A stretch of 64,000 nucleotides of DNA from Edaphobacter dinghuensis (GTDB lineage Bacteria; Acidobacteriota; Terriglobia; Terriglobales; Acidobacteriaceae): positions 992,001 through 1,056,000 of the forward strand of contig NZ_BMGT01000002.1 of the NCBI RefSeq assembly GCF_014640335.1, in the 5' to 3' direction. A program made the translations under genes and the position numbers. Positions 1 to 64,000 of the stretch are shown piece after piece; within the stretch, counting starts at the first letter, position 1; the number at the start of each line of letters is the position of its first letter. The notes beneath the pieces were generated by a model, which worked only from the letters and a program-made list of their open reading frames with translations, did no database searches and was not told the origin of the DNA.

Positions 1-607
1 ACGTGGACTGCATCAACTCCGCCAGCCGTGCGCGCAGCCGCTCAAACAGAGCATCGCGCACGCCGCTGCGTAACTCCGCTACCTCCGTCGCAAACGTTAG
101 CAGACGTGACATCGATGCACGCAGCTCTGCCGCCAGTGCAGCTCCCTCCTGCGCACGCACCTCATTCAACTTACTTAACAGCTCATCCAGCAGCGAGAGC
201 ACGGCTTCATCAAGACCCTGGAGCGCCTCTTCGTTCATGTTGCTCTCAGCGCTCATCAACCCAGGAAGCCGCAGCATTGAATTCATATCCGGCTCACTCG
301 TCAGACTATGCAACGCCGAAGCCTCGCGAAACGCCTTTACATAGGCATCGAGCAGCGCCGAATTCAACTGAATCTGGACGTTCGACTTTCGCTCCACCTG
401 CAGCGTTACATCGACATGCCCGCGCCGCAATCTCTCCTTCAACACGCGCCGAAGCTGCATCTCCAGAGCATCGCAGGACGAAGGCAGACGAAATTGCAGA
501 TCGAGAAATCTATGGTTGACACTCTTGACCGTCAACGTAAAGCCAAGCTGCTCCCTCACCGAGCCACGCAGGTTCGCATACCCCGTCATCGAATAAACAG
601 AGCTCAT
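1..607 (-). CDS. yicC: YicC/YloC family endoribonuclease, C-terminus cut by window edge
   Basis: I translated this from the minus strand; it runs off the left edge, leaving about 202 N-terminal residues. The start reads MSSVYSMTGYANLRG, followed by VNHRFLDLQFRLP, the hallmark N-terminus of the YicC/YloC family (SMTGYG...NHRFLD). Family members are RNA endonucleases/adaptors that act on small RNAs and mRNA. A Leu/Glu-rich helical stretch follows, as usual. The ATG overlaps the TGA of the upstream msbA-like gene by 4 nt (ATGA), so the two are probably translationally coupled. The C-terminal DUF1732 part lies outside the window. Confidence 0.9.
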   Translation of the reverse strand, partial: MSSVYSMTGYANLRGSVREQLGFTLTVKSVNHRFLDLQFRLPSSCDALEMQLRRVLKERLRRGHVDVTLQVERKSNVQIQLNSALLDAYVKAFREASALHSLTSEPDMNSMLRLPGLMSAESNMNEEALQGLDEAVLSLLDELLSKLNEVRAQEGAALAAELRASMSRLLTFATEVAELRSGVRDALFERLRARLAELMQST

Positions 608-2475
608 GCAGTTCCCTCCAGTTCTGCCGCGGGCACAACCTCGTTGCCACTCGCGCTGCCTAAATCATCTCTACCGAATTGGAGGTTATGAAGCCGCCGA
701 TAGGTTCCCGATTGCGACAACAACTGCTCATGGGTCCCCATCTCGGTGATACGGCCGTTCTCAATTACTGCGATCTTTGTCGCCCGGCGTACCGTCGAAA
801 GCCGGTGCGCGATCACAAACACGGTTCGCCCCTGCATCAGGTTCGACAGAGCAGCCTGCACCAGATGCTCGCTCTCCATATCCAGAGCCGAGGTCGCTTC
901 ATCCAGGATCAAGATCGGTGCATTCTTGAGAATCGCGCGCGCAATGGCAAGCCGCTGCCGTTCGCCCCCGCTCAATCGAACGCCCTTCTCGCCGATCATC
1001 GTGTTGTAGCCTTCAGGCATCTTCATGATGAAGTCATGCGCCAGCGCCATCCGTGCCGCCTCTTCCACCTTGCTGATCGGAACATCGGGCTGCCCATACG
1101 CGATGTTATTGCGCACGGTGTCGTTGAACAGTACCGTCTCCTGCGTCACCTTACCGATCTGCTTTCGCAGCGAGGCAATCGTCACATCGCGCAGATCGTA
1201 TCCGTCGAGCAGGATTCTTCCCTCGTTGACATCGAAGAAACGCGGAATGAGGTTCACAAGCGAAGACTTGCCCGCGCCACTCGGCCCTACAAAGGCGAGC
1301 ACCTCGCCCGGCCGCACGGTGAAATCGATGTGCTGTAATACCTGTGTCTTTTCCCCTTCATTCTCATAGGCAAAACCTACATCTTCAAATGTGATCTCTT
1401 TACTGAATCCCTTCAGAACGTGTGCGCGCTTCTTCTCCTGCACATCGTCCTGCGCGTCCATAAATTTGAAGATATCTTCGCTAGCTCCGAGCGCCTGCTG
1501 GAAGCTGTTGTAGAAGAGCGCGAACTTTCGCACCGGATCGTACAACGTGAACACAGCGATCAGAAAGGTGACGAAGGAACCTGCCGTCATCTCGTGATGC
1601 AAAATTCGCTCTCTTCCGAACAAGAGCAAAAGCGCGATTCCCACCGATCCCAGCGCATCCATCAAGGGAGAGCTGATGGCCTGTACGCTCACCGACTTCA
1701 GGTTCGCCTGGAAGAGCCTCGTCGCCGCTCTGCGGAAGCGGTCCATCTCCCACAGTTCCATCCCGAAAGCCTTCACGATGCGATTGCCTGTAATCGTCTC
1801 GTGAAGGATGTTCTGTATCTCCGCCAGCTTGTCCTGCCCCTTGCGTGTCGTGTGCCGCACTCCGCGGCCAATACGGCGAGCCGACGAGATCACGATCGGC
1901 ACAAATAGCAGCAAGACCCACGCCAGCTTTCCGCCAACGACGACCACCACGCCGATCGTAAACAGCAACGTGAAGAGCTGCTGCAGAAAATCGCTTAGCA
2001 CTGTCGACATGGCATACTGCACGCGCTCAATGTCGTTGATCAGCGTCGACAACAATGTTCCTGTCGTGTGCTTCTGAAAGAACGCGACCGAGCGGCGCAG
2101 AATCGCATCGTAGAGATCGTTGCGCAGGTCGGTGATCATTCCGAAGCCGGCGTAGTTGACCAGATACGTTCCCGCGTAATCGCAGACCGACTTTAGCAAC
2201 GCAGAGACTACCAGCGCATAGGCAACGATGGTCCATGAATTGTGAAAGTGGCTGGGGACCAGAAAGTTCAGGTCGAGCGTCCAGGTCGTATGCGGGATGG
2301 GAAAGTTCAGTACCCTCTTCGATTCCTGAGGGCTCAAGACGTTGTCGAAGATCGGCTTGACCAGCAGCAGACGAAACGCTGTCATAGCACCGACGACCGC
2401 CATCAAGGTCACAGAGATTAACGAGTACAACGCATAGGGCCGTACATAGAGGAGCAATCGCCAGATGCGCTTCAC
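604..2475 (-). CDS. msbA: MsbA-like lipid A/lipid exporter ABC transporter (fused permease-ATPase)
   Basis: This 623-residue half-transporter has the type I exporter layout: about six membrane helices in residues 1-330, then an ATPase domain. Walker A (GPSGAGKSS) is near residue 397, the signature LSGGERQRLAIARA near 500 and Walker B with D-loop (ILILDEATSALD) near 523. The length and N-terminus (MKRIWRLLLYVRPY) fit MsbA-type flippases, which move lipid A-core across the inner membrane as homodimers. Placement in the lpt/rpoN block supports a lipid or LPS substrate, but the substrate cannot be read from sequence; other ABCB-type exporters look alike. It ends in a 4-nt overlap with yicC. Confidence 0.85.
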   Translation of the reverse strand: MKRIWRLLLYVRPYALYSLISVTLMAVVGAMTAFRLLLVKPIFDNVLSPQESKRVLNFPIPHTTWTLDLNFLVPSHFHNSWTIVAYALVVSALLKSVCDYAGTYLVNYAGFGMITDLRNDLYDAILRRSVAFFQKHTTGTLLSTLINDIERVQYAMSTVLSDFLQQLFTLLFTIGVVVVVGGKLAWVLLLFVPIVISSARRIGRGVRHTTRKGQDKLAEIQNILHETITGNRIVKAFGMELWEMDRFRRAATRLFQANLKSVSVQAISSPLMDALGSVGIALLLLFGRERILHHEMTAGSFVTFLIAVFTLYDPVRKFALFYNSFQQALGASEDIFKFMDAQDDVQEKKRAHVLKGFSKEITFEDVGFAYENEGEKTQVLQHIDFTVRPGEVLAFVGPSGAGKSSLVNLIPRFFDVNEGRILLDGYDLRDVTIASLRKQIGKVTQETVLFNDTVRNNIAYGQPDVPISKVEEAARMALAHDFIMKMPEGYNTMIGEKGVRLSGGERQRLAIARAILKNAPILILDEATSALDMESEHLVQAALSNLMQGRTVFVIAHRLSTVRRATKIAVIENGRITEMGTHEQLLSQSGTYRRLHNLQFGRDDLGSASGNEVVPAAELEGTA

Positions 2476-2566
2476 GCCATCACTCTCCTGTTCATCTTCG
2501 TTGCGCTCGACATCCTACTATTCTATTGGCTATCTCTTTTTCTCGAGCAATGGCCGCTTTCGATCT

Positions 2567-3478
2567 TTATCGCGGCATGTCCCGATGCGCGGTCTTTACT
2601 CGATAGCCAGCAGCCGTCAGCCGTTTCTTCATCTCTTCAGCAATAAAAACCGACCGGTGCTGACCGCCGGTGCAACCAAAGGCAACCGTCAGATAGCTCT
2701 TGCCTTCCTTGATGTAGTGGGGCAAAAGAAACTTCAACATATCGGTAGTCTTGTCCAGAAACTCCGCCGTCTGCGGAAACTCCCGAACGTACTTGGCCAC
2801 CTTGGGATGCTTCCCTGTGAGCTTGCGAAACTCCGGCACAAAGTGAGGGTTCGGAAGAAACCGCACATCGAACACAAGGTCAGCCTCCGAGGGCACGCCA
2901 TTTTTAAAGCCAAAACTTGCGGAAGAGATCGTCAGATTCTGGTCACTCTCTTCCCGCTCAAACTGCGCGTTGATGTGTGCACGAAGCTCGTGCACGTTGA
3001 ACTTCGTCGTATCGAGCACAATGTCCGCGACGTTCCGAATCGGGTCGAGCCGCTTCCGCTCTGCGCGGATCGACTTGACCACCGTATTCGTTCGCCCCAT
3101 CGGATGCGGCCGCCGCGTCTCCGAGAAGCGCCGGATCAGCGCATCCTCGCTCGCCTCTAAAAACAGCACACGAGTCGGAAGTACTCTGCGCACACGTTTG
3201 AGGATCGCCGGAAACTCATCCAGCCGCATCCCCTCGCGCACATCCACTACCAGTGCTGCTCGCTCAATCTCTGCCGATTGCCGCACCAAGTCGGCAAATT
3301 GTGGCACAAGCTCAAGCGGCAGGTTATCCACCGAGTAGTATCCAAGATCCTCAAACGTCTTGAGCGCAGAGAGTTTTCCCGATCCTGACAACCCTGTCAG
3401 AATCACCAACTCGCCTTTGCCAGCCGTCCCCGATTCCTTCTTCGCAGCCTTCTTAGCGATCTTACGTGGCATGAACAA
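2567..3478 (-). CDS. rapZ: RapZ-like nucleotide-binding RNase adapter
   Basis: The 303-residue protein matches RapZ/YhbJ. It has an N-terminal P-loop (GLSGSGKLSALK, residues 29-40), YYSVDNLPLELVPQF, and a C-terminal block with GCTGGQHRSVFIAEEM typical of the RNA/metabolite-binding domain. In enterobacteria RapZ senses glucosamine-6-phosphate and steers RNase E to GlmZ; in other phyla its role is less clear. The residue after the P-loop Lys is Leu36 rather than Ser/Thr. A Lys-rich N-terminal extension of about 20 residues precedes the core, so the start could be Met1 or Met3. It lies between hpf and msbA, but no ptsN accompanies it. Confidence 0.9.
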   Translation of the reverse strand: MFMPRKIAKKAAKKESGTAGKGELVILTGLSGSGKLSALKTFEDLGYYSVDNLPLELVPQFADLVRQSAEIERAALVVDVREGMRLDEFPAILKRVRRVLPTRVLFLEASEDALIRRFSETRRPHPMGRTNTVVKSIRAERKRLDPIRNVADIVLDTTKFNVHELRAHINAQFEREESDQNLTISSASFGFKNGVPSEADLVFDVRFLPNPHFVPEFRKLTGKHPKVAKYVREFPQTAEFLDKTTDMLKFLLPHYIKEGKSYLTVAFGCTGGQHRSVFIAEEMKKRLTAAGYRVKTAHRDMPR

Positions 3479-3514
3479 ATCCTAGCATCACCACGAATCC
3501 CTTCAACCGCTGCG

Positions 3515-4147
3515 TTACGGAACCTCGATCAACTCCATCTTTCCGTCGCGCTTACGATAGAGAACCATCGCCTGGCCGCCATGATCGCGGAACACGAAGA
3601 CGTCCCGGTCGCGAAATGCTGCCTCTTTTACTGCTTCTTCGAGCGTCATCGGTCGCAGGGCCACCCCGTCGGTCGAACGGGCCACATGCGGCTCTGCCAA
3701 AGGCGAGTGAGACGGAAACGAATGTACCAGCATCTGCACAGCCTTTCTTCCCGGGCTGCTCTTTGTTGCAGCTTTGGTCGCGGCAGGCTTTGCGGCAACG
3801 ATCTCTTCCGCATCCTTGCCATTCTTGCCGACAGGCACGGTGTCGGACTTCCCGTGCCGCTTGATGGTCATCTTTTTCTTCTTGTGTCGAATTGCCTGTT
3901 GCTCAATCTTGACCAGCGCATCGCGCAGGGCCAGCACCATCTCCGTCGATTCGCATGCGGAGACCAGCTTCTGGTTCCTGATCTGTATCGTCACTTCGGC
4001 CTTCTGGCGATACTTGTCCGTAGCCAGAATCACATGCACATTACCCGCGTTTCCAAGGATCTTCGTAATCCGGGCCAATCCCGCTTCGGTCTGCAGCTTC
4101 AATTTTTTGGTAATGGTTGCCTGTCTGCCTGTGTACTCAACGTCCAT
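3515..4147 (-). CDS. hpf: Long-form ribosome hibernation promoting factor
   Basis: HPF converts 70S ribosomes into inactive 100S dimers in stationary phase or stress. The N-terminal S30AE domain (residues 1-100) begins MDVEYTGRQATITKKLK. A Lys-rich linker follows, then a C-terminal dimerisation domain (about 150-210; RPMTLEEAVKEAAF...VLYRKRDGKMELIEVP), which makes this the long form. I chose the ATG at 4147 because GAGGAG sits 5 nt upstream. A start at 4186 would add 13 residues and overlap rpoN. The gap to the rpoN stop is 28 nt, so co-transcription with rpoN is likely. Confidence 0.93.
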   Translation of the reverse strand: MDVEYTGRQATITKKLKLQTEAGLARITKILGNAGNVHVILATDKYRQKAEVTIQIRNQKLVSACESTEMVLALRDALVKIEQQAIRHKKKKMTIKRHGKSDTVPVGKNGKDAEEIVAAKPAATKAATKSSPGRKAVQMLVHSFPSHSPLAEPHVARSTDGVALRPMTLEEAVKEAAFRDRDVFVFRDHGGQAMVLYRKRDGKMELIEVP

Positions 4148-4175
4148 ATCGACTCCTCTTTTTCCTTCGATGCGG

Positions 4176-5894
4176 TCAGCGTACACGACGTTGGTGCGTA
4201 CTCGGAATCTGCATGTCTTCGCGATACTTCGCCACCGTCCGCCGCGTCACCTGGATTCCTTGTTTTTGCAGTTCAGCCGCCAGCTGATCATCCGTCAGCG
4301 GCTTTCGTTCATCCTCTTCTTCGATTAACTTCTTCACCTTCCGTTTCAACAGTACCAACGGCAGGTCTCCACCTTCAGGTCCATTCACTCCTTCCGAAAA
4401 GAAGAAACGTAATTCAAACACACCTTGCGGCGTATGCACATATTTATTTGCGACCGCTCGGCTGACCGTCGACGGGTGCACCCCAATCTCTTCGGCGACA
4501 TCTTTGATCATCATCGGCTTCAGCGCATTGACGCCGTGCTCCAGAAACTCCGTCTGCCGCCTGACGATCACATCGCATGTGCGCACAATCGTGTTCTTCC
4601 GCTGCTCAATATTTCGCAACAGTTGAATCGCCGATTTGTAACGCTCCTTCACGTACTCCTTTACCTCTTTTTCCGTCTGCTTCTGCTGCAGCATCTTCCG
4701 ATAGCTCTGATTGAGCCGCAGCGTTGGCATGTCCTCTTCGTTCATCAGCACAATGTACTGGTCGTCACGCTTTACAAAGGCGACATCCGGCTCGATCAGC
4801 CGCGCCTCGCTCTGGTTGTAGCGTTGACCGGGGCGAGGATCGAGCGTGCGAATAAACTCAACTGCCGCCTGCACCTCTTCCGGAGTACGGCCACAGCTTC
4901 GCGTCAGCTCGCGCATGTCTTTCTTCTGCAACAGCGTCAGGCAGTGCGACACGATATGGCTGGCCACGCTAAAGATATCCGCGCGTCCCGCATCGTCAAC
5001 CGGTTCCTGCGGCTCATCGGCAGCAATAGAACTCTCATCGTCATCGGCATGGTGATCCACCGTCTGCCTGCGACGCAATACTATCTCCGCTTCGCCTTGC
5101 TGGGCTGAGATCTGGATCAGCAAACATTCTCGAAGATCTCTGGCACCCACTCCAATCGGATCGAGAAAATTGACGATCGACCGGGCCTCCTGCACCACCG
5201 CCAGCAGCGTCTCTTGCCGGTCGCTCGCACCATCGATTGCCGCAGCAATCTCAACCTCTTCTTCGTGCGCCTCGCCGTTGCCGGCTTCTTCCGCCTGCGG
5301 GCGAAGTGCCTTCGCCTTTAGACCGCGCTCGAATGGAATCGGGCCCGACCAGACCGGACTGCGGAACTGCGCCAGCCCCTCCATCAACTCTTCGTCGCTG
5401 GCAGTGAGATAGCCGTTCTCGTTCAGATTGCCGACGACCAGTTCCGCCGCTGCTCGCACCTCGGATGACAAGGTCAGCGAGCCGAGCTGCCACAGCAGAT
5501 GATCGCTCAGCGTACTGGGCTGCGAAAGAAAGTTCTCGAACGAAGGCTTGTCATACTCCTCAAAGCTTGAGGTTGTTCGGAATCCGGGATCGAGATAGTC
5601 CTGAAAGTAGCTTCCGAAGTCGATCTCGTCGAAGGGGTCTTTCTCCACTCGTTCGCTCGCCGCCGCCACCTCTTCGGCAGAACGTTCACGGTCGCCTTCC
5701 ATGCCCGACCGCTCCTCAAGCGAGACCGCAGACTCCTCAAGTTCTTCCAACACCGGATTTTCCACCATCTCGGTGTTGATCATCTCCTTTAACTCAAGCT
5801 TGTTCAGCGCCAGCACGCTGACCATCTGCACCAGTCCAGGCGTCAATACCTGGCGCTGCGAGACCTTCATATTCAGCTTGGGTTGCAGCAGCAA
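4176..5894 (-). CDS. rpoN: RNA polymerase sigma-54 factor
   Basis: Sigma-54 directs RNA polymerase to -24/-12 promoters that need AAA+ activators. The 572-residue protein has the Gln/Leu-rich region I (residues 1-50, KLNMKVSQRQVLTPGLVQMVSVLALNK region), an acidic region II, the core-binding domain, the helix-turn-helix (IGVHPSTVSRAVANKYV) and the RpoN box (RRTVAKYRE) near residue 550. It is somewhat longer than the roughly 480-residue E. coli protein because the acidic linker (about residues 180-300) is expanded. A 210-nt spacer (5895-6104) separates it from lptB, so it may have its own promoter. Confidence 0.96.
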   Translation of the reverse strand: MLLQPKLNMKVSQRQVLTPGLVQMVSVLALNKLELKEMINTEMVENPVLEELEESAVSLEERSGMEGDRERSAEEVAAASERVEKDPFDEIDFGSYFQDYLDPGFRTTSSFEEYDKPSFENFLSQPSTLSDHLLWQLGSLTLSSEVRAAAELVVGNLNENGYLTASDEELMEGLAQFRSPVWSGPIPFERGLKAKALRPQAEEAGNGEAHEEEVEIAAAIDGASDRQETLLAVVQEARSIVNFLDPIGVGARDLRECLLIQISAQQGEAEIVLRRRQTVDHHADDDESSIAADEPQEPVDDAGRADIFSVASHIVSHCLTLLQKKDMRELTRSCGRTPEEVQAAVEFIRTLDPRPGQRYNQSEARLIEPDVAFVKRDDQYIVLMNEEDMPTLRLNQSYRKMLQQKQTEKEVKEYVKERYKSAIQLLRNIEQRKNTIVRTCDVIVRRQTEFLEHGVNALKPMMIKDVAEEIGVHPSTVSRAVANKYVHTPQGVFELRFFFSEGVNGPEGGDLPLVLLKRKVKKLIEEEDERKPLTDDQLAAELQKQGIQVTRRTVAKYREDMQIPSTHQRRVR

Positions 5895-6104
5895 ATCTTA
5901 ACCTCTCATACATCGGCTTGCGATAAATTCTGTACCAGCTGTCCCCTTGGCATTGACTTCAATTCATCCTCAAAACGAATCAAGCAACCACAGTTGGCCA
6001 CAGTCTACACGTATCCACCGGTTCTCGCTGTAAGTCTAACTCTGCGAAACCCTGTGTATGTCTTGTCCGAAGTAACCGCACCTTACAACAGAAGTTGTAT
6101 CGGG

Positions 6105-6833
6105 CTAACTCATTGAAAAATTTTCGCCCAGATAGATCCTTCTGACCTCCGGATCGTTCCCCAAATCACCCGGCGTACCAGTCCGAAAGATTCTGCCTTC
6201 GTTGATGATGTAGGCTCGGTCCGTCACCGACAACGTCTCCCTCACGTTGTGGTCTGTAATCAGAACACCGATCCCGCTCTTCTTTAGTCCGAAGATAATC
6301 TCCTGCAAGTCCAGCACGGCGATCGGGTCAATTCCCGAAAACGGCTCGTCCAGCAGGATAAACGCGGGCTCAATCGCAAGACAACGCGCAATCTCTACTC
6401 GCCTGCGCTCGCCGCCGCTCAGCGCATAGCCGCGCGTCTTGCGGACATGCCCCAGGTTCAACTGCTCGATCAACTTCTCGGTGCGCATCCGGCGGCTCTC
6501 CCAGCTCAGTTGCTGCGCCTCCAGTACCGCCAGGATATTGTCCTGCACCGTCAGCTTGCGAAAGATCGAGGGCTCCTGCGGCAGGTAGCTGATGCCGTGG
6601 TTTCTCGCCCGCAGATACATTGGCAACCGGCTAATATCTTCGCCGTTCATTAACACCCGTCCCGCATCCGGCCGCACCAACCCTACGATCATGTAGAAAC
6701 TGGTCGTCTTGCCTGCGCCATTCGGCCCAAGCAGACCTACAACCTCACCCTGCTCGATCTGCAGGCTTACGCCGCGTACCACCTGGCGTCCACCATACGA
6801 CTTGCCGATCTCCTCCGTCGATAACGTCTTCAT
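6105..6833 (-). CDS. lptB: LPS export ABC transporter ATP-binding protein LptB
   Basis: LptB powers extraction of LPS from the inner membrane by the LptB2FGC complex. The 242-residue ATPase has Walker [10 protein letters not shown] (about residues 36-44), Q-loop region [17 protein letters not shown], signature [15 protein letters not shown] and Walker [16 protein letters not shown], all matching LptB specifically. Its ATG overlaps the stop of the upstream lptC/lptA fusion by 4 nt. The lptF and lptG permease genes are not in the window. Confidence 0.95.
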
Positions 6834-9379
6834 CGATCCTTTTTCACCCGCGTCTCTGTACGAACCCTCGGTTTACCTTCCACTCCATTAGAAACCCCAT
6901 TAGAAACCATGACACTCTCATCCCCTGTACGAAACCGTATGGATGTCCCAGTCACCGTTCCCTGAATCGCATCCACAAGCTGCGGCGGAGTTGCCGCCGT
7001 GCCTGTCATCACAAACACTCCATCACTCGCTGTATAGACGGCGCGTTCGCCTGTGGCTCGCCGTCCCGGCTGGTCGATCTCGATCGGTCCGGTCGCCACA
7101 ATTCGTTCGACACCACCGCCCATAAACGCACTCGGCCCCGCCATCAGCGCATGAGCGGCAGTTGCATTCTTTGCATTCACATTGGCTGCACTCGGCTTCT
7201 GCGCCTCCTGCAGATAGACGACCGCATCCTGCCCCCGCATACGGCCATCCACGCTCTCGATCAGCACACCACCGCTGAACTCTGCCTGCCGGGTCGTGTC
7301 AGCGTAGACCAGCTTTTGGCTGACCACGCGTATGACTTGAGTCTTGCCAGCGCTGGTCTTGTCACTTGTCTTTGCAGCGACGGCCTTGCTTGCTCCAGCC
7401 TTTGTACTCTCTGCGCTCACCAGCACGGTATGCACAACCATCGTATCGCCTTGTCGGACGCCGTGCGCGACCAGTCTTTTCTGCTTCCGGTCGAACTCAA
7501 TCACAGGAGCCTCTACCTGCGAACCGCTCTGCCAGAGCCGTGCAGGCTTGCCTGCTATGCCGTAAAACACCGCCTGCTCGGTGTCGTGGTTGAACGAGCC
7601 GCGCGACGCCAGCACATGTACCGGCTCGCTCCCATTCCCGGAGAGCTGATAGCTCGCCTTCACCCCGCCATCTGCCTCTGCATTGCCCGTCTGCCGCTCC
7701 AGGACGACCCGATCTGCCCACAACATGCCGCTCGCATCGGCCAACTGCACATTGCCCGTCAGTGTCAGCTTCTGCGTTGCACCGTCATACACAGATCTTG
7801 CAGCCGTGGCCTTCTCCTGCTGCGGCGCGTTCGCATCCGCGGGCTTCTTCGCTGGTGTCTGCGTGATCGTTACGTTGCCTTCCTGCACTGCGGAAGCAAT
7901 CTCATCCGCTGCGCCTCCGGCATGGCCTACTGTCGGCTGGAAGTGCACCTCAAGCCCATCTCCCGAACTCGTATTCACCACCCCCTGAGCATTTACTTGC
8001 CGCAGGAAGGTATGCCCCGCTCCATTGACTACCGAAATCCGCCGCACTCCATCCACAGGGACAAAGTGCGCCGTCAAGACATCCCCGGCAAGATCGCTGC
8101 TGGTCATCGTCACATGTCCCTGCTTGGAGGACGGGTTCGCGACCTTCAGGCGAGCATCTCCGCTCGCCTTCGCATCCTGCAACTGCGCCTTCCCGGCCTT
8201 ATTCGCAACCAGCGCAAGCTCCACCGTTCCTGCTCCAAGATCGCGTTCGCTCCACAGCGCATTTGCCGTATCCGAAGGCCGCACGCGCTCATGTAGCTTC
8301 ACTGCGCCCGTCAGCACCACATGCTGCAGCCGCCCCATCTTGTCGAACGAAGCCCTGCCCTCAGTGGCCTCTCCCTGTGCCTGACGCAACGGCTCATCCG
8401 CCACATAGCGCAGCCCTCCTGACAGCACCGCCGACAGAGGCTTGCTCTGCGCGTTCAGCAACACATTGCCTCGTGGAGCCACCACTCTGCCGCCGTCGCC
8501 GTCGGTCAGCGTCACCGCTCCCTCGGCGTCCATCCGCTCGGCCGAGCCATCTTCGCGCAGATGAACGACGACCCGCTGCGCCTCCGCTGTCTGCCCTGCG
8601 CTTGCCTTTGCTCCACCCACCAGCACATACTTCGCCTGCGTCAGCACCAGTTGCTTGTCGGTCCGATCCAACTCCGCGCGTGTAGCCGTCAATGTCGCAG
8701 GCTGCCCCTGCTGTAACCCCACCACCTTCACCGCCGAGTGCAGCACCATCACGCCGGTATCGGAGTCGTAGTCCGCACCCACGGCGTTGCCGGTAATTCC
8801 TCCCGACTCAAACTCAATCTCCTTGTCGGTCGCTGCCACTCCCAGCTTCTGCATGAAGACCAGCCCACTGGTCTTTACGTGAATGATGCGTGCATCCTTC
8901 GGAGGATGTTGCGTCGCAACAGGCTCGCCTCCGGCGGCATAGGTACGTTTATCCTGAGCGTCCGCCGGTGCCGGAGCCTGCAGGTCAATCCGTACCTCGC
9001 CCACCGCACTGGCTACCTGGTTCTTCTGGTCGTACTCAAATTCGTTGCCATAGATGCGGTCTGCCCGGTTGGAATCGCGCCCATAGACCACGATCCCGAC
9101 ATCGCGCAGCGTGTACTTGCCATCCTTATGCTGGATCGCCTTCGCCGCATGAATGGTATAGATCGTCCTGCCGCCCACCGACTGCGAATAGGTGAACGCA
9201 TTCGTCTCCCGCGTCACGTCGATTCCAAGCTTTGCCGGAAGTTCGGTCAGGAACCGATGCGCCCGATAGTGTGCATATCCCAGAAACGCAGCGATCACTG
9301 CGACCAGCAGGGCCGCGCCCACCAGCAACCAAACTCTCAGCCTCTCGACAGACATCGAAATACGCATCAACCCGCCCAA
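6830..9379 (-). CDS. LptC-LptA fusion, periplasmic LPS-transport protein
   Basis: The 849-residue protein begins with one membrane anchor (about residues 14-35, [21 protein letters not shown]). An LptC-like segment follows ([31 protein letters not shown]) and then several OstA/LptA-type beta-jellyroll repeats (for example [28 protein letters not shown] and [25 protein letters not shown]). LptC and LptA are separate proteins of about 190 residues each in E. coli; here one chain could form a longer periplasmic bridge. The 4-nt overlap with lptB supports the assignment. The start could also be Met5 or Met9, which would place the anchor closer to the N-terminus. Confidence 0.85.
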
Positions 9380-9436
9380 TCTATCTTCTCATTCCGGTGG
9401 CCAACCCTCAGCTTCTGATCGCTGTAAACTCTACCT

Positions 9437-10093
9437 ATGGCCGATCAGCTCTACCTAAGCCTCTGGTTCCCTAACTTCCGCTTCGAGGCACTGCCCGCCG
9501 CGCTGGTATCGGTCCTGCGCCAGTTCGCGCTCATCAGCGGCGAAAAGCGCGTCGCCGCCGCATCCGTCTATCCCATTAGCTTTACCGAAGCTCCCACCTA
9601 TCAGCGCATCTACGTCAACGACGACCGCGCCCAGGACTCGGAGGCCTCCATCATCGAGAACGCTGTGGCCGAAGCCACCGAGCAGCTTCACGACGACATG
9701 GCCTACGAGTTTGAGATGAAGTGGAAACTGTGGATGCCCGAATCGGATGGCGCAGGTGATCCAGATGCCGCGCTCGATGCCCTGTGGAAACTGCAGCCTT
9801 CTACCGTCCGCATTCTCGGCTTCGGACCCACCTTCGACGATGCCAGCTACGAGCAGAACGGCCACATCCGTATCGACTTCGGCCTCGATACTCCCTGGAT
9901 CATGGATGAGACCGTCGAAGACAGCGACCTCGACGAGCTAGCCCAAAAGCGCATCCAGCAAAATATCGAGATGCTGCTCGCCTTCACCCTCTCGGTCGAA
10001 AAACACTGCGGCATCAGCAGCCGTCTTCTCTGGACAGAGTCCGGCGAACCGCTGGCCGAGAAATTGATCGCCCGCCTCCAACGGCTCAACTAG
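9437..10093 (+). CDS. Conserved-looking hypothetical cytosolic protein
   Basis: I do not recognise this 218-residue protein. It has no signal peptide or membrane segment, is acidic, and begins MADQLYLSLWFPNFRFEALP. It alternates beta-rich and helical stretches and ends in a long amphipathic helix (LAQKRIQQNIEMLLAFTLSVEKHCGISSRLLW). Codon use matches its neighbours, so it looks like a real gene. It is transcribed away from the lpt block (57 nt between start codons) and converges on a beta-barrel gene across a strong hairpin. Confidence 0.75.
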   Translation: MADQLYLSLWFPNFRFEALPAALVSVLRQFALISGEKRVAAASVYPISFTEAPTYQRIYVNDDRAQDSEASIIENAVAEATEQLHDDMAYEFEMKWKLWMPESDGAGDPDAALDALWKLQPSTVRILGFGPTFDDASYEQNGHIRIDFGLDTPWIMDETVEDSDLDELAQKRIQQNIEMLLAFTLSVEKHCGISSRLLWTESGEPLAEKLIARLQRLN

Positions 10094-10127
10094 CCAAACT
10101 TCAGCAGGTGTAATCCGCAAAAGTACA

Positions 10128-10169
10128 AGGCTTCCATTCCTCACGATGTAACGTAAGGAATGGAAGCCT
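10128..10169. terminator. Bidirectional terminator hairpin
   Basis: A perfect 14-bp inverted repeat (AGGCTTCCATTCCT / AGGAATGGAAGCCT) encloses a 14-nt loop between two convergent genes. An AT-rich tail follows on each side (ATATCTTTAT on plus, TTGTACTTTTG on minus), so it probably ends transcription from both directions. Confidence 0.75.
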
Positions 10170-10212
10170 AATATCTTTATTCCGAAGTTTGCTCTATCGG
10201 CATAGCGTTCCA

Positions 10213-10818
10213 CTAGAAGTGGTAAGCAATACCGATCGAAGGCGACGAGCTGAGCTGGTACTTATTGGTCTTGAAGATGTCTCCGGGAAGACCGAAGTCC
10301 GGGGTCTTGCCCACGAAACCGCGATACTCGGCGCGGATATCGAAGCTGGGGCTGATCTCATAGGCCAGACCAACTCCAAAGATACCGCCGATCTCGGTAT
10401 TCGACTTGGCATCGATCTGGTAAGTTCCGTTGTCGAGCAGGGGATGGTAGACCATCACGCCGGGGCCTGCTTCCGCGAAGGGATTGAAGTTCCCGAAGTT
10501 CAGGCTATAGACATAGGCGGCACTGTACTCCGACTGAAGGGTGTGAATGCCTCCCTGTGCCTTGCCCGAGACGATGAACTTTTCCGTGTTCTGCGCATAC
10601 CCGTAGTTCACCTCGAGCGCGCTGCGCGGCGTCAGCATATAGCGGTAGCTGGCCAGCAGGCCCAGGGTCGTGGTCGTATTTTTCTGTATGGCATTTCCGT
10701 GCACTTCGGGGGCAAATATTCCTGAAGCGCTTATGCTCACGTCCTGCCGGCTCTCCTGCGCGTAACCGGCAACTGCTGTCAGCATGAGTGCGCCCAGCAA
10801 CAATATTGTCTTCTTCAT
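10213..10818 (-). CDS. Small outer-membrane beta-barrel protein
   Basis: The 201-residue protein has a clear Sec signal peptide (MKKTILLLGALMLTAVAGYAQ, cleavage after about residue 20). Alternating aromatic/hydrophobic strands follow (YRYMLTPRSALEVNYGYAQ, AYVYSLNFGNFNPFAEAGPGVMVY, GVGLAYEISPSFDIRAEYRGFVGK). It ends SIGIAYHF, the C-terminal Phe signature recognised by the BAM complex. This fits an OmpA/OmpW-like eight-stranded porin-like barrel. The specific function is unknown. Confidence 0.8.
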   Translation of the reverse strand: MKKTILLLGALMLTAVAGYAQESRQDVSISASGIFAPEVHGNAIQKNTTTTLGLLASYRYMLTPRSALEVNYGYAQNTEKFIVSGKAQGGIHTLQSEYSAAYVYSLNFGNFNPFAEAGPGVMVYHPLLDNGTYQIDAKSNTEIGGIFGVGLAYEISPSFDIRAEYRGFVGKTPDFGLPGDIFKTNKYQLSSSPSIGIAYHF

Positions 10819-10962
10819 TCTTCGCTAGATCCCTTCGAATTCGTCCATGACCTTCTACGCTGTCCCACAGGCAACGCGTTTCTGAAACAGTCACGGAGCG
10901 CCGTAGTCATTGTCCTTCATTGTAACCGCACAAGGGCCCGCACAACGGACCCGGACGAAAGA

Positions 10963-10991
10963 AGGCCGGAGGACGATGTGTCCCCCGGCCT
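10963..10991 (-). terminator. Terminator downstream of the LTxxQ-motif gene
   Basis: A roughly 12-bp GC-rich stem (AGGCCGG...CCGGCCT with one G-T wobble on the minus strand) has a 5-nt loop. It is followed on the minus strand by TCTTTCG and lies 22 nt past the stop of the gene ending at 11013. Confidence 0.65.
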
Positions 10992-11012
10992 GTTGTTCCC
11001 ATTTTTCTACTG

Positions 11013-11495
11013 TTATTGCGGTGGTGGCGGAGGAGGAGGTGCGCCTGCATCGCCGCCATCATGGTTATGACGCCGCGACTGCATCTTTGCCAGCATTGCG
11101 TCATATTTCGGCTTCTGCTCGTCGGTCAGCACGTTGCGGATCTTATCCTGCGATGCCTGACGAATCGCCATCATCTTGCTGCGCTTGTCTGCCTGGGGAG
11201 TGCTCGTGTCATCGTGGAGCGCCTTCATCTGGGTCATCTGATCGGCATCGATGGCCTTGACCTGCGTCACCTGGTCAGGTGTCAGGTTCAGCCGCTTGGT
11301 CAGCATCTCGACCTGCCGCTCGCCGCGCATGCCACGACCGTGGCCTCCCGGCGGTGGCCCCATGTTGTCCTGCTGCTGCGGAGGAGGTGCAGTATTATCC
11401 TGCGCCATCATCATCGGCGCCGTGCTCAGGGTAGCGGTACAGAGCGCCAGCACTGCCGCTCGCATCATCGGTTTATGAAACAGGTTCATCTTCAT
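11013..11495 (-). CDS. Periplasmic LTxxQ-motif protein (Spy/CpxP-like)
   Basis: This 160-residue protein has an N-terminal signal sequence (hydrophobic to about residue 31, APMMMAQ). The mature part is charged and helical with the LTxxQ motif twice in variant form (LNLTPDQVTQVK; NVLTDEQKPKYDAML), the mark of the Spy/CpxP family of periplasmic chaperones. The N-terminal mature segment is Pro/Gln/Gly-rich and the protein ends in a run of seven prolines plus Gln. These low-complexity tails are unusual for Spy and may be linkers or surface segments. A role in envelope stress is inferred from family only. Confidence 0.8.
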   Translation of the reverse strand: MKMNLFHKPMMRAAVLALCTATLSTAPMMMAQDNTAPPPQQQDNMGPPPGGHGRGMRGERQVEMLTKRLNLTPDQVTQVKAIDADQMTQMKALHDDTSTPQADKRSKMMAIRQASQDKIRNVLTDEQKPKYDAMLAKMQSRRHNHDGGDAGAPPPPPPPQ

Positions 11496-11611
11496 CGGAT
11501 ACCTCTCTCGTGTCCATCCACCGGAGAGGTCGTCTCCGGCGCGTAAGTCTACCGGGTACAGACGCGGTTTCCAGATAAAGGTTTCCCGGTTTGCGAAATT
11601 TCACGCCGAAT

Positions 11612-12535
11612 CTACATTCCCCGCTCCGGCAGAAAGCAGTAAGGATCTCCATGCGCCGCCGCATAGGCCTCCACCACCTTCAAAAAAGCCAGCGCCACAT
11701 GGGACAGACTGGCCTGTTTTCGATAGACCAACCGTAACTTGCGCTCGATCTGCAATTCTGGAATCTGCACCCGCACCAGCGAACCACTCTGCAGTTCGGT
11801 TCGGACGGTCAGCCCCGGCACCAGGGCGACACCATTCCCCATCTCCACAAACCGCTTAATCGCCTCCAGCGAAGGCAGCTCGACCCCCATGTGCAGAACG
11901 GTCTTGTGCCGCTTAAATGCCTGAATCACCTTCTGCCGCTGCGGCGAAGTAATGTTGTGGGCGATAAAGTTCTGCGTCCCCAGCTGGCGAATCGAGACCG
12001 TTCCGGCCTGCGCCAGCGGATGCCGCGGGTTCACCACAAACACCAACTCGTCGCGATACACCACCATCGACTTTACCTGCGCGTCGTCCGGCCGAAACGA
12101 CAGCACACCAAGCTCGACCGAATGCATCAGCACCTCATCCGAGATCCGACTAGCCAGCGACCGCTGCACCGCCAGCTTGATCCTCGGATTCTGTCGCCTG
12201 AACTCATCGAGCAGCGGCAACAGATAAAGGCAGGTGTACTCATTCGCCGCCAGGTTCAATCGCCCGCGATGTAGCGACCGCAGCTCGGTCAAAGCCGCAC
12301 CCGCTTCATTCCTTAGATTCAATAACTTAGCGGCATACTCTCGCAAAACCTCCCCTGCGTCGGTCAGGGTGCCGTCCCGCGACGAACGCTCGAAGAGCAC
12401 CTCCCCCAGCTCGCTTTCCAGCTTCGCAATCGCCTGGCTCACCGCCGGTTGAGTGCGATGAAGCCGTGCCGCGGCCCGCGAGAAGCTTCGCTCCTCCGCT
12501 ACCGCCAGAAATGTCTCCATCTGCACCAGATCCAT
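11612..12535 (-). CDS. LysR-family transcriptional regulator
   Basis: The 307-residue protein has an N-terminal winged HTH (MDLVQMETFLAVAEERSFSRAAARLHRTQPAVSQAIAKLESELG) and a C-terminal periplasmic-binding-type effector domain (residues 90-300). It is transcribed divergently from leuA with 124 nt between start codons, the classic arrangement for a LysR activator and its target, so it is a good candidate regulator of the leu/ilv cluster. The effector is unknown; in the analogous LeuO/IlvY cases it is pathway-related. Clear inverted repeats lie in the shared intergenic region. Confidence 0.92.
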   Translation of the reverse strand: MDLVQMETFLAVAEERSFSRAAARLHRTQPAVSQAIAKLESELGEVLFERSSRDGTLTDAGEVLREYAAKLLNLRNEAGAALTELRSLHRGRLNLAANEYTCLYLLPLLDEFRRQNPRIKLAVQRSLASRISDEVLMHSVELGVLSFRPDDAQVKSMVVYRDELVFVVNPRHPLAQAGTVSIRQLGTQNFIAHNITSPQRQKVIQAFKRHKTVLHMGVELPSLEAIKRFVEMGNGVALVPGLTVRTELQSGSLVRVQIPELQIERKLRLVYRKQASLSHVALAFLKVVEAYAAAHGDPYCFLPERGM

Positions 12536-12569
12536 GCTGTTACCCCCGCTAGAAAGAGAGATACTTAGT

Positions 12570-12598
12570 TTGAATACTTCAATTAGAATTGGTAATAC
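12570..12598 (+). promoter_or_regulatory. Candidate leuA promoter with embedded palindrome
   Basis: TTGAAT (12570-12575) and TAATAC (12593-12598), 17 bp apart, resemble a weak -35/-10 pair reading towards leuA. A palindrome CAATT-AG-AATTG (12580-12591) lies between them and could be bound by the divergent LysR regulator. The promoter match is modest (4/6 and 3/6), as expected for an activator-dependent promoter. Confidence 0.4.
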
Positions 12599-12606
12599 AC
12601 GTGGAA

Positions 12607-12633
12607 GTCATCATAAGCCTGCATTATGATGAC
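12607..12633. promoter_or_regulatory. Perfect 10-bp inverted repeat upstream of leuA
   Basis: GTCATCATAA and TTATGATGAC flank a 7-nt spacer (gcctgca). The repeat sits just downstream of the candidate promoter and 26 nt before the leuA ATG. It may form a hairpin at the 5' end of the leu mRNA or be a protein-binding site in the LysR/leuA intergenic region. It has no T-run, so it is not a terminator. Confidence 0.6.
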
Positions 12634-12659
12634 GTCTAGATCGGGAGTGCCAACTTTAT

Positions 12660-13835
<1,176 letters not shown>

Positions 13836-13862
13836 CCGCACAGCAAAAAAGGAAAGTTATTC

Positions 13863-14960
13863 ATGCGCCTCAAAATTGCAGTCCTGGCCGGCGACGGCAT
13901 CGGCCCCGAAGTCACTCGCGAAGCAACCAACATTCTGCGCGCTGTTGCCGAGCTTGGCGGCCACGACTTCACCTTCGTCGAAGGCCTGATCGGTGGAATC
14001 GCTATCACCGAGACCGGATCGCCGCTTCCCAAAGCTACACTCGACGCTGCGCTGGACTCTGACGCCGTATTGCTCGGTGCCGTAGGCGACAACAAATTTA
14101 ATTCGCTCACTCCCGACAAGCGCCCCGAGGCCGGTCTTCTGCAGATCCGACAGGCCCTCGGCGGCTTCGCCAACCTGCGCCCTTCCACCGCCTACAAAGC
14201 GCTCAGCGCCAGCTCTCCGCTGCGCCCCGAGGTTACCGAGAACGTTGACATCCTCTTCGTCCGCGAGCTGCTCGGCGGCCTCTACTTCGGCGCACCGCGC
14301 TCCTGGAACAAGGAGACGAACGAGGCCATCAACACCATGCGCTATACCCGCGACGAGGTCGTCCGCGTGGCTCGCATCGCCTTCGAGCTTGCCAGCAAGC
14401 GTCGCAAGAAGGTCACCTCGGTCGATAAGGCAAATGTTCTCGAAGTCTCGCAACTCTGGCGCGCGACTGTTACCGAGGTGGCGAAGGATTATCCGGATGT
14501 CACTCTCGAGCATCAGCTCGTCGACTCGATGGCGATGCACATCATGAACATTCCCCGTAACTTTGACGTTGTGCTCACCGAAAATCTCTTCGGCGACATT
14601 CTCTCCGACGAGGCAGGCGTCATCACCGGATCGCTCGGCATGCTGCCCTCGGCCACCATCGGCGGCGCAGTCAATCTCTTCGAGCCCGTGCATGGCAGCG
14701 CACCTGACATCGCTGGAACCGGCAAGGCGAATCCGCTCGGCGCAATTTTGACCGCAGCTATGATTCTTCGCCACTCCGCAAATCTTGAGCAGGACGCTCG
14801 CGCCGTGGAGCAGGCCGTACACAAGGTTCTCGACGAAGGCTACCGTACCGCAGATATCGCTCGCGGCGGAGAATCCATCACCACGCAGGAGATGGGCAAG
14901 CGAGTTCATCAGGCTCTGGCAGAGTCCATCAATCGCCGCCAGTCCATGCACGCCGTCTAG
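13863..14960 (+). CDS. leuB: 3-isopropylmalate dehydrogenase
   Basis: LeuB oxidises and decarboxylates 3-isopropylmalate with NAD+. The 365-residue protein starts MRLKIAVLAGDGIGPEV and has the LeuB landmarks VRELLGGLYFG, DKANVLEVSQLWR, DVVLTENLFGDILSDEAG and PVHGSAPDIAGTGKANP (adenosine-binding loop). AAGGAAAG lies about 7 nt before the ATG. It follows leuA by 27 nt and is followed by a 113-nt spacer carrying a hairpin repeat and then the unknown gene X1. Confidence 0.96.
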   Translation: MRLKIAVLAGDGIGPEVTREATNILRAVAELGGHDFTFVEGLIGGIAITETGSPLPKATLDAALDSDAVLLGAVGDNKFNSLTPDKRPEAGLLQIRQALGGFANLRPSTAYKALSASSPLRPEVTENVDILFVRELLGGLYFGAPRSWNKETNEAINTMRYTRDEVVRVARIAFELASKRRKKVTSVDKANVLEVSQLWRATVTEVAKDYPDVTLEHQLVDSMAMHIMNIPRNFDVVLTENLFGDILSDEAGVITGSLGMLPSATIGGAVNLFEPVHGSAPDIAGTGKANPLGAILTAAMILRHSANLEQDARAVEQAVHKVLDEGYRTADIARGGESITTQEMGKRVHQALAESINRRQSMHAV

Positions 14961-14984
14961 AGATAGAACGTAACACTTTCAGTT

Positions 14985-15060
14985 ACGTCATCCTGAGCGA
15001 TGGCGCAAAGCGCCGAGTCGAAGGATCTCTGTATTTCGCTTTTTGCCGTTGTTGTTGCTG
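14985..15060. repeat. Dispersed hairpin repeat, copy A
   Basis: The element starts ACGTCATCCTGAGCGA, has a GGCGC-aaa-GCGCC hairpin, an outer ATCCT/AGGAT pair, and a tail CTGTATTTCG...TTTTTGCCGTTGTTGTTGC. The start and the tail recur at 47849-47933, and the GTCATCCT...AGGATCT frame recurs at 17841-17870. It lies between leuB and X1. Just before it, ACGTAAC and GTTACGT (14968-14988) form another 7-bp inverted repeat. Confidence 0.6.
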
Positions 15061-15073
15061 TACACAAACAAAA

Positions 15074-15766
15074 ATGCGCCGCCATCTCCAACTCGCCGCC
15101 ATCCTTCTCCTCATCACAGGAACGGCGGCGGCGCGCGCGGACCTCTTCAAGCACAAAGACAGCAGACCAAAGTCAAACGTCGAGTGGATGTGGCAGTACA
15201 GCCCACCGCCCGCAGATGGCCGCGAAAACGCTCTCGTCCTCGATCCTCACTTTCAGCCATTTCTGGCCCAGTACCTCACTGCACCTCAGACATTCTGGAG
15301 CCAGACCGGGCCAAAGCCAAAGTCGCTCGCCGAGACCGCGCTCGACTATCTCTCCATGCCGGGCAAAGTTCTCGCCGACCAGAACCGCTATCTCACCGTC
15401 ACTGGCTGCGTCTATCGCTTCTGTCCTGACCGTGGCCTGCTCTTCGTCGATCTCGGTCTCCCGCAGCCGCTCGTCGTCTTCGCCGCCATCAACTGGATTC
15501 AGCAGAACAAGACTCCCGATCAGCCCGGCGCCGAGTACACCCTATGGGTCTTCAGCAATAAGGCAATCGACCCCGATCACATTCCAGCGGCATTAACGCA
15601 CAGCATCGCCCGCTGGACCGCCGAGCCGCCGCTCGGCACCACGATTCACCAGATCATCACCAACGCAATTCTTGTTGACCCCGACGGCAAGCCGCAACAA
15701 ATCAAGCCGGCAGCCATCGGAGCCAACACCATCACCGAACAACCTGAAATCAAGGCCAAATCATGA
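15074..15766 (+). CDS. Secreted protein X1 of unknown function inside the leu cluster
   Basis: I do not recognise this 230-residue protein. It has a Sec signal peptide ([22 protein letters not shown], cleavage near residue 22). The mature part contains two close cysteines ([13 protein letters not shown], about residues 113-118), which could form a disulfide, and a mixed alpha/beta pattern; it ends in a polar tail. It lies between leuB and leuC on the same strand, and its TGA overlaps the leuC ATG by 4 nt. It is therefore almost certainly translated with the leucine genes, though an exported protein has no obvious place in the pathway. Confidence 0.8.
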
Positions 15767-17199
15767 CCACGACACCCAAAACATTATTCGAAAAAGTCTG
15801 GCAGCAACATCTTGTCGTCGAGCCCCAGGGCGAGCCTTCCATCCTCTATATCGACCTGCATCTTGTCCACGAGGTCACGTCGCCCCAGGCCTTCGACGGC
15901 TTGCGCATGGCTGGCCGCAAGCTGCGCCGTCCCGACCGCACCATCGCAACGGTAGACCACAACGTTCCCACCACCAGCGCCTACGACCGTCTCCACATCG
16001 TCGACCAGATCTCGGCCACGCAGGTCAACGCGCTGCGCAAAAACTGCGCCGAGTTCGGCATCGAGTTCTTCGACGTGCAGGATGCCTCGCAGGGCATCGT
16101 CCACATGATCGGGCCTGAGCTGGGAGCAACCAAGCCCGGTATGACCATCGTCTGCGGCGACTCGCATACGTCGACCCACGGAGCCTTCGGCGCGCTAGCT
16201 TTTGGAATCGGCACCAGCGAGGTCGAGCACGTCATGGCCACGCAGACGCTGCCGCAGTCCAAGCCCAAGACCTTCCGCATCACCGTCGACGGCGAGCTTC
16301 CCTTCGGTGTCACTGCCAAGGACATCATCCTCGATATCATCGGCAAGATCGGCACCGACGGAGCCACCGGCTACGCGGTCGAGTATGCCGGTTCGGCCAT
16401 TCGCGCGCTCTCCATGGAAGGCCGCATGACCATCTGCAACATGAGCATCGAGGCCGGCGCCCGCGCAGGCATGATCGCTCCCGATGAGACGACCTTCGCT
16501 TACCTCAAGGGCCGCCGCTTCTCTCCCACCGGCGCGGCATGGGACGAGGCCGTCGCGCACTGGCGCACGCTTCCCACCGACGAAGGCGCGAAGTTCGATC
16601 GCGAAATGCATATCGACGCGGCAACTCTGGCTCCCGCCGTCACCTGGGGCACGTCGCCCGGCATGACCACCACCATTAACGCCAACGTTCCTACGCTCGA
16701 CGAAGCCGTAACTGAAGCCGACCGCAAGTCCTTCGAGCGCGCATACGAATATATGGCGCTCAAGCCCGGCACACCGATGGAAGAGATCGCCATCGACACC
16801 GTCTTCCTCGGCTCCTGCACCAACGGCCGCATCGAAGACCTTCGCGCCGCAGCCGCCGTCGTCAAAGGCCATCACATCGCCACGCGTGTTCGCGCAATGG
16901 TCGTCCCCGGCTCGCAGGCGGTCAAACGCCAAGCTGAAGAAGAAGGTCTCGACTCCATCTTCAAGACCGCAGGCTTCGAGTGGCGCGAGCCCGGCTGCAG
17001 CATGTGCCTCGGCATGAACCCCGACATTCTTCAACCCGGCGAACGTTGCGCCTCAACCTCGAACCGCAACTTCGAAGGCCGCCAGGGCCGCGGTGGCCGC
17101 ACTCACCTCGTCAGCCCCGAGATGGCAGCCGCAGCCGCCATCACCGGCCACTTCACCGACATTCGCAAGTGGAAGCAGAGCGAAGGAGGCTCACGCTAA
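15763..17199 (+). CDS. leuC: 3-isopropylmalate dehydratase large subunit
   Basis: LeuC and LeuD form the aconitase-family isomerase that converts 2- to 3-isopropylmalate using a [4Fe-4S] cluster. The 478-residue protein carries the aconitase motifs [34 protein letters not shown] and the cluster cysteines in GSCTNGR (about residue 352) and [11 protein letters not shown] (about 412 and 415). It overlaps X1 upstream by 4 nt and leuD downstream by 1 nt (TAATG). Confidence 0.97.
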
Positions 17200-17837
17200 T
17201 GGAACCCATCAACGTCCTTACCTCGAAAGCCGTCCCGCTGCCGCTGCCTAACATCGACACGGACCAGATCATCCCGAAGCAATTCCTCAAGCGCATCGAG
17301 CGCACCGGCTACGGCGAGTTTCTCTTCTTCGATTGGCGCTACGACGTCGAGACGCCCGACCATGTCGAAGAGCGGAAAGATTTCGCCCTCAACAAGCCCG
17401 AGTACAAAGGCGCGCAGATCCTCATCGCCGAAAAGAACTTCGGCTGCGGCAGTTCGCGCGAGCACGCCGCGTGGGCACTCAATCAGTACGGTTTCCTCGC
17501 CGTCATCGCGCCAACGTTTGCCGACATCTTCTTCTCGAACGCGGGCAAGAACGGCATCATCCTCGTCCGCCTCAGCGAAGAAGAGGTCCAGGAGCTTTTA
17601 GCCCGCTGCACCAAAGACCCCGAGCACAAGCTCACCATCAACCTCGAAGCCCAGACCGTCACCGACGACCAAGGCTTCAACGCGCACTTCGACATCGATC
17701 CCTTCCGCAAATACTGCCTGCTGAACGGCCTCGACGACATCGGTCTTACGCTGCGCCACGAATCCGAACTGGACGCATTCGAATCCAAACACAATAAAGA
17801 TTTCTGGTCCGCACCCAAGGCCGCAACCCTTTCATAA
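17199..17837 (+). CDS. leuD: 3-isopropylmalate dehydratase small subunit
   Basis: LeuD supplies the substrate-binding swivel domain of isopropylmalate isomerase. The 212-residue protein begins [31 protein letters not shown] and contains FGCGSSREHAAWAL, diagnostic for LeuD. I chose the ATG at 17199 because AAGGAGG lies 9 nt upstream and it gives the TAATG junction with leuC. An open frame extends further upstream in leuC but has no family similarity there. Confidence 0.95.
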   Translation: MEPINVLTSKAVPLPLPNIDTDQIIPKQFLKRIERTGYGEFLFFDWRYDVETPDHVEERKDFALNKPEYKGAQILIAEKNFGCGSSREHAAWALNQYGFLAVIAPTFADIFFSNAGKNGIILVRLSEEEVQELLARCTKDPEHKLTINLEAQTVTDDQGFNAHFDIDPFRKYCLLNGLDDIGLTLRHESELDAFESKHNKDFWSAPKAATLS

Positions 17838-17840
17838 ATT

Positions 17841-17870
17841 GTCATCCTTCCGCGAAGCGGGAGGATCTGC
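17841..17870. repeat. Dispersed hairpin repeat, copy B
   Basis: GTCATCCTTCCGC-gaa-GCGGGAGGATCTGC forms a 10-bp stem (one G-T pair) with a GAA loop, right after the leuD stop. It shares the GTCATCCT...AGGATCT frame with copy A. A run of near-repeated GACTAGC/TAACTCG-like words fills the next 50 nt up to ilvD. It could attenuate transcription, but the T-run is poor. Confidence 0.55.
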
Positions 17871-17937
17871 TTTCGCCGACTAGCCGACTCATTGACTTGC
17901 TAACCCGCTAACTCGATTTACCTGAAAGGCTGACATC

Positions 17938-19635
17938 TTGAGCAACGAACTCGATCCCGCAAAGAAAAATTCCATCGCACTGACCGAAGGCCCGTCCCGC
18001 GCCGCTGCGCGCTCCTACTTTCGCAGCGTAGGCTTCAGCAAGGAAGATCTGCACAAGCCCATCATCGGCATCGCCAATACATGGACCGAGGTCGGCCCCT
18101 GCAACTTCCATCTGCGCAAAGTCGCCGAGGCAGTCAAGCAGGGCATTCGCGAGGCTGGCGGAACACCGATGGAGTTCAACACCATCACCGTCCACGACGG
18201 CATCACCATGGGCACACAGGGCATGAAGGCTTCGCTGATCTCTCGCGAGGTCATCGCTGATTCCATCGAACTCGTCACCCACGCCAACTCCTTCGACGGC
18301 ATCGTCTGCATCGCCGGTTGCGACAAGAACATGCCCGCCGCCATCATGGCGCTGGCGCGTCTCGACATTCCCGGCCTTATGCTCTACGGCGGCAGCATCG
18401 CTCCCGGTCATCTGCAACAGCCCGATGGCAGCAGCAAGGACATCACCATCCTCAACGTCTTCGAGGCCATCGGCTCACACGCTGCGGGCAAGATCAACGA
18501 TGACCAGCTTGAAGCAGTCGAAGCAGCAGCCTGTCCCGGCCCCGGAGCCTGCGGCGGCCAGTTCACCGCCAACACCATGGCGATGGCGGGCGAGTTCCTC
18601 GGCATCTCGCCGATCGAGATCACTGGCGTTCCTGCGATGTCGCCCGAGAAGCACGAGGCATCGCGTCAGGCTGGCCGCCTCGTAATGGACCTTGCACGTA
18701 AGGGCCTCACGCCGCGCCAGATTATGAGCCGCAAGTCCATCGAGAACGCCATCGCCGCAGTTTGCGCGTCGGGCGGATCGACCAACGCTGTGCTGCACCT
18801 GATCGCCATCGCGCATGAGCTGAACATTCCCATCTCGATGGAGGACTTCGACAAGATCAGCGAGCACACGCCGTTCATCTGCGATCTCTCGCCGGGCGGC
18901 AAGTACACCGCGAAGGATTATCAGGAGGCAGGCGGATCGCGCCTGCTGGCCAAGCGGCTGATGGAGCGCGGACAGTTGCACGACACCATCACCGTCACCG
19001 GCAAGACGCTGCACGAAGAGGCCAAGGCTGCGCACGAGACGCCTGGCCAGGTTGTGATTCACGAGTGGGACAAGCCGCTGAAGCCGACCGGAGGCTTGGT
19101 CATCCTCAAGGGCAATCTCGCTCCTGACGGCTGCGTCATCAAGGTGGCTGGGCACGAGCGGCTCTTTCATCAGGGTCCGGCGCGCGTCTTCGACTCCGAG
19201 GATGACTGCTTCGCCGCGGTCGAGTCAGGCAAGATCAATCCGTCCGATGTTCTCGTCATTCGCTATGAAGGACCTCGCGGAGGTCCGGGAATGCGCGAGA
19301 TGCTGGCAGTTACGGCTGCGGTCAAGGGCATTCCTGAGCTCTCAGAAACGGTCGCTCTGCTCACCGATGGACGCTTCAGCGGGGCGACGCGCGGCTTGAT
19401 GGCTGGTCACGTTGCACCCGAGGCTCAGCTTGGCGGACCGATCGCCGCGGTGCATGAAGGCGACACGATCACGTTCGATATTCCGAACCGCGAGCTGCGG
19501 CTTGAGGTTCCAGCGGAAGAGATTGCTGCTCGTCTCAAAAACGTCAAAGCTCCAGTGCCGCACTTCAACAGCGGAGTCTTTGCCAAGTATGCCAACACCG
19601 TAAGCAGCGCGTCGAAGGGCGCTGTTACAACTTAG
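17938..19635 (+). CDS. ilvD: Dihydroxy-acid dehydratase
   Basis: IlvD dehydrates 2,3-dihydroxy-3-methyl acids to 2-oxo acids for valine, leucine and isoleucine, using an Fe-S cluster and Mg2+. The 565-residue protein has the IlvD/Edd motifs GPCNFH (about Cys55), [11 protein letters not shown] (about Cys128), [16 protein letters not shown] and the C-terminal [13 protein letters not shown]. It uses a TTG start at 17938: AAAGG lies 8 nt upstream and there is no suitable ATG before residue about 77. Confidence 0.95.
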
Positions 19636-19642
19636 CGTTTTG

Positions 19643-19670
19643 TATGGGCATGCGTAAGACTGTGCCCATA
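19643..19670. other. Hairpin between ilvD and ilvB
   Basis: TATGGGCA and TGCCCATA form an 8-bp perfect stem with a 12-nt loop just after the ilvD stop. A T-rich stretch (atttttttcg) follows only about 20 nt later, so it may be a weak terminator, processing site or attenuator in the ilv cluster. Confidence 0.4.
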
Positions 19671-19739
19671 ACAAAGCTGCACCTTTAGCAATTTTTTTCG
19701 GGACCGTTTCACAGAGCAACAGAACTTATGGAGGGCAAT

Positions 19740-21494
19740 ATGGCAGACAAAAATCAACATCCGCAACTCACCGGAGCCGAGATCGTTTGGGCCACACTGG
19801 CGGGCGAAGGCGTCGACAAGGTCTTCGGCTATCCCGGCGGAGCCATCCTGCCCGTCTATGATGCCCTGCGCAAGTTTCCCAGCATCCACCATGTGCTGGT
19901 GCGCCACGAGCAGGGAGCCTCGCACATGGCCGACGGCTACGCGCGCGCCTCGGGCAAGACCGGCGTCTGCATCGCCACCAGCGGGCCGGGTGCGACCAAC
20001 CTCGTCACTGGCATCGCCACGGCCATGCTCGACAGCATTCCCATGGTGGCCATCACCGGACAGGTCTCGTCGAAGGTGCTCGGCTCGGACGCCTTTCAGG
20101 AGGTCGACATCACCGCCATCACCATGCCGATCACCAAGCACAACTGGCTGGTGACACGCGCCGAAGATATCGCGCCGACCATTCGCGCTGCCTTCCAGAT
20201 CGCGCAAACTGGCCGTCCCGGCCCGGTGCTGGTCGATATCACCAAGGATGCGCAGCAGGGTATGGCAACTTTCGACTTCGAGGCTGCCGCGCCAGCGCCG
20301 CATCGGCCGCACCCGATGCTGCGCTCCGAAAGCTCGTCGATCAAACAGGCCATCGAGCTGATTCAGTCGGCCAAGCGTCCGGTCATCCTCGCGGGTCACG
20401 GCATCACGCAGTCGGGAGCCGAGGCTGAGGTTATCGCCTTCGCCGAGCGTCAGCAGATTCCGGTTGCCAGCACGCTGCTCGGCCTTGGATCGTTTCCAAC
20501 GCACCATCCGCTGTCGCTCGGCATGATGGGCATGCACGGCGAGTCGTGGGTGAACCATGCAATTCAGCAGGCCGACCTTCTGCTCGCCTTCGGCATGCGC
20601 TTCGACGACCGCGTGACCGGCAACCTCGCCAGCTACGCGCCCAACGCGAAGAAGATTCACATCGAGATCGACCCCAGCGAGATCAACAAGAACGTCAAGG
20701 TAGATGTAGCGCTGATCGGCGACCTGCGCCAGACGCTCGATCTTCTGCTGCCGCTGCTGCCGAAGAAGTCCGACGCAAGCTGGATCAAGGCTGTGAATGC
20801 CATGAAGGGCGATGCCTCAGTGCGTGACATCATCAACTTGCCCGACAACGGCCATCTATACGCCGCGCACGTCATCAACGACATCTGGCGCGAGGCCGAA
20901 GCCGCCGGAAGAACCGCCCAGACCATCATCGTGACCGACGTAGGCCAGCACCAGATGTGGGAGGCGCAGTACTACAAGCACGACACTCCGCGCACGCTGG
21001 TCACCAGCGGCGGACTGGGAACAATGGGATTTGCTCTGCCCGCAGCGATCGGCGCGAAGGTGGCCTGCCCCGAGAAGGACGTCTGGGTAATCGCAGGAGA
21101 TGGCGGCTTCCAGATGACCGCCTCTGAGCTTTCGACCATTCAGCAGGAGGGCCTTGCGATCAACATCGCGGTCATCAACAACGGCTTCCTCGGCATGGTG
21201 CGGCAGTGGCAGGAGGCCTTCTACGAGAAGAACTACGCCGCCAGCCCCATCCTCTCGCCCGACTTCGTCGCACTCGCCGCCGCGCATGGTATCGCAGGAG
21301 CAACCGTCAGCAAGCGCAAGGATGTAACTCCCACAGTCACAAAAGCTCGCACCAGCGGCAAACCATTTCTGATTAATTTCCAAGTCGAAAAAGAGGACGG
21401 CGTTTATCCGATGATCGCTCCGGGTTCGGCACTGCACGAGATGGTTCGCAGGCCGACAAAGGATCCGCTGCTTGAGACTGCAGAGGATGAGTAG
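19740..21494 (+). CDS. ilvB: Acetolactate synthase large (catalytic) subunit
   Basis: The catalytic subunit is a ThDP/FAD/Mg2+ enzyme that condenses pyruvate with pyruvate or 2-oxobutyrate. It has the ThDP-enzyme N-domain (VFGYPGGAILPVYDAL, RHEQGASHMADGYARASGKTG), the middle domain (LLLAFGMRFDDRVTGNL) and the C-terminal ThDP motif (VIAGDGGFQMTASELSTIQQEGLAINIAVINN). I favour the ATG at 19740, since GGAGG lies 5 nt before it; the ATG at 19728 would add MEGN and place that Shine-Dalgarno inside the gene. It forms a holoenzyme with IlvN, encoded 549 nt downstream. Confidence 0.95.
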   Translation: MADKNQHPQLTGAEIVWATLAGEGVDKVFGYPGGAILPVYDALRKFPSIHHVLVRHEQGASHMADGYARASGKTGVCIATSGPGATNLVTGIATAMLDSIPMVAITGQVSSKVLGSDAFQEVDITAITMPITKHNWLVTRAEDIAPTIRAAFQIAQTGRPGPVLVDITKDAQQGMATFDFEAAAPAPHRPHPMLRSESSSIKQAIELIQSAKRPVILAGHGITQSGAEAEVIAFAERQQIPVASTLLGLGSFPTHHPLSLGMMGMHGESWVNHAIQQADLLLAFGMRFDDRVTGNLASYAPNAKKIHIEIDPSEINKNVKVDVALIGDLRQTLDLLLPLLPKKSDASWIKAVNAMKGDASVRDIINLPDNGHLYAAHVINDIWREAEAAGRTAQTIIVTDVGQHQMWEAQYYKHDTPRTLVTSGGLGTMGFALPAAIGAKVACPEKDVWVIAGDGGFQMTASELSTIQQEGLAINIAVINNGFLGMVRQWQEAFYEKNYAASPILSPDFVALAAAHGIAGATVSKRKDVTPTVTKARTSGKPFLINFQVEKEDGVYPMIAPGSALHEMVRRPTKDPLLETAEDE

Positions 21495-21542
21495 ATACCT
21501 TTCGTTGTATGACGGAAAAAATGCTCAACCTCGGTAATTTTG

Positions 21543-22043
21543 ATGAACAATAGATCGGTTTTTCCAACCCGAGCGGTCATGTTTTTTCTTCTCTTCGCGC
21601 TTACATCGGCGCTCGCGAAGACACAGGAGCATAGCGTCAGAATCAAAATCATCAACGCACAGACCAATCATCCGATCACCGACGAGAACCTAAACGTAGC
21701 TCTGCGAGTCGATCAAATTGGCTCCGTCGCCATGAAGACGGACAAAGACGGCATCATCAACGTGGACACGGGTCACGCAACCATCATCCGCATCCTCGCG
21801 AACATGTATGGCGACTGCCGTTCGCGTGGTGAGCTTTATACCAACTACTCCATTGCCGAGATTCAGACCCATGGCATTACCACCGGCAATCTGTGCAGCA
21901 ATGCCAAACCCAAGGCGAAGCCCGGAGAACTCATCCTCTTCGAGACTCCCAAAACCTATATCCCGACGTATCCCGCGCCTCCAGCATCCCGCGCAACCAC
22001 TGTACCTGTTGACCCCGCTGCTAACTCCAAGGAGAAGCCGTAA
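21543..22043 (+). CDS. Secreted protein X2 of unknown function inside the ilv cluster
   Basis: The 166-residue product is unrecognised. It has an N-terminal signal sequence (MNNRSVFPTRAVMFFLLFALTSALAKTQ). The beta-rich mature domain resembles a small Ig-like/carboxypeptidase-regulatory fold (VRIKIINAQTNHPIT...VAMKTDKDGIINVDTG) and contains two cysteines (YGDCRSRG, GNLCSNAK). A Pro/Ala-rich tail ends the protein. It sits between ilvB and ilvN, and its stop codon TAA directly abuts the ilvN ATG. The fold similarity is my reading only. Confidence 0.75.
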   Translation: MNNRSVFPTRAVMFFLLFALTSALAKTQEHSVRIKIINAQTNHPITDENLNVALRVDQIGSVAMKTDKDGIINVDTGHATIIRILANMYGDCRSRGELYTNYSIAEIQTHGITTGNLCSNAKPKAKPGELILFETPKTYIPTYPAPPASRATTVPVDPAANSKEKP

Positions 22044-22652
22044 ATGCTCCACACCTTTGTAGCCCTCGTCTCCGATAAGCCCGGCGTTCTTACCCGGGTC
22101 GCCTCGCTCTTTCGCCGCCTGAACATCAATATCGTCTCGCTCACAGTCGGAGAGTCCGAGCGCCTCGACACCTCGCGCATGACCATCGTCTGCGAGGCTC
22201 CGGAGCATGCCGCCGACCGCATTCGCGCCAGCCTCTACAAGCTCGAAATCACCGTCGATGTCGACGAGGTAGGCCGCAGCGAGGCCGTCATCCGCGAGCT
22301 TTGCCTGATCAAAGTTTCGGCCGGGCCACGCGAGCCGAATGGCCTCTCCTCCCGTTCGCAGATCTTCGAGCTGGCCACGGTCTTCCGCGCCCGCGTTGTA
22401 GACCTCGCACCCGAGTCGATCATGCTCGAAATGACGGGCAGCTCCTCAAAGATCGAAGGACTGCTCCAGGTGCTGCGCGAGAGCGGCTACACCATACTCG
22501 AGGTCTCACGCACCGGCCGCATGGCGATGCGGCGCGGCCACCATACCAGCCGGGTGCTCAAGGCGCTGGGCACTCCCAACGGAAACGGCGAAGCCGATAT
22601 TCTCAGCGTGCCGACGACCGATATCATCCCCAACGAATTTGACGAGCACTAA
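22044..22652 (+). CDS. ilvN: Acetolactate synthase small (regulatory) subunit
   Basis: The regulatory subunit activates IlvB and gives valine feedback inhibition. The 202-residue protein has an N-terminal ACT domain (MLHTFVALVSDKPGVLTRVASLFRRLNINIVSLTVG) and a second ACT-like C-terminal domain (VDLAPESIMLEMTGSSSKIEGLLQVLRESGYTILEVSRTGRMAM). Its C-terminal extension is about 30 residues longer than typical IlvH. The gene begins directly after the X2 stop. Confidence 0.95.
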   Translation: MLHTFVALVSDKPGVLTRVASLFRRLNINIVSLTVGESERLDTSRMTIVCEAPEHAADRIRASLYKLEITVDVDEVGRSEAVIRELCLIKVSAGPREPNGLSSRSQIFELATVFRARVVDLAPESIMLEMTGSSSKIEGLLQVLRESGYTILEVSRTGRMAMRRGHHTSRVLKALGTPNGNGEADILSVPTTDIIPNEFDEH

Positions 22653-22744
22653 AACTTCTCGATTACCGAATAAATTCCGTTCAATTCGTAGTCGTCAACT
22701 GATTCACTGAGCTACCATTAACTTAAAAGGAAACGAACACCATC

Positions 22745-23770
<1,026 letters not shown>

Positions 23771-23787
23771 CCGCCATTCGCAACCAA

Positions 23788-23820
23788 ACGAAGGGCGGGG
23801 CTTCTGGCTCCGCCCTTCGT
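23788..23820 (+). terminator. Rho-independent terminator of the leu/ilv cluster
   Basis: A 13-bp stem (ACGAAGGGCGGGG paired with CTCCGCCCTTCGT, one G-T) with a 7-nt loop is followed by GCTTTTAT, 17 nt after the ilvC stop. Confidence 0.9.
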
Positions 23821-23903
23821 GCTTTTATAAGGGAACCGGCACACAAAGATCTGCGTAATTAACAGCATCATCTACCATAAGAATAGAACTGGAGCCACGC
23901 CCT

Positions 23904-25388
23904 ATGGAAACCGCGACCCTCCAAGCCGAGCCATACCTAGTTCCTATCACACCTGCAACCCCCACACCATTGCCTGAGATCGTTGCTGCGCTGCGCACGA
24001 TCACTCCGCTCATCGGCCTCTCCGACGAGGAGTACACGTGGCTGGCCACGCATGGCTCAGAGCGCATCAGCGATTACGACGCCATGGTCTTTCGCGAAGG
24101 CGAGCCGACCTCGCATCTTGTCTTCATTCTGCGCGGGGAGATCCATGTCCGCCGCCGCCACTCCGGCCCTATGGCGCTGTTCATCGGCCGCGCCGGACAG
24201 ATGACCGGCAAGCTTCCCTTCTCGCGCATGAAGACCTACGGCGGCGATGGCTACACCATTGGTCCCACCTGGGTGCTCGACATTCACGAGTCGCTCTTCC
24301 CCGAGATGCTCGAAGCTATCCCCTCGATGGCACAGCGGTGCGTCTCTGTGCTGCTCGATCGCGTGCGCGAAGTAACGCGCATGGAACAGCAGGCCGAAAA
24401 GCTTTCGGCTCTGGGCAAACTTGCGGGCAATCTCTCACATGAGCTCAACAACCCTGCCTCTGCAGCGCAGCGCTCCGCAGCCAGCCTCTTCGGCGAGCTG
24501 CGCAAGTACGGCGACCAGAAGTATCTGCTAGGCTCGCTTTGTCTTACGCCGGAGCAGTCCAAGATCTACAAGGACTGGGTGATTCGCACCCGTGCGAGCA
24601 TGGCAGCGTATTCCAGTGAAACGGTCGCGCCGCAGAATCCGCTGGCCTTCTCGGATCGCGAAGAGCAGCTGACAAAATGGCTCATCGACCACAACGTCAC
24701 CGAGCCGTGGACGATTGCACCTTCCCTCTCTGAGACGCGCATCACGCTCGAACATCTCGATGACCTGGCGCGCCATGCCCCACCGGAGCTTGTCCCTATT
24801 ACCATCGGCACCTTTGCCACGTCGCTGCGTGTCGAGCGCATGACCGAGGCTATCGTCGACTCGACCGTCCGCATCTTCGACCTCATCAGCGCCATCAAGG
24901 ACTACTCCTACATGGACCAGGCGCCGATTCAGGACATCGATCTTGCCCAGTCACTTGAAACCACACTGGCCATGTTCTCATCGCGGTTGCAGGGCATCAC
25001 CGTCGAGCGCGACTTCGATCCTGAGCTTCCGCCAATCAGCGCCTATGGCAGCGAGCTCAGCCAGGTCTGGACGGTGCTGATCGAAAACGCCATCGAAGCC
25101 ATACGATCGAGCGGCGTATCTGGCGTCCTTCGCCTCCGCACCTGCCTCACCGGTACGATGGCGAGCATCGAGGTCTGGAACAACGGCCCTGAGATCGACC
25201 GGGCCATTCAATCCCGCATCTTCGAACCTTTCTTTACAACCAAGGCTCCCGGCCATGGTCTGGGGCTCGGCCTCGATACCGCCCAGCGCATCGTCAGCCG
25301 CCACTCAGGCTTTCTGACAGTGGAATCGAACCCCGGAGCCACCTGCTTTCAGGTCCGTTTACCTCTGGACCAGGCACAGGCCTATTAA
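23904..25388 (+). CDS. Soluble sensor histidine kinase with cNMP-binding-type sensor
   Basis: This 494-residue protein has no membrane segments. Residues about 40-150 resemble a cyclic-nucleotide-binding/CAP-ED beta barrel (FREGEPTSHLVFILRGEIHVRRRHSG). A phosphoacceptor H-box follows (LGKLAGNLSHELNNPASAAQR, His about 178), then an HATPase domain with N-box (IENAIEAIRSSG) and G-box (FEPFFTTKAPGHGLGLGLDTAQ). It probably autophosphorylates in response to a cytosolic ligand or redox signal. No response regulator is encoded in the window, so its partner is unknown. It has its own transcription unit between two strong terminators. Confidence 0.85.
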   Translation: METATLQAEPYLVPITPATPTPLPEIVAALRTITPLIGLSDEEYTWLATHGSERISDYDAMVFREGEPTSHLVFILRGEIHVRRRHSGPMALFIGRAGQMTGKLPFSRMKTYGGDGYTIGPTWVLDIHESLFPEMLEAIPSMAQRCVSVLLDRVREVTRMEQQAEKLSALGKLAGNLSHELNNPASAAQRSAASLFGELRKYGDQKYLLGSLCLTPEQSKIYKDWVIRTRASMAAYSSETVAPQNPLAFSDREEQLTKWLIDHNVTEPWTIAPSLSETRITLEHLDDLARHAPPELVPITIGTFATSLRVERMTEAIVDSTVRIFDLISAIKDYSYMDQAPIQDIDLAQSLETTLAMFSSRLQGITVERDFDPELPPISAYGSELSQVWTVLIENAIEAIRSSGVSGVLRLRTCLTGTMASIEVWNNGPEIDRAIQSRIFEPFFTTKAPGHGLGLGLDTAQRIVSRHSGFLTVESNPGATCFQVRLPLDQAQAY

Positions 25389-25427
25389 ATGCGAATGGGA
25401 GAGGCAGCGGCCTCTCCCATTCGCATT
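25388..25427. terminator. Bidirectional terminator, 18-bp perfect stem
   Basis: AATGCGAATGGGAGAGGC and its exact reverse complement enclose the loop AGCG. The stem begins in the stop codon of the histidine kinase and sits 11 nt from the stop of the convergent DUF427 gene, so it serves both. Confidence 0.85.
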
Positions 25428-25437
25428 GATTCTAAAT

Positions 25438-25722
25438 CTATTTAGTGATTTCCACACCTCGCCAGAACGCGATGTGATGCTTTACGTTGCGAGCCGCAGG
25501 CTTCGGATCGGGGTAATACCACGCCGCATCCTGATTTTCCTGGTCGTCAACCATCACCGTGTAATACCGGGCCAGTCCCTTCCACGGGCAACTGGAGGTC
25601 GTCGAACTAGGCCTCAAAAACTCTCGTTTGACCGTCTCCTCCGGGAAATAAATGTTTCCCTCGACTGTCTCGTATGTCTCGCTTTCGGCCAGCGTCTGGC
25701 CATTCCATACTGCCTTTGCCAT
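25438..25722 (-). CDS. DUF427 domain protein
   Basis: The 94-residue protein is a complete DUF427 domain: AVWNGQTLAESETYETVEGNIYFPEETV, then TSSCPWKGLARYYTV and AAWYYPDPKPAARNVKHHIAFW. The family is a small beta-rich fold of unknown biochemical function found in many soil bacteria and fungi. Its neighbours give no clear functional hint. Confidence 0.88.
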   Translation of the reverse strand: MAKAVWNGQTLAESETYETVEGNIYFPEETVKREFLRPSSTTSSCPWKGLARYYTVMVDDQENQDAAWYYPDPKPAARNVKHHIAFWRGVEITK

Positions 25723-25848
25723 TGTTCGCTACCTTATTCTTTTCAATAAGTTACAGCTCATCATTTGTACAGGCGTGTCAATGAGCGGGGTTCTGAACCC
25801 TGAGTGCTACCAACCTATTTGTAACAGAAGCGATGCCGAAAAGGAAAG

Positions 25849-25879
25849 TGAGGGCTGGGCTGGACGCACCCTGCCCTCA
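25849..25879 (-). terminator. Terminator after the topA-downstream gene
   Basis: On the minus strand TGAGGGC and GCCCTCA form a 7-bp stem with a GC-rich 17-nt loop that can pair further. It is followed by CTTTCCTTTT and lies 4 nt after the stop at 25884. Confidence 0.65.
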
Positions 25880-25883
25880 AAAT

Positions 25884-26309
25884 CTATGCCGGGGTCTGGG
25901 CAGGCACAAACCTCTTCAATAAGCTCTCGTATCGTGCCTTCGCGACCGGATATTTTTCAATCAGAGCTGCCGTCTGTCCCATGAAAGGATTGCCTGACTC
26001 CTTCTCGGTCTCGGCGTGGAAGTGATGGAACTTCGCATAGAGCAGAATACCCTCTCCGTTCGAGTCCAGAAACAGGTCGGCATCCAGCGCGCCGCGCAGC
26101 ACCAGCGAAGCAGCCATCTCCCAGTAGCTCATGGTCTGCCGCCACGCGGGGTTATGCGGAGACTGAACATCCCTCGACACCGCCCGCAGCTCTTCAAGCG
26201 TCTTCGGCTGAAAATCGAAGACCATAAACCGCCGCGCACTCCTCAGCGCCTCTTCCCGTCGAAGCTCATAGAGCCGCAAAATCAGTTCAGCATCCGCTGC
26301 CGTTGCCAT
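25884..26309 (-). CDS. Hypothetical protein in operon with topA
   Basis: I do not recognise this 141-residue protein. It is predicted helical and cytosolic (AELILRLYELRREEALRSARRFMVFDFQPKTLEELRAV), with an aromatic-rich middle (SYWEMAASLVLRGALDADLFLDSNGEGILLYAKFHHF). It starts 18 nt after the topA stop on the same strand and is followed by a terminator, so it is co-transcribed with topA. Confidence 0.75.
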   Translation of the reverse strand: MATAADAELILRLYELRREEALRSARRFMVFDFQPKTLEELRAVSRDVQSPHNPAWRQTMSYWEMAASLVLRGALDADLFLDSNGEGILLYAKFHHFHAETEKESGNPFMGQTAALIEKYPVAKARYESLLKRFVPAQTPA

Positions 26310-26327
26310 TTGTTCTCTCTTTCATTT

Positions 26328-29234
26328 TTATGCAACACTCTCGACCACAGGCCGAGTCTTCTCCGGGTCAGGCCGCTCTACCACCACAGCAGGCGCAGGC
26401 CCGGCAATCTTCTTCTCGTAGCTGCACTCAGGAGTCGTCGATTCTTCTTCAACGGCACCCCTCTTCTTGCGTCGCTTCGGTAAGGCCTCGCGATTGTTGG
26501 GGCATACGAGGTACGTCCCCTTATCGCTCGTCACCTCAAGCAGATAAGAGCTGTCTCCCTTGGGGCAGGCCTGATTGACCAGCTTCAGGTTCGAAGCGAA
26601 GTCGCACTTCGGATACTTCACGCAACCGTAGAAGGTATCGCCACGCTTGGTCTTGCGCACGGCGATCTCGCTGCCGCACTTGGGGCACGGCACATCGAGC
26701 AGATCCTGCTTGATGTACTTGCACTTCGGATAGCCGCTGCAACTAATGAACTCGCCGTACTGCCCATTGCGCAACAGCAATGGCTTGCCGCACTTCGGGC
26801 ACATCTCTTCGAGCTGCACCGGCGGCTTCTGCTGCACCTTCTGCGTCAGCTTGCGAATCGTCTTGCAGGGCGGGTCCTCGTTGTATCCGGGACAGGCCAT
26901 GAACGGTCCCCACGGCCCATTACGCAGCACCATCACGCGACCGCAGTTATCACAGAACTCTTCTTCGGGAACATCATCCGCACCCGGAGCACTAAGGTCC
27001 GGCTTGGCAGCAAAGTTCTCCTTAGTGAAGTCGCAGCTTACCGGCTCTACAGTAATTTTCTTACCCTGCTCGGCCGCAGCATTGATGGAGGTAGACAACT
27101 CCTTCGCGTCATCGACCTCTTTCGAGTATTCGATCACATCATCGGTCGTCGCCTTCACAATCATAGGAAACTCAAATGCAGCGGTCACCTTCTTCGTGAC
27201 TGCCTTTGCATCCTTCTTCCAGGGCCCCATCGCCACCGTCATGGGCTTTACCTTGGTGAAGTTGCTGCACGAGTAGAAGCTGCCAAACTTGCCCCACTTC
27301 AAGACCAGCGGACTGCCGCACTTGTCGCAGAGCTCCTCGGTGGCCTGCTCCATGCGCTTGACGTCTTCCATGTGCGTGCTGGCAACCTTCAACTCCTTCT
27401 CGAAGTGGTCATAGAAGCCATTCAGCAGATCGGTCCAACGCTCCTCACCCTCTTCGACCGCGTCCAGCTCGCCTTCGAGCGTCGCCGTGTACTGCGTGTC
27501 GAAGATGTACGGAAAGTTCTTCACCAGCAGGCTAGTGACAACCGTGCCAATCTCCGTCGGCACAAACTTTGCGCCGATCTTCTTGACGTAGTCGCGATCC
27601 TGAATCGTGTTGATGATCGAAGCATAAGTCGAAGGCCGACCGATGCCGCGCTCTTCCAGCACCTTCACCAGCGAAGCCTCGTTGTAACGCGGCGGCGGCT
27701 CGGTGAACTTCTGCTGCGGATCGAGCTTCGCCAGATCCAGCGCCTGCCCCTCGTTCAGCTCCGGCAGACGGCGATCAGCAGAATCATCCTGCGACTCGTT
27801 CTCCTGCTGAATGCTCTGCTGCGCAAGCTTCTCCGCGGCAGCCTGCTCTTCCTTGCTCGCTTTATCCTTGGCTGCCTGACGCGCTTTCTTGTCCTCTTCT
27901 TCAAACTTGAGGAAGCCATCGAACTTGAGCACACTGCCGCTGACACGAAAGTCATACGTGTGCTTTGCCTTGGCCGCGACATCCACCGTGGTCTGGTCAA
28001 AGACCGCAGGCGTCATCTGGCTGGAGACAAACTTCTGCCAGATCAGGCGATAAAGGCGGAACTGCTCGTCGGAAAGATACTTCCGAATCGACTCCGGCGT
28101 GAACTTCACGTTCGTCGGACGAATGGCCTCGTGCGCATCCTGTGCCTGCTCCTGTTTCTTGCCGGCATACTCGTTCGGCTTCGCCGGTAGATACGCCGCT
28201 CCCAGCTTGGCAACAAACTCGCGCACATCGACAATCGCATCGGCGCTGACGCGGGTCGAATCGGTACGCATATAGGTAATCAGGCCGACCGTACCTTCGC
28301 TTCCGATCTCAACGCCTTCATAAAGCCTCTGCGCCACGCCCATCGTTCGGCGCACGTTGAATCCGAGTCGACCGGCTGCCTCCTGCTGCAACTTGCTGGT
28401 CGTAAACGGAGCCTGAGGATTCCGTCGCCGCTCTTTTTTCTCAATGCTGCGAACGGTCCACGTAGCCTTCTCGAGTTGCTCGACCACCTCGTCAACCGAC
28501 TCGTTATCGGGCAGCGCATTCGAGAGAAACTGCTCCTTGCCCTCCTTATCGACGCCATTCGAGACACGGATCGGCTTGCCTTCGATGCCGACCATGCGCG
28601 CCGTGAACTCCTGCGCACTCTTGCCCGTCTTCAAATCTGCATCGATGGTCCAGTACTCAACCGGATTAAACTCATTAATCTCGCGCTCGCGTTCCACAAT
28701 CAGGCGCAATGCCACCGTCTGCACGCGGCCAGCGCTCAACCCACGGCGCACCTTGTCCCATAGCAGCGGCGAGACCTGATATCCCACCAGGCGGTCGAGC
28801 ACGCGCCGGGTCTGCTGCGCGTCCACCAGATTTTCATCGACATCGCGGGCGTGGGCAAACGCTGCCTTCACCGCCTTCTGCGTAATCTCATTGAAGGTCA
28901 CGCGGCGAATCTTCGACTTGTCCTTCATCACAGGCAGAAGCTGCATCGACAGGTGCGCGGCAATCGCCTCACCCTCGCGGTCGGGGTCGGGTGCCAGGTA
29001 GACCATGTCCGACTTCGCCGCCAGCTTCTTCAACCGCTCCACAATCTTTTCTTTGCCGGGAGATACGATCAGCGTCGGCTCGAACGTCCGCTTCTTCAGC
29101 TCGACGCCGATGTCGTTTTTGGGCAGGTCCATGATGTGGCCAATCGAGGCCTCCACCGAGTATTCACTGCCGAGATATTTATTGATCGTCTTCGCCTTTG
29201 CCGGCGACTCCACGATCACAAGTGATTTAGCCAT
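26328..29234 (-). CDS. topA: DNA topoisomerase I with multiple C-terminal zinc modules
   Basis: Type IA topoisomerase relaxes negative supercoils through a 5'-phosphotyrosine intermediate. The 968-residue protein has the Toprim domain at the N-terminus (LVIVESPAKAKTI; acidic APDPDREGEA), the catalytic Tyr in GLITYMRTDSTRVS (about residue 322) and RGIGRPSTYASI. A long C-terminus carries about five zinc-ribbon modules starting CDKCG, CDNCG, CPKCG, CPKCG and CPKGD; the last lacks a full Cys set. An acidic Gln/Glu-rich insert (about residues 450-500) precedes the second catalytic-domain half. It heads a short operon with the gene at 25884. Confidence 0.97.
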   Translation of the reverse strand: MAKSLVIVESPAKAKTINKYLGSEYSVEASIGHIMDLPKNDIGVELKKRTFEPTLIVSPGKEKIVERLKKLAAKSDMVYLAPDPDREGEAIAAHLSMQLLPVMKDKSKIRRVTFNEITQKAVKAAFAHARDVDENLVDAQQTRRVLDRLVGYQVSPLLWDKVRRGLSAGRVQTVALRLIVEREREINEFNPVEYWTIDADLKTGKSAQEFTARMVGIEGKPIRVSNGVDKEGKEQFLSNALPDNESVDEVVEQLEKATWTVRSIEKKERRRNPQAPFTTSKLQQEAAGRLGFNVRRTMGVAQRLYEGVEIGSEGTVGLITYMRTDSTRVSADAIVDVREFVAKLGAAYLPAKPNEYAGKKQEQAQDAHEAIRPTNVKFTPESIRKYLSDEQFRLYRLIWQKFVSSQMTPAVFDQTTVDVAAKAKHTYDFRVSGSVLKFDGFLKFEEEDKKARQAAKDKASKEEQAAAEKLAQQSIQQENESQDDSADRRLPELNEGQALDLAKLDPQQKFTEPPPRYNEASLVKVLEERGIGRPSTYASIINTIQDRDYVKKIGAKFVPTEIGTVVTSLLVKNFPYIFDTQYTATLEGELDAVEEGEERWTDLLNGFYDHFEKELKVASTHMEDVKRMEQATEELCDKCGSPLVLKWGKFGSFYSCSNFTKVKPMTVAMGPWKKDAKAVTKKVTAAFEFPMIVKATTDDVIEYSKEVDDAKELSTSINAAAEQGKKITVEPVSCDFTKENFAAKPDLSAPGADDVPEEEFCDNCGRVMVLRNGPWGPFMACPGYNEDPPCKTIRKLTQKVQQKPPVQLEEMCPKCGKPLLLRNGQYGEFISCSGYPKCKYIKQDLLDVPCPKCGSEIAVRKTKRGDTFYGCVKYPKCDFASNLKLVNQACPKGDSSYLLEVTSDKGTYLVCPNNREALPKRRKKRGAVEEESTTPECSYEKKIAGPAPAVVVERPDPEKTRPVVESVA

Positions 29235-29471
29235 TCGTTCCCTTCATCCCCAAAACCGCTAACCTTAAATCAATCGATCTGCTATCAACTCATAGAACTG
29301 CCGTTGCGCAGGATTCCAATGCGAACCTAACACGAGTTGCCGGAAATATGCGAACTGGACATCTTTCGTGAGACGCAAAATTTGACCAAAATCTATACGA
29401 TAGACTGCCGCTGTTCGATTCCGTCTGCACTATCTACGGGTAACATACGGCAACTTATCCACAAGGTTCCA

Positions 29472-30653
29472 TCAGAACGACCGCACATAGTTCTTGCCCG
29501 GTAGCTGCCGAATGCGACCGGCAAGCTCCAGTTCGAACAGCGCCGTAAAGATCTCAGCAGACCCCAACTCCGCCTCCAGCTGCTCAATTAAGTCATCCAG
29601 TTGCACCGACTCATCGTGTTTAAGCCGGTCCAGAACCATCTGTTCCTGCTCCGGCAGCGGCTTATTGCTAAATAGAGATGCAGCCTCCGTGATTTTCGAT
29701 TCACCACCCGATGCGGCGCTTATCTCATCTTCCAATTGCCGCCTTATGTGTGACGGCAAATCTTCCCATACATCCTCCCACGTCGCCGTAAGCTTAGCCC
29801 CCTGCTTTATCAATGTGTTAGGCCCCCAGGCGTTTTTGTTCGTTACGTTGCCGGGAACAGCATAGACATCGCGATTCTGCTCCATCGCCAGCCGGGCCGT
29901 GATGCGGGTTCCACTGTACTCCGCCGCCTCAATGACCAGCACACCCACGCTCATGCCACTCAAGATTCGGTTCCGAATCGGGAAATTCTGTGGAGCCGGA
30001 AATGTTCCCAGCGGGTACTCGCTGATGATCGTTCCGCCCGACGCGACGATATTCTCTGCCAGTTTTTTATTTTCCTTCGGATAGATGACGTCGATTCCTG
30101 TTCCCCAAACCGCAACCGTCTTGCCACCCGCCTCAATCGCTCCCTTATGCGCCGCCGTGTCGACCCCGCGAGCCATGCCGCTCAGGATCACCAGTCTCCG
30201 GTTGGCCAGATCGCGCGACAGCATCTCTGCCATGCCGGTGCCGTAGGGCGAAGGGTGGCGTGTTCCCACCACAGCAATGCCCGGCCGCGCCAGTAGCTCC
30301 GCATTACCCCGAACCCACAGCACCGCCGGCGGATCATAGATCTCTCGCAGCCGGTCGGGATAGGCTGCGTCCTGCTGGGTCAGAATGCTGCCGCCAGCCT
30401 CCGTTACCTTGTGTATCTCGTCTTCGGCAATCTCTCGCGCCTTGCCGTCGAAGATGAACTGCGCCGACTGCGCAGGCATCCCGGTCGCCTCCAACTCGGT
30501 CAAGGAAGCATCGAACAGATTTTCCGCCGCGCCCAGAGCCTTCACTGCCCGGTTAATCCGCGTCGGTCCCATCCCCGGCGTCAACGTCAACGCCATCCAT
30601 GCTATCCGAGCCTGGTCCAGCGGCGTTCCATTCCCAATATTCTGCTGCGACAA
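29472..30653 (-). CDS. dprA: DNA-processing protein DprA
   Basis: DprA protects incoming single-stranded DNA and loads RecA during natural transformation. The 393-residue protein has an N-terminal SAM-like region (MALTLTPGMGPTRINRAV), the Rossmann DNA_processg_A core (VVGTRHPSPYGTGMAEMLSRDLA, LVILSGMARGVDTAAHKGAI, VAVWGTGIDVIYPKENKKLAE) and a C-terminal winged helix (residues about 320-393). I chose the TTG at 30653 because GGAGGAG lies 6 nt upstream. The longer frame to 30773 would overlap the preceding gene by about 80 nt and adds unrelated sequence. Confidence 0.92.
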   Translation of the reverse strand: MSQQNIGNGTPLDQARIAWMALTLTPGMGPTRINRAVKALGAAENLFDASLTELEATGMPAQSAQFIFDGKAREIAEDEIHKVTEAGGSILTQQDAAYPDRLREIYDPPAVLWVRGNAELLARPGIAVVGTRHPSPYGTGMAEMLSRDLANRRLVILSGMARGVDTAAHKGAIEAGGKTVAVWGTGIDVIYPKENKKLAENIVASGGTIISEYPLGTFPAPQNFPIRNRILSGMSVGVLVIEAAEYSGTRITARLAMEQNRDVYAVPGNVTNKNAWGPNTLIKQGAKLTATWEDVWEDLPSHIRRQLEDEISAASGGESKITEAASLFSNKPLPEQEQMVLDRLKHDESVQLDDLIEQLEAELGSAEIFTALFELELAGRIRQLPGKNYVRSF

Positions 30654-30691
30654 AATCCACTCCTCCGAGCCCGCACTCTGAAGCTTATCCT

Positions 30692-31441
30692 TTAATGTTC
30701 CACGTGGCGCAAAGCTCCTGCCAGAACGAACGATCCACCACTCATCGCCAGGGCAATCATGGCGCTGGTCCATTCATTCCCATTATGCGGAGAAGCGACA
30801 ACTCGCGGAATATGGAGAACAATCACCCACAGCAGAAACATCAGCCCCAGCAGCGTCGCCGCCAGACGTCCCTGTATCTTCGTCGCAAGGCTTAAAGCAG
30901 CCGCGATAAACGCCACTCCTACAAAATAGGCCCAGAACAGATGTCCCGGAATCCACCCAGTGATCAGCGTCGCGATGAACTTTGCATACAGGAAGTGCTG
31001 GATTCCGAAGACCACCAGCGCAGCCGCGAAGAGAAAACGCCCGGCCAACATCAGGCTCTCCCACGACATGGAGTTTGATAATTCCAGCTCCCGAGCCAAC
31101 ACCAGCGCAGCCGCGCCCAGTGCCATCACCTCGGCTCCGCTGGTCCACGGACCGGGATCGCGCACATGCTCGATCACCCGCGGCACAAAAGTAAACAGTA
31201 CGCGCAACAGAAAAGCGGAAGCCAATAAAACGGTCGCAGCCCGAGCCCACCTCTTCACCACAATGCAAACGCCGGCAACAACAAATCCAACGCCGATCAA
31301 CCACGCCCACACTCCGGTCTCGGCAGTCCACGGTGGCCCGGGAGCGGGCATGAGGCCGCGTGAGTAGAAGAGGTACAGCAGTCCAAAAAGCACCATCGCC
31401 ACACCAAACACAATGCGGCCAAACCGGCTCATTCCATCCAC
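30692..31441 (-). CDS. Multi-pass inner-membrane protein of unknown function
   Basis: The 249-residue protein contains about seven hydrophobic segments (for example FGRIVFGVAMVLFGLLYLFY, GVWAWLIGVGFVVAGVCIVV, LMLAGRFLFAAALVVFGIQHFLYA, FWAYFVGVAFIAAALSLA). The FGxQHFLYAKF motif recalls DoxX-like/DUF4267-type membrane proteins, but I cannot name the family with certainty. The best start is the GTG at 31441, with GGAGG 8 nt upstream; the ATG at 31432 and upstream ATGs have poorer spacing. It lies 38 nt upstream of dprA on the same strand. Confidence 0.75.
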   Translation of the reverse strand: MDGMSRFGRIVFGVAMVLFGLLYLFYSRGLMPAPGPPWTAETGVWAWLIGVGFVVAGVCIVVKRWARAATVLLASAFLLRVLFTFVPRVIEHVRDPGPWTSGAEVMALGAAALVLARELELSNSMSWESLMLAGRFLFAAALVVFGIQHFLYAKFIATLITGWIPGHLFWAYFVGVAFIAAALSLATKIQGRLAATLLGLMFLLWVIVLHIPRVVASPHNGNEWTSAMIALAMSGGSFVLAGALRHVEH

Positions 31442-31510
31442 GGTAAAGACCTCCAGACAGCCCATCAATGCAATTTCGTGACCGTCATGAATCCTACCCT
31501 ACGGCGAAGC

Positions 31511-31711
31511 TTATGGAGGGGTTAATTCCTCATCGCACTTCTTGCACTCCAGCATCCGCCCAATCCGCTCGGCCCGGGTCTCCTCATGCAACACCCACTC
31601 TCGAACCATCCAAGGCGGATCGTGGCGCACATGCTGCCCATGCCCGCACTCAAGCCTCGCGGCCCAGTGCCCCTCTTCGTCCTGATAGAAGCCGACTATC
31701 GCACGCTGCAT
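31511..31711 (-). CDS. DUF3565 small Cys/His-rich protein
   Basis: The 66-residue protein begins MQRAIVGFYQDEEGHWAARLECGHGQHVRHDPPW and ends with an MLECKKCDEEL zinc-like pair, matching the DUF3565 family. The Cys and His residues (ECGHGQHVRH, CKKC) suggest metal binding. The ATG at 31711 has AGGAG 7 nt upstream; a start at 31729 would add MGRSYS. Function is unknown. Confidence 0.85.
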   Translation of the reverse strand: MQRAIVGFYQDEEGHWAARLECGHGQHVRHDPPWMVREWVLHEETRAERIGRMLECKKCDEELTPP

Positions 31712-31798
31712 CGAATAACTCCTGCCCACATCTATTAAACTAAAGAACAGATCGCCGAATTAAACTCTCTCAGTCTGCCTGTATCAAATAGTTATCGT

Positions 31799-32674
31799 TT
31801 GCCCAAATCATCCCATCCCGTTCGCGTAGCCGCCATCAACTTCCTCAACCCCGCACCTCTCATGTGGGACTTCGAGCACCCACCTCTGGCAGCAAAGCTA
31901 GCCGAGCGCTACACGCTCCACTACACCAGGCCCGCACTCTGCGCCGATGAGCTGCTCGCGGCCCGTGCCGATCTTGGCCTCATCCCTATCGCCTCACTTA
32001 CGCCTGATCTCGCCATCGTTCCCGGCTGCACCATCGCATCGCTCGATCGCGTGCGCTCTATCCAACTCATCGTTAAATTAAAAGACGGGAAGCAGCCGCA
32101 CGCTCTCAAGGCAGTCCGCACCATCGCCGCCGACACCGCCTCGCGCAGCTCGCTGGCCTATACCGAGATCCTCTTCCGCAAGTTCCTGGGCACGCAGCCC
32201 GCGTTTATCCAACACCCAGCCGACCCCATCGCCATGCTCGAGCAAGCTGACGCGGCCCTGCTGATCGGCGATCCTGCCCTACTGGCGCTTGAAGCTCGCG
32301 ATCAAATCGAGCAAGCCATCGGCCCCTGCCAGTGGATCGACCTCGCTCATGAGTGGACCACCCGCACCGGCCTGCCCTGGGTCGCCGCCGTCTGGGCGGT
32401 TCGGCCCGAAGCCCTCAGCCTCGGACACATCAGCCCCGCTGAAATCACCGACGAACTCACCACCTCACGCGATCACGGCCTCGCCCATATCGAAGACCTC
32501 GTGCGCCAGTGGACGCCGCGCATCGCTATCCCGGCTGAAACCATCCGTCACTACCTCACCGAAAACATCCACTACACCCTCACCTCGGACTGCATCGAGG
32601 CTATGAAACTGTTTCGTCGCTACGCCGCCGAGATCGACGCACTTCCACCGCTCCCTGAACCCCGCTTTCTGTAG
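31799..32674 (+). CDS. mqnA: Chorismate dehydratase MqnA (futalosine menaquinone pathway)
   Basis: MqnA dehydrates chorismate to 3-[(1-carboxyvinyl)oxy]benzoate, the first step of the futalosine route to menaquinone. The 291-residue protein has the periplasmic-binding-like fold with RVAAINFLNPAPLMWDF near the N-terminus, ADLGLIPIASL, DTASRSSLAYTEILFRKFLG and LAHEWTTRTGLPWVAAVWAV, all typical of MqnA. The start is a TTG at 31799 with no strong Shine-Dalgarno; no ATG lies near the conserved N-terminus. Other mqn genes are not nearby. Confidence 0.88.
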   Translation: MPKSSHPVRVAAINFLNPAPLMWDFEHPPLAAKLAERYTLHYTRPALCADELLAARADLGLIPIASLTPDLAIVPGCTIASLDRVRSIQLIVKLKDGKQPHALKAVRTIAADTASRSSLAYTEILFRKFLGTQPAFIQHPADPIAMLEQADAALLIGDPALLALEARDQIEQAIGPCQWIDLAHEWTTRTGLPWVAAVWAVRPEALSLGHISPAEITDELTTSRDHGLAHIEDLVRQWTPRIAIPAETIRHYLTENIHYTLTSDCIEAMKLFRRYAAEIDALPPLPEPRFL

Positions 32675-32751
32675 CCCGGTCACCACTTCGCCACAATTAT
32701 TCGCCTTTTTGCCGCTGAGACTCACAGACTTCTGTTAGCGTCATATTGACC

Positions 32752-33489
32752 ATGAAGGCCCCTGCCGGCACCGCAGCCATCGCCGCAACCGGATCAACGA
32801 AGCCCCATCTCGCCTTCCTTCTGGCCACCGCACCGCATCGCCACTCGAGCAAGTTCTTCCACTTCCTTACCAGCTTCGGCGTCTTCGGCATCTTTCTGGT
32901 CTCTATCGTCGACTCATCGTTCGTGCCGCTCCCCGTACCGGGCGTCACCGACGTTATGCTGATCATCTTTGCAGCCCAAAAGGCCAACTGGATTCTGCTC
33001 ATCCTTCTCGCCACCGCAGGCTCGGCGATCGGCGGATATCTGAGCTACCAGGTCGGCCACGCCGGAGGCATGCAGTTTCTCGAAAAACACGTACCGGCAC
33101 GCATCTTCAAAAGCGTCTGCGAGTGGATGGAGAAGCACGCAATCCTGGCCATCGCGCTTCCCGCCATCTTGCCCCCGCCTATGCCGCTCTCGCCCTTTGT
33201 GCTGGCAGCAGGCGCATTAAAGATGTCGAAGAAGAAGTTCATCACCATCTTCACCCTAAGCCGCTGCGCACGCCACGCACTCGCCGTATGGCTCGGCATC
33301 TTTTACGGCAGGCATGTTCTTCATCTCTGGAACCGCTTCTCCGCCAAATGGGCAGGCACCATCCTCATCGTGCTCTGGACGGGAATCCTGGTGAGCTGCG
33401 CCATCGCTTTCTGGAAGCTTTACAAGGCTTCCAAAGACGTCAGCACTCACTCAGCCAGCCTTGCGGACGGCACTAACACCACAATGTGA
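32752..33489 (+). CDS. DedA/VTT-domain inner-membrane protein
   Basis: The 245-residue protein has about five hydrophobic segments and the VTT/SNARE-associated core: GIFLVSIVDSSFVPLPVPGVTDVMLIIFAA, then AGSAIGGYLSYQVGHAGG and AILPPPMPLSPFVLAAGALKM. DedA-family proteins act in membrane lipid homeostasis and lipid carrier recycling; this one resembles the YqaA-like branch. The ATG at 32752 is used; a TTG 6 nt upstream is possible. It converges on fabH with only 15 nt between stops. Confidence 0.85.
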   Translation: MKAPAGTAAIAATGSTKPHLAFLLATAPHRHSSKFFHFLTSFGVFGIFLVSIVDSSFVPLPVPGVTDVMLIIFAAQKANWILLILLATAGSAIGGYLSYQVGHAGGMQFLEKHVPARIFKSVCEWMEKHAILAIALPAILPPPMPLSPFVLAAGALKMSKKKFITIFTLSRCARHALAVWLGIFYGRHVLHLWNRFSAKWAGTILIVLWTGILVSCAIAFWKLYKASKDVSTHSASLADGTNTTM

Positions 33490-33510
33490 ACTTACAACTT
33501 CGGTTCACAT
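33484..33510. terminator. Palindrome spanning both convergent stop codons
   Basis: ATGTGAAC and GTTCACAT enclose an 11-nt loop. The TGA of the DedA-type gene lies in the left arm and the TGA of fabH in the right arm, so one 8-bp hairpin is shared by both 3' ends. There is no T-run, so terminator activity is uncertain. Confidence 0.45.
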
Positions 33511-34527
33511 CTCCCACTGCAACAGAGTCGCGCCCACGGTAAACCCGGCACCCACACTTGCCAGCAGCACCAGATCGCCCTTCTTCAAGCGTCCTTCTTC
33601 AAGCGCCGTGTGCATGGCAATAGGAATCGTGCCTGCCGTAGTGTTCCCATAGCGGTCGATATTGATGACCACGCATTCTTCCGGCATTCCCAAACGCTCC
33701 GCCGTGGAGAGGATGATCCGCTTGTTTGCCTGATGCGGAATAAAGCAGCTCAGATCCTTGCCGGTGACACCATTCCGAGTCAGTACCGTCTCGGCAGCCT
33801 CCGCCATCTTGCGCACAGCAAACTTATAGACAGCCTGACCATCCTGATGCACGAAGTGCATCTTCGCCGCCACCGTCTCTACCGTCGCCGGATGCAGGCT
33901 TCCGCCTCCTGGCATATTCAACGACGCCGCACCCGAGCCGTCCACCTCGTGCCAGTAGTCGATCAGCCCGACCTCCCCTTCAGCGCAGGGCTCCAATAGG
34001 ACCGCTCCCGCGCCGTCACCAAAGATCACGCAGGTCGCCCGGTCCGTGTAGTCGATGATCGAGCTCATCACATCCGCACCGATCACCATCACCTTCTTGT
34101 GCATCCCGCTCTCCACCAGCTTCGCGCCCACCTGCAAAGCATAAGGAAAGCCCGAGCACGCAGCGGAGAGGTCGAACCCCCACGCACCCTTCGCACCCAG
34201 CTTGTCCTGCACCAGGCACGCCGTCGCCGGGAAAAACATATCCGGAGTCACGGTCGCGACGATGATCACCTCAAGCTCGCTGGCTTCGATGCCCCGAGCC
34301 GCCAGACAGCGCTTGGCCGCCTCAACCGCAAGATCGCTGGTGCCTACACCCTTCTCCACGATGTGCCGCTCACGAATGCCGGTGCGCTCCACAATCCACT
34401 GGTCGTTCGTCTCCACCATCTTTTCGAGATCGGCATTGGTCAACAACCGTGGCGGAACATAGGCTCCTACCGAACTGATCTTTGCTCTCACCTGCGCATG
34501 CGGCCTCAACGTCAAACTCAAATTCAT
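33505..34527 (-). CDS. fabH: 3-oxoacyl-ACP synthase III (FabH)
   Basis: FabH starts fatty-acid synthesis by condensing acyl-CoA with malonyl-ACP. The 340-residue thiolase-fold enzyme has the catalytic Cys in [12 protein letters not shown] (about residue 122), His in [10 protein letters not shown] and Asn in [14 protein letters not shown], plus [12 protein letters not shown] and [11 protein letters not shown]. The ATG at 34527 is close to a GAGG; a GTG about 14 codons in (before [13 protein letters not shown], the usual family N-terminus) is an alternative start. It stands alone, not next to other fab genes. Confidence 0.93.
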
Positions 34528-34684
34528 CACCTCGTCAGCAACCAGAATACAAAACTATTCGCAATCAACACTATCCGCTGTAAGACGTACCAAAGTCGAC
34601 CACAGACGCAACTTCTCTGCGTTGGATCATCCAGGTTTGCAGGTTTTCAGAGGAAGAATGAGAGAAAAGAAGGGGGAGAAAAAT

Positions 34685-34784
34685 GTACCGGGCGACCCAC
34701 TGCGCCCATACTAGCCCGTTACCGTTGCTTCCTTCCGGACCTGGCGGGGTTGGCGGGATTACGTCGCGTAGGACCCGGCACACC
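34685..34784 (-). ncRNA. ffs: Bacterial small signal recognition particle RNA (4.5S-type)
   Basis: The minus strand contains the universal SRP domain IV sequence GGTCCGGAAGGAAGCA (complement of 34726-34741). The flanks pair into a long rod: GTGCCGGG at the 5' end with CCCGGTAC at the 3' end, then GTCCTACGCGAC against GTGGGTCGC. A T-run (ATTTTTC) follows the 3' end. This is the RNA component of SRP, which with Ffh targets membrane proteins. Ends are placed by the outer stem and may be off by a few bases. Confidence 0.93.
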
Positions 34785-34888
34785 TCCTATCCTAACATCG
34801 ACAAGCCGTATGCCAAAACTTGGCGATAATCACTCATTCCACGCAGAAGATTGCCATCAACCTGCTGTAACGCATACGCTTATGCATC

Positions 34889-35959
34889 ATGCGACTTGTC
34901 CTACCAATTTTGTTTGCCCTCGCGCTCAGTGCCTCTGCTCAGGACATCCACGTCCGCGTTGATCCCTCAGCTCGGCCCGCCCAGCCCGGCAACGAAAACC
35001 TTTCTGTCTTCCCCACCATTCAGAATGCGATGGACCACCATCCCTTCGCCGGGCCCGCCCCCGGCAAGGATGGAAGACCAGCCCGTGTCTATATTGAGAT
35101 CGCCCCCGGCATCTATCACGAGCGAGTCATCATCACCCAGAACCATCCCAACATCACCCTCATCGGCATGGGCAAGTCGCCCGAAGACGTCGTCATCACC
35201 AACTCCCTCAACGCCAAACAAGCCGGCGGCACCTTCTTCACCGAGACCGTCGAGATCAACGGCTCTGGCTTCGAAGCCGACAACATCACCTTCGAAAACG
35301 CCGCCGGCAACACTGGGCAGGCCGTCGCTGTAGCCGACCGCAGCGACCGCTCTATCTTTAAACACTGCCGCTTCCTCGGACATCAGGACACGCTCTTCGC
35401 CGACTACGGCCGCCAGTACTACGTCGACTCGTACATCGAAGGCGGCGTCGACTTCATCTTCGGCAACGCCACCGCCGTCTTCGACCACGACGAGTTGCAC
35501 TCCAACGGCCCCGGCTTCCTCACCGCGCAATCCCGCACATCAGCCGACCAGACCACCGGCTACGTCATCCTCAACAGCAAGGTCACCAGCGGCATCGACC
35601 ACACTGCCCAGCCCATCAGCCCCAGCGCCAACTTCACCGGAGCCCGCTCCATCGCCTCCGCTCAGGGCGCAATCGGCCTTGGCCGCCCCTGGCGCCCCTA
35701 CTCCCGTGTCATCTATATCAATACCAACTTGCCCAGCGACGTCCGCCCCGCGGGCTGGAACAACTGGGGCAAGACCTCCAACGAGCAGACAGCCTTCTAC
35801 GCCGAATCCAACAGCACCGGCCCCGGAGCCAATCCCGCCACCCGCGTTCCCTGGTCGCACCAACTCACAACAGCGCAGACAAAGCAATTTCTGCCCGCAA
35901 AGTTCCTAAGCGGCAAAGACCACTGGAACCCCGAGGCGGAAGCAAAAAAACTTCCCTGA
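34889..35959 (+). CDS. Secreted pectinesterase (carbohydrate esterase family 8)
   Basis: Pectin methylesterase removes methyl groups from homogalacturonan. The 356-residue protein has a signal peptide (MRLVLPILFALALSASAQ) and a right-handed beta-helix with the CE8 landmarks: FPTIQNAMDH, ARVYIEIAPGIYHERV, GQAVAVADRSDR, LGHQDTLFADYGRQYYVDSYIEGGVDFIFGNATAVF (both catalytic Asp) and LGRPWRPYSRVIYINT. It indicates plant-polymer use, common in soil Acidobacteria. No other pectin genes are adjacent. Confidence 0.95.
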   Translation: MRLVLPILFALALSASAQDIHVRVDPSARPAQPGNENLSVFPTIQNAMDHHPFAGPAPGKDGRPARVYIEIAPGIYHERVIITQNHPNITLIGMGKSPEDVVITNSLNAKQAGGTFFTETVEINGSGFEADNITFENAAGNTGQAVAVADRSDRSIFKHCRFLGHQDTLFADYGRQYYVDSYIEGGVDFIFGNATAVFDHDELHSNGPGFLTAQSRTSADQTTGYVILNSKVTSGIDHTAQPISPSANFTGARSIASAQGAIGLGRPWRPYSRVIYINTNLPSDVRPAGWNNWGKTSNEQTAFYAESNSTGPGANPATRVPWSHQLTTAQTKQFLPAKFLSGKDHWNPEAEAKKLP

Positions 35960-35993
35960 CAATATTTAATTTGCAGCAAACTCTATAATTGAG

Positions 35994-36353
35994 ATGTTCA
36001 TGCGCCGTCTCATCAGCTTCGTCGCGGTATTGCTCTTGGTGGCCTCAGCAGCGCCAGTGATGGCCTGCGTCACCAACCTCGCGATGAGCCAGACCGAGAG
36101 CGCCTGCTGCCGCTCCATGCACGGCCAATGCGGCGAGATGGCAAAGATGGGCTGCTGTCAGACAGTCGTTCACAACGACTCGCCTCAGGTCGCCACCGAG
36201 ACCGCAACGCTCACGGTTCATTGGACCTCCCTCGCACAGGGAGACAGCCTCGCAACGCCTGTAGTGCTGGACAATCCAGCCCGGCAGATGTCTTTGGCAG
36301 AGCACTCCCCACCCGGCCTGCTCATCGCTCGAACCACCGTCCTACGAATCTGA
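35994..36353 (+). CDS. Cys/Met/His-rich secreted protein, probable metal binding
   Basis: The 119-residue protein has a signal peptide (MFMRRLISFVAVLLLVASAAPVMA). Right after it comes a dense cluster of potential metal ligands: CVTNLAMSQ, then ACCRSMHGQCGEMAKMGCCQTVVHND, with six Cys plus Met and His in about 30 residues. The rest is polar without recognised domain. It lies at the head of a same-strand group with MerP- and MerT-like genes, which suggests soft-metal (Cu, Hg or similar) binding in the periplasm. The start could be Met1 or Met3. Confidence 0.75.
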   Translation: MFMRRLISFVAVLLLVASAAPVMACVTNLAMSQTESACCRSMHGQCGEMAKMGCCQTVVHNDSPQVATETATLTVHWTSLAQGDSLATPVVLDNPARQMSLAEHSPPGLLIARTTVLRI

Positions 36354-36453
36354 TCTCCGCTTCCGGTCTTTGACAGCAGACACACGCTGACGTGTGCCTG
36401 AACTTCTCTGTTAACTTCTCTCGCAATCGAAGAGACCAAAAAGGAAGCATTCC

Positions 36454-37305
36454 ATGAAAATCATTCTGGCTTTGGCCTGCGCTCTGACGCTGGCCAGCCC
36501 CGCGTTGGCCGCTGGGCATGGGCCTGTATTCGGCTATGCCACGCCCGTAAATTCACAAGGCGAGTTCAGCTTCGACAGCGGCCTCATTGGCCGTCACGGC
36601 TCGCTAGGAGATGCGCTGACCGAGAGCTCGCAAATCGGTTACGGCATCACTCCACACATCACCGTCAACGCGGTTCTGCCTGCCACCTTCGGCAGTGCCG
36701 CACTGCCTGAAACCCGCCTGGCCGGAGGAGGCGAGTGGTCAAGCTCCGTCGCCTGGAGGTTCCAGCACTCCGTTACCTCGGTCGGGCGGCGAATCGAGTC
36801 CACCGCATCTCTGGGGCTCGTCGTTCCCGGCCCGCAGCAGGATAGCGGCGTCCTCGCCAACCTCCATCGCGCACCGGGAGTAGCCGCAACCCTTGCCTCC
36901 GGGCTGGCCTCGCGCAGCCAATATCTCTGGTTCGGCGGAGGCTACACGCGCTTCGCCGAAGCCCACACCGACCGCCGTCCCGACACCATCTCGTGGAGCA
37001 CGGTCTACGGCTACCGTCCGCCCCGCCTGCGTCGCGACGTCAACCACTGGGACTACCGTGGCTTTGCCGAGCTGACCGGCGAGCACACCGGCGCAGTGCG
37101 CAGCCAGGGAAGCCTCGTGCCTCATAGCGAAACGACCAGCCTGTGGCTTGGCCCTTCGATCCTCGCCATCCTCAAGGACGTTGCCATCGAAGGCGGCATT
37201 CAGGCTCCTCTCTATCGAGACGCCTCCACATCGCTCTATGGCCGCGAGAGCATTCGCTTCGCCATCAACTTCAGCTACCTCAAATACTCTTCGCACGCAT
37301 ACTGA
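36454..37305 (+). CDS. Secreted outer-membrane-like beta-barrel protein in the metal group
   Basis: The 283-residue protein has a signal peptide (MKIILALACALTLASPALA) and a pattern of alternating polar/aromatic strands with Gly-rich turns (GEFSFDSGLIGRHG, WRFQHSVTSVGRRIESTASLGLVVPG, SQYLWFGGGYTRFAEAHTDRR, LWLGPSILAILKDVAIEGGIQAPLY, SIRFAINFSYLKY), typical of MetA-pathway-like or transporter-type outer-membrane barrels. AAGGAAG precedes the ATG. It is followed 12 nt later by the HMA-domain gene, so the two are co-transcribed. Confidence 0.75.
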   Translation: MKIILALACALTLASPALAAGHGPVFGYATPVNSQGEFSFDSGLIGRHGSLGDALTESSQIGYGITPHITVNAVLPATFGSAALPETRLAGGGEWSSSVAWRFQHSVTSVGRRIESTASLGLVVPGPQQDSGVLANLHRAPGVAATLASGLASRSQYLWFGGGYTRFAEAHTDRRPDTISWSTVYGYRPPRLRRDVNHWDYRGFAELTGEHTGAVRSQGSLVPHSETTSLWLGPSILAILKDVAIEGGIQAPLYRDASTSLYGRESIRFAINFSYLKYSSHAY

Positions 37306-37317
37306 AAGGACTTCACC

Positions 37318-37806
37318 ATGAAGATCTTCGCACTCGCATTAATTACGTTCTTCAGCGCCGCCGCGCACGCTGAATACAAGCAGATCAACATGACCGTCTT
37401 CGGCATGGACTGCGCCCCCTGCGCCCACGCCATCCATGTCTCCATGAAGGGAATCAAGGGCGTGGACACGGTAAATGTGGACCTCAACACCGGCCTGGTA
37501 ACAATCTCCCTCACGCCCGGAAACTCTGCCGGAATGCACCAGTTCGAAGAAGCCGTCGAAAAGAACGGCTTCACCCATAAAGACGCGACTGTAGTCGTGC
37601 GCGGCAAACTTACCGGCACAGCAGGCGCGCCCATCCTCGAAGTAGAGGGCACCAGCGACCACTACACGCTCACGCCTTCTGCCCAACCGGCAGACATCGC
37701 CTCCCTGATGGGCAAGCTGGTAGAAGTCAACGGACTTCTGCCTCAGGCCGCAAAGGGCAAGCTGCCCGACACCCTCCACTACAAGACCATCACGGAGGCC
37801 CAATGA
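37318..37806 (+). CDS. Periplasmic HMA-domain (MerP-like) metal-binding protein
   Basis: The 162-residue protein has a signal peptide (MKIFALALITFFSAAAHA) and then a heavy-metal-associated domain with the CxxC site in FGMDCAPCAHAIHVSMKGIKGVDTVNVDLNTGLVTISL. Unlike MerP (about 90 residues) it has a C-terminal extension of some 70 residues (VRGKLTGTAGAPILEVEG...VEVNGLLPQAAKGK), possibly a small beta-barrel. Its stop overlaps the next gene by 4 nt (ATGA). By analogy to MerP it would hand a soft-metal ion to the membrane partner. Confidence 0.85.
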   Translation: MKIFALALITFFSAAAHAEYKQINMTVFGMDCAPCAHAIHVSMKGIKGVDTVNVDLNTGLVTISLTPGNSAGMHQFEEAVEKNGFTHKDATVVVRGKLTGTAGAPILEVEGTSDHYTLTPSAQPADIASLMGKLVEVNGLLPQAAKGKLPDTLHYKTITEAQ

Positions 37807-38237
37807 ACGCGCTCACCCTGCCGAATGCTCCCGAGCAGCGCAGCCGCCGTGCCACGCTGCTCAACTACTTCTCCCTCTTCAGCTCGTTCAGCACGCTGCT
37901 CTGCTGTGCGCTGCCTTCCGTGCTTGTCCTGCTGGGGATGGGAGCGACGGTAGCCTCGCTCTTGTCCGTCGCGCCCTGGCTCGTCACTCTGTCGCGCCAC
38001 AAGATCTGGACCTTCAGCATCTCCGGCGTGTTGATCGCAACCAGCTTCGTCGTGACTTATTGGATAGCCCCGCGCCTGCAACAAGGCGAAGCCTGTCCAG
38101 CAGACGATCCTACCGCCTGCGGAGCGGCAACCAGAATGAGCAAAGTCCTGCTCTGGATCTCAGCCGTGATCTGGAGCGGAGGCTTCTTCGTCGCCTACCT
38201 GCTGGCCCCAATCCTTCAACACATGGACCAGTCATAG
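37803..38237 (+). CDS. MerT/MerC-like inner-membrane metal transport protein
   Basis: The 144-residue protein has about four hydrophobic segments, with a vicinal Cys pair in the first (STLLCCALPSVLVLLGMGATVASLL), as in MerT/MerC mercury carriers. A second Cys pair lies in a periplasmic or cytosolic loop (GEACPADDPTACGAA). It overlaps the MerP-like gene by 4 nt. Neither merA nor merR is in the window, so the metal and direction of transport are open; copper or mercury uptake/export are both possible. Confidence 0.75.
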   Translation: MNALTLPNAPEQRSRRATLLNYFSLFSSFSTLLCCALPSVLVLLGMGATVASLLSVAPWLVTLSRHKIWTFSISGVLIATSFVVTYWIAPRLQQGEACPADDPTACGAATRMSKVLLWISAVIWSGGFFVAYLLAPILQHMDQS

Positions 38238-38379
38238 CCAAAGCAAACTGTTCGAACCTGTATTCCATCATGTCCCTGTCTTCGCCATTTCTCAGGCAAA
38301 AGGCAGGGACACTGATGCGAATGCGCATCGCAAGCTCTACCCGCACAACGACCAATTTGCTATCGTCATCTTCAAGCCA

Positions 38380-39114
38380 ATGATCTTTCCGCCTTACCTC
38401 GCGCTGCTGCTCTTTCCCGCCATGCTCCTTCTGCTGGAGCTTGGCCGCCGCTTTCGCCTCAGCCGAAAGCATCCTGTACAAAGCAACGCAGTCGAAGGCG
38501 CAGTCTTTGCTCTCTTCGGCCTTCTACTGGCCTTCACCTTCTCGGGAGCGGTCACCCGCTACGATGCGCATCGCCAGCTACTCACGCAGGAGACCAACGA
38601 CATCGGCACCGCCTATCTTCGCCTCGATCTTCTTCCTGCATCGTCGCAGCCTGCTCTTCGCCAACTCTTCCGCGACTACACCACCTCACGTCTTCACCTC
38701 TTCGATGCTGTCCAAGAAGAGGTCTCGCCGGAGAGCCAACGCCTGCAGCGAGAGATCTGGCGTCAATCCGTCGCCGCGGCATCCGCCCCAGGCGCCAGCG
38801 CAGACGCGACCAAACTTCTCCTGCCTGCTCTCAACGACATGATCGACATCACAGCGACTCGTCAGAATGCATTCAACATGCATCCTCCCGTCATCGTCTT
38901 TCTGCTTCTCTTTGCCTTCAGCCTTGGCTGTGCCTTTCTCGCCGGTTACGGCATGACCGCCGTTCCGCGAAACTGGCTCTATATCGTTGCGCTCGCCGCT
39001 GCGGTCACACTCACCATCTACGCTACGCTCGAGATCGAGTTTCCCCGACAGGGTCTTATCCGCCTTACCAACACGGACAACACTCTCATCAATCTCCGCA
39101 GTTCCATGAACTAA
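38380..39114 (+). CDS. DUF4239 (bestrophin-like) membrane protein
   Basis: The 244-residue protein has two N-terminal membrane helices (PPYLALLLFPAMLLLLELG; VEGAVFALFGLLLAFTFSGA), a soluble helical middle (residues 70-165) and two C-terminal helices (VIVFLLLFAFSLGCAFLAGYG; WLYIVALAAAVTLTIYATLEIEFPRQGLI). This layout and the RYDAHRQLLTQETNDIGTAYLRL segment fit DUF4239, sometimes called bestrophin-like. Function is unknown. It lies 63 nt upstream of the FUSC gene. Confidence 0.82.
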   Translation: MIFPPYLALLLFPAMLLLLELGRRFRLSRKHPVQSNAVEGAVFALFGLLLAFTFSGAVTRYDAHRQLLTQETNDIGTAYLRLDLLPASSQPALRQLFRDYTTSRLHLFDAVQEEVSPESQRLQREIWRQSVAAASAPGASADATKLLLPALNDMIDITATRQNAFNMHPPVIVFLLLFAFSLGCAFLAGYGMTAVPRNWLYIVALAAAVTLTIYATLEIEFPRQGLIRLTNTDNTLINLRSSMN

Positions 39115-39177
39115 CTTCTGGAGCTAGCTCTTGAGAACTGACATTCGGCCCATTGCGGCATCCTACAAGAGACAAGA

Positions 39178-40329
39178 ATGCCGACTACTGCCAATCCTCC
39201 TGCACCAGTTCGACGCGGCTATCTCGCCGACATCTATACCTTCGACTGGAAGGCGTTCTCCTTTCGCACACCGTTGATCGGCGTCCTCGCCATCGCCGTC
39301 TGCCTCTTCGTCGGAATCCTCTGCGGACATCCCTCCGCCGGTCTCATCGCAGGCGGCGGAGCCTTCACCATCGGCTTCGGCGTCAACCAGCGCATCGCCG
39401 ACTCGCGGCTCTGGCCTATGATCGCCGCCACCGCCGCAGTATTTCTCTCCACCATGATCGGCATGCTCGTAGGGCACCGCGGCTTCACGCTCGTCCTCGC
39501 CGCAGCACTCTGGGGATTCATCTACGGCATTCTCACCGCGCGTGCCGCAGGCATCAGTTGGGTCGGGCAGCAATCTGCCATCACTCTCTTCGTAGCCTCC
39601 GCCTTCCCTGCCAACTTCCACTCCGCACTGCTGCGCGCTCTGCTGATCGGTGGCGGCGGAGCGCTGCAAATTCTCATCACCAGCGCCTTCCTTCGTCTGC
39701 TTCCTGAACTCGCCGCCGACCTTCGCGCCATCCGTCAAACAAGTAGCGACGAGATCAGCCACCTGCTCAACAGCAACTTCGCTCGCTACCGCATGCTTGT
39801 GCGTCTTCGCGCGATGCCCGAAAACCTTCTGCACATTCCAACGTTTCCCTTCGCCATTCGCATGTGTCTTACCATTGCGATCTCTGCCGAGGTCTATCGC
39901 CATCTCGGCGTCCAGAGCGGCTATTGGATTCCTATGACTGCGCTTCTCGTTCAAAAGCCCGCCTTCTCCGAGACCTTCACCCGCGCCTTTCTGCGCGTAG
40001 GCGGAACCCTTGCAGGCGCAGTCGTCTCGACGATCTTTCTCGTTCACATCCACCCTGATCCCTACTATCTCGCCACAGCCACCGTCTTCTTCGCGCTCTG
40101 GTCCTACGCCACCAACACCGTCAATTACGGCCTCTATACGCTCTTCCTCACCTCGTACATCGTCTTTCTTCTCTCGCTTAACAGTCTTCCCGGCCCAGTC
40201 ATCGCACATCGCCGCGCGCTATGCACGATTGCCGGAGGGTTCATCGCACTCATCATTCACGTCGATGCCATTCGCCGCCTCCGCAATCGTCAGCACACTG
40301 CTTCGCTCGAAATTTCATCGCAAACCTAG
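39178..40329 (+). CDS. FUSC-family membrane protein (aromatic-acid/efflux-type)
   Basis: The 383-residue protein has two sets of closely packed transmembrane helices (residues about 30-175 and 235-365), separated by a short cytosolic helical segment. The first set starts FRTPLIGVLAIAVCLFVGILCGHPSAGLIAGGGAFTIGFG, and the second includes SGYWIPMTALLVQKPAFSETFTRAFLRVGGTLAGAV, a hallmark of FUSC/AaeB-like proteins. These are implicated in export of aromatic acids. It may be in an operon with the DUF4239 gene. Confidence 0.85.
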   Translation: MPTTANPPAPVRRGYLADIYTFDWKAFSFRTPLIGVLAIAVCLFVGILCGHPSAGLIAGGGAFTIGFGVNQRIADSRLWPMIAATAAVFLSTMIGMLVGHRGFTLVLAAALWGFIYGILTARAAGISWVGQQSAITLFVASAFPANFHSALLRALLIGGGGALQILITSAFLRLLPELAADLRAIRQTSSDEISHLLNSNFARYRMLVRLRAMPENLLHIPTFPFAIRMCLTIAISAEVYRHLGVQSGYWIPMTALLVQKPAFSETFTRAFLRVGGTLAGAVVSTIFLVHIHPDPYYLATATVFFALWSYATNTVNYGLYTLFLTSYIVFLLSLNSLPGPVIAHRRALCTIAGGFIALIIHVDAIRRLRNRQHTASLEISSQT

Positions 40330-40388
40330 CAACTCGCGACAGCGAAAAAAGGCCTTCCAGAATTTTTAAATTTTCGGTTGAAGTTGCA

Positions 40389-40419
40389 AAATTTTGCACA
40401 CTCTCTCAGTGCAAAATTT
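40389..40419. promoter_or_regulatory. Inverted repeat upstream of the PEP-CTERM gene
   Basis: AAATTTTGCAC and GTGCAAAATTT form a perfect 11-bp inverted repeat with a 9-nt spacer. A second GTGCA-attaaa-TGCAC palindrome lies at 40486-40501. Both share the GTGCA half-site and sit in the AT-rich 254-nt region between the FUSC and PEP-CTERM genes. They look like operator or mRNA leader elements; I found no clear -24/-12 promoter. Confidence 0.5.
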
Positions 40420-40583
40420 AGCTCATTCCCTTGTCCAAAATACGGAACGCAAACATTTGCTTGCGGCTCGCAAGAGCTTTCCAGTGTGCAATTAAATGCA
40501 CTCAATACGGCAAAGTACTTCACCGAAAACATTCTTGTACTATCTGCATCTATTGGCAGAGATTTATTTAGGAGACTCATCAC

Positions 40584-41141
40584 GTGCGTAAAGTTCTTTC
40601 TTCTCTCGCAGTCCTTGCCGCTCTCGTAGCGGTTCCCGCGGCGCTCCATGCAACCCCAATCACCGGCCAGTTTTCCATCACCGGTGCCTCGGTTACAGAT
40701 AACGGATCGTCTCTCACCTTCGTCCCCGATTCGATCAATGCAGGCGCAGCGAACACCCTCACCGGTGACTTCTCCTCTCTGATCGCAGCGGGCGAGTCTG
40801 GAACCATCACCCAGACCATCAACTACAACCCCTACGTTGCCAACAGCGGAGTCATCACGTTGACGAACCCCGATGGGACAACGGTCACCTACACCATCGC
40901 CACTCTCACCGAGACCAGCGCAGCTGGCTTCGATCTCTTCTCCGGCACAGGCATCATTACCACCAACGCAGCTGGCTTCGATCCAACCGAAGGAACCCTT
41001 CTGTTCTCGAGCCAGGGCAACGGCACCGTGACCTTCTCGGCCACAGCAGCCGCATCGCCTGTTCCTGAGCCCTCGACGCTCGCTCTCCTCGGCACCGGCC
41101 TCGTCGGTATCGCTGGAGTAGTCAAGCGCCGCTTGGCATAA
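40584..41141 (+). CDS. PEP-CTERM sorting-domain protein
   Basis: The 185-residue protein has an N-terminal signal peptide (MRKVLSSLAVLAALVAVPAALHA), a Thr/Ser/Gly/Asn-rich beta domain with no Cys, and the C-terminal PEP-CTERM module: PVPEPSTLALLGTGLVGIAGV followed by KRRLA. Such proteins are processed and sorted by exosortase and are often linked to exopolysaccharide. The start is GTG at 40584 with AGGAG about 9 nt upstream. No exosortase gene is present here. Confidence 0.92.
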   Translation: MRKVLSSLAVLAALVAVPAALHATPITGQFSITGASVTDNGSSLTFVPDSINAGAANTLTGDFSSLIAAGESGTITQTINYNPYVANSGVITLTNPDGTTVTYTIATLTETSAAGFDLFSGTGIITTNAAGFDPTEGTLLFSSQGNGTVTFSATAAASPVPEPSTLALLGTGLVGIAGVVKRRLA

Positions 41142-41165
41142 CTGCTTCAATAGCATCGAACATCG

Positions 41166-41211
41166 CGGGCACAGTGAACCGGCTGGAAGACCAATCCGTT
41201 CACTGTGCCCG
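41166..41211 (+). terminator. Long hairpin after the PEP-CTERM gene
   Basis: CGGGCACAGTGAAC and GTTCACTGTGCCCG form a perfect 14-bp stem with an 18-nt loop, 25 nt after the stop. The tail (TGGCATTTAACC) is only mildly T-rich. Confidence 0.6.
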
Positions 41212-41281
41212 TGGCATTTAACCCTTCTCAGATCCTTCCCCGGTATAAAAAGCCAAGGGAAAACGCTATAATTAAGCTTCC

Positions 41282-42934
41282 GTGACTCCCCCCACCACTC
41301 TCGAAGAGCTGACCTGGTCAGCACAAGGTAAGCCCCGCCCCAAGATCGGTTTCGTCTCTCTCGGTTGCCCTAAAAACCTGGTCGACTCCGAAGTCATGAT
41401 GGGCATGCTGCATCAGGCAGGCGGCGAGCTTACCCCTCAGGCTGAAGACGCCGAGATCCTTGTCGTCAACACCTGCAGCTTCATCGACTCCGCCAAGCAG
41501 GAGTCAGTCAACACCATCCTCGAGATGGTGCAGCACAAGCAGGCTAACGGCGGCAAAGCCCAGCGCCTCATCGTCGCCGGCTGCCTGGTAGAGCGTTACC
41601 GCGACGAGATCCAGAAAAATATTCCCGAAGTGGACGCAGTCGTGGGCACCGGCGAGCTCGAAGGCATCCTCGCCGCCGCCGGACTCACATCCACCGGCCA
41701 CGCCAACGACTCGCCCTTTCAGATCCTCACGCAGGCACAGATCGACCGCATCCCCAGCGCCGTCCATCAGCACAGCCGCCCCGAGAGTGATGGCGCACAA
41801 CTCGTCATCGAGCAGTCCGCAGAATCGGCTCCCACAAAACTGGGTGCCCCACATCTCGATTCTGCGATGTGGGCGCAGAGCGCCACCCCCTCCCGCCCCG
41901 AAGGCGACCTCCGCGAGCAGCAGGGCCGCTTCTCCCGCACCGCATGGGACGGAGCTACGGCCGCGCTTCCCGAGTACCTCTACAGCGACACCACTCCCAG
42001 AATCCTGACGACGCCTCGGGCGTCGGCATATATCAAGATCGCCGAAGGCTGCGACCATCCCTGCGGCTTCTGCATCATCCCGCAGCTTCGCGGCAAGTTC
42101 CGCTCGCGCCGCATGTCGTCCATCATCACCGAGGCCGAAAATCTCATCGCCCAGGGCGTCCGCGAGATCACCCTCATCGGTCAGGACACCACCTGCTACG
42201 GCGAAGACCTCGGCATCAAGGACGGCCTCGCCCAGCTCCTCGAAGCCCTTGCCGCGCTTCCCGGCCTGCGCTGGCTGCGCTTCCTCTACGCCTACCCCAA
42301 CAAGGTCACTACGCGGCTGCTCGAGACCATAGCGCGCCACGACAACATCGCCAAGTACCTCGACGTCCCCCTCCAGCACGCCAGCCCCAGCGTCCTCAAG
42401 CGCATGAAGCGCGGCGGAACCCCCGAGGTCTTCCTCAAGCTCATCGAGAAGGCACGCAGCATCGTCCCCGGCATCGTCCTCCGCACCAGCTTCATCGTGG
42501 GCTTCCCCGGTGAGACCGAAGAAGACTACAAGCAGCTCGAAGCCTTCATCACCGCCGCCCAGATCGACTGGCTCGGCGTCTTCACCTACTCCGACGAAGA
42601 AGGCGCAGCCGCCTTCGAGCTGGCCTCCGAACTCAAAGTCCCCAAGCGCACCATCGAGTCGCGCCGCCGCAAGCTGATGAAGCTCCAGCAGAAGATCAGC
42701 GCCAAATCCAAATCGAAGTGGATCGGCCGCGAGATCGACCTGCTCGTCGAAGGCCCCAGCGAAGAGACCGACCTGCTCTGGGAAGGTCGCACCCCGCTGC
42801 ACGCTCCCGAGATCGACGGCAAGGTCTTCATCAACGACTTCGGCCCCCACGAGGCCCTCGTGCCCGGTACCTTCTACCGCGCCGAGATCACCGAGTCCCA
42901 CGACTACGACGTAGTAGCCCGCATCCTCGATTAA
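41282..42934 (+). CDS. rimO: Ribosomal protein S12 methylthiotransferase RimO with large insert
   Basis: RimO is a radical-SAM enzyme that adds a methylthio group to an Asp of ribosomal protein S12. The N-terminal UPF0004 domain has GCPKNLVDSEVMMG and NTCSFID cluster cysteines. The radical-SAM motif is CDHPCGFC (about residues 257-264), with PQLRGKFRSR and a C-terminal TRAM domain (residues 480-550). At 550 residues it is about 100 longer than usual; the extra part (about 133-227, between the two domains) is low-complexity and contains a hairpin repeat. The start is GTG at 41282. Confidence 0.93.
   Translation: MTPPTTLEELTWSAQGKPRPKIGFVSLGCPKNLVDSEVMMGMLHQAGGELTPQAEDAEILVVNTCSFIDSAKQESVNTILEMVQHKQANGGKAQRLIVAGCLVERYRDEIQKNIPEVDAVVGTGELEGILAAAGLTSTGHANDSPFQILTQAQIDRIPSAVHQHSRPESDGAQLVIEQSAESAPTKLGAPHLDSAMWAQSATPSRPEGDLREQQGRFSRTAWDGATAALPEYLYSDTTPRILTTPRASAYIKIAEGCDHPCGFCIIPQLRGKFRSRRMSSIITEAENLIAQGVREITLIGQDTTCYGEDLGIKDGLAQLLEALAALPGLRWLRFLYAYPNKVTTRLLETIARHDNIAKYLDVPLQHASPSVLKRMKRGGTPEVFLKLIEKARSIVPGIVLRTSFIVGFPGETEEDYKQLEAFITAAQIDWLGVFTYSDEEGAAAFELASELKVPKRTIESRRRKLMKLQQKISAKSKSKWIGREIDLLVEGPSEETDLLWEGRTPLHAPEIDGKVFINDFGPHEALVPGTFYRAEITESHDYDVVARILD
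41848..41873. repeat. Hairpin repeat inside rimO
   Basis: CCCACATC and GATGTGGG flank a 10-nt loop within the non-conserved rimO insert. The preceding ACTGGGTGCCC... resembles the start of intergenic hairpin elements I recall from Acidobacteriaceae, but there is no second copy in this window to prove it. Confidence 0.45.
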
Positions 42935-43087
42935 ATCTCCAGCATCCATCTGTCCTCCTCTGGACTAGAATGACGCTCGCCAGAAGAGCACACTTCTGAC
43001 GGGGTTGAGCATCGTGCCCGCAGCTTGGCATCTTCGATGCATGACACAGCAGATGGAGGGATATTGCCCGGCGAAGTCCTCAAAGTC

Positions 43088-44350
43088 ATGCGCAAGGTTC
43101 TTGTCCTCGGTTATCTGGGACTGTTCGCTTATGCCTACGCCGTAGCTCAAGCAGCCCCCAGGCCGCAAGGCGCTCCCTACAAGATTGAAGTAAACGTCGA
43201 AAAGGTGCTGGTGCCGGTTGTCGTTCGCGACAAACAGGGACACTCGATTGGCAATCTGAAAGAAGAAGACTTCCACGTCTTCGATAACGGCAAGCCCCAT
43301 CCACTCTCTGCCTTCATGGTGGAAGGCCGCATCGGAACAGAGCCTCGCACCGCAAGCAACTCCGAAAGCGACACCCTCTCGCCCACTCCACCGCAACCCG
43401 TCATCGTGTACCCGCGTTCCATCGTCTTCCTCTTCGATGACATGCACCTGAGCGCTGAAGAGATGGAACGTGCGAAAAACGCCGGCGCCGCCCTACTTGC
43501 AGGCTCACTCGTCGATTCCGATATAGCTGCCGTAGTCTCACTCTCCGGTCGAACCAACAGTGGACTGACACGCGATCGCGCAAAGCTGCACGAAGCGATC
43601 ATGAGCCTTAAGCCAGTCCTGATCTACCAGAACGACAATGCCGATTGTCCAAAGATCAGCTACTACCAGGCCGACCTGATGGAGAACAAGCACGACAGCA
43701 CGGCAGAGCAGGACGCAGTAGCTCAGGCATTCCACTGCGATCCCAAAATAACGCTCAACGTAGCGCAGTCGCTGGCCGAGGAAGCAGCCCGACGTGCCTT
43801 GATCATCGGCCATCAGGACGCTCAAGTGGCGCTTGCCAACATGCGAGAGCTGGTGCAACGAATAGCCACACTGCCCGGACGACGCATGCTCATTCTGATT
43901 TCGCCGGGTTTCCTCACAGTCGAATCCGATGTCTTAACACAGGAATCACAGTTGATCGACTTCGCAGCCCGCGAAGACGTGACCATCAGCGCCCTCGACG
44001 CACGCGGAATTTACATCACAGCATTAACGGCAAGCGATGATGTCCACAACGCTCCCATTCTGTCCAGCATGGCATTCCGTGCCGGTTCGATGAAGTCATC
44101 CACAAACGTGATGGCCGAGCTTGCCGATGGAACCGGCGGCAACTTCTTCAACAACAGCAACGATCTCGGCGCAGGATTTAAAGGACTCACGGCAACACCG
44201 GAGTACGTCTACCTGCTCGAGCTACCGCTCGACAACATCAAGCCCAACGGCTCATACCACCGCCTGAAGGTGAAGGTAGATCGCAGCGGTGTAGAGGTAC
44301 GGGCACGCCGCGGCTACATCCTGCCCAAGCCCGCGAAGAGCAAAAAATAA
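43088..44350 (+). CDS. VWFA-related acidobacterial protein (TIGR03436-like), secreted
   Basis: The 420-residue protein has a signal peptide (MRKVLVLGYLGLFAYAYAVAQA) and then an N-terminal beta domain (VNVEKVLVPVVVRDKQGHSIGNLKEEDFHVFDNGKPHPLSAF) typical of TIGR03436. A von Willebrand A-like domain follows (YPRSIVFLFDDMHLSAEEMERAKNAGAALLAG...RRMLILISPGF), whose MIDAS-like DDMH motif is degenerate. The C-terminus (VYLLELPLDNIKPNGSYHRLKVKVDRSGVEVRARRGY) is also family-typical. Function is unknown. I prefer the ATG at 43088, which puts the signal peptide at the N-terminus; starts at 43025 or 43037 are possible. Confidence 0.88.
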   Translation: MRKVLVLGYLGLFAYAYAVAQAAPRPQGAPYKIEVNVEKVLVPVVVRDKQGHSIGNLKEEDFHVFDNGKPHPLSAFMVEGRIGTEPRTASNSESDTLSPTPPQPVIVYPRSIVFLFDDMHLSAEEMERAKNAGAALLAGSLVDSDIAAVVSLSGRTNSGLTRDRAKLHEAIMSLKPVLIYQNDNADCPKISYYQADLMENKHDSTAEQDAVAQAFHCDPKITLNVAQSLAEEAARRALIIGHQDAQVALANMRELVQRIATLPGRRMLILISPGFLTVESDVLTQESQLIDFAAREDVTISALDARGIYITALTASDDVHNAPILSSMAFRAGSMKSSTNVMAELADGTGGNFFNNSNDLGAGFKGLTATPEYVYLLELPLDNIKPNGSYHRLKVKVDRSGVEVRARRGYILPKPAKSKK

Positions 44351-44365
44351 CGCACCGCGCGATCG

Positions 44366-45127
44366 TCAATACAACAGCACAGCCACCCGATACGTAGTGA
44401 ACCCCTGTCCCGCCTGTGCACTCGGACACGCCCCCACCGCAGCCGACTGATAGCTGCCCTGCGATATCCGCTGCGCTACCACATCCGGCAACTGCCCCGG
44501 ATTCGACCCCTCCCAATGCACCACCAGCTTTGCACCCGGCGACGCATTGCTCTGGCTCTCGCAGTTCGACCGCGCCGCCTCTGTCATCTTCACCGAACTT
44601 ATGCCTGCTCTCTGCAGAGCGCCCATTACCTGGCCTTCAATCACACCACGCCTCGGCGTTGGAACGCTCTGCGCAAAATCCTCCACCGCATACAGCAGTC
44701 CATCACTCTCGATCACACCGATCCCTACAACATTCATCTTCGGGTCGAGGAGATTTGCACGATGAGTCGGTGTAATCATCCAGATCTGTTGCAACTGCGC
44801 CGCAGTCTGTCCCCTGCCCGCCAGGTTCTCGGCAACCGCACTGAAGTGCGCTCCCTCCTCTGCCGCACGCGCAATCATGTCCGGCTCCCCTGGATACTGA
44901 TGCTCCAAATCTCCGTCCGCCGAGACCATCAGCCGCGCATGCTTGCGCGCCGCACGCGCCAGCTCACCGTTCCACGTCAGCGGAGGCACGCCATGCGCAG
45001 CGCGAAACTGGTTCGCCATTTGCAGCAGCGCCCTCTCCGCAGGCGACGCATCGGCCTGCGCCCTCCCCACAGACGCCGTCACCACAACACAGAACAAGAC
45101 AGCCAACGATCGTCGAATCGCACCCAC
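44366..45127 (-). CDS. Secreted CAP/SCP-domain protein
   Basis: The 253-residue protein has a signal peptide (RRSLAVLFCVVVTASVGRAQA) and a CAP domain of the bacterial YkwD type: ALLQMANQFRAAHGVPPLTWNGELARAARKHARLM, then AENLAGRG and WMITPTHRANLLDPKMNVVGIGV with the conserved His/Glu residues. A roughly 100-residue C-terminal part with two cysteines (SNCESQ, GACPS) is unassigned. The start is a GTG at 45127 with AAGGAGG 5 nt upstream; an ATG at 45151 would lie before that Shine-Dalgarno. Confidence 0.88.
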   Translation of the reverse strand: MGAIRRSLAVLFCVVVTASVGRAQADASPAERALLQMANQFRAAHGVPPLTWNGELARAARKHARLMVSADGDLEHQYPGEPDMIARAAEEGAHFSAVAENLAGRGQTAAQLQQIWMITPTHRANLLDPKMNVVGIGVIESDGLLYAVEDFAQSVPTPRRGVIEGQVMGALQRAGISSVKMTEAARSNCESQSNASPGAKLVVHWEGSNPGQLPDVVAQRISQGSYQSAAVGACPSAQAGQGFTTYRVAVLLY

Positions 45128-45230
45128 AGGGGCCTCCTTACAAGCTTGCATCTCTGCCGCAAACTTGCTGCAGCCTGCTGTAAGCGTAATCTCCCTTCCG
45201 CCTGAAGCGCATCTCTCCTCAACATCTACC

Positions 45231-45267
45231 CTATGTAGTATACTATTTTAAGTAGTTCACTACATAG
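45231..45267 (+). promoter_or_regulatory. Operator-like inverted repeat with -10 box, ABC exporter 1
   Basis: CTATGTAGT (45231-45239) and ACTACATAG (45259-45267) form a perfect 9-bp inverted repeat. TATACT (45239-45244), a near-consensus -10 box, lies inside. Read on the minus strand, the right arm gives CTATGTAGT-N5-ACTTA, also found upstream of the second exporter (57502-57524). It is a likely repressor site of GntR (YtrA-type) or PadR class; no such regulator is encoded in the window. Confidence 0.65.
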
Positions 45268-45287
45268 TTAAGCAGCGAGGAAGACTC

Positions 45288-46061
45288 ATGCTGGAACTGA
45301 GAGACGTATCGAAGAGTTATCGCAGCATTCCCGCAGTGCAGGATGTCAGCTTCACCCTCAAAGCGGGCGAGATTCTGGGCTACCTCGGGCCCAATGGATC
45401 AGGAAAATCAACCACCGTGAAGATGGTGATCGGCATGATTCAACCGAGCAAGGGAAAGGTCTTCTTTGCAGGAAAGAATATTCATGACGATCTCGCCTCC
45501 TATCGCGCACAACTTGGCTACGTGCCCGAGGAGGCGCAAGTCTACAACCATCTCTCCGGGCTGGAGTACCTGCAACTGGTAGGCCGCCTACGCGGCATGC
45601 AGGAGAAGCTCATCGAACGCAAAGCGCGCGAGCTGCTTCATCTCCTGTCGCTCGAAGCGGCGCAGTACTCCGCGCTCTCCGACTACTCCAAGGGAATGAA
45701 GCAGCGCGTGCTCATCGCCGCCGCGCTGTTACACGATCCCCGGCTCATCGTCTTCGACGAGCCCCTCTCCGGCCTTGATGCCACCTCCGCACGCCTCTTC
45801 AAAGACCTTCTCGGCCTGCTCGCACGCGAAGGCAAGGCGATCCTCTACATCTCGCATGTGATGGAAGTCGTCGAGCGCGTATGCAATCGCGTCATCGTGC
45901 TGGCCAAGGGTAAAGTCGTCGCCGATGCTGCACCCGACGATCTCACCCGGTTGATGGAGCTGCCCACGCTTGAGAGCGTCTTCGCTCAACTCGTGCAGCA
46001 GACCGACACCGCGCGGGTCGCGCAGCAGATGGTGGAAGTCATGAAGGTGCACCATGCCTAA
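45288..46061 (+). CDS. ABC-2 exporter 1, ATP-binding protein
   Basis: The 257-residue ATPase has Walker A GPNGSGKSTT, LGYVPEEAQVYNHLSGLEYL, a modified signature YSKGMKQRVLIAAALLHDP (SKGM in place of LSGG, common in ABC-2/CcmA-type ATPases) and Walker B LIVFDEPLSGLDA. GAGGAAG precedes the ATG. Its last 8 nt overlap the permease gene. A paralogue with the same layout lies at 56721-57485. The substrate is unknown; antibiotic, lipid or peptide export is typical of the class. Confidence 0.9.
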   Translation: MLELRDVSKSYRSIPAVQDVSFTLKAGEILGYLGPNGSGKSTTVKMVIGMIQPSKGKVFFAGKNIHDDLASYRAQLGYVPEEAQVYNHLSGLEYLQLVGRLRGMQEKLIERKARELLHLLSLEAAQYSALSDYSKGMKQRVLIAAALLHDPRLIVFDEPLSGLDATSARLFKDLLGLLAREGKAILYISHVMEVVERVCNRVIVLAKGKVVADAAPDDLTRLMELPTLESVFAQLVQQTDTARVAQQMVEVMKVHHA

Positions 46062-47748
46062 GAAAAATAACGTAACTAGCGTCCTGATCGTCCACTTCTT
46101 CCGCCGCTTCTTCGACAACGACACCATCCAGGTTGACGGCGACACGCTGACCACCGTTGTGCGCGCCATCTCCGTCGTCGCCATCCCCGGCCTCATGGTC
46201 GCCTTCTTTCTGCAAAACCAATATCCACGCAGGTCCCTGTGGGGATCGATCGAAGACCAATATTTCTTCGTGCTGTTTTCATTCATCGTCATGGGCGCGG
46301 TATCCATCTTCGAATGGGAGATGCTCTTCCCCGACCGCCAGGACTTCCTCATTCTTTCGCCACTCTCTTTGAAGCCAAAACAGATGCTCACCGCAAAAGC
46401 GGCCGCGCTGATCGCATTTCTGGGGCTGTTTCTGGTGAGTTGCAATCTGTTCGGGACGCTGGTTCTGCCTGCGGTTACGCGACACTTCGTAACGGTGAAT
46501 GGCCACTTGACGGTGCAGGTAGATTTCTACCGGCAGGTCTATGCCCACGGAGCAGCCGTATTCATGGCAGGCATCTTTGCCGCAACATTCTTTCTTGCGC
46601 TTGGCGGCGTTCTACTCTGCGTGCTCGGTGCCGCACGTTTCCGCATGGTCTCGCCCATCATGCAGATGCTCTCCATCACGGCGCTGGCGTTGATGCTGAT
46701 GCAATACGCTCAGTTTGGCGACTCCATGCAGGCACTATTATCGAAGCCGCTTGGAGCAATGCGCTGGATGCCGCCACTCTGGTTTCTCGGCATCTACGAG
46801 CAGCTCCTGCACGGAGACGCCGCACCTGCATTCGCACGCGAGATGTCGCGCTTCGCCATCCGTGGAACAGCAATCGCAGTAGCAGTCACGCTGCTGACCT
46901 ATCCCCTCGCATGGGCAAGAATGCGCAGAATGGCCATCGAAGGCATATCGAGCAAACGGCGGAAGCCATCGCGCTGGCTCGCTGCGCTTATTCACAGCAT
47001 CGTTCGACGTCCGGGCGAGCGCGCCGTATTTCACTTCATCGGACAGACCATCGCCCGCAACAACCGCTACCAGATCTATCTCGCCATGTACGGCGGAACC
47101 GGCCTCGCTCTGGCCATAGCATGCGCAGTTACCTATCCCGTCATCGGCGACAGCATCCACCCTGCCCTCTCGAACAAAGGCCTGCATGCAGTAATGCCCC
47201 TGCTCTTGTTCTGGGTGATTGCCGGTCTGCGAACCGCCTTTGCCTTTCCTCTGAATCTCGCCGCAAGATGGGTCTTTCGCATCACCGGCGTCAACCTGGG
47301 CGAATGCACCGCTGCGGCGCACCGTTGGGTGCTCCTATGTGCGACCGGTGTCGCTATGTTCATCGTAGTCGCACTGCACTTCGCAGGCTGGGATACACGA
47401 CAACTTCTGGTGCAGGCAGTATGCGGACTATGCCTTTGCATCCTTCTGACCGACGGCTTCTTCTTCTTCCTGCAAAGCGTGCCGTTCAATCAACCCAGAA
47501 TGCCGGGCAGAACTAGCTTTCCTCTTATGCTGACGCTTTACGTGGGAGTACTTCCACCGTTCATCTTCGGCGTGATTTATACCGAGATGCAGATGGAAAG
47601 AAATCTCGGAAAGCTTCTGCTCCTGACAATCATCACCGCAGCAATTCACGTTGCCTTGCAAAACCTCCGCAAAGGATACGAAGAGATCGAGGAAGAGATG
47701 GAGGGATACGACGGCGAGTTTCAACTACTCGGCCTGAGTTGGAGATAG
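46054..47748 (+). CDS. ABC-2 exporter 1, large permease
   Basis: The 564-residue protein has about 12 hydrophobic segments. It includes FEWEMLFPDRQDFLILSPLSLKPKQMLTAKAAALIAFLG near residue 90, a motif shared with the permease at 54986 (FPDRGDVLVLAPLPVR...RAKLSALIAALS), which shows that the two are paralogues. It overlaps the ATPase gene by 8 nt and so is translationally coupled. It resembles large ABC-2 permeases common in Acidobacteria. No substrate clue is visible. Confidence 0.85.
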   Translation: MPKKNNVTSVLIVHFFRRFFDNDTIQVDGDTLTTVVRAISVVAIPGLMVAFFLQNQYPRRSLWGSIEDQYFFVLFSFIVMGAVSIFEWEMLFPDRQDFLILSPLSLKPKQMLTAKAAALIAFLGLFLVSCNLFGTLVLPAVTRHFVTVNGHLTVQVDFYRQVYAHGAAVFMAGIFAATFFLALGGVLLCVLGAARFRMVSPIMQMLSITALALMLMQYAQFGDSMQALLSKPLGAMRWMPPLWFLGIYEQLLHGDAAPAFAREMSRFAIRGTAIAVAVTLLTYPLAWARMRRMAIEGISSKRRKPSRWLAALIHSIVRRPGERAVFHFIGQTIARNNRYQIYLAMYGGTGLALAIACAVTYPVIGDSIHPALSNKGLHAVMPLLLFWVIAGLRTAFAFPLNLAARWVFRITGVNLGECTAAAHRWVLLCATGVAMFIVVALHFAGWDTRQLLVQAVCGLCLCILLTDGFFFFLQSVPFNQPRMPGRTSFPLMLTLYVGVLPPFIFGVIYTEMQMERNLGKLLLLTIITAAIHVALQNLRKGYEEIEEEMEGYDGEFQLLGLSWR

Positions 47749-48048
47749 CAACCTCGCCAGCCACTCCCTCAAAGTCCATTCGACTCGAGTACCCCCAACT
47801 AACGTCACCCCACCTCGCTCCTGAATCACGTCACCCCACCCCTAACTCACGTCATCTCGACCGAAGCCGTGCAGTTTCATCGCACGGCGCAGCGGAGAGA
47901 CCCCTGTATTTCGTCTTTGCCGTTGTCTTTGCCTGTTCTCTTCTTTCCACCAATGGAACGCAGCTTCTTACACTTTTGAAGACGCTACTTACCGTAACCC
48001 CAGCCCCCGCATCCCACCCTGAGCCACCGGATTTACAATCGGTATGCC
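47749..48048. repeat. Intergenic repeat region with dispersed repeat copy C
   Basis: This 300-nt stretch has no credible gene. ACGTCACCCCACC occurs at 47802-47814 and 47828-47840, and a related ACGTCATCTCGACC starts at 47849. Positions 47849-47933 are copy C of the dispersed hairpin repeat: ACGTCATC, a GCCGTGC/GCACGGC stem (47866-47888), and a tail CTGTATTTCGTCTTTGCCGTTG nearly identical to copy A (14985-15060). The last 100 nt before yacG look unstructured. Confidence 0.6.
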
Positions 48049-48261
48049 ATGTCAAAAGCGCTCTTCTGCCCCACATGCCGCAAAGTAGTTCTCGCCACCG
48101 ATCCCGACTTCCCCTTTTGCTCCGACCGCTGCCGCATCCTCGACCTCGGCAAATGGGCGAGCGGCGACTACAAGATCTCCACCCCTGTCCAGGACCCCGA
48201 CGACCTCGAAGAGCTGGCCCGTTCCAAAACGCACCGTCCCAACTCCGGCGACGAAGACTAA
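48049..48261 (+). CDS. yacG: YacG-type zinc protein (DNA gyrase inhibitor family)
   Basis: The 70-residue protein carries the YacG zinc site: CPTCRKVV near residue 8 and CSDRCRILDLGKWASGDYKI. In E. coli YacG binds and inhibits GyrB. Length and motif order are typical, followed by an acidic tail. It stands alone after a repeat-rich spacer. Confidence 0.93.
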   Translation: MSKALFCPTCRKVVLATDPDFPFCSDRCRILDLGKWASGDYKISTPVQDPDDLEELARSKTHRPNSGDED

Positions 48262-48308
48262 AGCGTGTCACAAAGTTTGCATCAGATATGCGGTCAACGG
48301 CGAGAACA

Positions 48309-49109
48309 TCAGTTCTCGGTAGGTTGGCGATTCATCTTGTCCACGACGACGACCTTCGATGGAACTTTCGCGCCTTGAAGACGCAGCCCCAACTGCTCCC
48401 TCAGCGCGGTAAATACTGAAGCAGGCAGATTATCGACATCGATTCCGTATTGCTTCCCATATCGCTGCTGCGCGGCCAGTTCAGCAGCATCCGACGATCT
48501 CCACATCAATTTGAAATCGAATCCACCCGAAAGGTGCGTTGCATCAACCACGGGCTTTCCCAGTACCTGTTCCAGCGCCTTCGCAAGCTCTGACATCGAC
48601 ATATTGGTGCCGCTAATCAACGTAGGGCCGGAGCTCGTTCCATGGCGGCCTTCCATCCGTTCCAGCATGCCCGCGGGTTGGGCCAGTACCTTCTTCTCAG
48701 TAACCAACTCATAGCCGGATACGCTCTGGGACTCCTCGTGCCATTTCAATCCAAATCGTTCGATCAGGAGCGCTTTCATCATTTCGACCAAATCTTTCTG
48801 GTCGACCGGGCCGCTGGGCAGTTCTGCATTCAGATCAAACTTGGAGCTATCAAGCCACGAAGGAGCCTTCAGATCATAATCACTAACCGATAGCCCCATC
48901 TTCACCCACTGCTTTAGAGGCACATTCAACATCCGAAACTGCCTCCCGGATGAGCCGGTCCACGACGACACCGAATCGGGGTTACCCGGCCTGATGGCAG
49001 CCACTTCAAACTGTAAAGGCTTTATCTGTTGCGGCTGCTGTGCGGTAGAGATGCTCGCCGAAAAGACCAATACCGCCGCGAAACCAGCCAGAGCTACTCG
49101 CCTCATCAT
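48309..49109 (-). CDS. Secreted TIGR03435-family soil-associated protein
   Basis: The 266-residue protein has a signal peptide (MMRRVALAGFAAVLVFSASISTAQ) and the TIGR03435/DUF3738 pattern: FEVAAIRPGNP near the start of the mature part, RQFRMLNVPLKQWVKMGL, FDLNAELPSG, LVEMMKALLIERFGLKWHEESQSVSGYELV and a C-terminal FTALREQLGLRLQGAKVPSKVVVVDKM. The family is expanded in Acidobacteria and Planctomycetes; its role is unknown. GGAGGAG upstream supports the ATG at 49109 (or 49106). Confidence 0.92.
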   Translation of the reverse strand: MMRRVALAGFAAVLVFSASISTAQQPQQIKPLQFEVAAIRPGNPDSVSSWTGSSGRQFRMLNVPLKQWVKMGLSVSDYDLKAPSWLDSSKFDLNAELPSGPVDQKDLVEMMKALLIERFGLKWHEESQSVSGYELVTEKKVLAQPAGMLERMEGRHGTSSGPTLISGTNMSMSELAKALEQVLGKPVVDATHLSGGFDFKLMWRSSDAAELAAQQRYGKQYGIDVDNLPASVFTALREQLGLRLQGAKVPSKVVVVDKMNRQPTEN

Positions 49110-49437
49110 CCGGCTCCTCCAAACAATTATCAAAAGCAGGCTCTTAGCCCATCACAGGAATCTGAACGGACCAAGTGCAATAGTTTGCCCTCATCATCCT
49201 AAGCTGCTCCTGGCCCCATCTGTTGAAGCGGTTACAAAACACCGCACTGCCTTAGCATCTAAAAAATAAGTGCGCTCTATGATCGGACAAGTCACTTGGA
49301 ATCAAGACTTTGTCGACAAAATGACGACTTTGGCGAGACCTCGCATACCTAACTCCCCTAAAATGAAGACTTTGGGTACTTAGTAGGGGAGGGGGAGGTA
49401 CTTCCACACCCCACCGCTAAACTAAACTCTGAACGAC
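49110..49437. other. Intergenic region with a G-rich inverted repeat
   Basis: No gene is apparent in these 328 nt. Near its right end CTCCCCTA (about 49354) and TAGGGGAG (about 49384) form an 8-bp inverted repeat, followed by a G-rich run ending GGTACT. Two GACTTTGG-type words (about 49329 and 49368) repeat within it. It may be another intergenic repeat element and also carry the pgpA promoter. Confidence 0.4.
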
Positions 49438-49947
49438 ATGGCCAACTCCAACATCCAACTTCATCCACCTTCCAAAAAGAAAACCCTTTGGGCCTGGACA
49501 ATCGGCACTTTTTTCGGAGCCGGCCTGCTCAAACCCGGTCCCGGAACTTACGGCTCCATCGCCGCCGTCCTTCTCTGGTTCATCGCCGCCCATATCTTCC
49601 CTGTCACCAGCCTTTCGTTGACCATCGGCACCATCATCGCAGCCATTGTCGTCACGCTGATCGGCATTCCAGCCGCGACCATCGTAGCTCGCGAATCCGG
49701 CCGCGAAGATCCCGGACACGTCGTTATCGATGAGGTCGCCGGCCAGCTCATCGCCCTCATCGCCATCCCCGCCGATTGGCGGCACGCCGCTCTGAGCCTG
49801 CTGCTCTTCCGCCTCTTCGATATCCTCAAGCCTCCGCCCATTCGCCAGCTCGAACGCCTCCCTGAAGGCACAGGCATCATGCTCGACGACGTAGCCGCAG
49901 GCATTCTGGCTCTCATTGTCGCCCAACTGGCGCACCTATTCTTCTAG
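49438..49947 (+). CDS. pgpA: Phosphatidylglycerophosphatase A
   Basis: PgpA dephosphorylates phosphatidylglycerophosphate to phosphatidylglycerol in the inner membrane. The 169-residue protein has WTIGTFFGAGLLKPGPGTYGS, then DPGHVVIDEVAGQLIAL (the conserved acidic VIDEVxG site) and LLFRLFDILKPPPIRQLE, with four hydrophobic segments. All are family-typical. Confidence 0.94.
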   Translation: MANSNIQLHPPSKKKTLWAWTIGTFFGAGLLKPGPGTYGSIAAVLLWFIAAHIFPVTSLSLTIGTIIAAIVVTLIGIPAATIVARESGREDPGHVVIDEVAGQLIALIAIPADWRHAALSLLLFRLFDILKPPPIRQLERLPEGTGIMLDDVAAGILALIVAQLAHLFF

Positions 49948-49987
49948 CCTTGCACTCCCTCACCGCAACGCATACCGTAAATAGTCA

Positions 49988-51040
49988 ATGAGCCTCTTTC
50001 ATCCCCATGCCGACGCGCCACACCTCCAACTCGTCACTCCACCTGCAGCCATGCCCGGCGGAGAAGCCGAGGTCCACGGCAGCAATCTAGGCCCAGCCTC
50101 GCACGTTATTCCCAGCGCCACCATCGGCGACACCAGCGCTGCGGTCATTCTCAGCCGCCCCACACGCGCCACCGTGCGCATTCCTGATGGCACCATCACC
50201 GGCGACCTTGTCCTGCACCGCAACGGAGCCTCCAGCAACCCGCTGAACCTCCGCATCGCTGTGCCTATGGCCGAAAACCTGCATCCTGTGTCCAACCCGG
50301 CAGTCGATGCGGAAGGCAACGTCTACGCCACGCTCTCCGGCTCCCGCGGCCAGGAGACGCCTGTCTCCATCTTCCGCATCCAGCGCGACTTCCAGATGAC
50401 GCCCTTCGTCCGTGGCCTGCTCAATCCGACCGGCCTGGCCTTCTCTCCCGACGGCTACCTCTACGCCAGCTCCCGCGCCGAGGGCACCGTCTACCGCATC
50501 TCTCCCGAAGGCGCGATCTCCACCTACGCCGAAGGCATGGGCATCGCCACCGGCATCGCCTTCGACGGCGACGGCAACCTCTTCGTCGGCGACCGCTCGG
50601 GCACTATCTTCAAAATCGCCCGCGGAGATGCGCAGGGCAGCAGTGGCGAAATCTTCGTCTACGCCACGCTCGAGCCAAGTATGGCTGCCTACCACCTCGC
50701 CTTCAACGATGCCGGAACACTCTTCGTCACCGGCCCTACCACCAGCAGCAATCAAGCCGTCCACGCCATCGATCGCGACGGCAACACGACCGTCTTCTAT
50801 CGAGGCCTCGGCCGCGCTCAGGGCATGGCCTTCGACGTAGACGACAATCTCTACGTCGCTGCCAGCCTGCATGGCCAGCGCGGAATCATCCGCATCACGC
50901 CACAGCGCGAGGCCAGTCTCGCCGTCTCCGGGCAGAACCTCGTAGGCCTCGCCTTCCTCGAAGACGGTTGCGCGGCTTTGGCTACCCGCGACGCTCTTTA
51001 CCATGTAGCGCTCGACATCGAAGGCCGTCCGCTCATCTAA
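49988..51040 (+). CDS. IPT/TIG-like plus NHL/SMP-30-type beta-propeller protein
   Basis: The 350-residue protein begins with an Ig-like IPT/TIG segment (residues 10-90, VTPPAAMPGGEAEVHGSNLGP). It continues with a six-bladed propeller built from NHL/gluconolactonase-like repeats (LNPTGLAFSPDGYLYASSRAEGTVYRISPEG, GIATGIAFDGDGNLFVGDRSGTIFKIA, RAQGMAFDVDDNLYVAASLHGQRGIIRITP). I see no signal peptide, which is unusual because this combination is mostly extracytoplasmic. A sugar-lactone or binding role is possible, but no catalytic site is obvious. Confidence 0.8.
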   Translation: MSLFHPHADAPHLQLVTPPAAMPGGEAEVHGSNLGPASHVIPSATIGDTSAAVILSRPTRATVRIPDGTITGDLVLHRNGASSNPLNLRIAVPMAENLHPVSNPAVDAEGNVYATLSGSRGQETPVSIFRIQRDFQMTPFVRGLLNPTGLAFSPDGYLYASSRAEGTVYRISPEGAISTYAEGMGIATGIAFDGDGNLFVGDRSGTIFKIARGDAQGSSGEIFVYATLEPSMAAYHLAFNDAGTLFVTGPTTSSNQAVHAIDRDGNTTVFYRGLGRAQGMAFDVDDNLYVAASLHGQRGIIRITPQREASLAVSGQNLVGLAFLEDGCAALATRDALYHVALDIEGRPLI

Positions 51041-51081
51041 TCCGGCGACTTCTCCGACAAAGGTCTTGAAAATCAATACGA

Positions 51082-51113
51082 CTTGGGTCAATTTGTTTTT
51101 ACTTTGAACCAAG
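51082..51113. promoter_or_regulatory. Inverted repeat upstream of the Gfo/Idh/MocA gene
   Basis: CTTGGGTCAA and TTGAACCAAG (9 of 10 pairs) flank a 12-nt T-rich spacer, about 90 nt before the GTG start. There is no T-run afterwards, so it looks like an operator rather than a terminator. Confidence 0.45.
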
Positions 51114-51201
51114 CACCCTCGCTCGTGTAAAGTTATCCCGCGACCGAAGGGCGCCTAAACGGCCATCGTCTGCTATCAGTAATAACTCCCAAGGAGGAGA
51201 T

Positions 51202-52521
51202 GTGATCTCTCGACGTGAATTTCTCGACAGTCTTGCAGTAGGAGCAGCGGGCCTCGCTGTAAGCTCTACCGCAAAAAGCTATGCTCAGATTCTCGGTGCT
51301 AACGACCGGCTTAATTTTGCCGTAATCGGCCTTCATAGCCGCGCTTACGCTCACCTTGCTTCGCTCAAGGCAAACGAGAAGCACGCAAGGATTACCCACG
51401 TCTGCGACGTCGATAGCAACACCCTCAAGAAGTTCGCAGGGGCCGTCCAGCAGAAGTTTGGCGATGCACCTATCGCTGATAAAGACTTCCGCAAGACCCT
51501 CGCCTCCAAAGACGTGGACGCCATCACCATCGCCACGCCCGATCACTGGCACACTCCCATGGCCATCCTCGGACTTCAGGCCGGCAAACACGTTTACGTC
51601 GAGAAGCCTTGCAGCCACAATCCCGCCGAAGGCGCGCTGCTCGTCGAGGCCCAGCGCAAGTATGGCAAAAAAGTCCAGATGGGCACACAACGACGCTCTT
51701 CCCCCATCTACATCGATGTCGTCCAGAAGATCCACGAGGGTCTCGTCGGCCGCGCCTATTACGGCAAAGCCTGGTACAGCAACACCCGCAAGTCCATCGG
51801 TGTAGGCAAGCCCGCGCCCGTTCCCGCAGTTCTCGATTGGGATCTTTGGCAGGGCCCCGCGCCGCGCCAGCCCTACAAGGACAACGTTCAACCCTACAAC
51901 TGGCACTGGTTCAAGATCTGGGGCACAGGCGAGGCCCTCAACAACGGAACCCATGAAGTGGACGTATGTCGCTGGGCGCTCGGAGTCGACCTTCCCAACC
52001 GCATCACCGCGGCAGGTGGACGTTATCAGTTCAAGGACGACTGGCAGTTCTACGACACCCTCGACACCAGCTTCGAATACGATGACAAGCTGATCTCCTG
52101 GCAGGACCAAAGCTGCAACGGCATGAAGCTCTACAATCGCGACCGTGGCGCGGTCATCGTCGGCACCACCGGCAGCGTCATCCTCGATCCCGCAGGCTAT
52201 GAGGTCTATGACCTCAACGGCAAGAAGATCAACGAGGTCGCAGAAGGCAAGGCAGCCGCCTCGTCCGATCTCACCGGGGCCGACCACATGACCGACCTTC
52301 ACTTCGCCAACTTCATCGCCGCCATCCGCACCGGAGAAAAGCTCAATCAGCCTATCGACTCCGGCAACATCTCCGTCACCATGCTGCAACTCTCCAACAT
52401 TGCGTGGGAGATGAAGCGCGAACTGCACCTCAACCCGCAGAACGGCCACATCCTCAACGACCCTGAAGCGATGAAGCTATGGGGCCGCGAGTACGAAAAG
52501 GGCTGGGCTCCGCACCTCTAA
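51202..52521 (+). CDS. Tat-exported Gfo/Idh/MocA-family oxidoreductase
   Basis: The 439-residue protein starts with a twin-arginine signal (SRREFLDSLAVGAAGLAVSS), so it is probably exported folded with bound NAD(P). The Rossmann domain includes FAVIGLHSRAYAHL, VCDVDSNTLKKFAG and the EKPCSHN motif (catalytic Lys region), followed by the C-terminal alpha/beta dimerisation domain (residues 150-430). Substrates are usually sugars or inositols; none is indicated here. The start is GTG at 51202 with AAGGAGGAG just upstream. It is monocistronic, ended by a strong hairpin. Confidence 0.9.
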   Translation: MISRREFLDSLAVGAAGLAVSSTAKSYAQILGANDRLNFAVIGLHSRAYAHLASLKANEKHARITHVCDVDSNTLKKFAGAVQQKFGDAPIADKDFRKTLASKDVDAITIATPDHWHTPMAILGLQAGKHVYVEKPCSHNPAEGALLVEAQRKYGKKVQMGTQRRSSPIYIDVVQKIHEGLVGRAYYGKAWYSNTRKSIGVGKPAPVPAVLDWDLWQGPAPRQPYKDNVQPYNWHWFKIWGTGEALNNGTHEVDVCRWALGVDLPNRITAAGGRYQFKDDWQFYDTLDTSFEYDDKLISWQDQSCNGMKLYNRDRGAVIVGTTGSVILDPAGYEVYDLNGKKINEVAEGKAAASSDLTGADHMTDLHFANFIAAIRTGEKLNQPIDSGNISVTMLQLSNIAWEMKRELHLNPQNGHILNDPEAMKLWGREYEKGWAPHL

Positions 52522-52531
52522 CCGGCGACAA

Positions 52532-52560
52532 CGGCGCGGTCGCACTCAGCGACCGTGCCG
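52532..52560 (+). terminator. Terminator after the Gfo/Idh/MocA gene
   Basis: A 12-bp GC-rich stem (CGGCGCGGTCGC with GCGACCGTGCCG, one G-T) and a 5-nt loop are followed by CTTTATTTCT, 10 nt after the stop. Confidence 0.85.
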
Positions 52561-52583
52561 CTTTATTTCTCCTTGTGCTAAAA

Positions 52584-52606
52584 TTTAGAGACCGTTTGGT
52601 TCTAAA
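52584..52606 (+). promoter_or_regulatory. TetR operator, site 1 (autoregulation)
   Basis: TTTAGA-G-ACC-GTTT-GGT-TCTAAA is an almost perfect palindrome 42 nt upstream of the TetR start. It shares AGAGACCG-N-TTGGT with site 2 in front of the MFS gene, so the regulator probably represses both. Confidence 0.7.
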
Positions 52607-52648
52607 TCGAACGTCATCGTCACTGGAGTTCAGCTCCAAGGATTTTGA

Positions 52649-53260
52649 ATGAGTAAAGGCGAAGAAACTCGGCTGCGCATCGTCGCTGAGGCCGCCCCGC
52701 TCTTCAATCAGCGCGGCTATGAGGGCTGCTCCATTCAGGACATCATGGACGCCACCGGCCTTGAAAAAGGCGGGATCTATCGCCACTTTGAAAGCAAGGA
52801 AGAGCTCGCGGCGGAGGCATTCGACTTTGCCTGGGCATTGGCCTTCAGCAAGCGCAGGCAAAATCTCGACTCCATTCGCAATCCAATCGATCGCTTGAAG
52901 CAGCACGTTGCAAACTTCGTCTTGCGCTCTACCTTCCCCGGTGGCTGCCCTCTTCTCAATACAGCAATTGACTCCGATAACGGCAATCCCATTCTGAGAG
53001 AAAAGGTCCGTAAAGCCCTTCGCGACTGGCAAACCATGCTCCAGGACATCCTCAAAGAAGGAATTCGCGAAGGATGCATCCGGCAAGATATAGATATCAA
53101 TAAAGTTGCCAGCATTATCGTGGGCGGACTCGAAGGTGGCATGCTGATCAGCCGCATCGAACGCAACGATCAGGCCTTACACGCCACACTGGAGCACCTC
53201 GACGCATATATCGAATCTCAGCTCCGACGAACCTCCAAAACCTCACAAAAAAATCGCTAA
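52649..53260 (+). CDS. TetR-family regulator of the adjacent MFS exporter
   Basis: The 203-residue protein has the TetR HTH (RLRIVAEAAPLFNQRGYEGCSIQDIMDATGLEKGGIYRHFESKEELA). Its C-terminal ligand-binding domain contains GGCPLLNTAIDSDNGNPILREKV, similar to the LmrA/YxaF-like branch that controls drug exporters. AAGGA precedes the ATG. It lies 85 nt upstream of the MFS gene, and matching palindromes lie before both genes. Confidence 0.92.
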   Translation: MSKGEETRLRIVAEAAPLFNQRGYEGCSIQDIMDATGLEKGGIYRHFESKEELAAEAFDFAWALAFSKRRQNLDSIRNPIDRLKQHVANFVLRSTFPGGCPLLNTAIDSDNGNPILREKVRKALRDWQTMLQDILKEGIREGCIRQDIDINKVASIIVGGLEGGMLISRIERNDQALHATLEHLDAYIESQLRRTSKTSQKNR

Positions 53261-53298
53261 TTTATTCACGCATCCTTGTGCCTCCTCTTGCCTCTAAT

Positions 53299-53316
53299 AG
53301 AGACCGATTGGTTTCT
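53299..53316 (+). promoter_or_regulatory. TetR operator, site 2 (MFS gene)
   Basis: AGA-G-ACC-GATT-GGT-T-TCT is a symmetric palindrome 29 nt before the MFS start codon. It matches site 1 at AGAGACCG and TTGGT. Confidence 0.7.
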
Positions 53317-53345
53317 TTTATCTCAACTCTGCGTGAGAGGCAATC

Positions 53346-54959
53346 TTGGCAACCCTTACACTCCCGGCTCCCCCTCAGATAGCCACCAAGCGCGCCATCA
53401 ACCCTTGGGTGATTGCTCTCACGGTCACCCTGGCAACCTTCATGGAGTTGCTCGACACCTCCATTGCAAACGTCTCGCTGCCTTACATTGCAGGCGGACT
53501 GGGTCGCAGCTTCGACGAGGTGACGTGGATTCTCACGACGTATCTTGTCGCCAACGCCGTCATCCTTCCCATGAGTGCATGGCTTAGCCGCGTCTTCGGT
53601 CGCAAGAACTATTACATGGCCTGCGTCGCTCTCTTCACAATCACTTCTCTTTTCTGCGGCATCGCTCCCACGCTCGGCGTCATGCTCGTCAGCCGCGTAC
53701 TTCAGGGTATCGGCGGAGGCGGACTGGCGCCGGTCGAACAAGCCATCCTCGTGGATACCTTCCCTCCAGCACAGCGCGCCTCTGCCTTCGCGCTCTATAC
53801 GGTTGCCATCGTTACTGCTCCTGCCATCGGTCCCGTCCTTGGAGGTTGGATCACCGACAACTTCAACTGGCGCTGGGTCTTCTTCATTAATATTCCCATC
53901 GGCGCGCTCTCACTCTTTCTTACCAGCCGCTTCGTCCACGATCCCCCCTCATTTGCGGAGGAGCGCAAATCAGCGCGTCGCAGCGGCAAGCTTCGCATCG
54001 ACACGCTTGGCATCATCCTGATCGGCATAGGCTCCGCCGCACTCGAAATTGTGCTCGACCGCGGCCAGATCGACGATTGGTTCGGCAGCAACTTCATCGC
54101 ATGGACGTTCGTTATTGCGCTGATCTGCTGGTCAATCGCCATCTATTGGGAGCTGCAGCACGATGACCCAATCATCGACCTCCATCTGCTCGCCAATCGA
54201 AACTTCCTGATCGCTTCTACCCTCTACTTCATCTTTGGCTTCGGACTCTTCGCCAGTACCACCATGATTCCGCAGGTGCTGCAATCACTCTACGGATACC
54301 GCGCCATCGATGCCGGCCTCGTCCTCGGACCAGGAGCCTTTGTCATCACGCTGCTCGCTCCCGTAGGCGCTCAATTGATACAACGCGGCATCATTCATCC
54401 GCGTGTCCTGGTTGCCATCAGCCTTGTGACCGTATCTGCCTCGATGCTTTACTACAGCGGCTTTACTTTGCAGACAGACTACAGTCACTACGCACTGGCA
54501 CGCGCCTTTCAAGGCCTCGGCTATGCCTTCTTCTTCGTTCCTGTCAGCGTCATCGCATACTCGCAACTCAAGCCCAATCAAAACAACCGGGCATCGAGTC
54601 TCACCAATCTCTTTCGCAATTGGGGCGGCAGTTTTGGAATCGCCTTCATCACTACCGTCAGCGAACGCAGACAAAACTTTCATCAATCCGTGATGGGTGC
54701 GAATCTTACTCCCAGTTCTCCGGGGCTACAGGAATACGTTCACAGGACAGCGGCCTATCTCGCCCAGCATGGTTATTCGCAAGCAGACTCTGTGAAGGCG
54801 GCGTACCTCTATTACTACTCTCAGCTTGAACAGCAGACTCGACTACTGGGCTTCATGGACTGCTTCCGTGTTATCGGCTGGATAACTTTGGCGATGGTGC
54901 CGCTCGTCTTCCTCATCCGCCACTTCCATGTCAGCGGCAAACCCTCCGGCGGCCACTAA
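53346..54959 (+). CDS. DHA2-family multidrug MFS transporter (EmrB/QacA type)
   Basis: The 537-residue protein has about 14 transmembrane helices. Landmarks of the 14-TM drug:H+ antiporters are MELLDTSIANVSLPYIAGGLG (motif D1), WLSRVFGRKNYYMACVALF (motif A), RVLQGIGGGGLAPVEQAILVDTFPPAQRASAFALY (motif B) and GPVLGGWITDNFNWRWVFFINIPIG (motif C). The start is TTG at 53346 with GAGAGG about 7 nt upstream; the next Met lies at residue 32 within the first helix. It is probably induced when the TetR ligand is present. A partner EmrA-type adaptor is absent. Confidence 0.92.
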   Translation: MATLTLPAPPQIATKRAINPWVIALTVTLATFMELLDTSIANVSLPYIAGGLGRSFDEVTWILTTYLVANAVILPMSAWLSRVFGRKNYYMACVALFTITSLFCGIAPTLGVMLVSRVLQGIGGGGLAPVEQAILVDTFPPAQRASAFALYTVAIVTAPAIGPVLGGWITDNFNWRWVFFINIPIGALSLFLTSRFVHDPPSFAEERKSARRSGKLRIDTLGIILIGIGSAALEIVLDRGQIDDWFGSNFIAWTFVIALICWSIAIYWELQHDDPIIDLHLLANRNFLIASTLYFIFGFGLFASTTMIPQVLQSLYGYRAIDAGLVLGPGAFVITLLAPVGAQLIQRGIIHPRVLVAISLVTVSASMLYYSGFTLQTDYSHYALARAFQGLGYAFFFVPVSVIAYSQLKPNQNNRASSLTNLFRNWGGSFGIAFITTVSERRQNFHQSVMGANLTPSSPGLQEYVHRTAAYLAQHGYSQADSVKAAYLYYYSQLEQQTRLLGFMDCFRVIGWITLAMVPLVFLIRHFHVSGKPSGGH

Positions 54960-54985
54960 ACCGACCGCAGAGGTTTGCCTATCCT

Positions 54986-56728
54986 TCAAAGAGATTTCGG
55001 GGAAGCACCTGCAACATTCGAACGTGTAAGTGGCGCTCCCATATTGCGCAGCAGATTCAGACTAAATAGCTCAGGCGGATACTCTTCTTCAAAGATCAGC
55101 CCTTCGACCGATGCCGCCGAAGCTGTGGTGCGCCACCGCGCACATGCCGCTATCAATATGAGCAAAATGGCGATGCCAATGAAATCGAGAGGCCTACTCA
55201 GGATTCGCATCTCGAATCGTGCAGCGACAAGTGGCACCCACACGAGAAGGCAACCCCAGAACACGACGTGCACCTTTGATTGACCCGGCAGATAAGAACA
55301 CGTGAATGGAAGTTTGTGAAAGCCGTACAAGCTAAGCTCGACAACGATCATTCCCACCAGTGCGAGCAAAAAGAGATGGCCGACGATCCGCCATGTCGGC
55401 CAGCGAAGAAGAAACAGAATGGCCATCAACAGCCACGCCGGTATCGCAGCCAGCACGAAGAATGCTCGCCGGATGGCCGATAGATAGGCGGTTGCACCAC
55501 GAATCTCGGTTATACGAAAGATCCAGTTTGCCCGCAGCGTAAGCGGCATGGAGATCACAAGCCTGACTCCCATAATCGCAAAACACATGATCCAGATGCT
55601 GGCTACGAGAAACGTGGCATTGACTGCATCCCCGGCAGTTCCGTGCAGCAGCTTCAATACCCTGAGGGATGTTCCTAAATACGCCAGTACGATGGCGAAT
55701 GTAGCGCCTAGATAAAAGGAGAGCAGCATCCGATGTTGCCTGCTGCGCAGCAGCGTCCGGACGCTGAACAGCACGACCGCAGTTTGCAGCAATGTTCCGA
55801 ATCGCAGAGGCAAGTTGACTCGTCTGCCCCCTGGCGCGATGTCGGGTGTTTCGATAATCTTGCCCATCACGCGGAAATACGCGAGGAGAACAGATATCGC
55901 GCCGACGACAGTCGCAACCGCTATCCCAACCCATGCTCGCCTCGCCAGTGGCGCAAACGCGGGCAGCATCGATCCGTTGAGTTGCTGAAACAATCCCAAA
56001 AACCAATAGGATGGCAGCCACGCAAGCAGCCGCTGGTTCTCCGGCGCAACCAGGGCTTTAGGCGCTTCTAATGAAGGCTCGATGATGTAGACGGTAGTGA
56101 AGAGAAAGAATAAGAACACCTGTAATAGCGCGGACAAGCGCAGAAATTGCGCGCGCGGCAGTAGCTGTGAGGTAATCCCCTGTATCCCCAAAACACAGCC
56201 GAATACAAATGTTGCTGCCAGCAACATCGTCGCCCAATAGGCGACCAGCGAGTGGAGCATACCGAGGTATCCACCACCGTTGGTCGCAGAAAACATCTTC
56301 GGCCAGACAAGACCCGAGATGCAGTTTAGAGAAAGCACCGAGAGGCTCAGCGCCGCGATCAACGCTGATAATTTTGCCCGAAACAGCGTGCTCACACGCA
56401 CAGGCAACGGAGCCAATACCAGCACATCGCCGCGGTCGGGAAAGATGGATTCCCAGCACAGCACCGAGAACAGGCCGACCACCAGCATCGTAGTCGCAAT
56501 CAGAAAGTGCTCCATCACCCAAAGGAAGTCTGGCGAAAATCTTCCGCCGGCAAAGATCAACCAAAAGGTAAATAGATAGCTGATTCCAGCAAACAGCGCC
56601 GCAAATTGACCGAGCAGTCTTGTAGTATCCGCATCGGCCGACAACAATTCCAAATCGACCACACGCAGCAGAAACGCCTTATAAAGTATGCGGAATTGGC
56701 GCTTCTCGATATTGACGGGCTTATGCAT
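54986..56728 (-). CDS. ABC-2 exporter 2, large permease
   Basis: The 580-residue protein has about 12 hydrophobic segments and shares FPDRGDVLVLAPLPVR...RAKLSALIAALS with the permease at 46054 (FPDRQDFLILSPLSLK). I chose the ATG at 56728 (MHKPVNIEKRQFRILYKAF); it overlaps the ATPase stop by 8 nt, exactly as in exporter 1. A longer frame to 56803 lies inside the ATPase gene. The gene converges on the MFS gene with 26 nt between stops. Confidence 0.85.
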   Translation of the reverse strand: MHKPVNIEKRQFRILYKAFLLRVVDLELLSADADTTRLLGQFAALFAGISYLFTFWLIFAGGRFSPDFLWVMEHFLIATTMLVVGLFSVLCWESIFPDRGDVLVLAPLPVRVSTLFRAKLSALIAALSLSVLSLNCISGLVWPKMFSATNGGGYLGMLHSLVAYWATMLLAATFVFGCVLGIQGITSQLLPRAQFLRLSALLQVFLFFLFTTVYIIEPSLEAPKALVAPENQRLLAWLPSYWFLGLFQQLNGSMLPAFAPLARRAWVGIAVATVVGAISVLLAYFRVMGKIIETPDIAPGGRRVNLPLRFGTLLQTAVVLFSVRTLLRSRQHRMLLSFYLGATFAIVLAYLGTSLRVLKLLHGTAGDAVNATFLVASIWIMCFAIMGVRLVISMPLTLRANWIFRITEIRGATAYLSAIRRAFFVLAAIPAWLLMAILFLLRWPTWRIVGHLFLLALVGMIVVELSLYGFHKLPFTCSYLPGQSKVHVVFWGCLLVWVPLVAARFEMRILSRPLDFIGIAILLILIAACARWRTTASAASVEGLIFEEEYPPELFSLNLLRNMGAPLTRSNVAGASPKSL

Positions 56729-57485
56729 AAATAAGGTCCGCAATCTGCTTTGAAATTGCTTCTGTATTTTGTTCGACTGCAAGCTGCGAGAAGATTCCCT
56801 CAAGCGTCGGCAGCGACATCAGCGCCCGCAGCCGCTCAATCGAATCGTCGGCCACAATTTTGCCGCGATGCAGAATCACAATATGCGAAGAGATCTTCTC
56901 CACCGTCTCCAACTCATGCGAGCTGAAGAGCACGACCTTCCCTCGCCGCGCAAGCTCCTCAATCAAGCTACGCAGGATCAGCGAAGAACCAACATCGAGT
57001 CCGGAGAAAGGTTCATCCAGCAGGATAAGATCAGGATTATGCAGCAGTGCCGCCGCCAGCAATATCTTCTGCCGCATGCCCTTCGAGTACGCCGAAATCC
57101 CTACGTGCCGGTCATCGTAGAGCGCAAACAACCGCAACAACCCATCAATCCGTTCGGTTGCGAGCTTCCGCGCAAGATTACGCAGTTGCGCAACCATTAC
57201 CAGGTATTCAGCCCCGCTCAGATGCGTATACAGATAAGGCTCTTCCGGCACATACCCCATTCGCTGCTTGTAGGCCATCAGGTCGGCATGAATCGGCCTG
57301 CCGTCAAAGAGTATCGAGCCCGAGTTCGTCGCAATCAGGCCTGTAATCATCTTCATCGTGGTGGATTTGCCGGAGCCATTTGGGCCGAGATAGCCCGTCA
57401 CCTCTCCAGGCCGCGCACAAAAGCTTACGTTCTCGACGGCTGGAATACTGGAGTAATGCTTGGAGACGTTTCGGATTTCGAGCAT
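56721..57485 (-). CDS. ABC-2 exporter 2, ATP-binding protein
   Basis: The 254-residue ATPase has Walker A GPNGSGKSTT, MGYVPEEPYLYTHLSGAEYL, the signature YSKGMRQKILLAAALLHNP and Walker [13 protein letters not shown], closely matching the exporter 1 ATPase (both start MLE-R-VSK-Y-SIPAV). The ATG at 57485 is chosen because this conserved start matches; an upstream extension to 57545 covers the operator. It forms a two-gene operon with the permease. Confidence 0.9.
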   Translation of the reverse strand: MLEIRNVSKHYSSIPAVENVSFCARPGEVTGYLGPNGSGKSTTMKMITGLIATNSGSILFDGRPIHADLMAYKQRMGYVPEEPYLYTHLSGAEYLVMVAQLRNLARKLATERIDGLLRLFALYDDRHVGISAYSKGMRQKILLAAALLHNPDLILLDEPFSGLDVGSSLILRSLIEELARRGKVVLFSSHELETVEKISSHIVILHRGKIVADDSIERLRALMSLPTLEGIFSQLAVEQNTEAISKQIADLIYA

Positions 57486-57501
57486 AGGAAGCACCTGCAC
57501 C

Positions 57502-57532
57502 CTATGTAGTTCAATACTTATTAGATTGTCAA
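57502..57532 (-). promoter_or_regulatory. Promoter and operator-like site, ABC exporter 2
   Basis: On the plus strand CTATGTAGT-tcaat-ACTTATTAG (57502-57524) repeats the motif found upstream of exporter 1. A perfect TTGACA -35 box reads on the minus strand at 57532-57527, so a repressor bound here would cover the promoter. Confidence 0.65.
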
Positions 57533-57662
57533 GCAGATTTACCAACAGGCTCTTCTACCCATCAGCAATCTATCTCCCACTGCGATCAAAACGGCGCAAA
57601 CGTTGCCGGAAACCGCTAACATCCCAAGAGAGGGTCATTTCCAGACTTCATTCATCCAAATT

Positions 57663-58919
57663 ATGATCGCTGAAATCATCGCCGTCGGCTCCGAGATGCT
57701 CACGCCCCACCGACAGGACACGAATTCCCTATACCTTACCGCCGGACTCAATGACCTCGGCGTCGAGATGGCCTTTAAAACCATCGTCGGCGACAACCTC
57801 CGCCATCTCATTCAGGCTGCAAAGATCGCCATCGAGCGCGCAGACGTCATCGTCTTTTCGGGCGGCCTCGGCCCTACCGAAGACGACCTCACCCGCGAAG
57901 CCGCCGCCGCTGCGCTTGGCATCGAGTTGCACCCTGATCCAGCCATCCTTACCGCGCTGTATAAACGATTCGCTGCGCGGCAGATGATCATGCCGCCCAA
58001 CAACGCCAAGCAAGCCGACGTTCTGGATGAAGCCGTCCTGCTAGAAAATAAAAACGGCAGCGCTCCCGGCCAATACCTCGATACGGTCGTCAACGGGCAT
58101 CGCAAGATCGTCATTCTTCTACCCGGCCCACCCAGCGAACTGAAGCCTCTCTTTGACGATGCCGTGAAGCCGCGTCTCGCCTCTGCTCTTCCCCCGCGTT
58201 ACCTTGCGCGACGAATGCTGCGCATGGCACTGATACCGGAGTCGCAGGTAGACGCCCGTACTGCTCCTATCTACAAGCAATATCCGGACGTCGAGACCAC
58301 CATCCTCGCCGGCAACGCTGAGATTCAGCTCCACTTCCTCTCCGCCAAACCAACGCTCGCAGAAGCTCAGGCACGCGTAGACGAGCTTACCGGGAAGATT
58401 GAGCACGAGATGGACGATGCCATCTTCTCCTCGCACGGAGAAAGCCTCGAAGAGGTTGTGCTCCTGATGCTGGGCATGAGACATCTCACGCTCGCCACTG
58501 CGGAGAGCTGCACCGGCGGTCTGCTGGCTCAGCGCCTGACTGCCGTGCCGAACAGCTCGAGCGCCTTTATCGGCGGCACTGTCGTCTACACTGCCGAACT
58601 CAAAACCTCCTTAGCCGGTGTGGCCAAAGAAACCATCGACAGCAAAGGAACAGTCAGCGAAGAGGTGGCCCACGAACTCGCAGAGGGCATCCGCGCGCGT
58701 ACTGGCGCCTCTATCGGCATCTCCATCACGGGCCTTGCCGGACCAGCAGGCGGGGCCTCCGGTCCCGACGCAGAGAAACCGGTTGGCCGCATCTATATTG
58801 GCCTGGCCGACGGTCGCCAGACCACAGTGAAGGAGCTTAATCTGATGGGCAATCGGGAACGCATCCGTTACTGGGCCGCACAGCAAGCTCTGGAGCTCAT
58901 TCGCCGCCACTTGCTTTAA
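57663..58919 (+). CDS. cinA: CinA: nicotinamide-nucleotide amidase / competence-damage protein
   Basis: The 418-residue protein has the N-terminal MoCF-like domain (MIAEIIAVGSEMLTPHRQDTNSLYLTAGLNDLGVEM, FSGGLGPTEDDLT) and the C-terminal PncC domain (ATAESCTGGLLAQRLTAVPNSSSAFIGGTVVYTAELK, SIGISITGLAGPAGG). It deamidates NMN to recycle pyridine nucleotides. I chose the ATG at 57663, which matches the family N-terminus; a TTG at 57603 would add 20 unrelated residues. With dprA elsewhere in the window, it fits a transformable background, but does not prove it. Confidence 0.92.
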   Translation: MIAEIIAVGSEMLTPHRQDTNSLYLTAGLNDLGVEMAFKTIVGDNLRHLIQAAKIAIERADVIVFSGGLGPTEDDLTREAAAAALGIELHPDPAILTALYKRFAARQMIMPPNNAKQADVLDEAVLLENKNGSAPGQYLDTVVNGHRKIVILLPGPPSELKPLFDDAVKPRLASALPPRYLARRMLRMALIPESQVDARTAPIYKQYPDVETTILAGNAEIQLHFLSAKPTLAEAQARVDELTGKIEHEMDDAIFSSHGESLEEVVLLMLGMRHLTLATAESCTGGLLAQRLTAVPNSSSAFIGGTVVYTAELKTSLAGVAKETIDSKGTVSEEVAHELAEGIRARTGASIGISITGLAGPAGGASGPDAEKPVGRIYIGLADGRQTTVKELNLMGNRERIRYWAAQQALELIRRHLL

Positions 58920-58970
58920 ATGTGCCAAACTATTTCATAACAATCACTTGGTAAACTCATCAAGAACACT

Positions 58971-59582
58971 ATGATTCCGTGGCTCCTCTCCATCTCGCTG
59001 GCCTATCTCCTCGGCTCCATTCCGTTTGGCTATGTTCTGGTGAAGATCTTCCGCAAACAGGACATTCGCGCTACCGGAAGCGGCAATATCGGGGCCACAA
59101 ATGTAGCTCGTTCCGGGGCAAAGGGTCTCGCTATCGCTACGCTTCTGTTGGACCTGGGCAAAGCCTTTGTCGCAGTCAAGATTGCACAGCACATCCTGCC
59201 CGGCAACTATGATCTCGCCGTCGCCGCTGCCGTCGCCGCCATCCTCGGCCACGTCTTTCCCATCTGGCTGCGCTTTCACGGAGGCAAGGGAGTAGCCAGC
59301 GCTCTCGGCGTCTTCCTCGCGTTAAGCTGGCCCAGCGCCCTCGCTGCGCTCGCCGTCTTTGTCGTCATCTTCGCGCTGACGCGCTATGTCTCGCTGGCTT
59401 CTATTATTGCGGCAGCAGCTTTTCCGGCCTTCGGCTTGTATTTTGTTCCAACCAGAACGCCCATCGTTGTGGGTGGTTTCTTCTTCATTCCCTTGCTCAT
59501 CATCGTCAAGCACCATCAGAACATTCGCCGCCTGATCTCCGGCACGGAGAATCGCTTCGGCTCTCCAAAGGTGACAGCATGA
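58971..59582 (+). CDS. plsY: Glycerol-3-phosphate acyltransferase PlsY
   Basis: PlsY transfers the acyl group of acyl-phosphate to glycerol-3-phosphate, starting phospholipid synthesis. The 203-residue membrane protein has the three conserved motifs: AYLLGSIPFGYVLVK, RATGSGNIGATNVAR and LRFHGGKGVASALGV, plus several hydrophobic helices. It overlaps gpsA by 4 nt (ATGA), a sensible pairing because GpsA makes its substrate. Confidence 0.95.
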   Translation: MIPWLLSISLAYLLGSIPFGYVLVKIFRKQDIRATGSGNIGATNVARSGAKGLAIATLLLDLGKAFVAVKIAQHILPGNYDLAVAAAVAAILGHVFPIWLRFHGGKGVASALGVFLALSWPSALAALAVFVVIFALTRYVSLASIIAAAAFPAFGLYFVPTRTPIVVGGFFFIPLLIIVKHHQNIRRLISGTENRFGSPKVTA

Positions 59583-60571
59583 GCCGCATTGCAATCCTTG
59601 GCGCGGGCGCCTGGGGCACAGCCCTTGCCCTTTCGCTTGCCCGACGCGGCGGCCACGAGATCGTTCTCTGGTCGCACTCCGCTCCGCTGGCAGAGCAGCT
59701 TAACGATGTAGGAGAAAATCTTCCCTATCTCCCCGGCTTCACCCTTCCCGCCGACATTCTGGTCACCTCCGACCTCCCCGGCGCCATCTTCGAAGCCGAT
59801 ATCCTGCTCTGCGTCACCCCTTCGCAATATCTTCGCGGCGTCATCAGCCACATCGCTCCTCTGCTCACCCGTGACCAGATCATCGTCATCGCATCCAAGG
59901 GACTCGAAGAGGCCACCTTCCTGCGCATGTCACAGGTCGTTGCCTCCGTCACCAACAATCCCTGCGCCGTTCTCAGCGGACCCTCCTTCGCGCAGGAGGT
60001 AGCTCTCGGCTATCCCACCGCCATCGTCGCTGCTGCCTCCACCTCCGCACTCGCGCAGATTATTCAGCGTGAGTTTTCTTCGCCGACGCTCCGCATCTAC
60101 ACCAACGACGACGTCACTGGCGTCGAGCTGGGCGGCGCCCTGAAGAATGTCATCGCGCTCTCCTCCGGCGTCGTCCACGGCCTCAATCTGGGTCACAACT
60201 CTGCCGCCGGCCTCATCACCCGCGGTATCGCCGAGATCACCCGTCTCTCTGTAGCCTGCGGTGGCCGCCGCCAGACGCTCGCCGGCCTCTCCGGAGTCGG
60301 CGACCTTATCCTCACCTGCACCGGAAATCTCTCCCGCAATCGCTCTGTCGGAATCGAGCTGGGAAAAGGCCGTCATCTGCCGGAGATTCTCGCGGGGCTG
60401 AACGGCAAGGTGGCCGAAGGCGTTCAGAGCACCGTAGCCGCACTCGGCCTGGCTGCCCGCTACGGGGTCGAAATGCCGATTACCGAACAGATGGACGCTA
60501 TTCTTCATCACAATAAATCGCCCAAAGATGCCATTCGAGACCTGATGGCTCGTCCCGGGCGCGACGAATAG
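59579..60571 (+). CDS. gpsA: Glycerol-3-phosphate dehydrogenase [NAD(P)+]
   Basis: GpsA reduces dihydroxyacetone phosphate to glycerol-3-phosphate for phospholipids. The 330-residue protein starts with the Rossmann motif IAILGAGAWGTALALSLARRG and has SGPSFAQEVALGYPTAIV, the catalytic-Lys region ELGGALKNVIALSSGV, and GVGDLILTCTGNLSRNR. It is translationally coupled to plsY. Confidence 0.96.
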   Translation: MSRIAILGAGAWGTALALSLARRGGHEIVLWSHSAPLAEQLNDVGENLPYLPGFTLPADILVTSDLPGAIFEADILLCVTPSQYLRGVISHIAPLLTRDQIIVIASKGLEEATFLRMSQVVASVTNNPCAVLSGPSFAQEVALGYPTAIVAAASTSALAQIIQREFSSPTLRIYTNDDVTGVELGGALKNVIALSSGVVHGLNLGHNSAAGLITRGIAEITRLSVACGGRRQTLAGLSGVGDLILTCTGNLSRNRSVGIELGKGRHLPEILAGLNGKVAEGVQSTVAALGLAARYGVEMPITEQMDAILHHNKSPKDAIRDLMARPGRDE

Positions 60572-60630
60572 CCGCAAAATCCTCCCATCCCGAATATCCC
60601 CGATATGCCGGAATTGCATCTTATTTACAC

Positions 60631-60912
60631 ATGAGCGCACAGAAGGTTCCTGACGCGGATAGTCATATCTCACCAGACGCCGTCAGTTTTCTGCATGTTG
60701 TCATCTATGCAGGCATATTCCTTGTGATCGGGCTTATCGCAGCCTTTGTCATCATCAAGGGAGTAGGGAAGCATATGGTTCCTGGCAAGCACGATCCGCA
60801 CCCAACCTCACAGTTCCTGCTCCCGGCTGCGAAGCGCCCCGCTCTGGCAGCTCTAAATCTCACTGAATCAGCATTCACATTTCCGCAACAAAACCTCAGA
60901 ACCCGTGTTTAG
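60631..60912 (+). CDS. Small single-pass membrane protein of unknown function
   Basis: The 93-residue protein has one hydrophobic helix (VVIYAGIFLVIGLIAAFVIIKGVG, residues about 23-46) flanked by polar sequence, with a His/Pro-rich segment after it (GKHDPHPTSQ). I do not recognise it. It lies 59 nt after gpsA on the same strand. Confidence 0.6.
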   Translation: MSAQKVPDADSHISPDAVSFLHVVIYAGIFLVIGLIAAFVIIKGVGKHMVPGKHDPHPTSQFLLPAAKRPALAALNLTESAFTFPQQNLRTRV

Positions 60913-61028
60913 TTAGAGTGAGAGTTGGACTTGGGCAACCGGTCAGGCTGGCACTCAAACCTGCTCTTCTCGAACTCCGGCGTATCTGGCACGGCCGGGC
61001 AAAACGAAGAAGAGTGGGAAGGTAGATC

Positions 61029-61964
61029 ATGAAGATTACACGTCTCGTCAAAAACTCGATCGGCACTATCGCACTGGCAGGAGCGCTCCTCTTTGCTGCT
61101 CCCCGCCCGGCCCACGCAAGAGTCTTTGTCTCTGTTGCAATTGCTCCCCCAGCGATTCCTGTGTACGCGCAGCCTCCCATCCCCGGCGATGGCTACATCT
61201 GGACTCCCGGCTATTGGGCCTGGACCGATGATGGCTACGTATGGGTCGATGGAGCCTGGGTTGAGCCTCCCTACGTAGGCGCACTCTGGACCCCCGGATA
61301 CTGGGGCTGGGGCAATGGCGGCTACTTCTGGAACGCTGGATACTGGGGCCCGACAATCGGCTACTACGGCGGCATTAACTACGGCTTCGGATACTTCGGC
61401 GTCGGCTTCTGCGGCGGATATTGGGGCCACGGCCATTTCTGGTACAACCGCGGTTACAACAACTTCGGTGGTCGCCACTTCGGAAATATCTATGACCGCC
61501 CGGTACACGGCTTCAACGGTCGTCCCGGAGGCGCCAGCTTTACGAGAAATGTAGGAGCTCGTAACTTCGCCGGCAATCGCGGCGCGTCCATCGGTGGCCG
61601 CAACTATGGCAACCGTAGCTTTGCTGACAACCGTAGCTTCGCCAACGGACGCAGCAGCTTCAACGGCGGCAATCGCAGCGCCTATAACGTGAATAACCGG
61701 CAGGCCTTCAACAGCAGCAGCCGTCAATCGTTCAACGGCGCACGCAGCTTCTCTCAAGGCTCACGCAGCTACGCCCAGCCAAGCCAGCAGCGAAGCTACG
61801 GCGGGCAGAGCCGCAGCTTCGCCAGCGCTCCCCGCGGCAACTATGGCGGCGGAGGCAGCTTCCATGGTGGTGGCGGAGGCGGAGGTTTCCACGGCGGAGG
61901 AGGCGGCGGTGGTGGCTTCCACGGCGGTGGCGGCGGTGGTCACGGCGGTGGTGGCCATCGGTAA
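61029..61964 (+). CDS. Secreted YXWGXW-repeat, Gly-rich protein
   Basis: The 311-residue protein has a signal peptide (TIALAGALLFAAPRPAHA) and a Trp/Tyr-rich region with the YXWGXW family motif in variants (YIWTPGYWAWTDDGYVWVDGAWV, LWTPGYWGWGNGGYFW). A Phe/Asn/Arg/Ser-rich middle follows (NRSFADNRSF, NGGNRSAYNV). The C-terminus is almost pure Gly/His (FHGGGGGG repeats, residues 275-311), made of near-identical GGTGGCGGCGG-type DNA repeats. The role is unknown; a surface or matrix function is suggested by composition. Confidence 0.88.
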   Translation: MKITRLVKNSIGTIALAGALLFAAPRPAHARVFVSVAIAPPAIPVYAQPPIPGDGYIWTPGYWAWTDDGYVWVDGAWVEPPYVGALWTPGYWGWGNGGYFWNAGYWGPTIGYYGGINYGFGYFGVGFCGGYWGHGHFWYNRGYNNFGGRHFGNIYDRPVHGFNGRPGGASFTRNVGARNFAGNRGASIGGRNYGNRSFADNRSFANGRSSFNGGNRSAYNVNNRQAFNSSSRQSFNGARSFSQGSRSYAQPSQQRSYGGQSRSFASAPRGNYGGGGSFHGGGGGGGFHGGGGGGGGFHGGGGGGHGGGGHR

Positions 61965-61974
61965 CAATCAGGCA

Positions 61975-62007
61975 AAACGGGCTGAAGAGCAACTCTTCAG
62001 CCCGTTT
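61975..62007. terminator. Bidirectional terminator, 15-bp perfect stem
   Basis: AAACGGGCTGAAGAG and its exact complement enclose the loop CAA. TTTCCTTTT follows on the plus side and TTTTGCC on the minus side. It separates the YXWGXW gene from convergent murG. Confidence 0.9.
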
Positions 62008-62029
62008 CCTTTTGCGAACAATCCATCAG

Positions 62030-63148
62030 TCATAGGCGCTTCGCCAATTGCAGCACCATCTCTCCAATCGACTTCACCGCCGCAGGATGCGCCAACGCCC
62101 GTGCACTCTCCGCCATCTCCTGCCGTCGTGAATCATCTGCCAGCAGTTGCTGCAACACCTGCAATAAACGCTCCTCGTTCAGCGAGGACTCGACGATCAT
62201 CTCCGCTGCCCCTGCAGCGACAAATGCATCGGCATTCTTCCGCTGATGGTCGTCAGCCGCCTGAGGAAACGGCACCAGAACAGAAGCCCTGCCCGCCGCC
62301 GCAAGCTCCGCAATCGTGCTCGCACCGCTGCGGCAAAGGATCAGGTCCGCCGCCGCAAACTGCGCTGCCATGTCATCCAGATAAGGCGTCACCGTGACCC
62401 GCTCAAAACCAATCCCCAGATCACGGTATATAGCGAGCGTTGTCTCCCCATGCCGGCCGCCGGTCTGATGTACCACATCGAGCGTCGGGAAGGCGTCCAG
62501 AAGCCGCGTCATCGCCCTCGGCATCAGTTCGTTGAATACGCGAGCACCCTGACTGGCCCCGAATACCAGCAGCCTCTTGCTCTCGCCCTGCTCTTTTTTG
62601 CCAATCGCAAAAAACTCAGGCCGTACCGGTGTTCCTGTGACCTGTGCCCTGCGAAAATAACGGCGCGTCTCCTCGAAGTTCACCGCAGCCGCCGTCACCA
62701 GCCGCCCCACCAGACGGTTCGCCAGCCCCGGAACGGCGTTCGGCTCAAACGCCAGTGTCGGCACCCGCAGCAAAATCGCCGCCATCATCGCCGGGCCGGA
62801 GGCATAGCCACCCACTCCCACAACAACATCCGGCTTAAAGTTCCGCAGAAGCCCAACGCAGCGCCCCACGCCTAACGGAAGATCCATCAGCGTACGCAAC
62901 CGAGTAGCCACGCTGACATTTTTCAATTGCCCAACATGAATCAGTTCGAGTGGAAATCCCGCCTCCGGCACCAGCCGCGTCTCCAGCCCTCGCGCCGTCC
63001 CTACAAAACGAACCTCAGCACCAGTGGTATCCCGTAGCTCCCGCGCAATCGCCAGCGCCGGAATCACATGACCGCCAGTTCCTCCCCCCGCTATCAGAAC
63101 CCGTAGCCCCACGCTCTTCGCCGCTTGCCCCACGTCAGTCGATCTCAC
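62030..63148 (-). CDS. murG: UDP-GlcNAc:lipid I N-acetylglucosaminyltransferase MurG
   Basis: MurG makes lipid II for peptidoglycan at the inner face of the membrane. The 372-residue GT-B enzyme has VLIAGGGTGGHVIPALAIARELR at the N-terminus, GVGGYASGPAMMAAILLRVPTLAFEPNAVPGLANR, and LILCRSGASTIAELAAAGRASVLVPFPQAADDHQRKNADAFV in the donor-binding domain. Its start overlaps the 3' end of the ftsW-type gene by 14 nt, typical of the division/cell-wall cluster. Confidence 0.96.
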   Translation of the reverse strand: MRSTDVGQAAKSVGLRVLIAGGGTGGHVIPALAIARELRDTTGAEVRFVGTARGLETRLVPEAGFPLELIHVGQLKNVSVATRLRTLMDLPLGVGRCVGLLRNFKPDVVVGVGGYASGPAMMAAILLRVPTLAFEPNAVPGLANRLVGRLVTAAAVNFEETRRYFRRAQVTGTPVRPEFFAIGKKEQGESKRLLVFGASQGARVFNELMPRAMTRLLDAFPTLDVVHQTGGRHGETTLAIYRDLGIGFERVTVTPYLDDMAAQFAAADLILCRSGASTIAELAAAGRASVLVPFPQAADDHQRKNADAFVAAGAAEMIVESSLNEERLLQVLQQLLADDSRRQEMAESARALAHPAAVKSIGEMVLQLAKRL

Positions 63149-64000
63149 GAGTTACGTTCAGCAGAACGCCCATACATGCCATCGTGACAAACAACGACGT
63201 TCCTCCGAACGAGATAAAGGGCAGCGTGATTCCCTTCGTCGGCAGCAGTGCAACCACGACGCTCATGTTGAAGAACGCCTGAATCAGGATCGCCGAGGTA
63301 ATCCCAAAGGCGAGAAACCTCGCAAAGGGATCAGTCGAAAGAAACGCCGCCCGCAGGCCGCGATAGCCGAGAAACACAAACATCGCGACTACAGCCACAG
63401 CGCCAATCAATCCAAGCTCTTCGCAGATATTCGCAAAGATGAAGTCCGTATGCGGCTCCGGCAGGTAGAACAGCTTCTGCCGTCCTTCCATCAATCCAAG
63501 CCCGCGAATTCCCCCCGTACCAACGGCAATCAGAGACTGCAGAATATGGAACCCTGTCCCTCTAGGGTCGGCCTCGGGATTCACAAAGGCCAACATGCGC
63601 GCACGCCGCCAGGGCACACGAAACAGCATGTAATAAAGCACAGGAGAGGCACACGCCAGCGCGATCCCGATGTAGCGCACCTGCAATCCCGCAAGGTAAA
63701 GCATCAGCATGGTGACCGCGGCACACACAATCGCTGTCCCCAAATCAGGTTCTTTGAGGATGAGCGCAATGAACAGCAACGGCGGCAGCGCGGCCCGCAG
63801 CACGGTCCCTCGCCAGTCATCCATCTTGTGCATCCGCGTCTGCAAAAAGTACGCAAGAAACAAAATCAGCACAGGAGTCGCCAGCTCCGAAGGCTGAAAG
63901 CTGAATGCTCCGAAGCGAAACCAGCGATGCGTGTTATGAGAGTCGCGGCTGGCAAAGACCGCCATCAGCAACAGCATCGTCCCCGCAACCAACGGAAAGA
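63135..64000 (-). CDS. ftsW: FtsW-like lipid II polymerase, N-terminus outside window
   Basis: The visible 287 residues are the C-terminal part of a SEDS-family protein: FRFGAFSFQPSELATPVLILFLAYFLQ, LKEPDLGTAIVCAAV, RGTGFHILQSLIAVGTGGIRGLGLMEGRQKLFYLPEPHTDFIFANICEELG and LLPTKGITLPFISFGGTSL. FtsW polymerises glycan strands at the septum with FtsI. The murG neighbour favours FtsW over RodA. The reading frame stays open to the right edge, so the N-terminal helices are missing. Confidence 0.92.
   Translation of the reverse strand, partial: FPLVAGTMLLLMAVFASRDSHNTHRWFRFGAFSFQPSELATPVLILFLAYFLQTRMHKMDDWRGTVLRAALPPLLFIALILKEPDLGTAIVCAAVTMLMLYLAGLQVRYIGIALACASPVLYYMLFRVPWRRARMLAFVNPEADPRGTGFHILQSLIAVGTGGIRGLGLMEGRQKLFYLPEPHTDFIFANICEELGLIGAVAVVAMFVFLGYRGLRAAFLSTDPFARFLAFGITSAILIQAFFNMSVVVALLPTKGITLPFISFGGTSLFVTMACMGVLLNVTREID

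Follow-up and report, generated by a model that had tools for sequence, protein, structure and literature searches.

Two ABC exporters (A and B), encoded in a window of 64,000 nucleotides of the Edaphobacter dinghuensis genome (the whole stretch of DNA that was analysed), probably belong to one dispersed regulon that is repressed in trans by an orphan PadR-type regulator (probability roughly 85%, judged from sequence comparisons). The gene of this candidate regulator (locus L076, 105 aa) is separated from the exporters by 379-391 kb (G000:C2:658411-658728), and its product matches PF03551 with 44.7 bits (cut-off 27). A profile search of the PDB with this PadR returned 41 sequences at E <= 0.01, mostly named PadR-like.

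Exporter A (type A) consists of an ATPase gene (45288-46061, + strand; PF00005, 107 bits) and a permease gene (46054-47748, +), and exporter B (type B) of an ATPase gene (56721-57485, - strand; PF00005, 105.5 bits) and a homologous permease gene (54986-56728, -). The coordinates were checked, and both ATPase/permease operons (45288-47748 and 54986-57485) and their 8-nt overlaps were found where the earlier note had placed them. The exporters had also been called paralogous, and the permease alignment that had been proposed as a check agrees with this: because the ATPases share 48% identity over 252 residues and the permeases 25% over 509 aa, A and B are, by sequence identity, homologues without a recent duplication. 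ATPase A shares 79-81% identity with the ATPases of PadR-linked exporters in genomes G064 and G099. The best relatives of ATPase B (72-81% identity) are PadR-linked in most cases, and permease B is about 40-50% identical to the PadR-linked type B permeases. Permease A was without any relative in a plasmid search of 72,556 records.

Permease A has no sequence match in Pfam, NCBIfam or the PDB, and a Pfam search of the permeases gave no match at E <= 0.01 for 38/38 sequences, so that no curated ABC-2 permease family could be assigned. The structure of permease A was predicted with a pLDDT of 87.7 as a tandem ABC-2/ABCG-like fold, and this model (a prediction, not a solved structure) resembles ABCG, NosY, KpsM and Wzm chains. 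Residues 5-292 were superposed on ABCG1 with Z 16.4 (243 aligned, 4.4 Å; VIA-align 2) and the comparison with 8k1o gave Z 12.5 (426 residues, 6.2 Å; VIA-align 2), at sequence identities of only ~5-11%. Foldseek alone returned nothing under E 0.001 for permease A. The combination of an ABC ATPase (PF00005) with a permease of modelled ABC-2 fold is that of an ABC-2/type V exporter.

The motif CTATGTAGT-N5-ACTTA, which had been described ahead of both exporters, has just two exact copies in the window, at 57502-57520 (+) and 45249-45267 (-); a search that tolerated two mismatches added a single match, the second arm of site A (45231). Also present are the inverted repeat CTATGTAGT...ACTACATAG at 45231-45267 and the TTGACA at 57527-57532. 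Operator A (CTATGTAGTATACTATTTTAAGTAGTTCACTACATAG, 45231-45267) is bidirectional and is composed of two units, which are kept in the sister genome G178: the right unit (45251-45267, +) matches the refined operator AGTAKNNNRCTACATAG exactly, and the left unit (45231-45247, -) has one mismatch to it. The left half faces a CAP-domain protein gene (44366-45151, -; PF00188). Both this gene and the left half-site are kept in G178, and from its position the gene is a possible further target of operator A. Operator B (AGTATTGAACTACATAG, 57502-57518, -) corresponds to AGTAGTGAGCTACATAG at the orthologous position of G178. It overlaps the predicted -10 and part of the predicted spacer of a promoter-like sequence of exporter B (57503-57532, -), recognized by consensus only: TTGACA at 57527-57532, an 18-bp spacer and TACATA at 57503-57508. 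Sites A, B and PadR read AAGT-N8-ACAT, with the ACAT half exact and the left half one base off the canonical ATGT.

Operator A is the counterpart of the divergent PadR/exporter intergenic region in G064 and G099, and the PadR gene is missing here. The PadR match in G064 contains one in-frame TGA.

When the whole 4.5-Mb genome was scanned, as the earlier note had suggested, AGTAKNNNRCTACATAG was found in 5 exact copies (reversed control: 0; chance expectation: 0.03-0.06 per genome). Each copy lies 13-23 bp ahead of a start codon and faces its gene, and the five genes encode the PadR, exporter A, exporter B, an outer-membrane barrel protein and a TIGR03435 protein. The exact operator is commoner than expected by chance, and a random scatter of the motif with no link to such operons was not observed. 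Allowing up to 2 mismatches gave no enrichment (32 places vs 67 reversed in the genome). An initial motif that was too symmetric (GTAGTNNACTAC, one mismatch allowed) was uninformative, with 53 sites vs 128 reversed. As AGTAKNNNRCTACATAG was composed after three of the five sites were known, only two sites in this genome count as independent finds.

This circularity is partly answered by G178 and by a matrix built from external PadR loci only. The matrix placed window sites A and B on top (28.6, 20.7 and 16.9 bits; next 6.1), and the best score in 20 first-order random 64-kb sequences was 15.4 bits; when only the exporter-facing matrix was used, site B scored 15.8 bits, less than the best random sequence (19.3). 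G178 carries the identical set of five genes with five operators, in which 60/60 fixed bases are kept, versus 344/523 aligned columns (66%) in the flanks, and its site B is nearer to the consensus (GTAGT vs GTATT in the E. dinghuensis genome).

An inherited promoter of homologous operons, with an unusual -10 and no common regulator, would be another source of a shared motif. The ATPases are homologous, and CTACATAG provides a TACATA -10 box with TTGAC(A/G) 18 bp upstream at 3/5 sites. This reading is nevertheless very unlikely: the same operator stands ahead of unrelated genes (PadR, barrel, TIGR03435), the GTA outside the -10 is also conserved, the fixed bases persist in G178 while the flanks drift, and the sites track PadR presence across genomes. 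The conservation in G178 also leaves just a slim chance that the PadR is an activator, or mainly a local repressor whose scattered operator copies are functionless, decaying leftovers. Exporters A and B do resemble broken-up cassettes, and operators would be expected to linger for a time, but all five retain every fixed base in G178 despite spacer and flank change, and site B is closer to the consensus there.

ABC exporters are targets of GntR/YtrA as well as of PadR regulators. These two families had been named as candidates for one repressor acting in trans on both exporters, with no gene of either family in the window, and indeed all 9 GntR and all 17 PadR Pfam matches of the genome fall outside it. 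A single trans-acting repressor is supported by the PadR-exporter linkage and by the co-occurrence of the operator with PadR. The PadR half of the family proposal stood, as the promoter of the PadR gene carries one operator copy and the relatives of this PadR adjoin exporters, whereas the GntR half fell away, with 0/9 matches at the five operators. The trans-acting regulator is most likely the PadR and not a GntR protein. Besides L076, no second PadR of this type turned up in the genome.

Another regulator (GntR/YtrA, BlaI/CopY or another PadR) might still read the motif, given the 9 GntR and 17 PadR matches and a further PadR of the ADOP type (L071) ~5 kb from the TIGR03435 site. We consider this most improbable: among the GntR and PadR matches, L076 alone carries the operator in its promoter, and the relatives of L076 are those linked to these exporters. 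The upstream region of L071 has a different inverted repeat.

Across Acidobacteriota, relatives of the L076 PadR adjoin type A as well as type B exporters, and the operator lies in the intervening region. A type A or B exporter was linked at 72/80 loci, and at 64 of these 72 it was divergent and adjacent (52 type A, 12 type B). CTACATAG was present within 160 nt upstream of PadR at 76/80 loci, exact AGTAKNNNRCTACATAG at 40/80, A.GT-N8-ACAT at 56/80 and the full ATGT-N8-ACAT at 8/80. The 8/80 loci with no exporter include 4 with <400 bp of contig upstream and 1 with 9 bp downstream; L130, L145 and L164 had none despite adequate contig. Within the genus, operators were found in 25/25 PadR-positive genomes vs 7/37 PadR-negative genomes. 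The loose pattern GTAN5CTACATAG was enriched only in the PadR-positive genomes (57 sites in 25 genomes, 25 reversed; 8 sites in the 37 PadR-negative genomes, 33 reversed; whole genus 65 vs 58 reversed). A loose-pattern site had no query gene nearby at 8/20 loci (L338, L341, L346, L347 and L350-L353), and some of these eight are probably due to chance.

In 150 family genomes the exact pattern was found 20 times: 13 times at this PadR, 4 times at the other sites of the E. dinghuensis genome, twice within predicted ORFs of genomes that lack this PadR, and once as a lone site in G128. Four of the 29 PadR loci in these 150 genomes (that of E. dinghuensis, G004, G042 and G134) had no exporter within 1.5 kb. 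Exporters separated from PadR were also seen elsewhere: G150 has a type B exporter on a contig other than that of its PadR, with an operator facing the exporter, and G169 has a type B exporter on a contig apart from PadR, with a two-unit operator whose ATPase-facing unit has one mismatch. Exporter B of G042, where PadR is on another contig, had no operator in the stretch read, and G034 has a type B exporter without PadR and without operator.

From the observed positions, conservation, genomic association and gene orders, we infer the following binding, repression, signal and sequence of events. A PadR dimer would bind AAGTA-N5-CTACATAG, a variant of the PadR-type ATGT-N8-ACAT dyad, and would cover the spacer and -10 box, thereby blocking transcription at exporter A, exporter B, the barrel gene, the TIGR03435 gene and its own operon. 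A signal, probably an exporter substrate or envelope stress, sensed by PadR or via the MacB-like protein described below, would free PadR, and the five units would switch on together. The regulon may have originated when compact PadR/exporter cassettes broke apart: exporters A and B would have lost the neighbouring PadR and retained their operators, and the PadR would have been left without its neighbouring exporter, whose promoter and first codons alone would survive, fused to the barrel gene. The N-terminus encoded by the barrel gene is ATPase-like, and the gene appears to be what a cassette deletion left behind. The operator and barrel arrangement is also present in G178; among 30 barrel loci examined (from a longer list), an operator <=1.5 kb upstream was found only in the E. 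dinghuensis genome. An on/off unit that is local in most relatives examined appears to have been dispersed here into a remotely controlled gene set.

Identities of 56-57% vs 86% and the gene order suggest that exporter A lost a different PadR. In PadR trees, grouping of the L076 PadR with those of G064/G099 was not rejected (p-AU 0.51, or 0.36 when the membrane protein was included); one run left out L043 and L052 as long branches, another only L052. These trees were too short for phylogenetic proof of a separate PadR loss at exporter A.

The gene after PadR encodes a MacB-like membrane protein, a half-size unit with a Cys/His-rich, zinc-ribbon-like end. Its conserved cytosolic parts are an EWxxEWxxEL helix and the CPxC...C..GH zinc-ribbon-like end. 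The protein scored 60.2 bits against TIGR03434 (cut-off 622.3), which places it outside ADOP, and had no DUF1700 match in Pfam; the PadR scored 43 bits against TIGR03433, far under the cut-off of 101.8. Tentatively, this companion might be a trans-membrane PadR receptor, with a half-MacB periplasmic domain that senses the substrate or the envelope state and cytosolic parts that capture or release PadR. If true, a one-component repressor would become a membrane-signalling pair that switches the exporters, the barrel gene and itself in trans. Such a membrane-coupled PadR pair becomes directly testable.

From two short motifs, the analysis arrived at one named candidate regulator, its operator and a proposed five-unit regulon conserved between two species, illustrating how a compact divergent repressor/exporter cassette may scatter into a trans-acting regulon while its operators survive. 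No PadR regulon of this sort in Acidobacteriota was found in searches of the open-licence literature. Permease A is like the type V/ABC-2 exporters (ABCG, NosFY, Wzm/Wzt and the mycobacterial efflux pump 8k1o/8k1p) in predicted fold and unlike them in sequence.

The PadR profile matched PDB entries 3f8b and 3f8c (E 1.1e-9 and 1.3e-9), which we take to be LmrR. LmrR of the drug-responsive Lactococcus lactis LmrR-LmrCD system, in which a drug ligand releases the repressor, is, as this PadR appears to be, a small PadR-fold regulator of an ABC exporter and of its own gene. Published PadR operators have an ATGT/ACAT dyad 8-10 bp apart, with which the 8-bp spacing and the ACAT half here agree, the left half at sites A, B and PadR differing by one base. 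LmrCD, a drug exporter, is a heterodimeric ABC transporter, whereas a single ABC ATPase and a separate tandem ABC-2-like permease are found here; also unlike LmrR-LmrCD, five separate units are apparently read in trans, and a MacB-like membrane protein gene follows PadR. PadR repressors are linked with trans-membrane proteins in the PadR/DUF1700 pairs (PMC6624303), from which the present companion differs in having no DUF1700 match. In the ADOP/PadR systems of Acidobacteria (TIGR03433, TIGR03434) a PadR likewise lies beside a MacB-like permease; unlike ADOP, the companion here is a single half-size unit that ends in a Cys/His-rich stretch, and PadR has an ABC-2-like exporter as its partner.

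Both ATPase/permease operons described in an earlier note were found in the window, C2:992001-1056000 of the 4.54 Mb genome: exporter A (45288-47748, forward strand) and exporter B (54986-57485, reverse strand), each with an 8-nt overlap between its ATPase and permease genes. The operator-like motif that the note had placed at their promoters is exact at both and occurs nowhere else in the window, and the exact PadR operator is likewise restricted there to exporters A and B. The two are homologous, with ATPases 48% identical and permeases 25% identical. Between them, at 52649-54959, lie genes for a TetR regulator and for an MFS efflux protein of the EmrB type (TIGR00711), giving three efflux systems in ~12 kb. 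We consider it probable (about 0.85; 0.86 before the relative genome G042 and a nearby second PadR were taken into account) that A and B belong to a dispersed regulon repressed in trans by a 105-aa PadR of the same genome, which would bind at both promoters.

This candidate was reached with a permease A query, which matched in 12 of 60 family genomes (own genome counted). Among the 12 relatives' loci read (L042-L053), seven carried a PadR gene of this type on the opposite strand (L042-L047, L052), and CTATGTAG and CTACATAG were both present in all five intergenic regions read (L043, L045-L047, L052). The own genome has 17 PadR Pfam matches, one of which (C2:658411-658728, reverse strand) is the type found beside exporters, with CTATGTAGCACACTACTTGACTAG directly upstream. 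It lies 379 kb from operator A and is the candidate for the regulator in trans that the earlier note had expected. The nearest named relatives of this PadR are from Granulicella, Edaphobacter and other Acidobacteriaceae, on which ground the genome is assigned to that family. No exporter adjoins it; the next gene, overlapping by 4 nt, encodes a 506-aa membrane protein.

A profile built from 8 PadRs gave 201 relatives in the genome collection, and the best 80, loci of Acidobacteriota, were taken further. A type A or B ATPase was divergent from and adjacent to PadR in 64 of these 80 (A 52, B 12); elsewhere the exporter was divergent at a greater distance (2 loci), co-oriented and downstream of the membrane protein (5) or represented by a permease match only (1), and 8 of the 80 loci had no exporter match. 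The membrane protein was matched in 78 of 80. L117 and L122 (the latter at a contig end) have exporters A and B in one row by a single PadR, and in L151 partial B-type matches adjoin its A exporter; a single PadR governing both exporter types is thus probably not a peculiarity of the window.

CTACATAG was found within 160 nt upstream of PadR in 76 of the best 80 relatives. Alignment of 76 PadR-side promoters gave cttGTCAAGTAGa.TgCTACATAGgTa.aat, and 71 exporter-side promoters gave tTgac...TGCTACATAGGG (lower case, under 75%), so that in the aligned cassettes the predicted operator covers the spacer and -10 box. In many intergenic regions of L092-L171, a CTTGTCAAG block common to both divergent promoters appears to serve as overlapping -35 boxes. 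L144 holds, at 1880-1926, a further facing pair of operator-like sites ~1.3 kb from the PadR that brought the locus in, adjoining an apparent second PadR start.

The window was scored with a 20-base matrix made from the 80 PadR loci only, anchored on CTACATAG and independent of the window's own sites. Ranked first to third were the two units of site A, left and right, at 28.6 and 20.7 bits, and site B at 16.9 bits; the fourth position scored 6.1 bits, and the best score among 20 length-matched first-order random sequences was 15.4. For site B, the PadR-facing matrix alone gave 16.2 bits (random best 13.6) and the exporter-facing matrix alone 15.8 bits, below the random best of 19.3.

The exact pattern AGTAKNNNRCTACATAG, composed once the sites at PadR, A and B were known, occurs at five places in the own genome: these three, C2:430105 and C1:793281. 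With two mismatches it was not enriched there (32 versus 67 reversed). Across 150 family genomes, the exact pattern was found at 20 places in 13 genomes (reversed control, 4), and own-type PadR was present in 11 of these 13 versus 18 of the 137 others (Fisher 1.4e-7). The C2:430105 and C1:793281 sites lie 18 and 23 bp upstream of the start codons of, respectively, a 951-aa protein combining CarboxypepD_reg with an outer-membrane barrel (C2:430140) and a TIGR03435/DUF3738 protein (C1:793257). Both have TTGACG or TTGACA 18 bp before TACATA, like exporter B; the exporter A and PadR sites have no such -35 for TACATA. In G128, an exact operator with TTGACG-N18-TACATA (L251 ~9334; C1:5939333) precedes the gene for a small, apparently secreted protein with no Pfam match; distant from that genome's PadR, this gene is a possible further trans target. 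The region just upstream of an ADOP-type PadR of the own genome (L071, C1:787820) holds an inverted repeat of another kind, TTTTCCATAGGC...GCCTATGGAAAA, as though the genome's many PadRs each had their own operators. With up to one mismatch allowed, the own genome holds fewer copies of GTAGTNNACTAC than of its reversed form (53 versus 128).

In the sister genome G178, an operator stands at each of the five orthologous genes: PadR/membrane protein (91/89% identity), exporter A (96/87%), exporter B (95/84%), barrel (91%) and TIGR03435 (85%). Fixed operator bases were kept at 60/60 positions, versus 344/523 columns of aligned flanks; the pattern search that located the sites favours kept bases, yet none of the five orthologues lacks a site. 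G150 has its PadR divergent from a type A exporter; on another contig, an exact operator faces a type B exporter. The type B exporter of G169, also on a contig other than PadR's, has an operator of two units: the exact one points away, and the ATPase-facing one has one mismatch. In G194 and G197, the starts of distant TIGR03435 proteins (28-33%) lie no more than ~350 bp downstream of an operator.

PadR is present in 25 of 62 genomes of the genus. The loose pattern GTAN5CTACATAG gave 57 sites in 25/25 genomes with PadR (control 25) and 8 sites in 7/37 genomes without it (control 33). As it was not enriched over all 62 genomes (65 versus 58), the evidence is its association with PadR and not the raw site count (Fisher 2.4e-11, with independence overstated because the genomes are related). 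One loose-pattern site in G150 (L347 ~6727; C1:749726) lies ~1 bp upstream of an ATG, after which comes a stretch resembling a signal peptide; this unassigned gene is a possible additional target. The type B exporters of G034 (without PadR) and G042 (PadR on another contig) had no operator in the stretch read, and some type A/B exporters therefore stand outside the scheme.

The barrel gene may record a lost cassette. Ahead of its signal peptide, the protein begins MLELQKLTKPY, resembling an ABC ATPase (compare MLELRDVSKSY), and the gene's first 17 nt are identical to the beginning of the L138 ATPase gene. In 4 of the 80 PadR loci (L138, L103, L101, L142), the gene immediately after the permease, and co-oriented with it, is a barrel gene 57-69% identical to this one. 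The simplest reading is that an in-frame deletion fused the opening codons of the ATPase to the barrel gene and so eliminated the exporter beside the own PadR. The G178 orthologue, with its operator present, starts MLESQIPLKPS, which is less ATPase-like. Site A resembles the entire divergent intergenic region of the G064 and G099 cassettes, whose ATPases are the closest to that of exporter A (79-81%; 3-row clade, support 100) and whose PadRs share no more than 56-57% identity with the own PadR. This may reflect a swap of PadR, and the PadR trees are compatible with either reading.

Permease A had no Pfam match, and of the 38 permeases in its alignment none matched a Pfam family at E <= 0.01. 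Its predicted model (pLDDT 87.7) has an ABC-2/ABCG fold, with Z 16.4 against ABCG1 for residues 5-292 and 12.1-12.5 against a mycobacterial efflux pump over 413-436 residues; since Z under about 13 can, as the comparison tool warns, reflect a common helical-bundle arrangement, its function was held at 'exporter' with no substrate named. For the membrane protein, a relative from L098 was modelled (pLDDT 83; last 60 residues poorly modelled); the model matches MacB (E 3.7e-10) and has a periplasmic domain of the MacB type flanked by helices. Residues that are invariant or nearly so in the membrane protein lie in an N-terminal W...W..E helix and at a CPxC...C..GH end. Several relatives, most of them from loci with type B exporters, have a much shorter protein in which the periplasmic match is absent. 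The C-terminal part of the membrane protein was matched in 34 of 150 family genomes, and 28 of these 34 have own-type PadR (itself in 29/150); on this dependence we base the hypothesis that the protein may act as a receptor for PadR.

Published work (PMC3506622, PMC4534193, PMC5428041) describes PadR operators in which ATGT and ACAT lie 8-10 bp apart, and an ABC drug exporter under the control of an autoregulated PadR, so this kind of system is already known. New here are the exporter family, the MacB-like partner and the proposed regulon of dispersed units acted on in trans.
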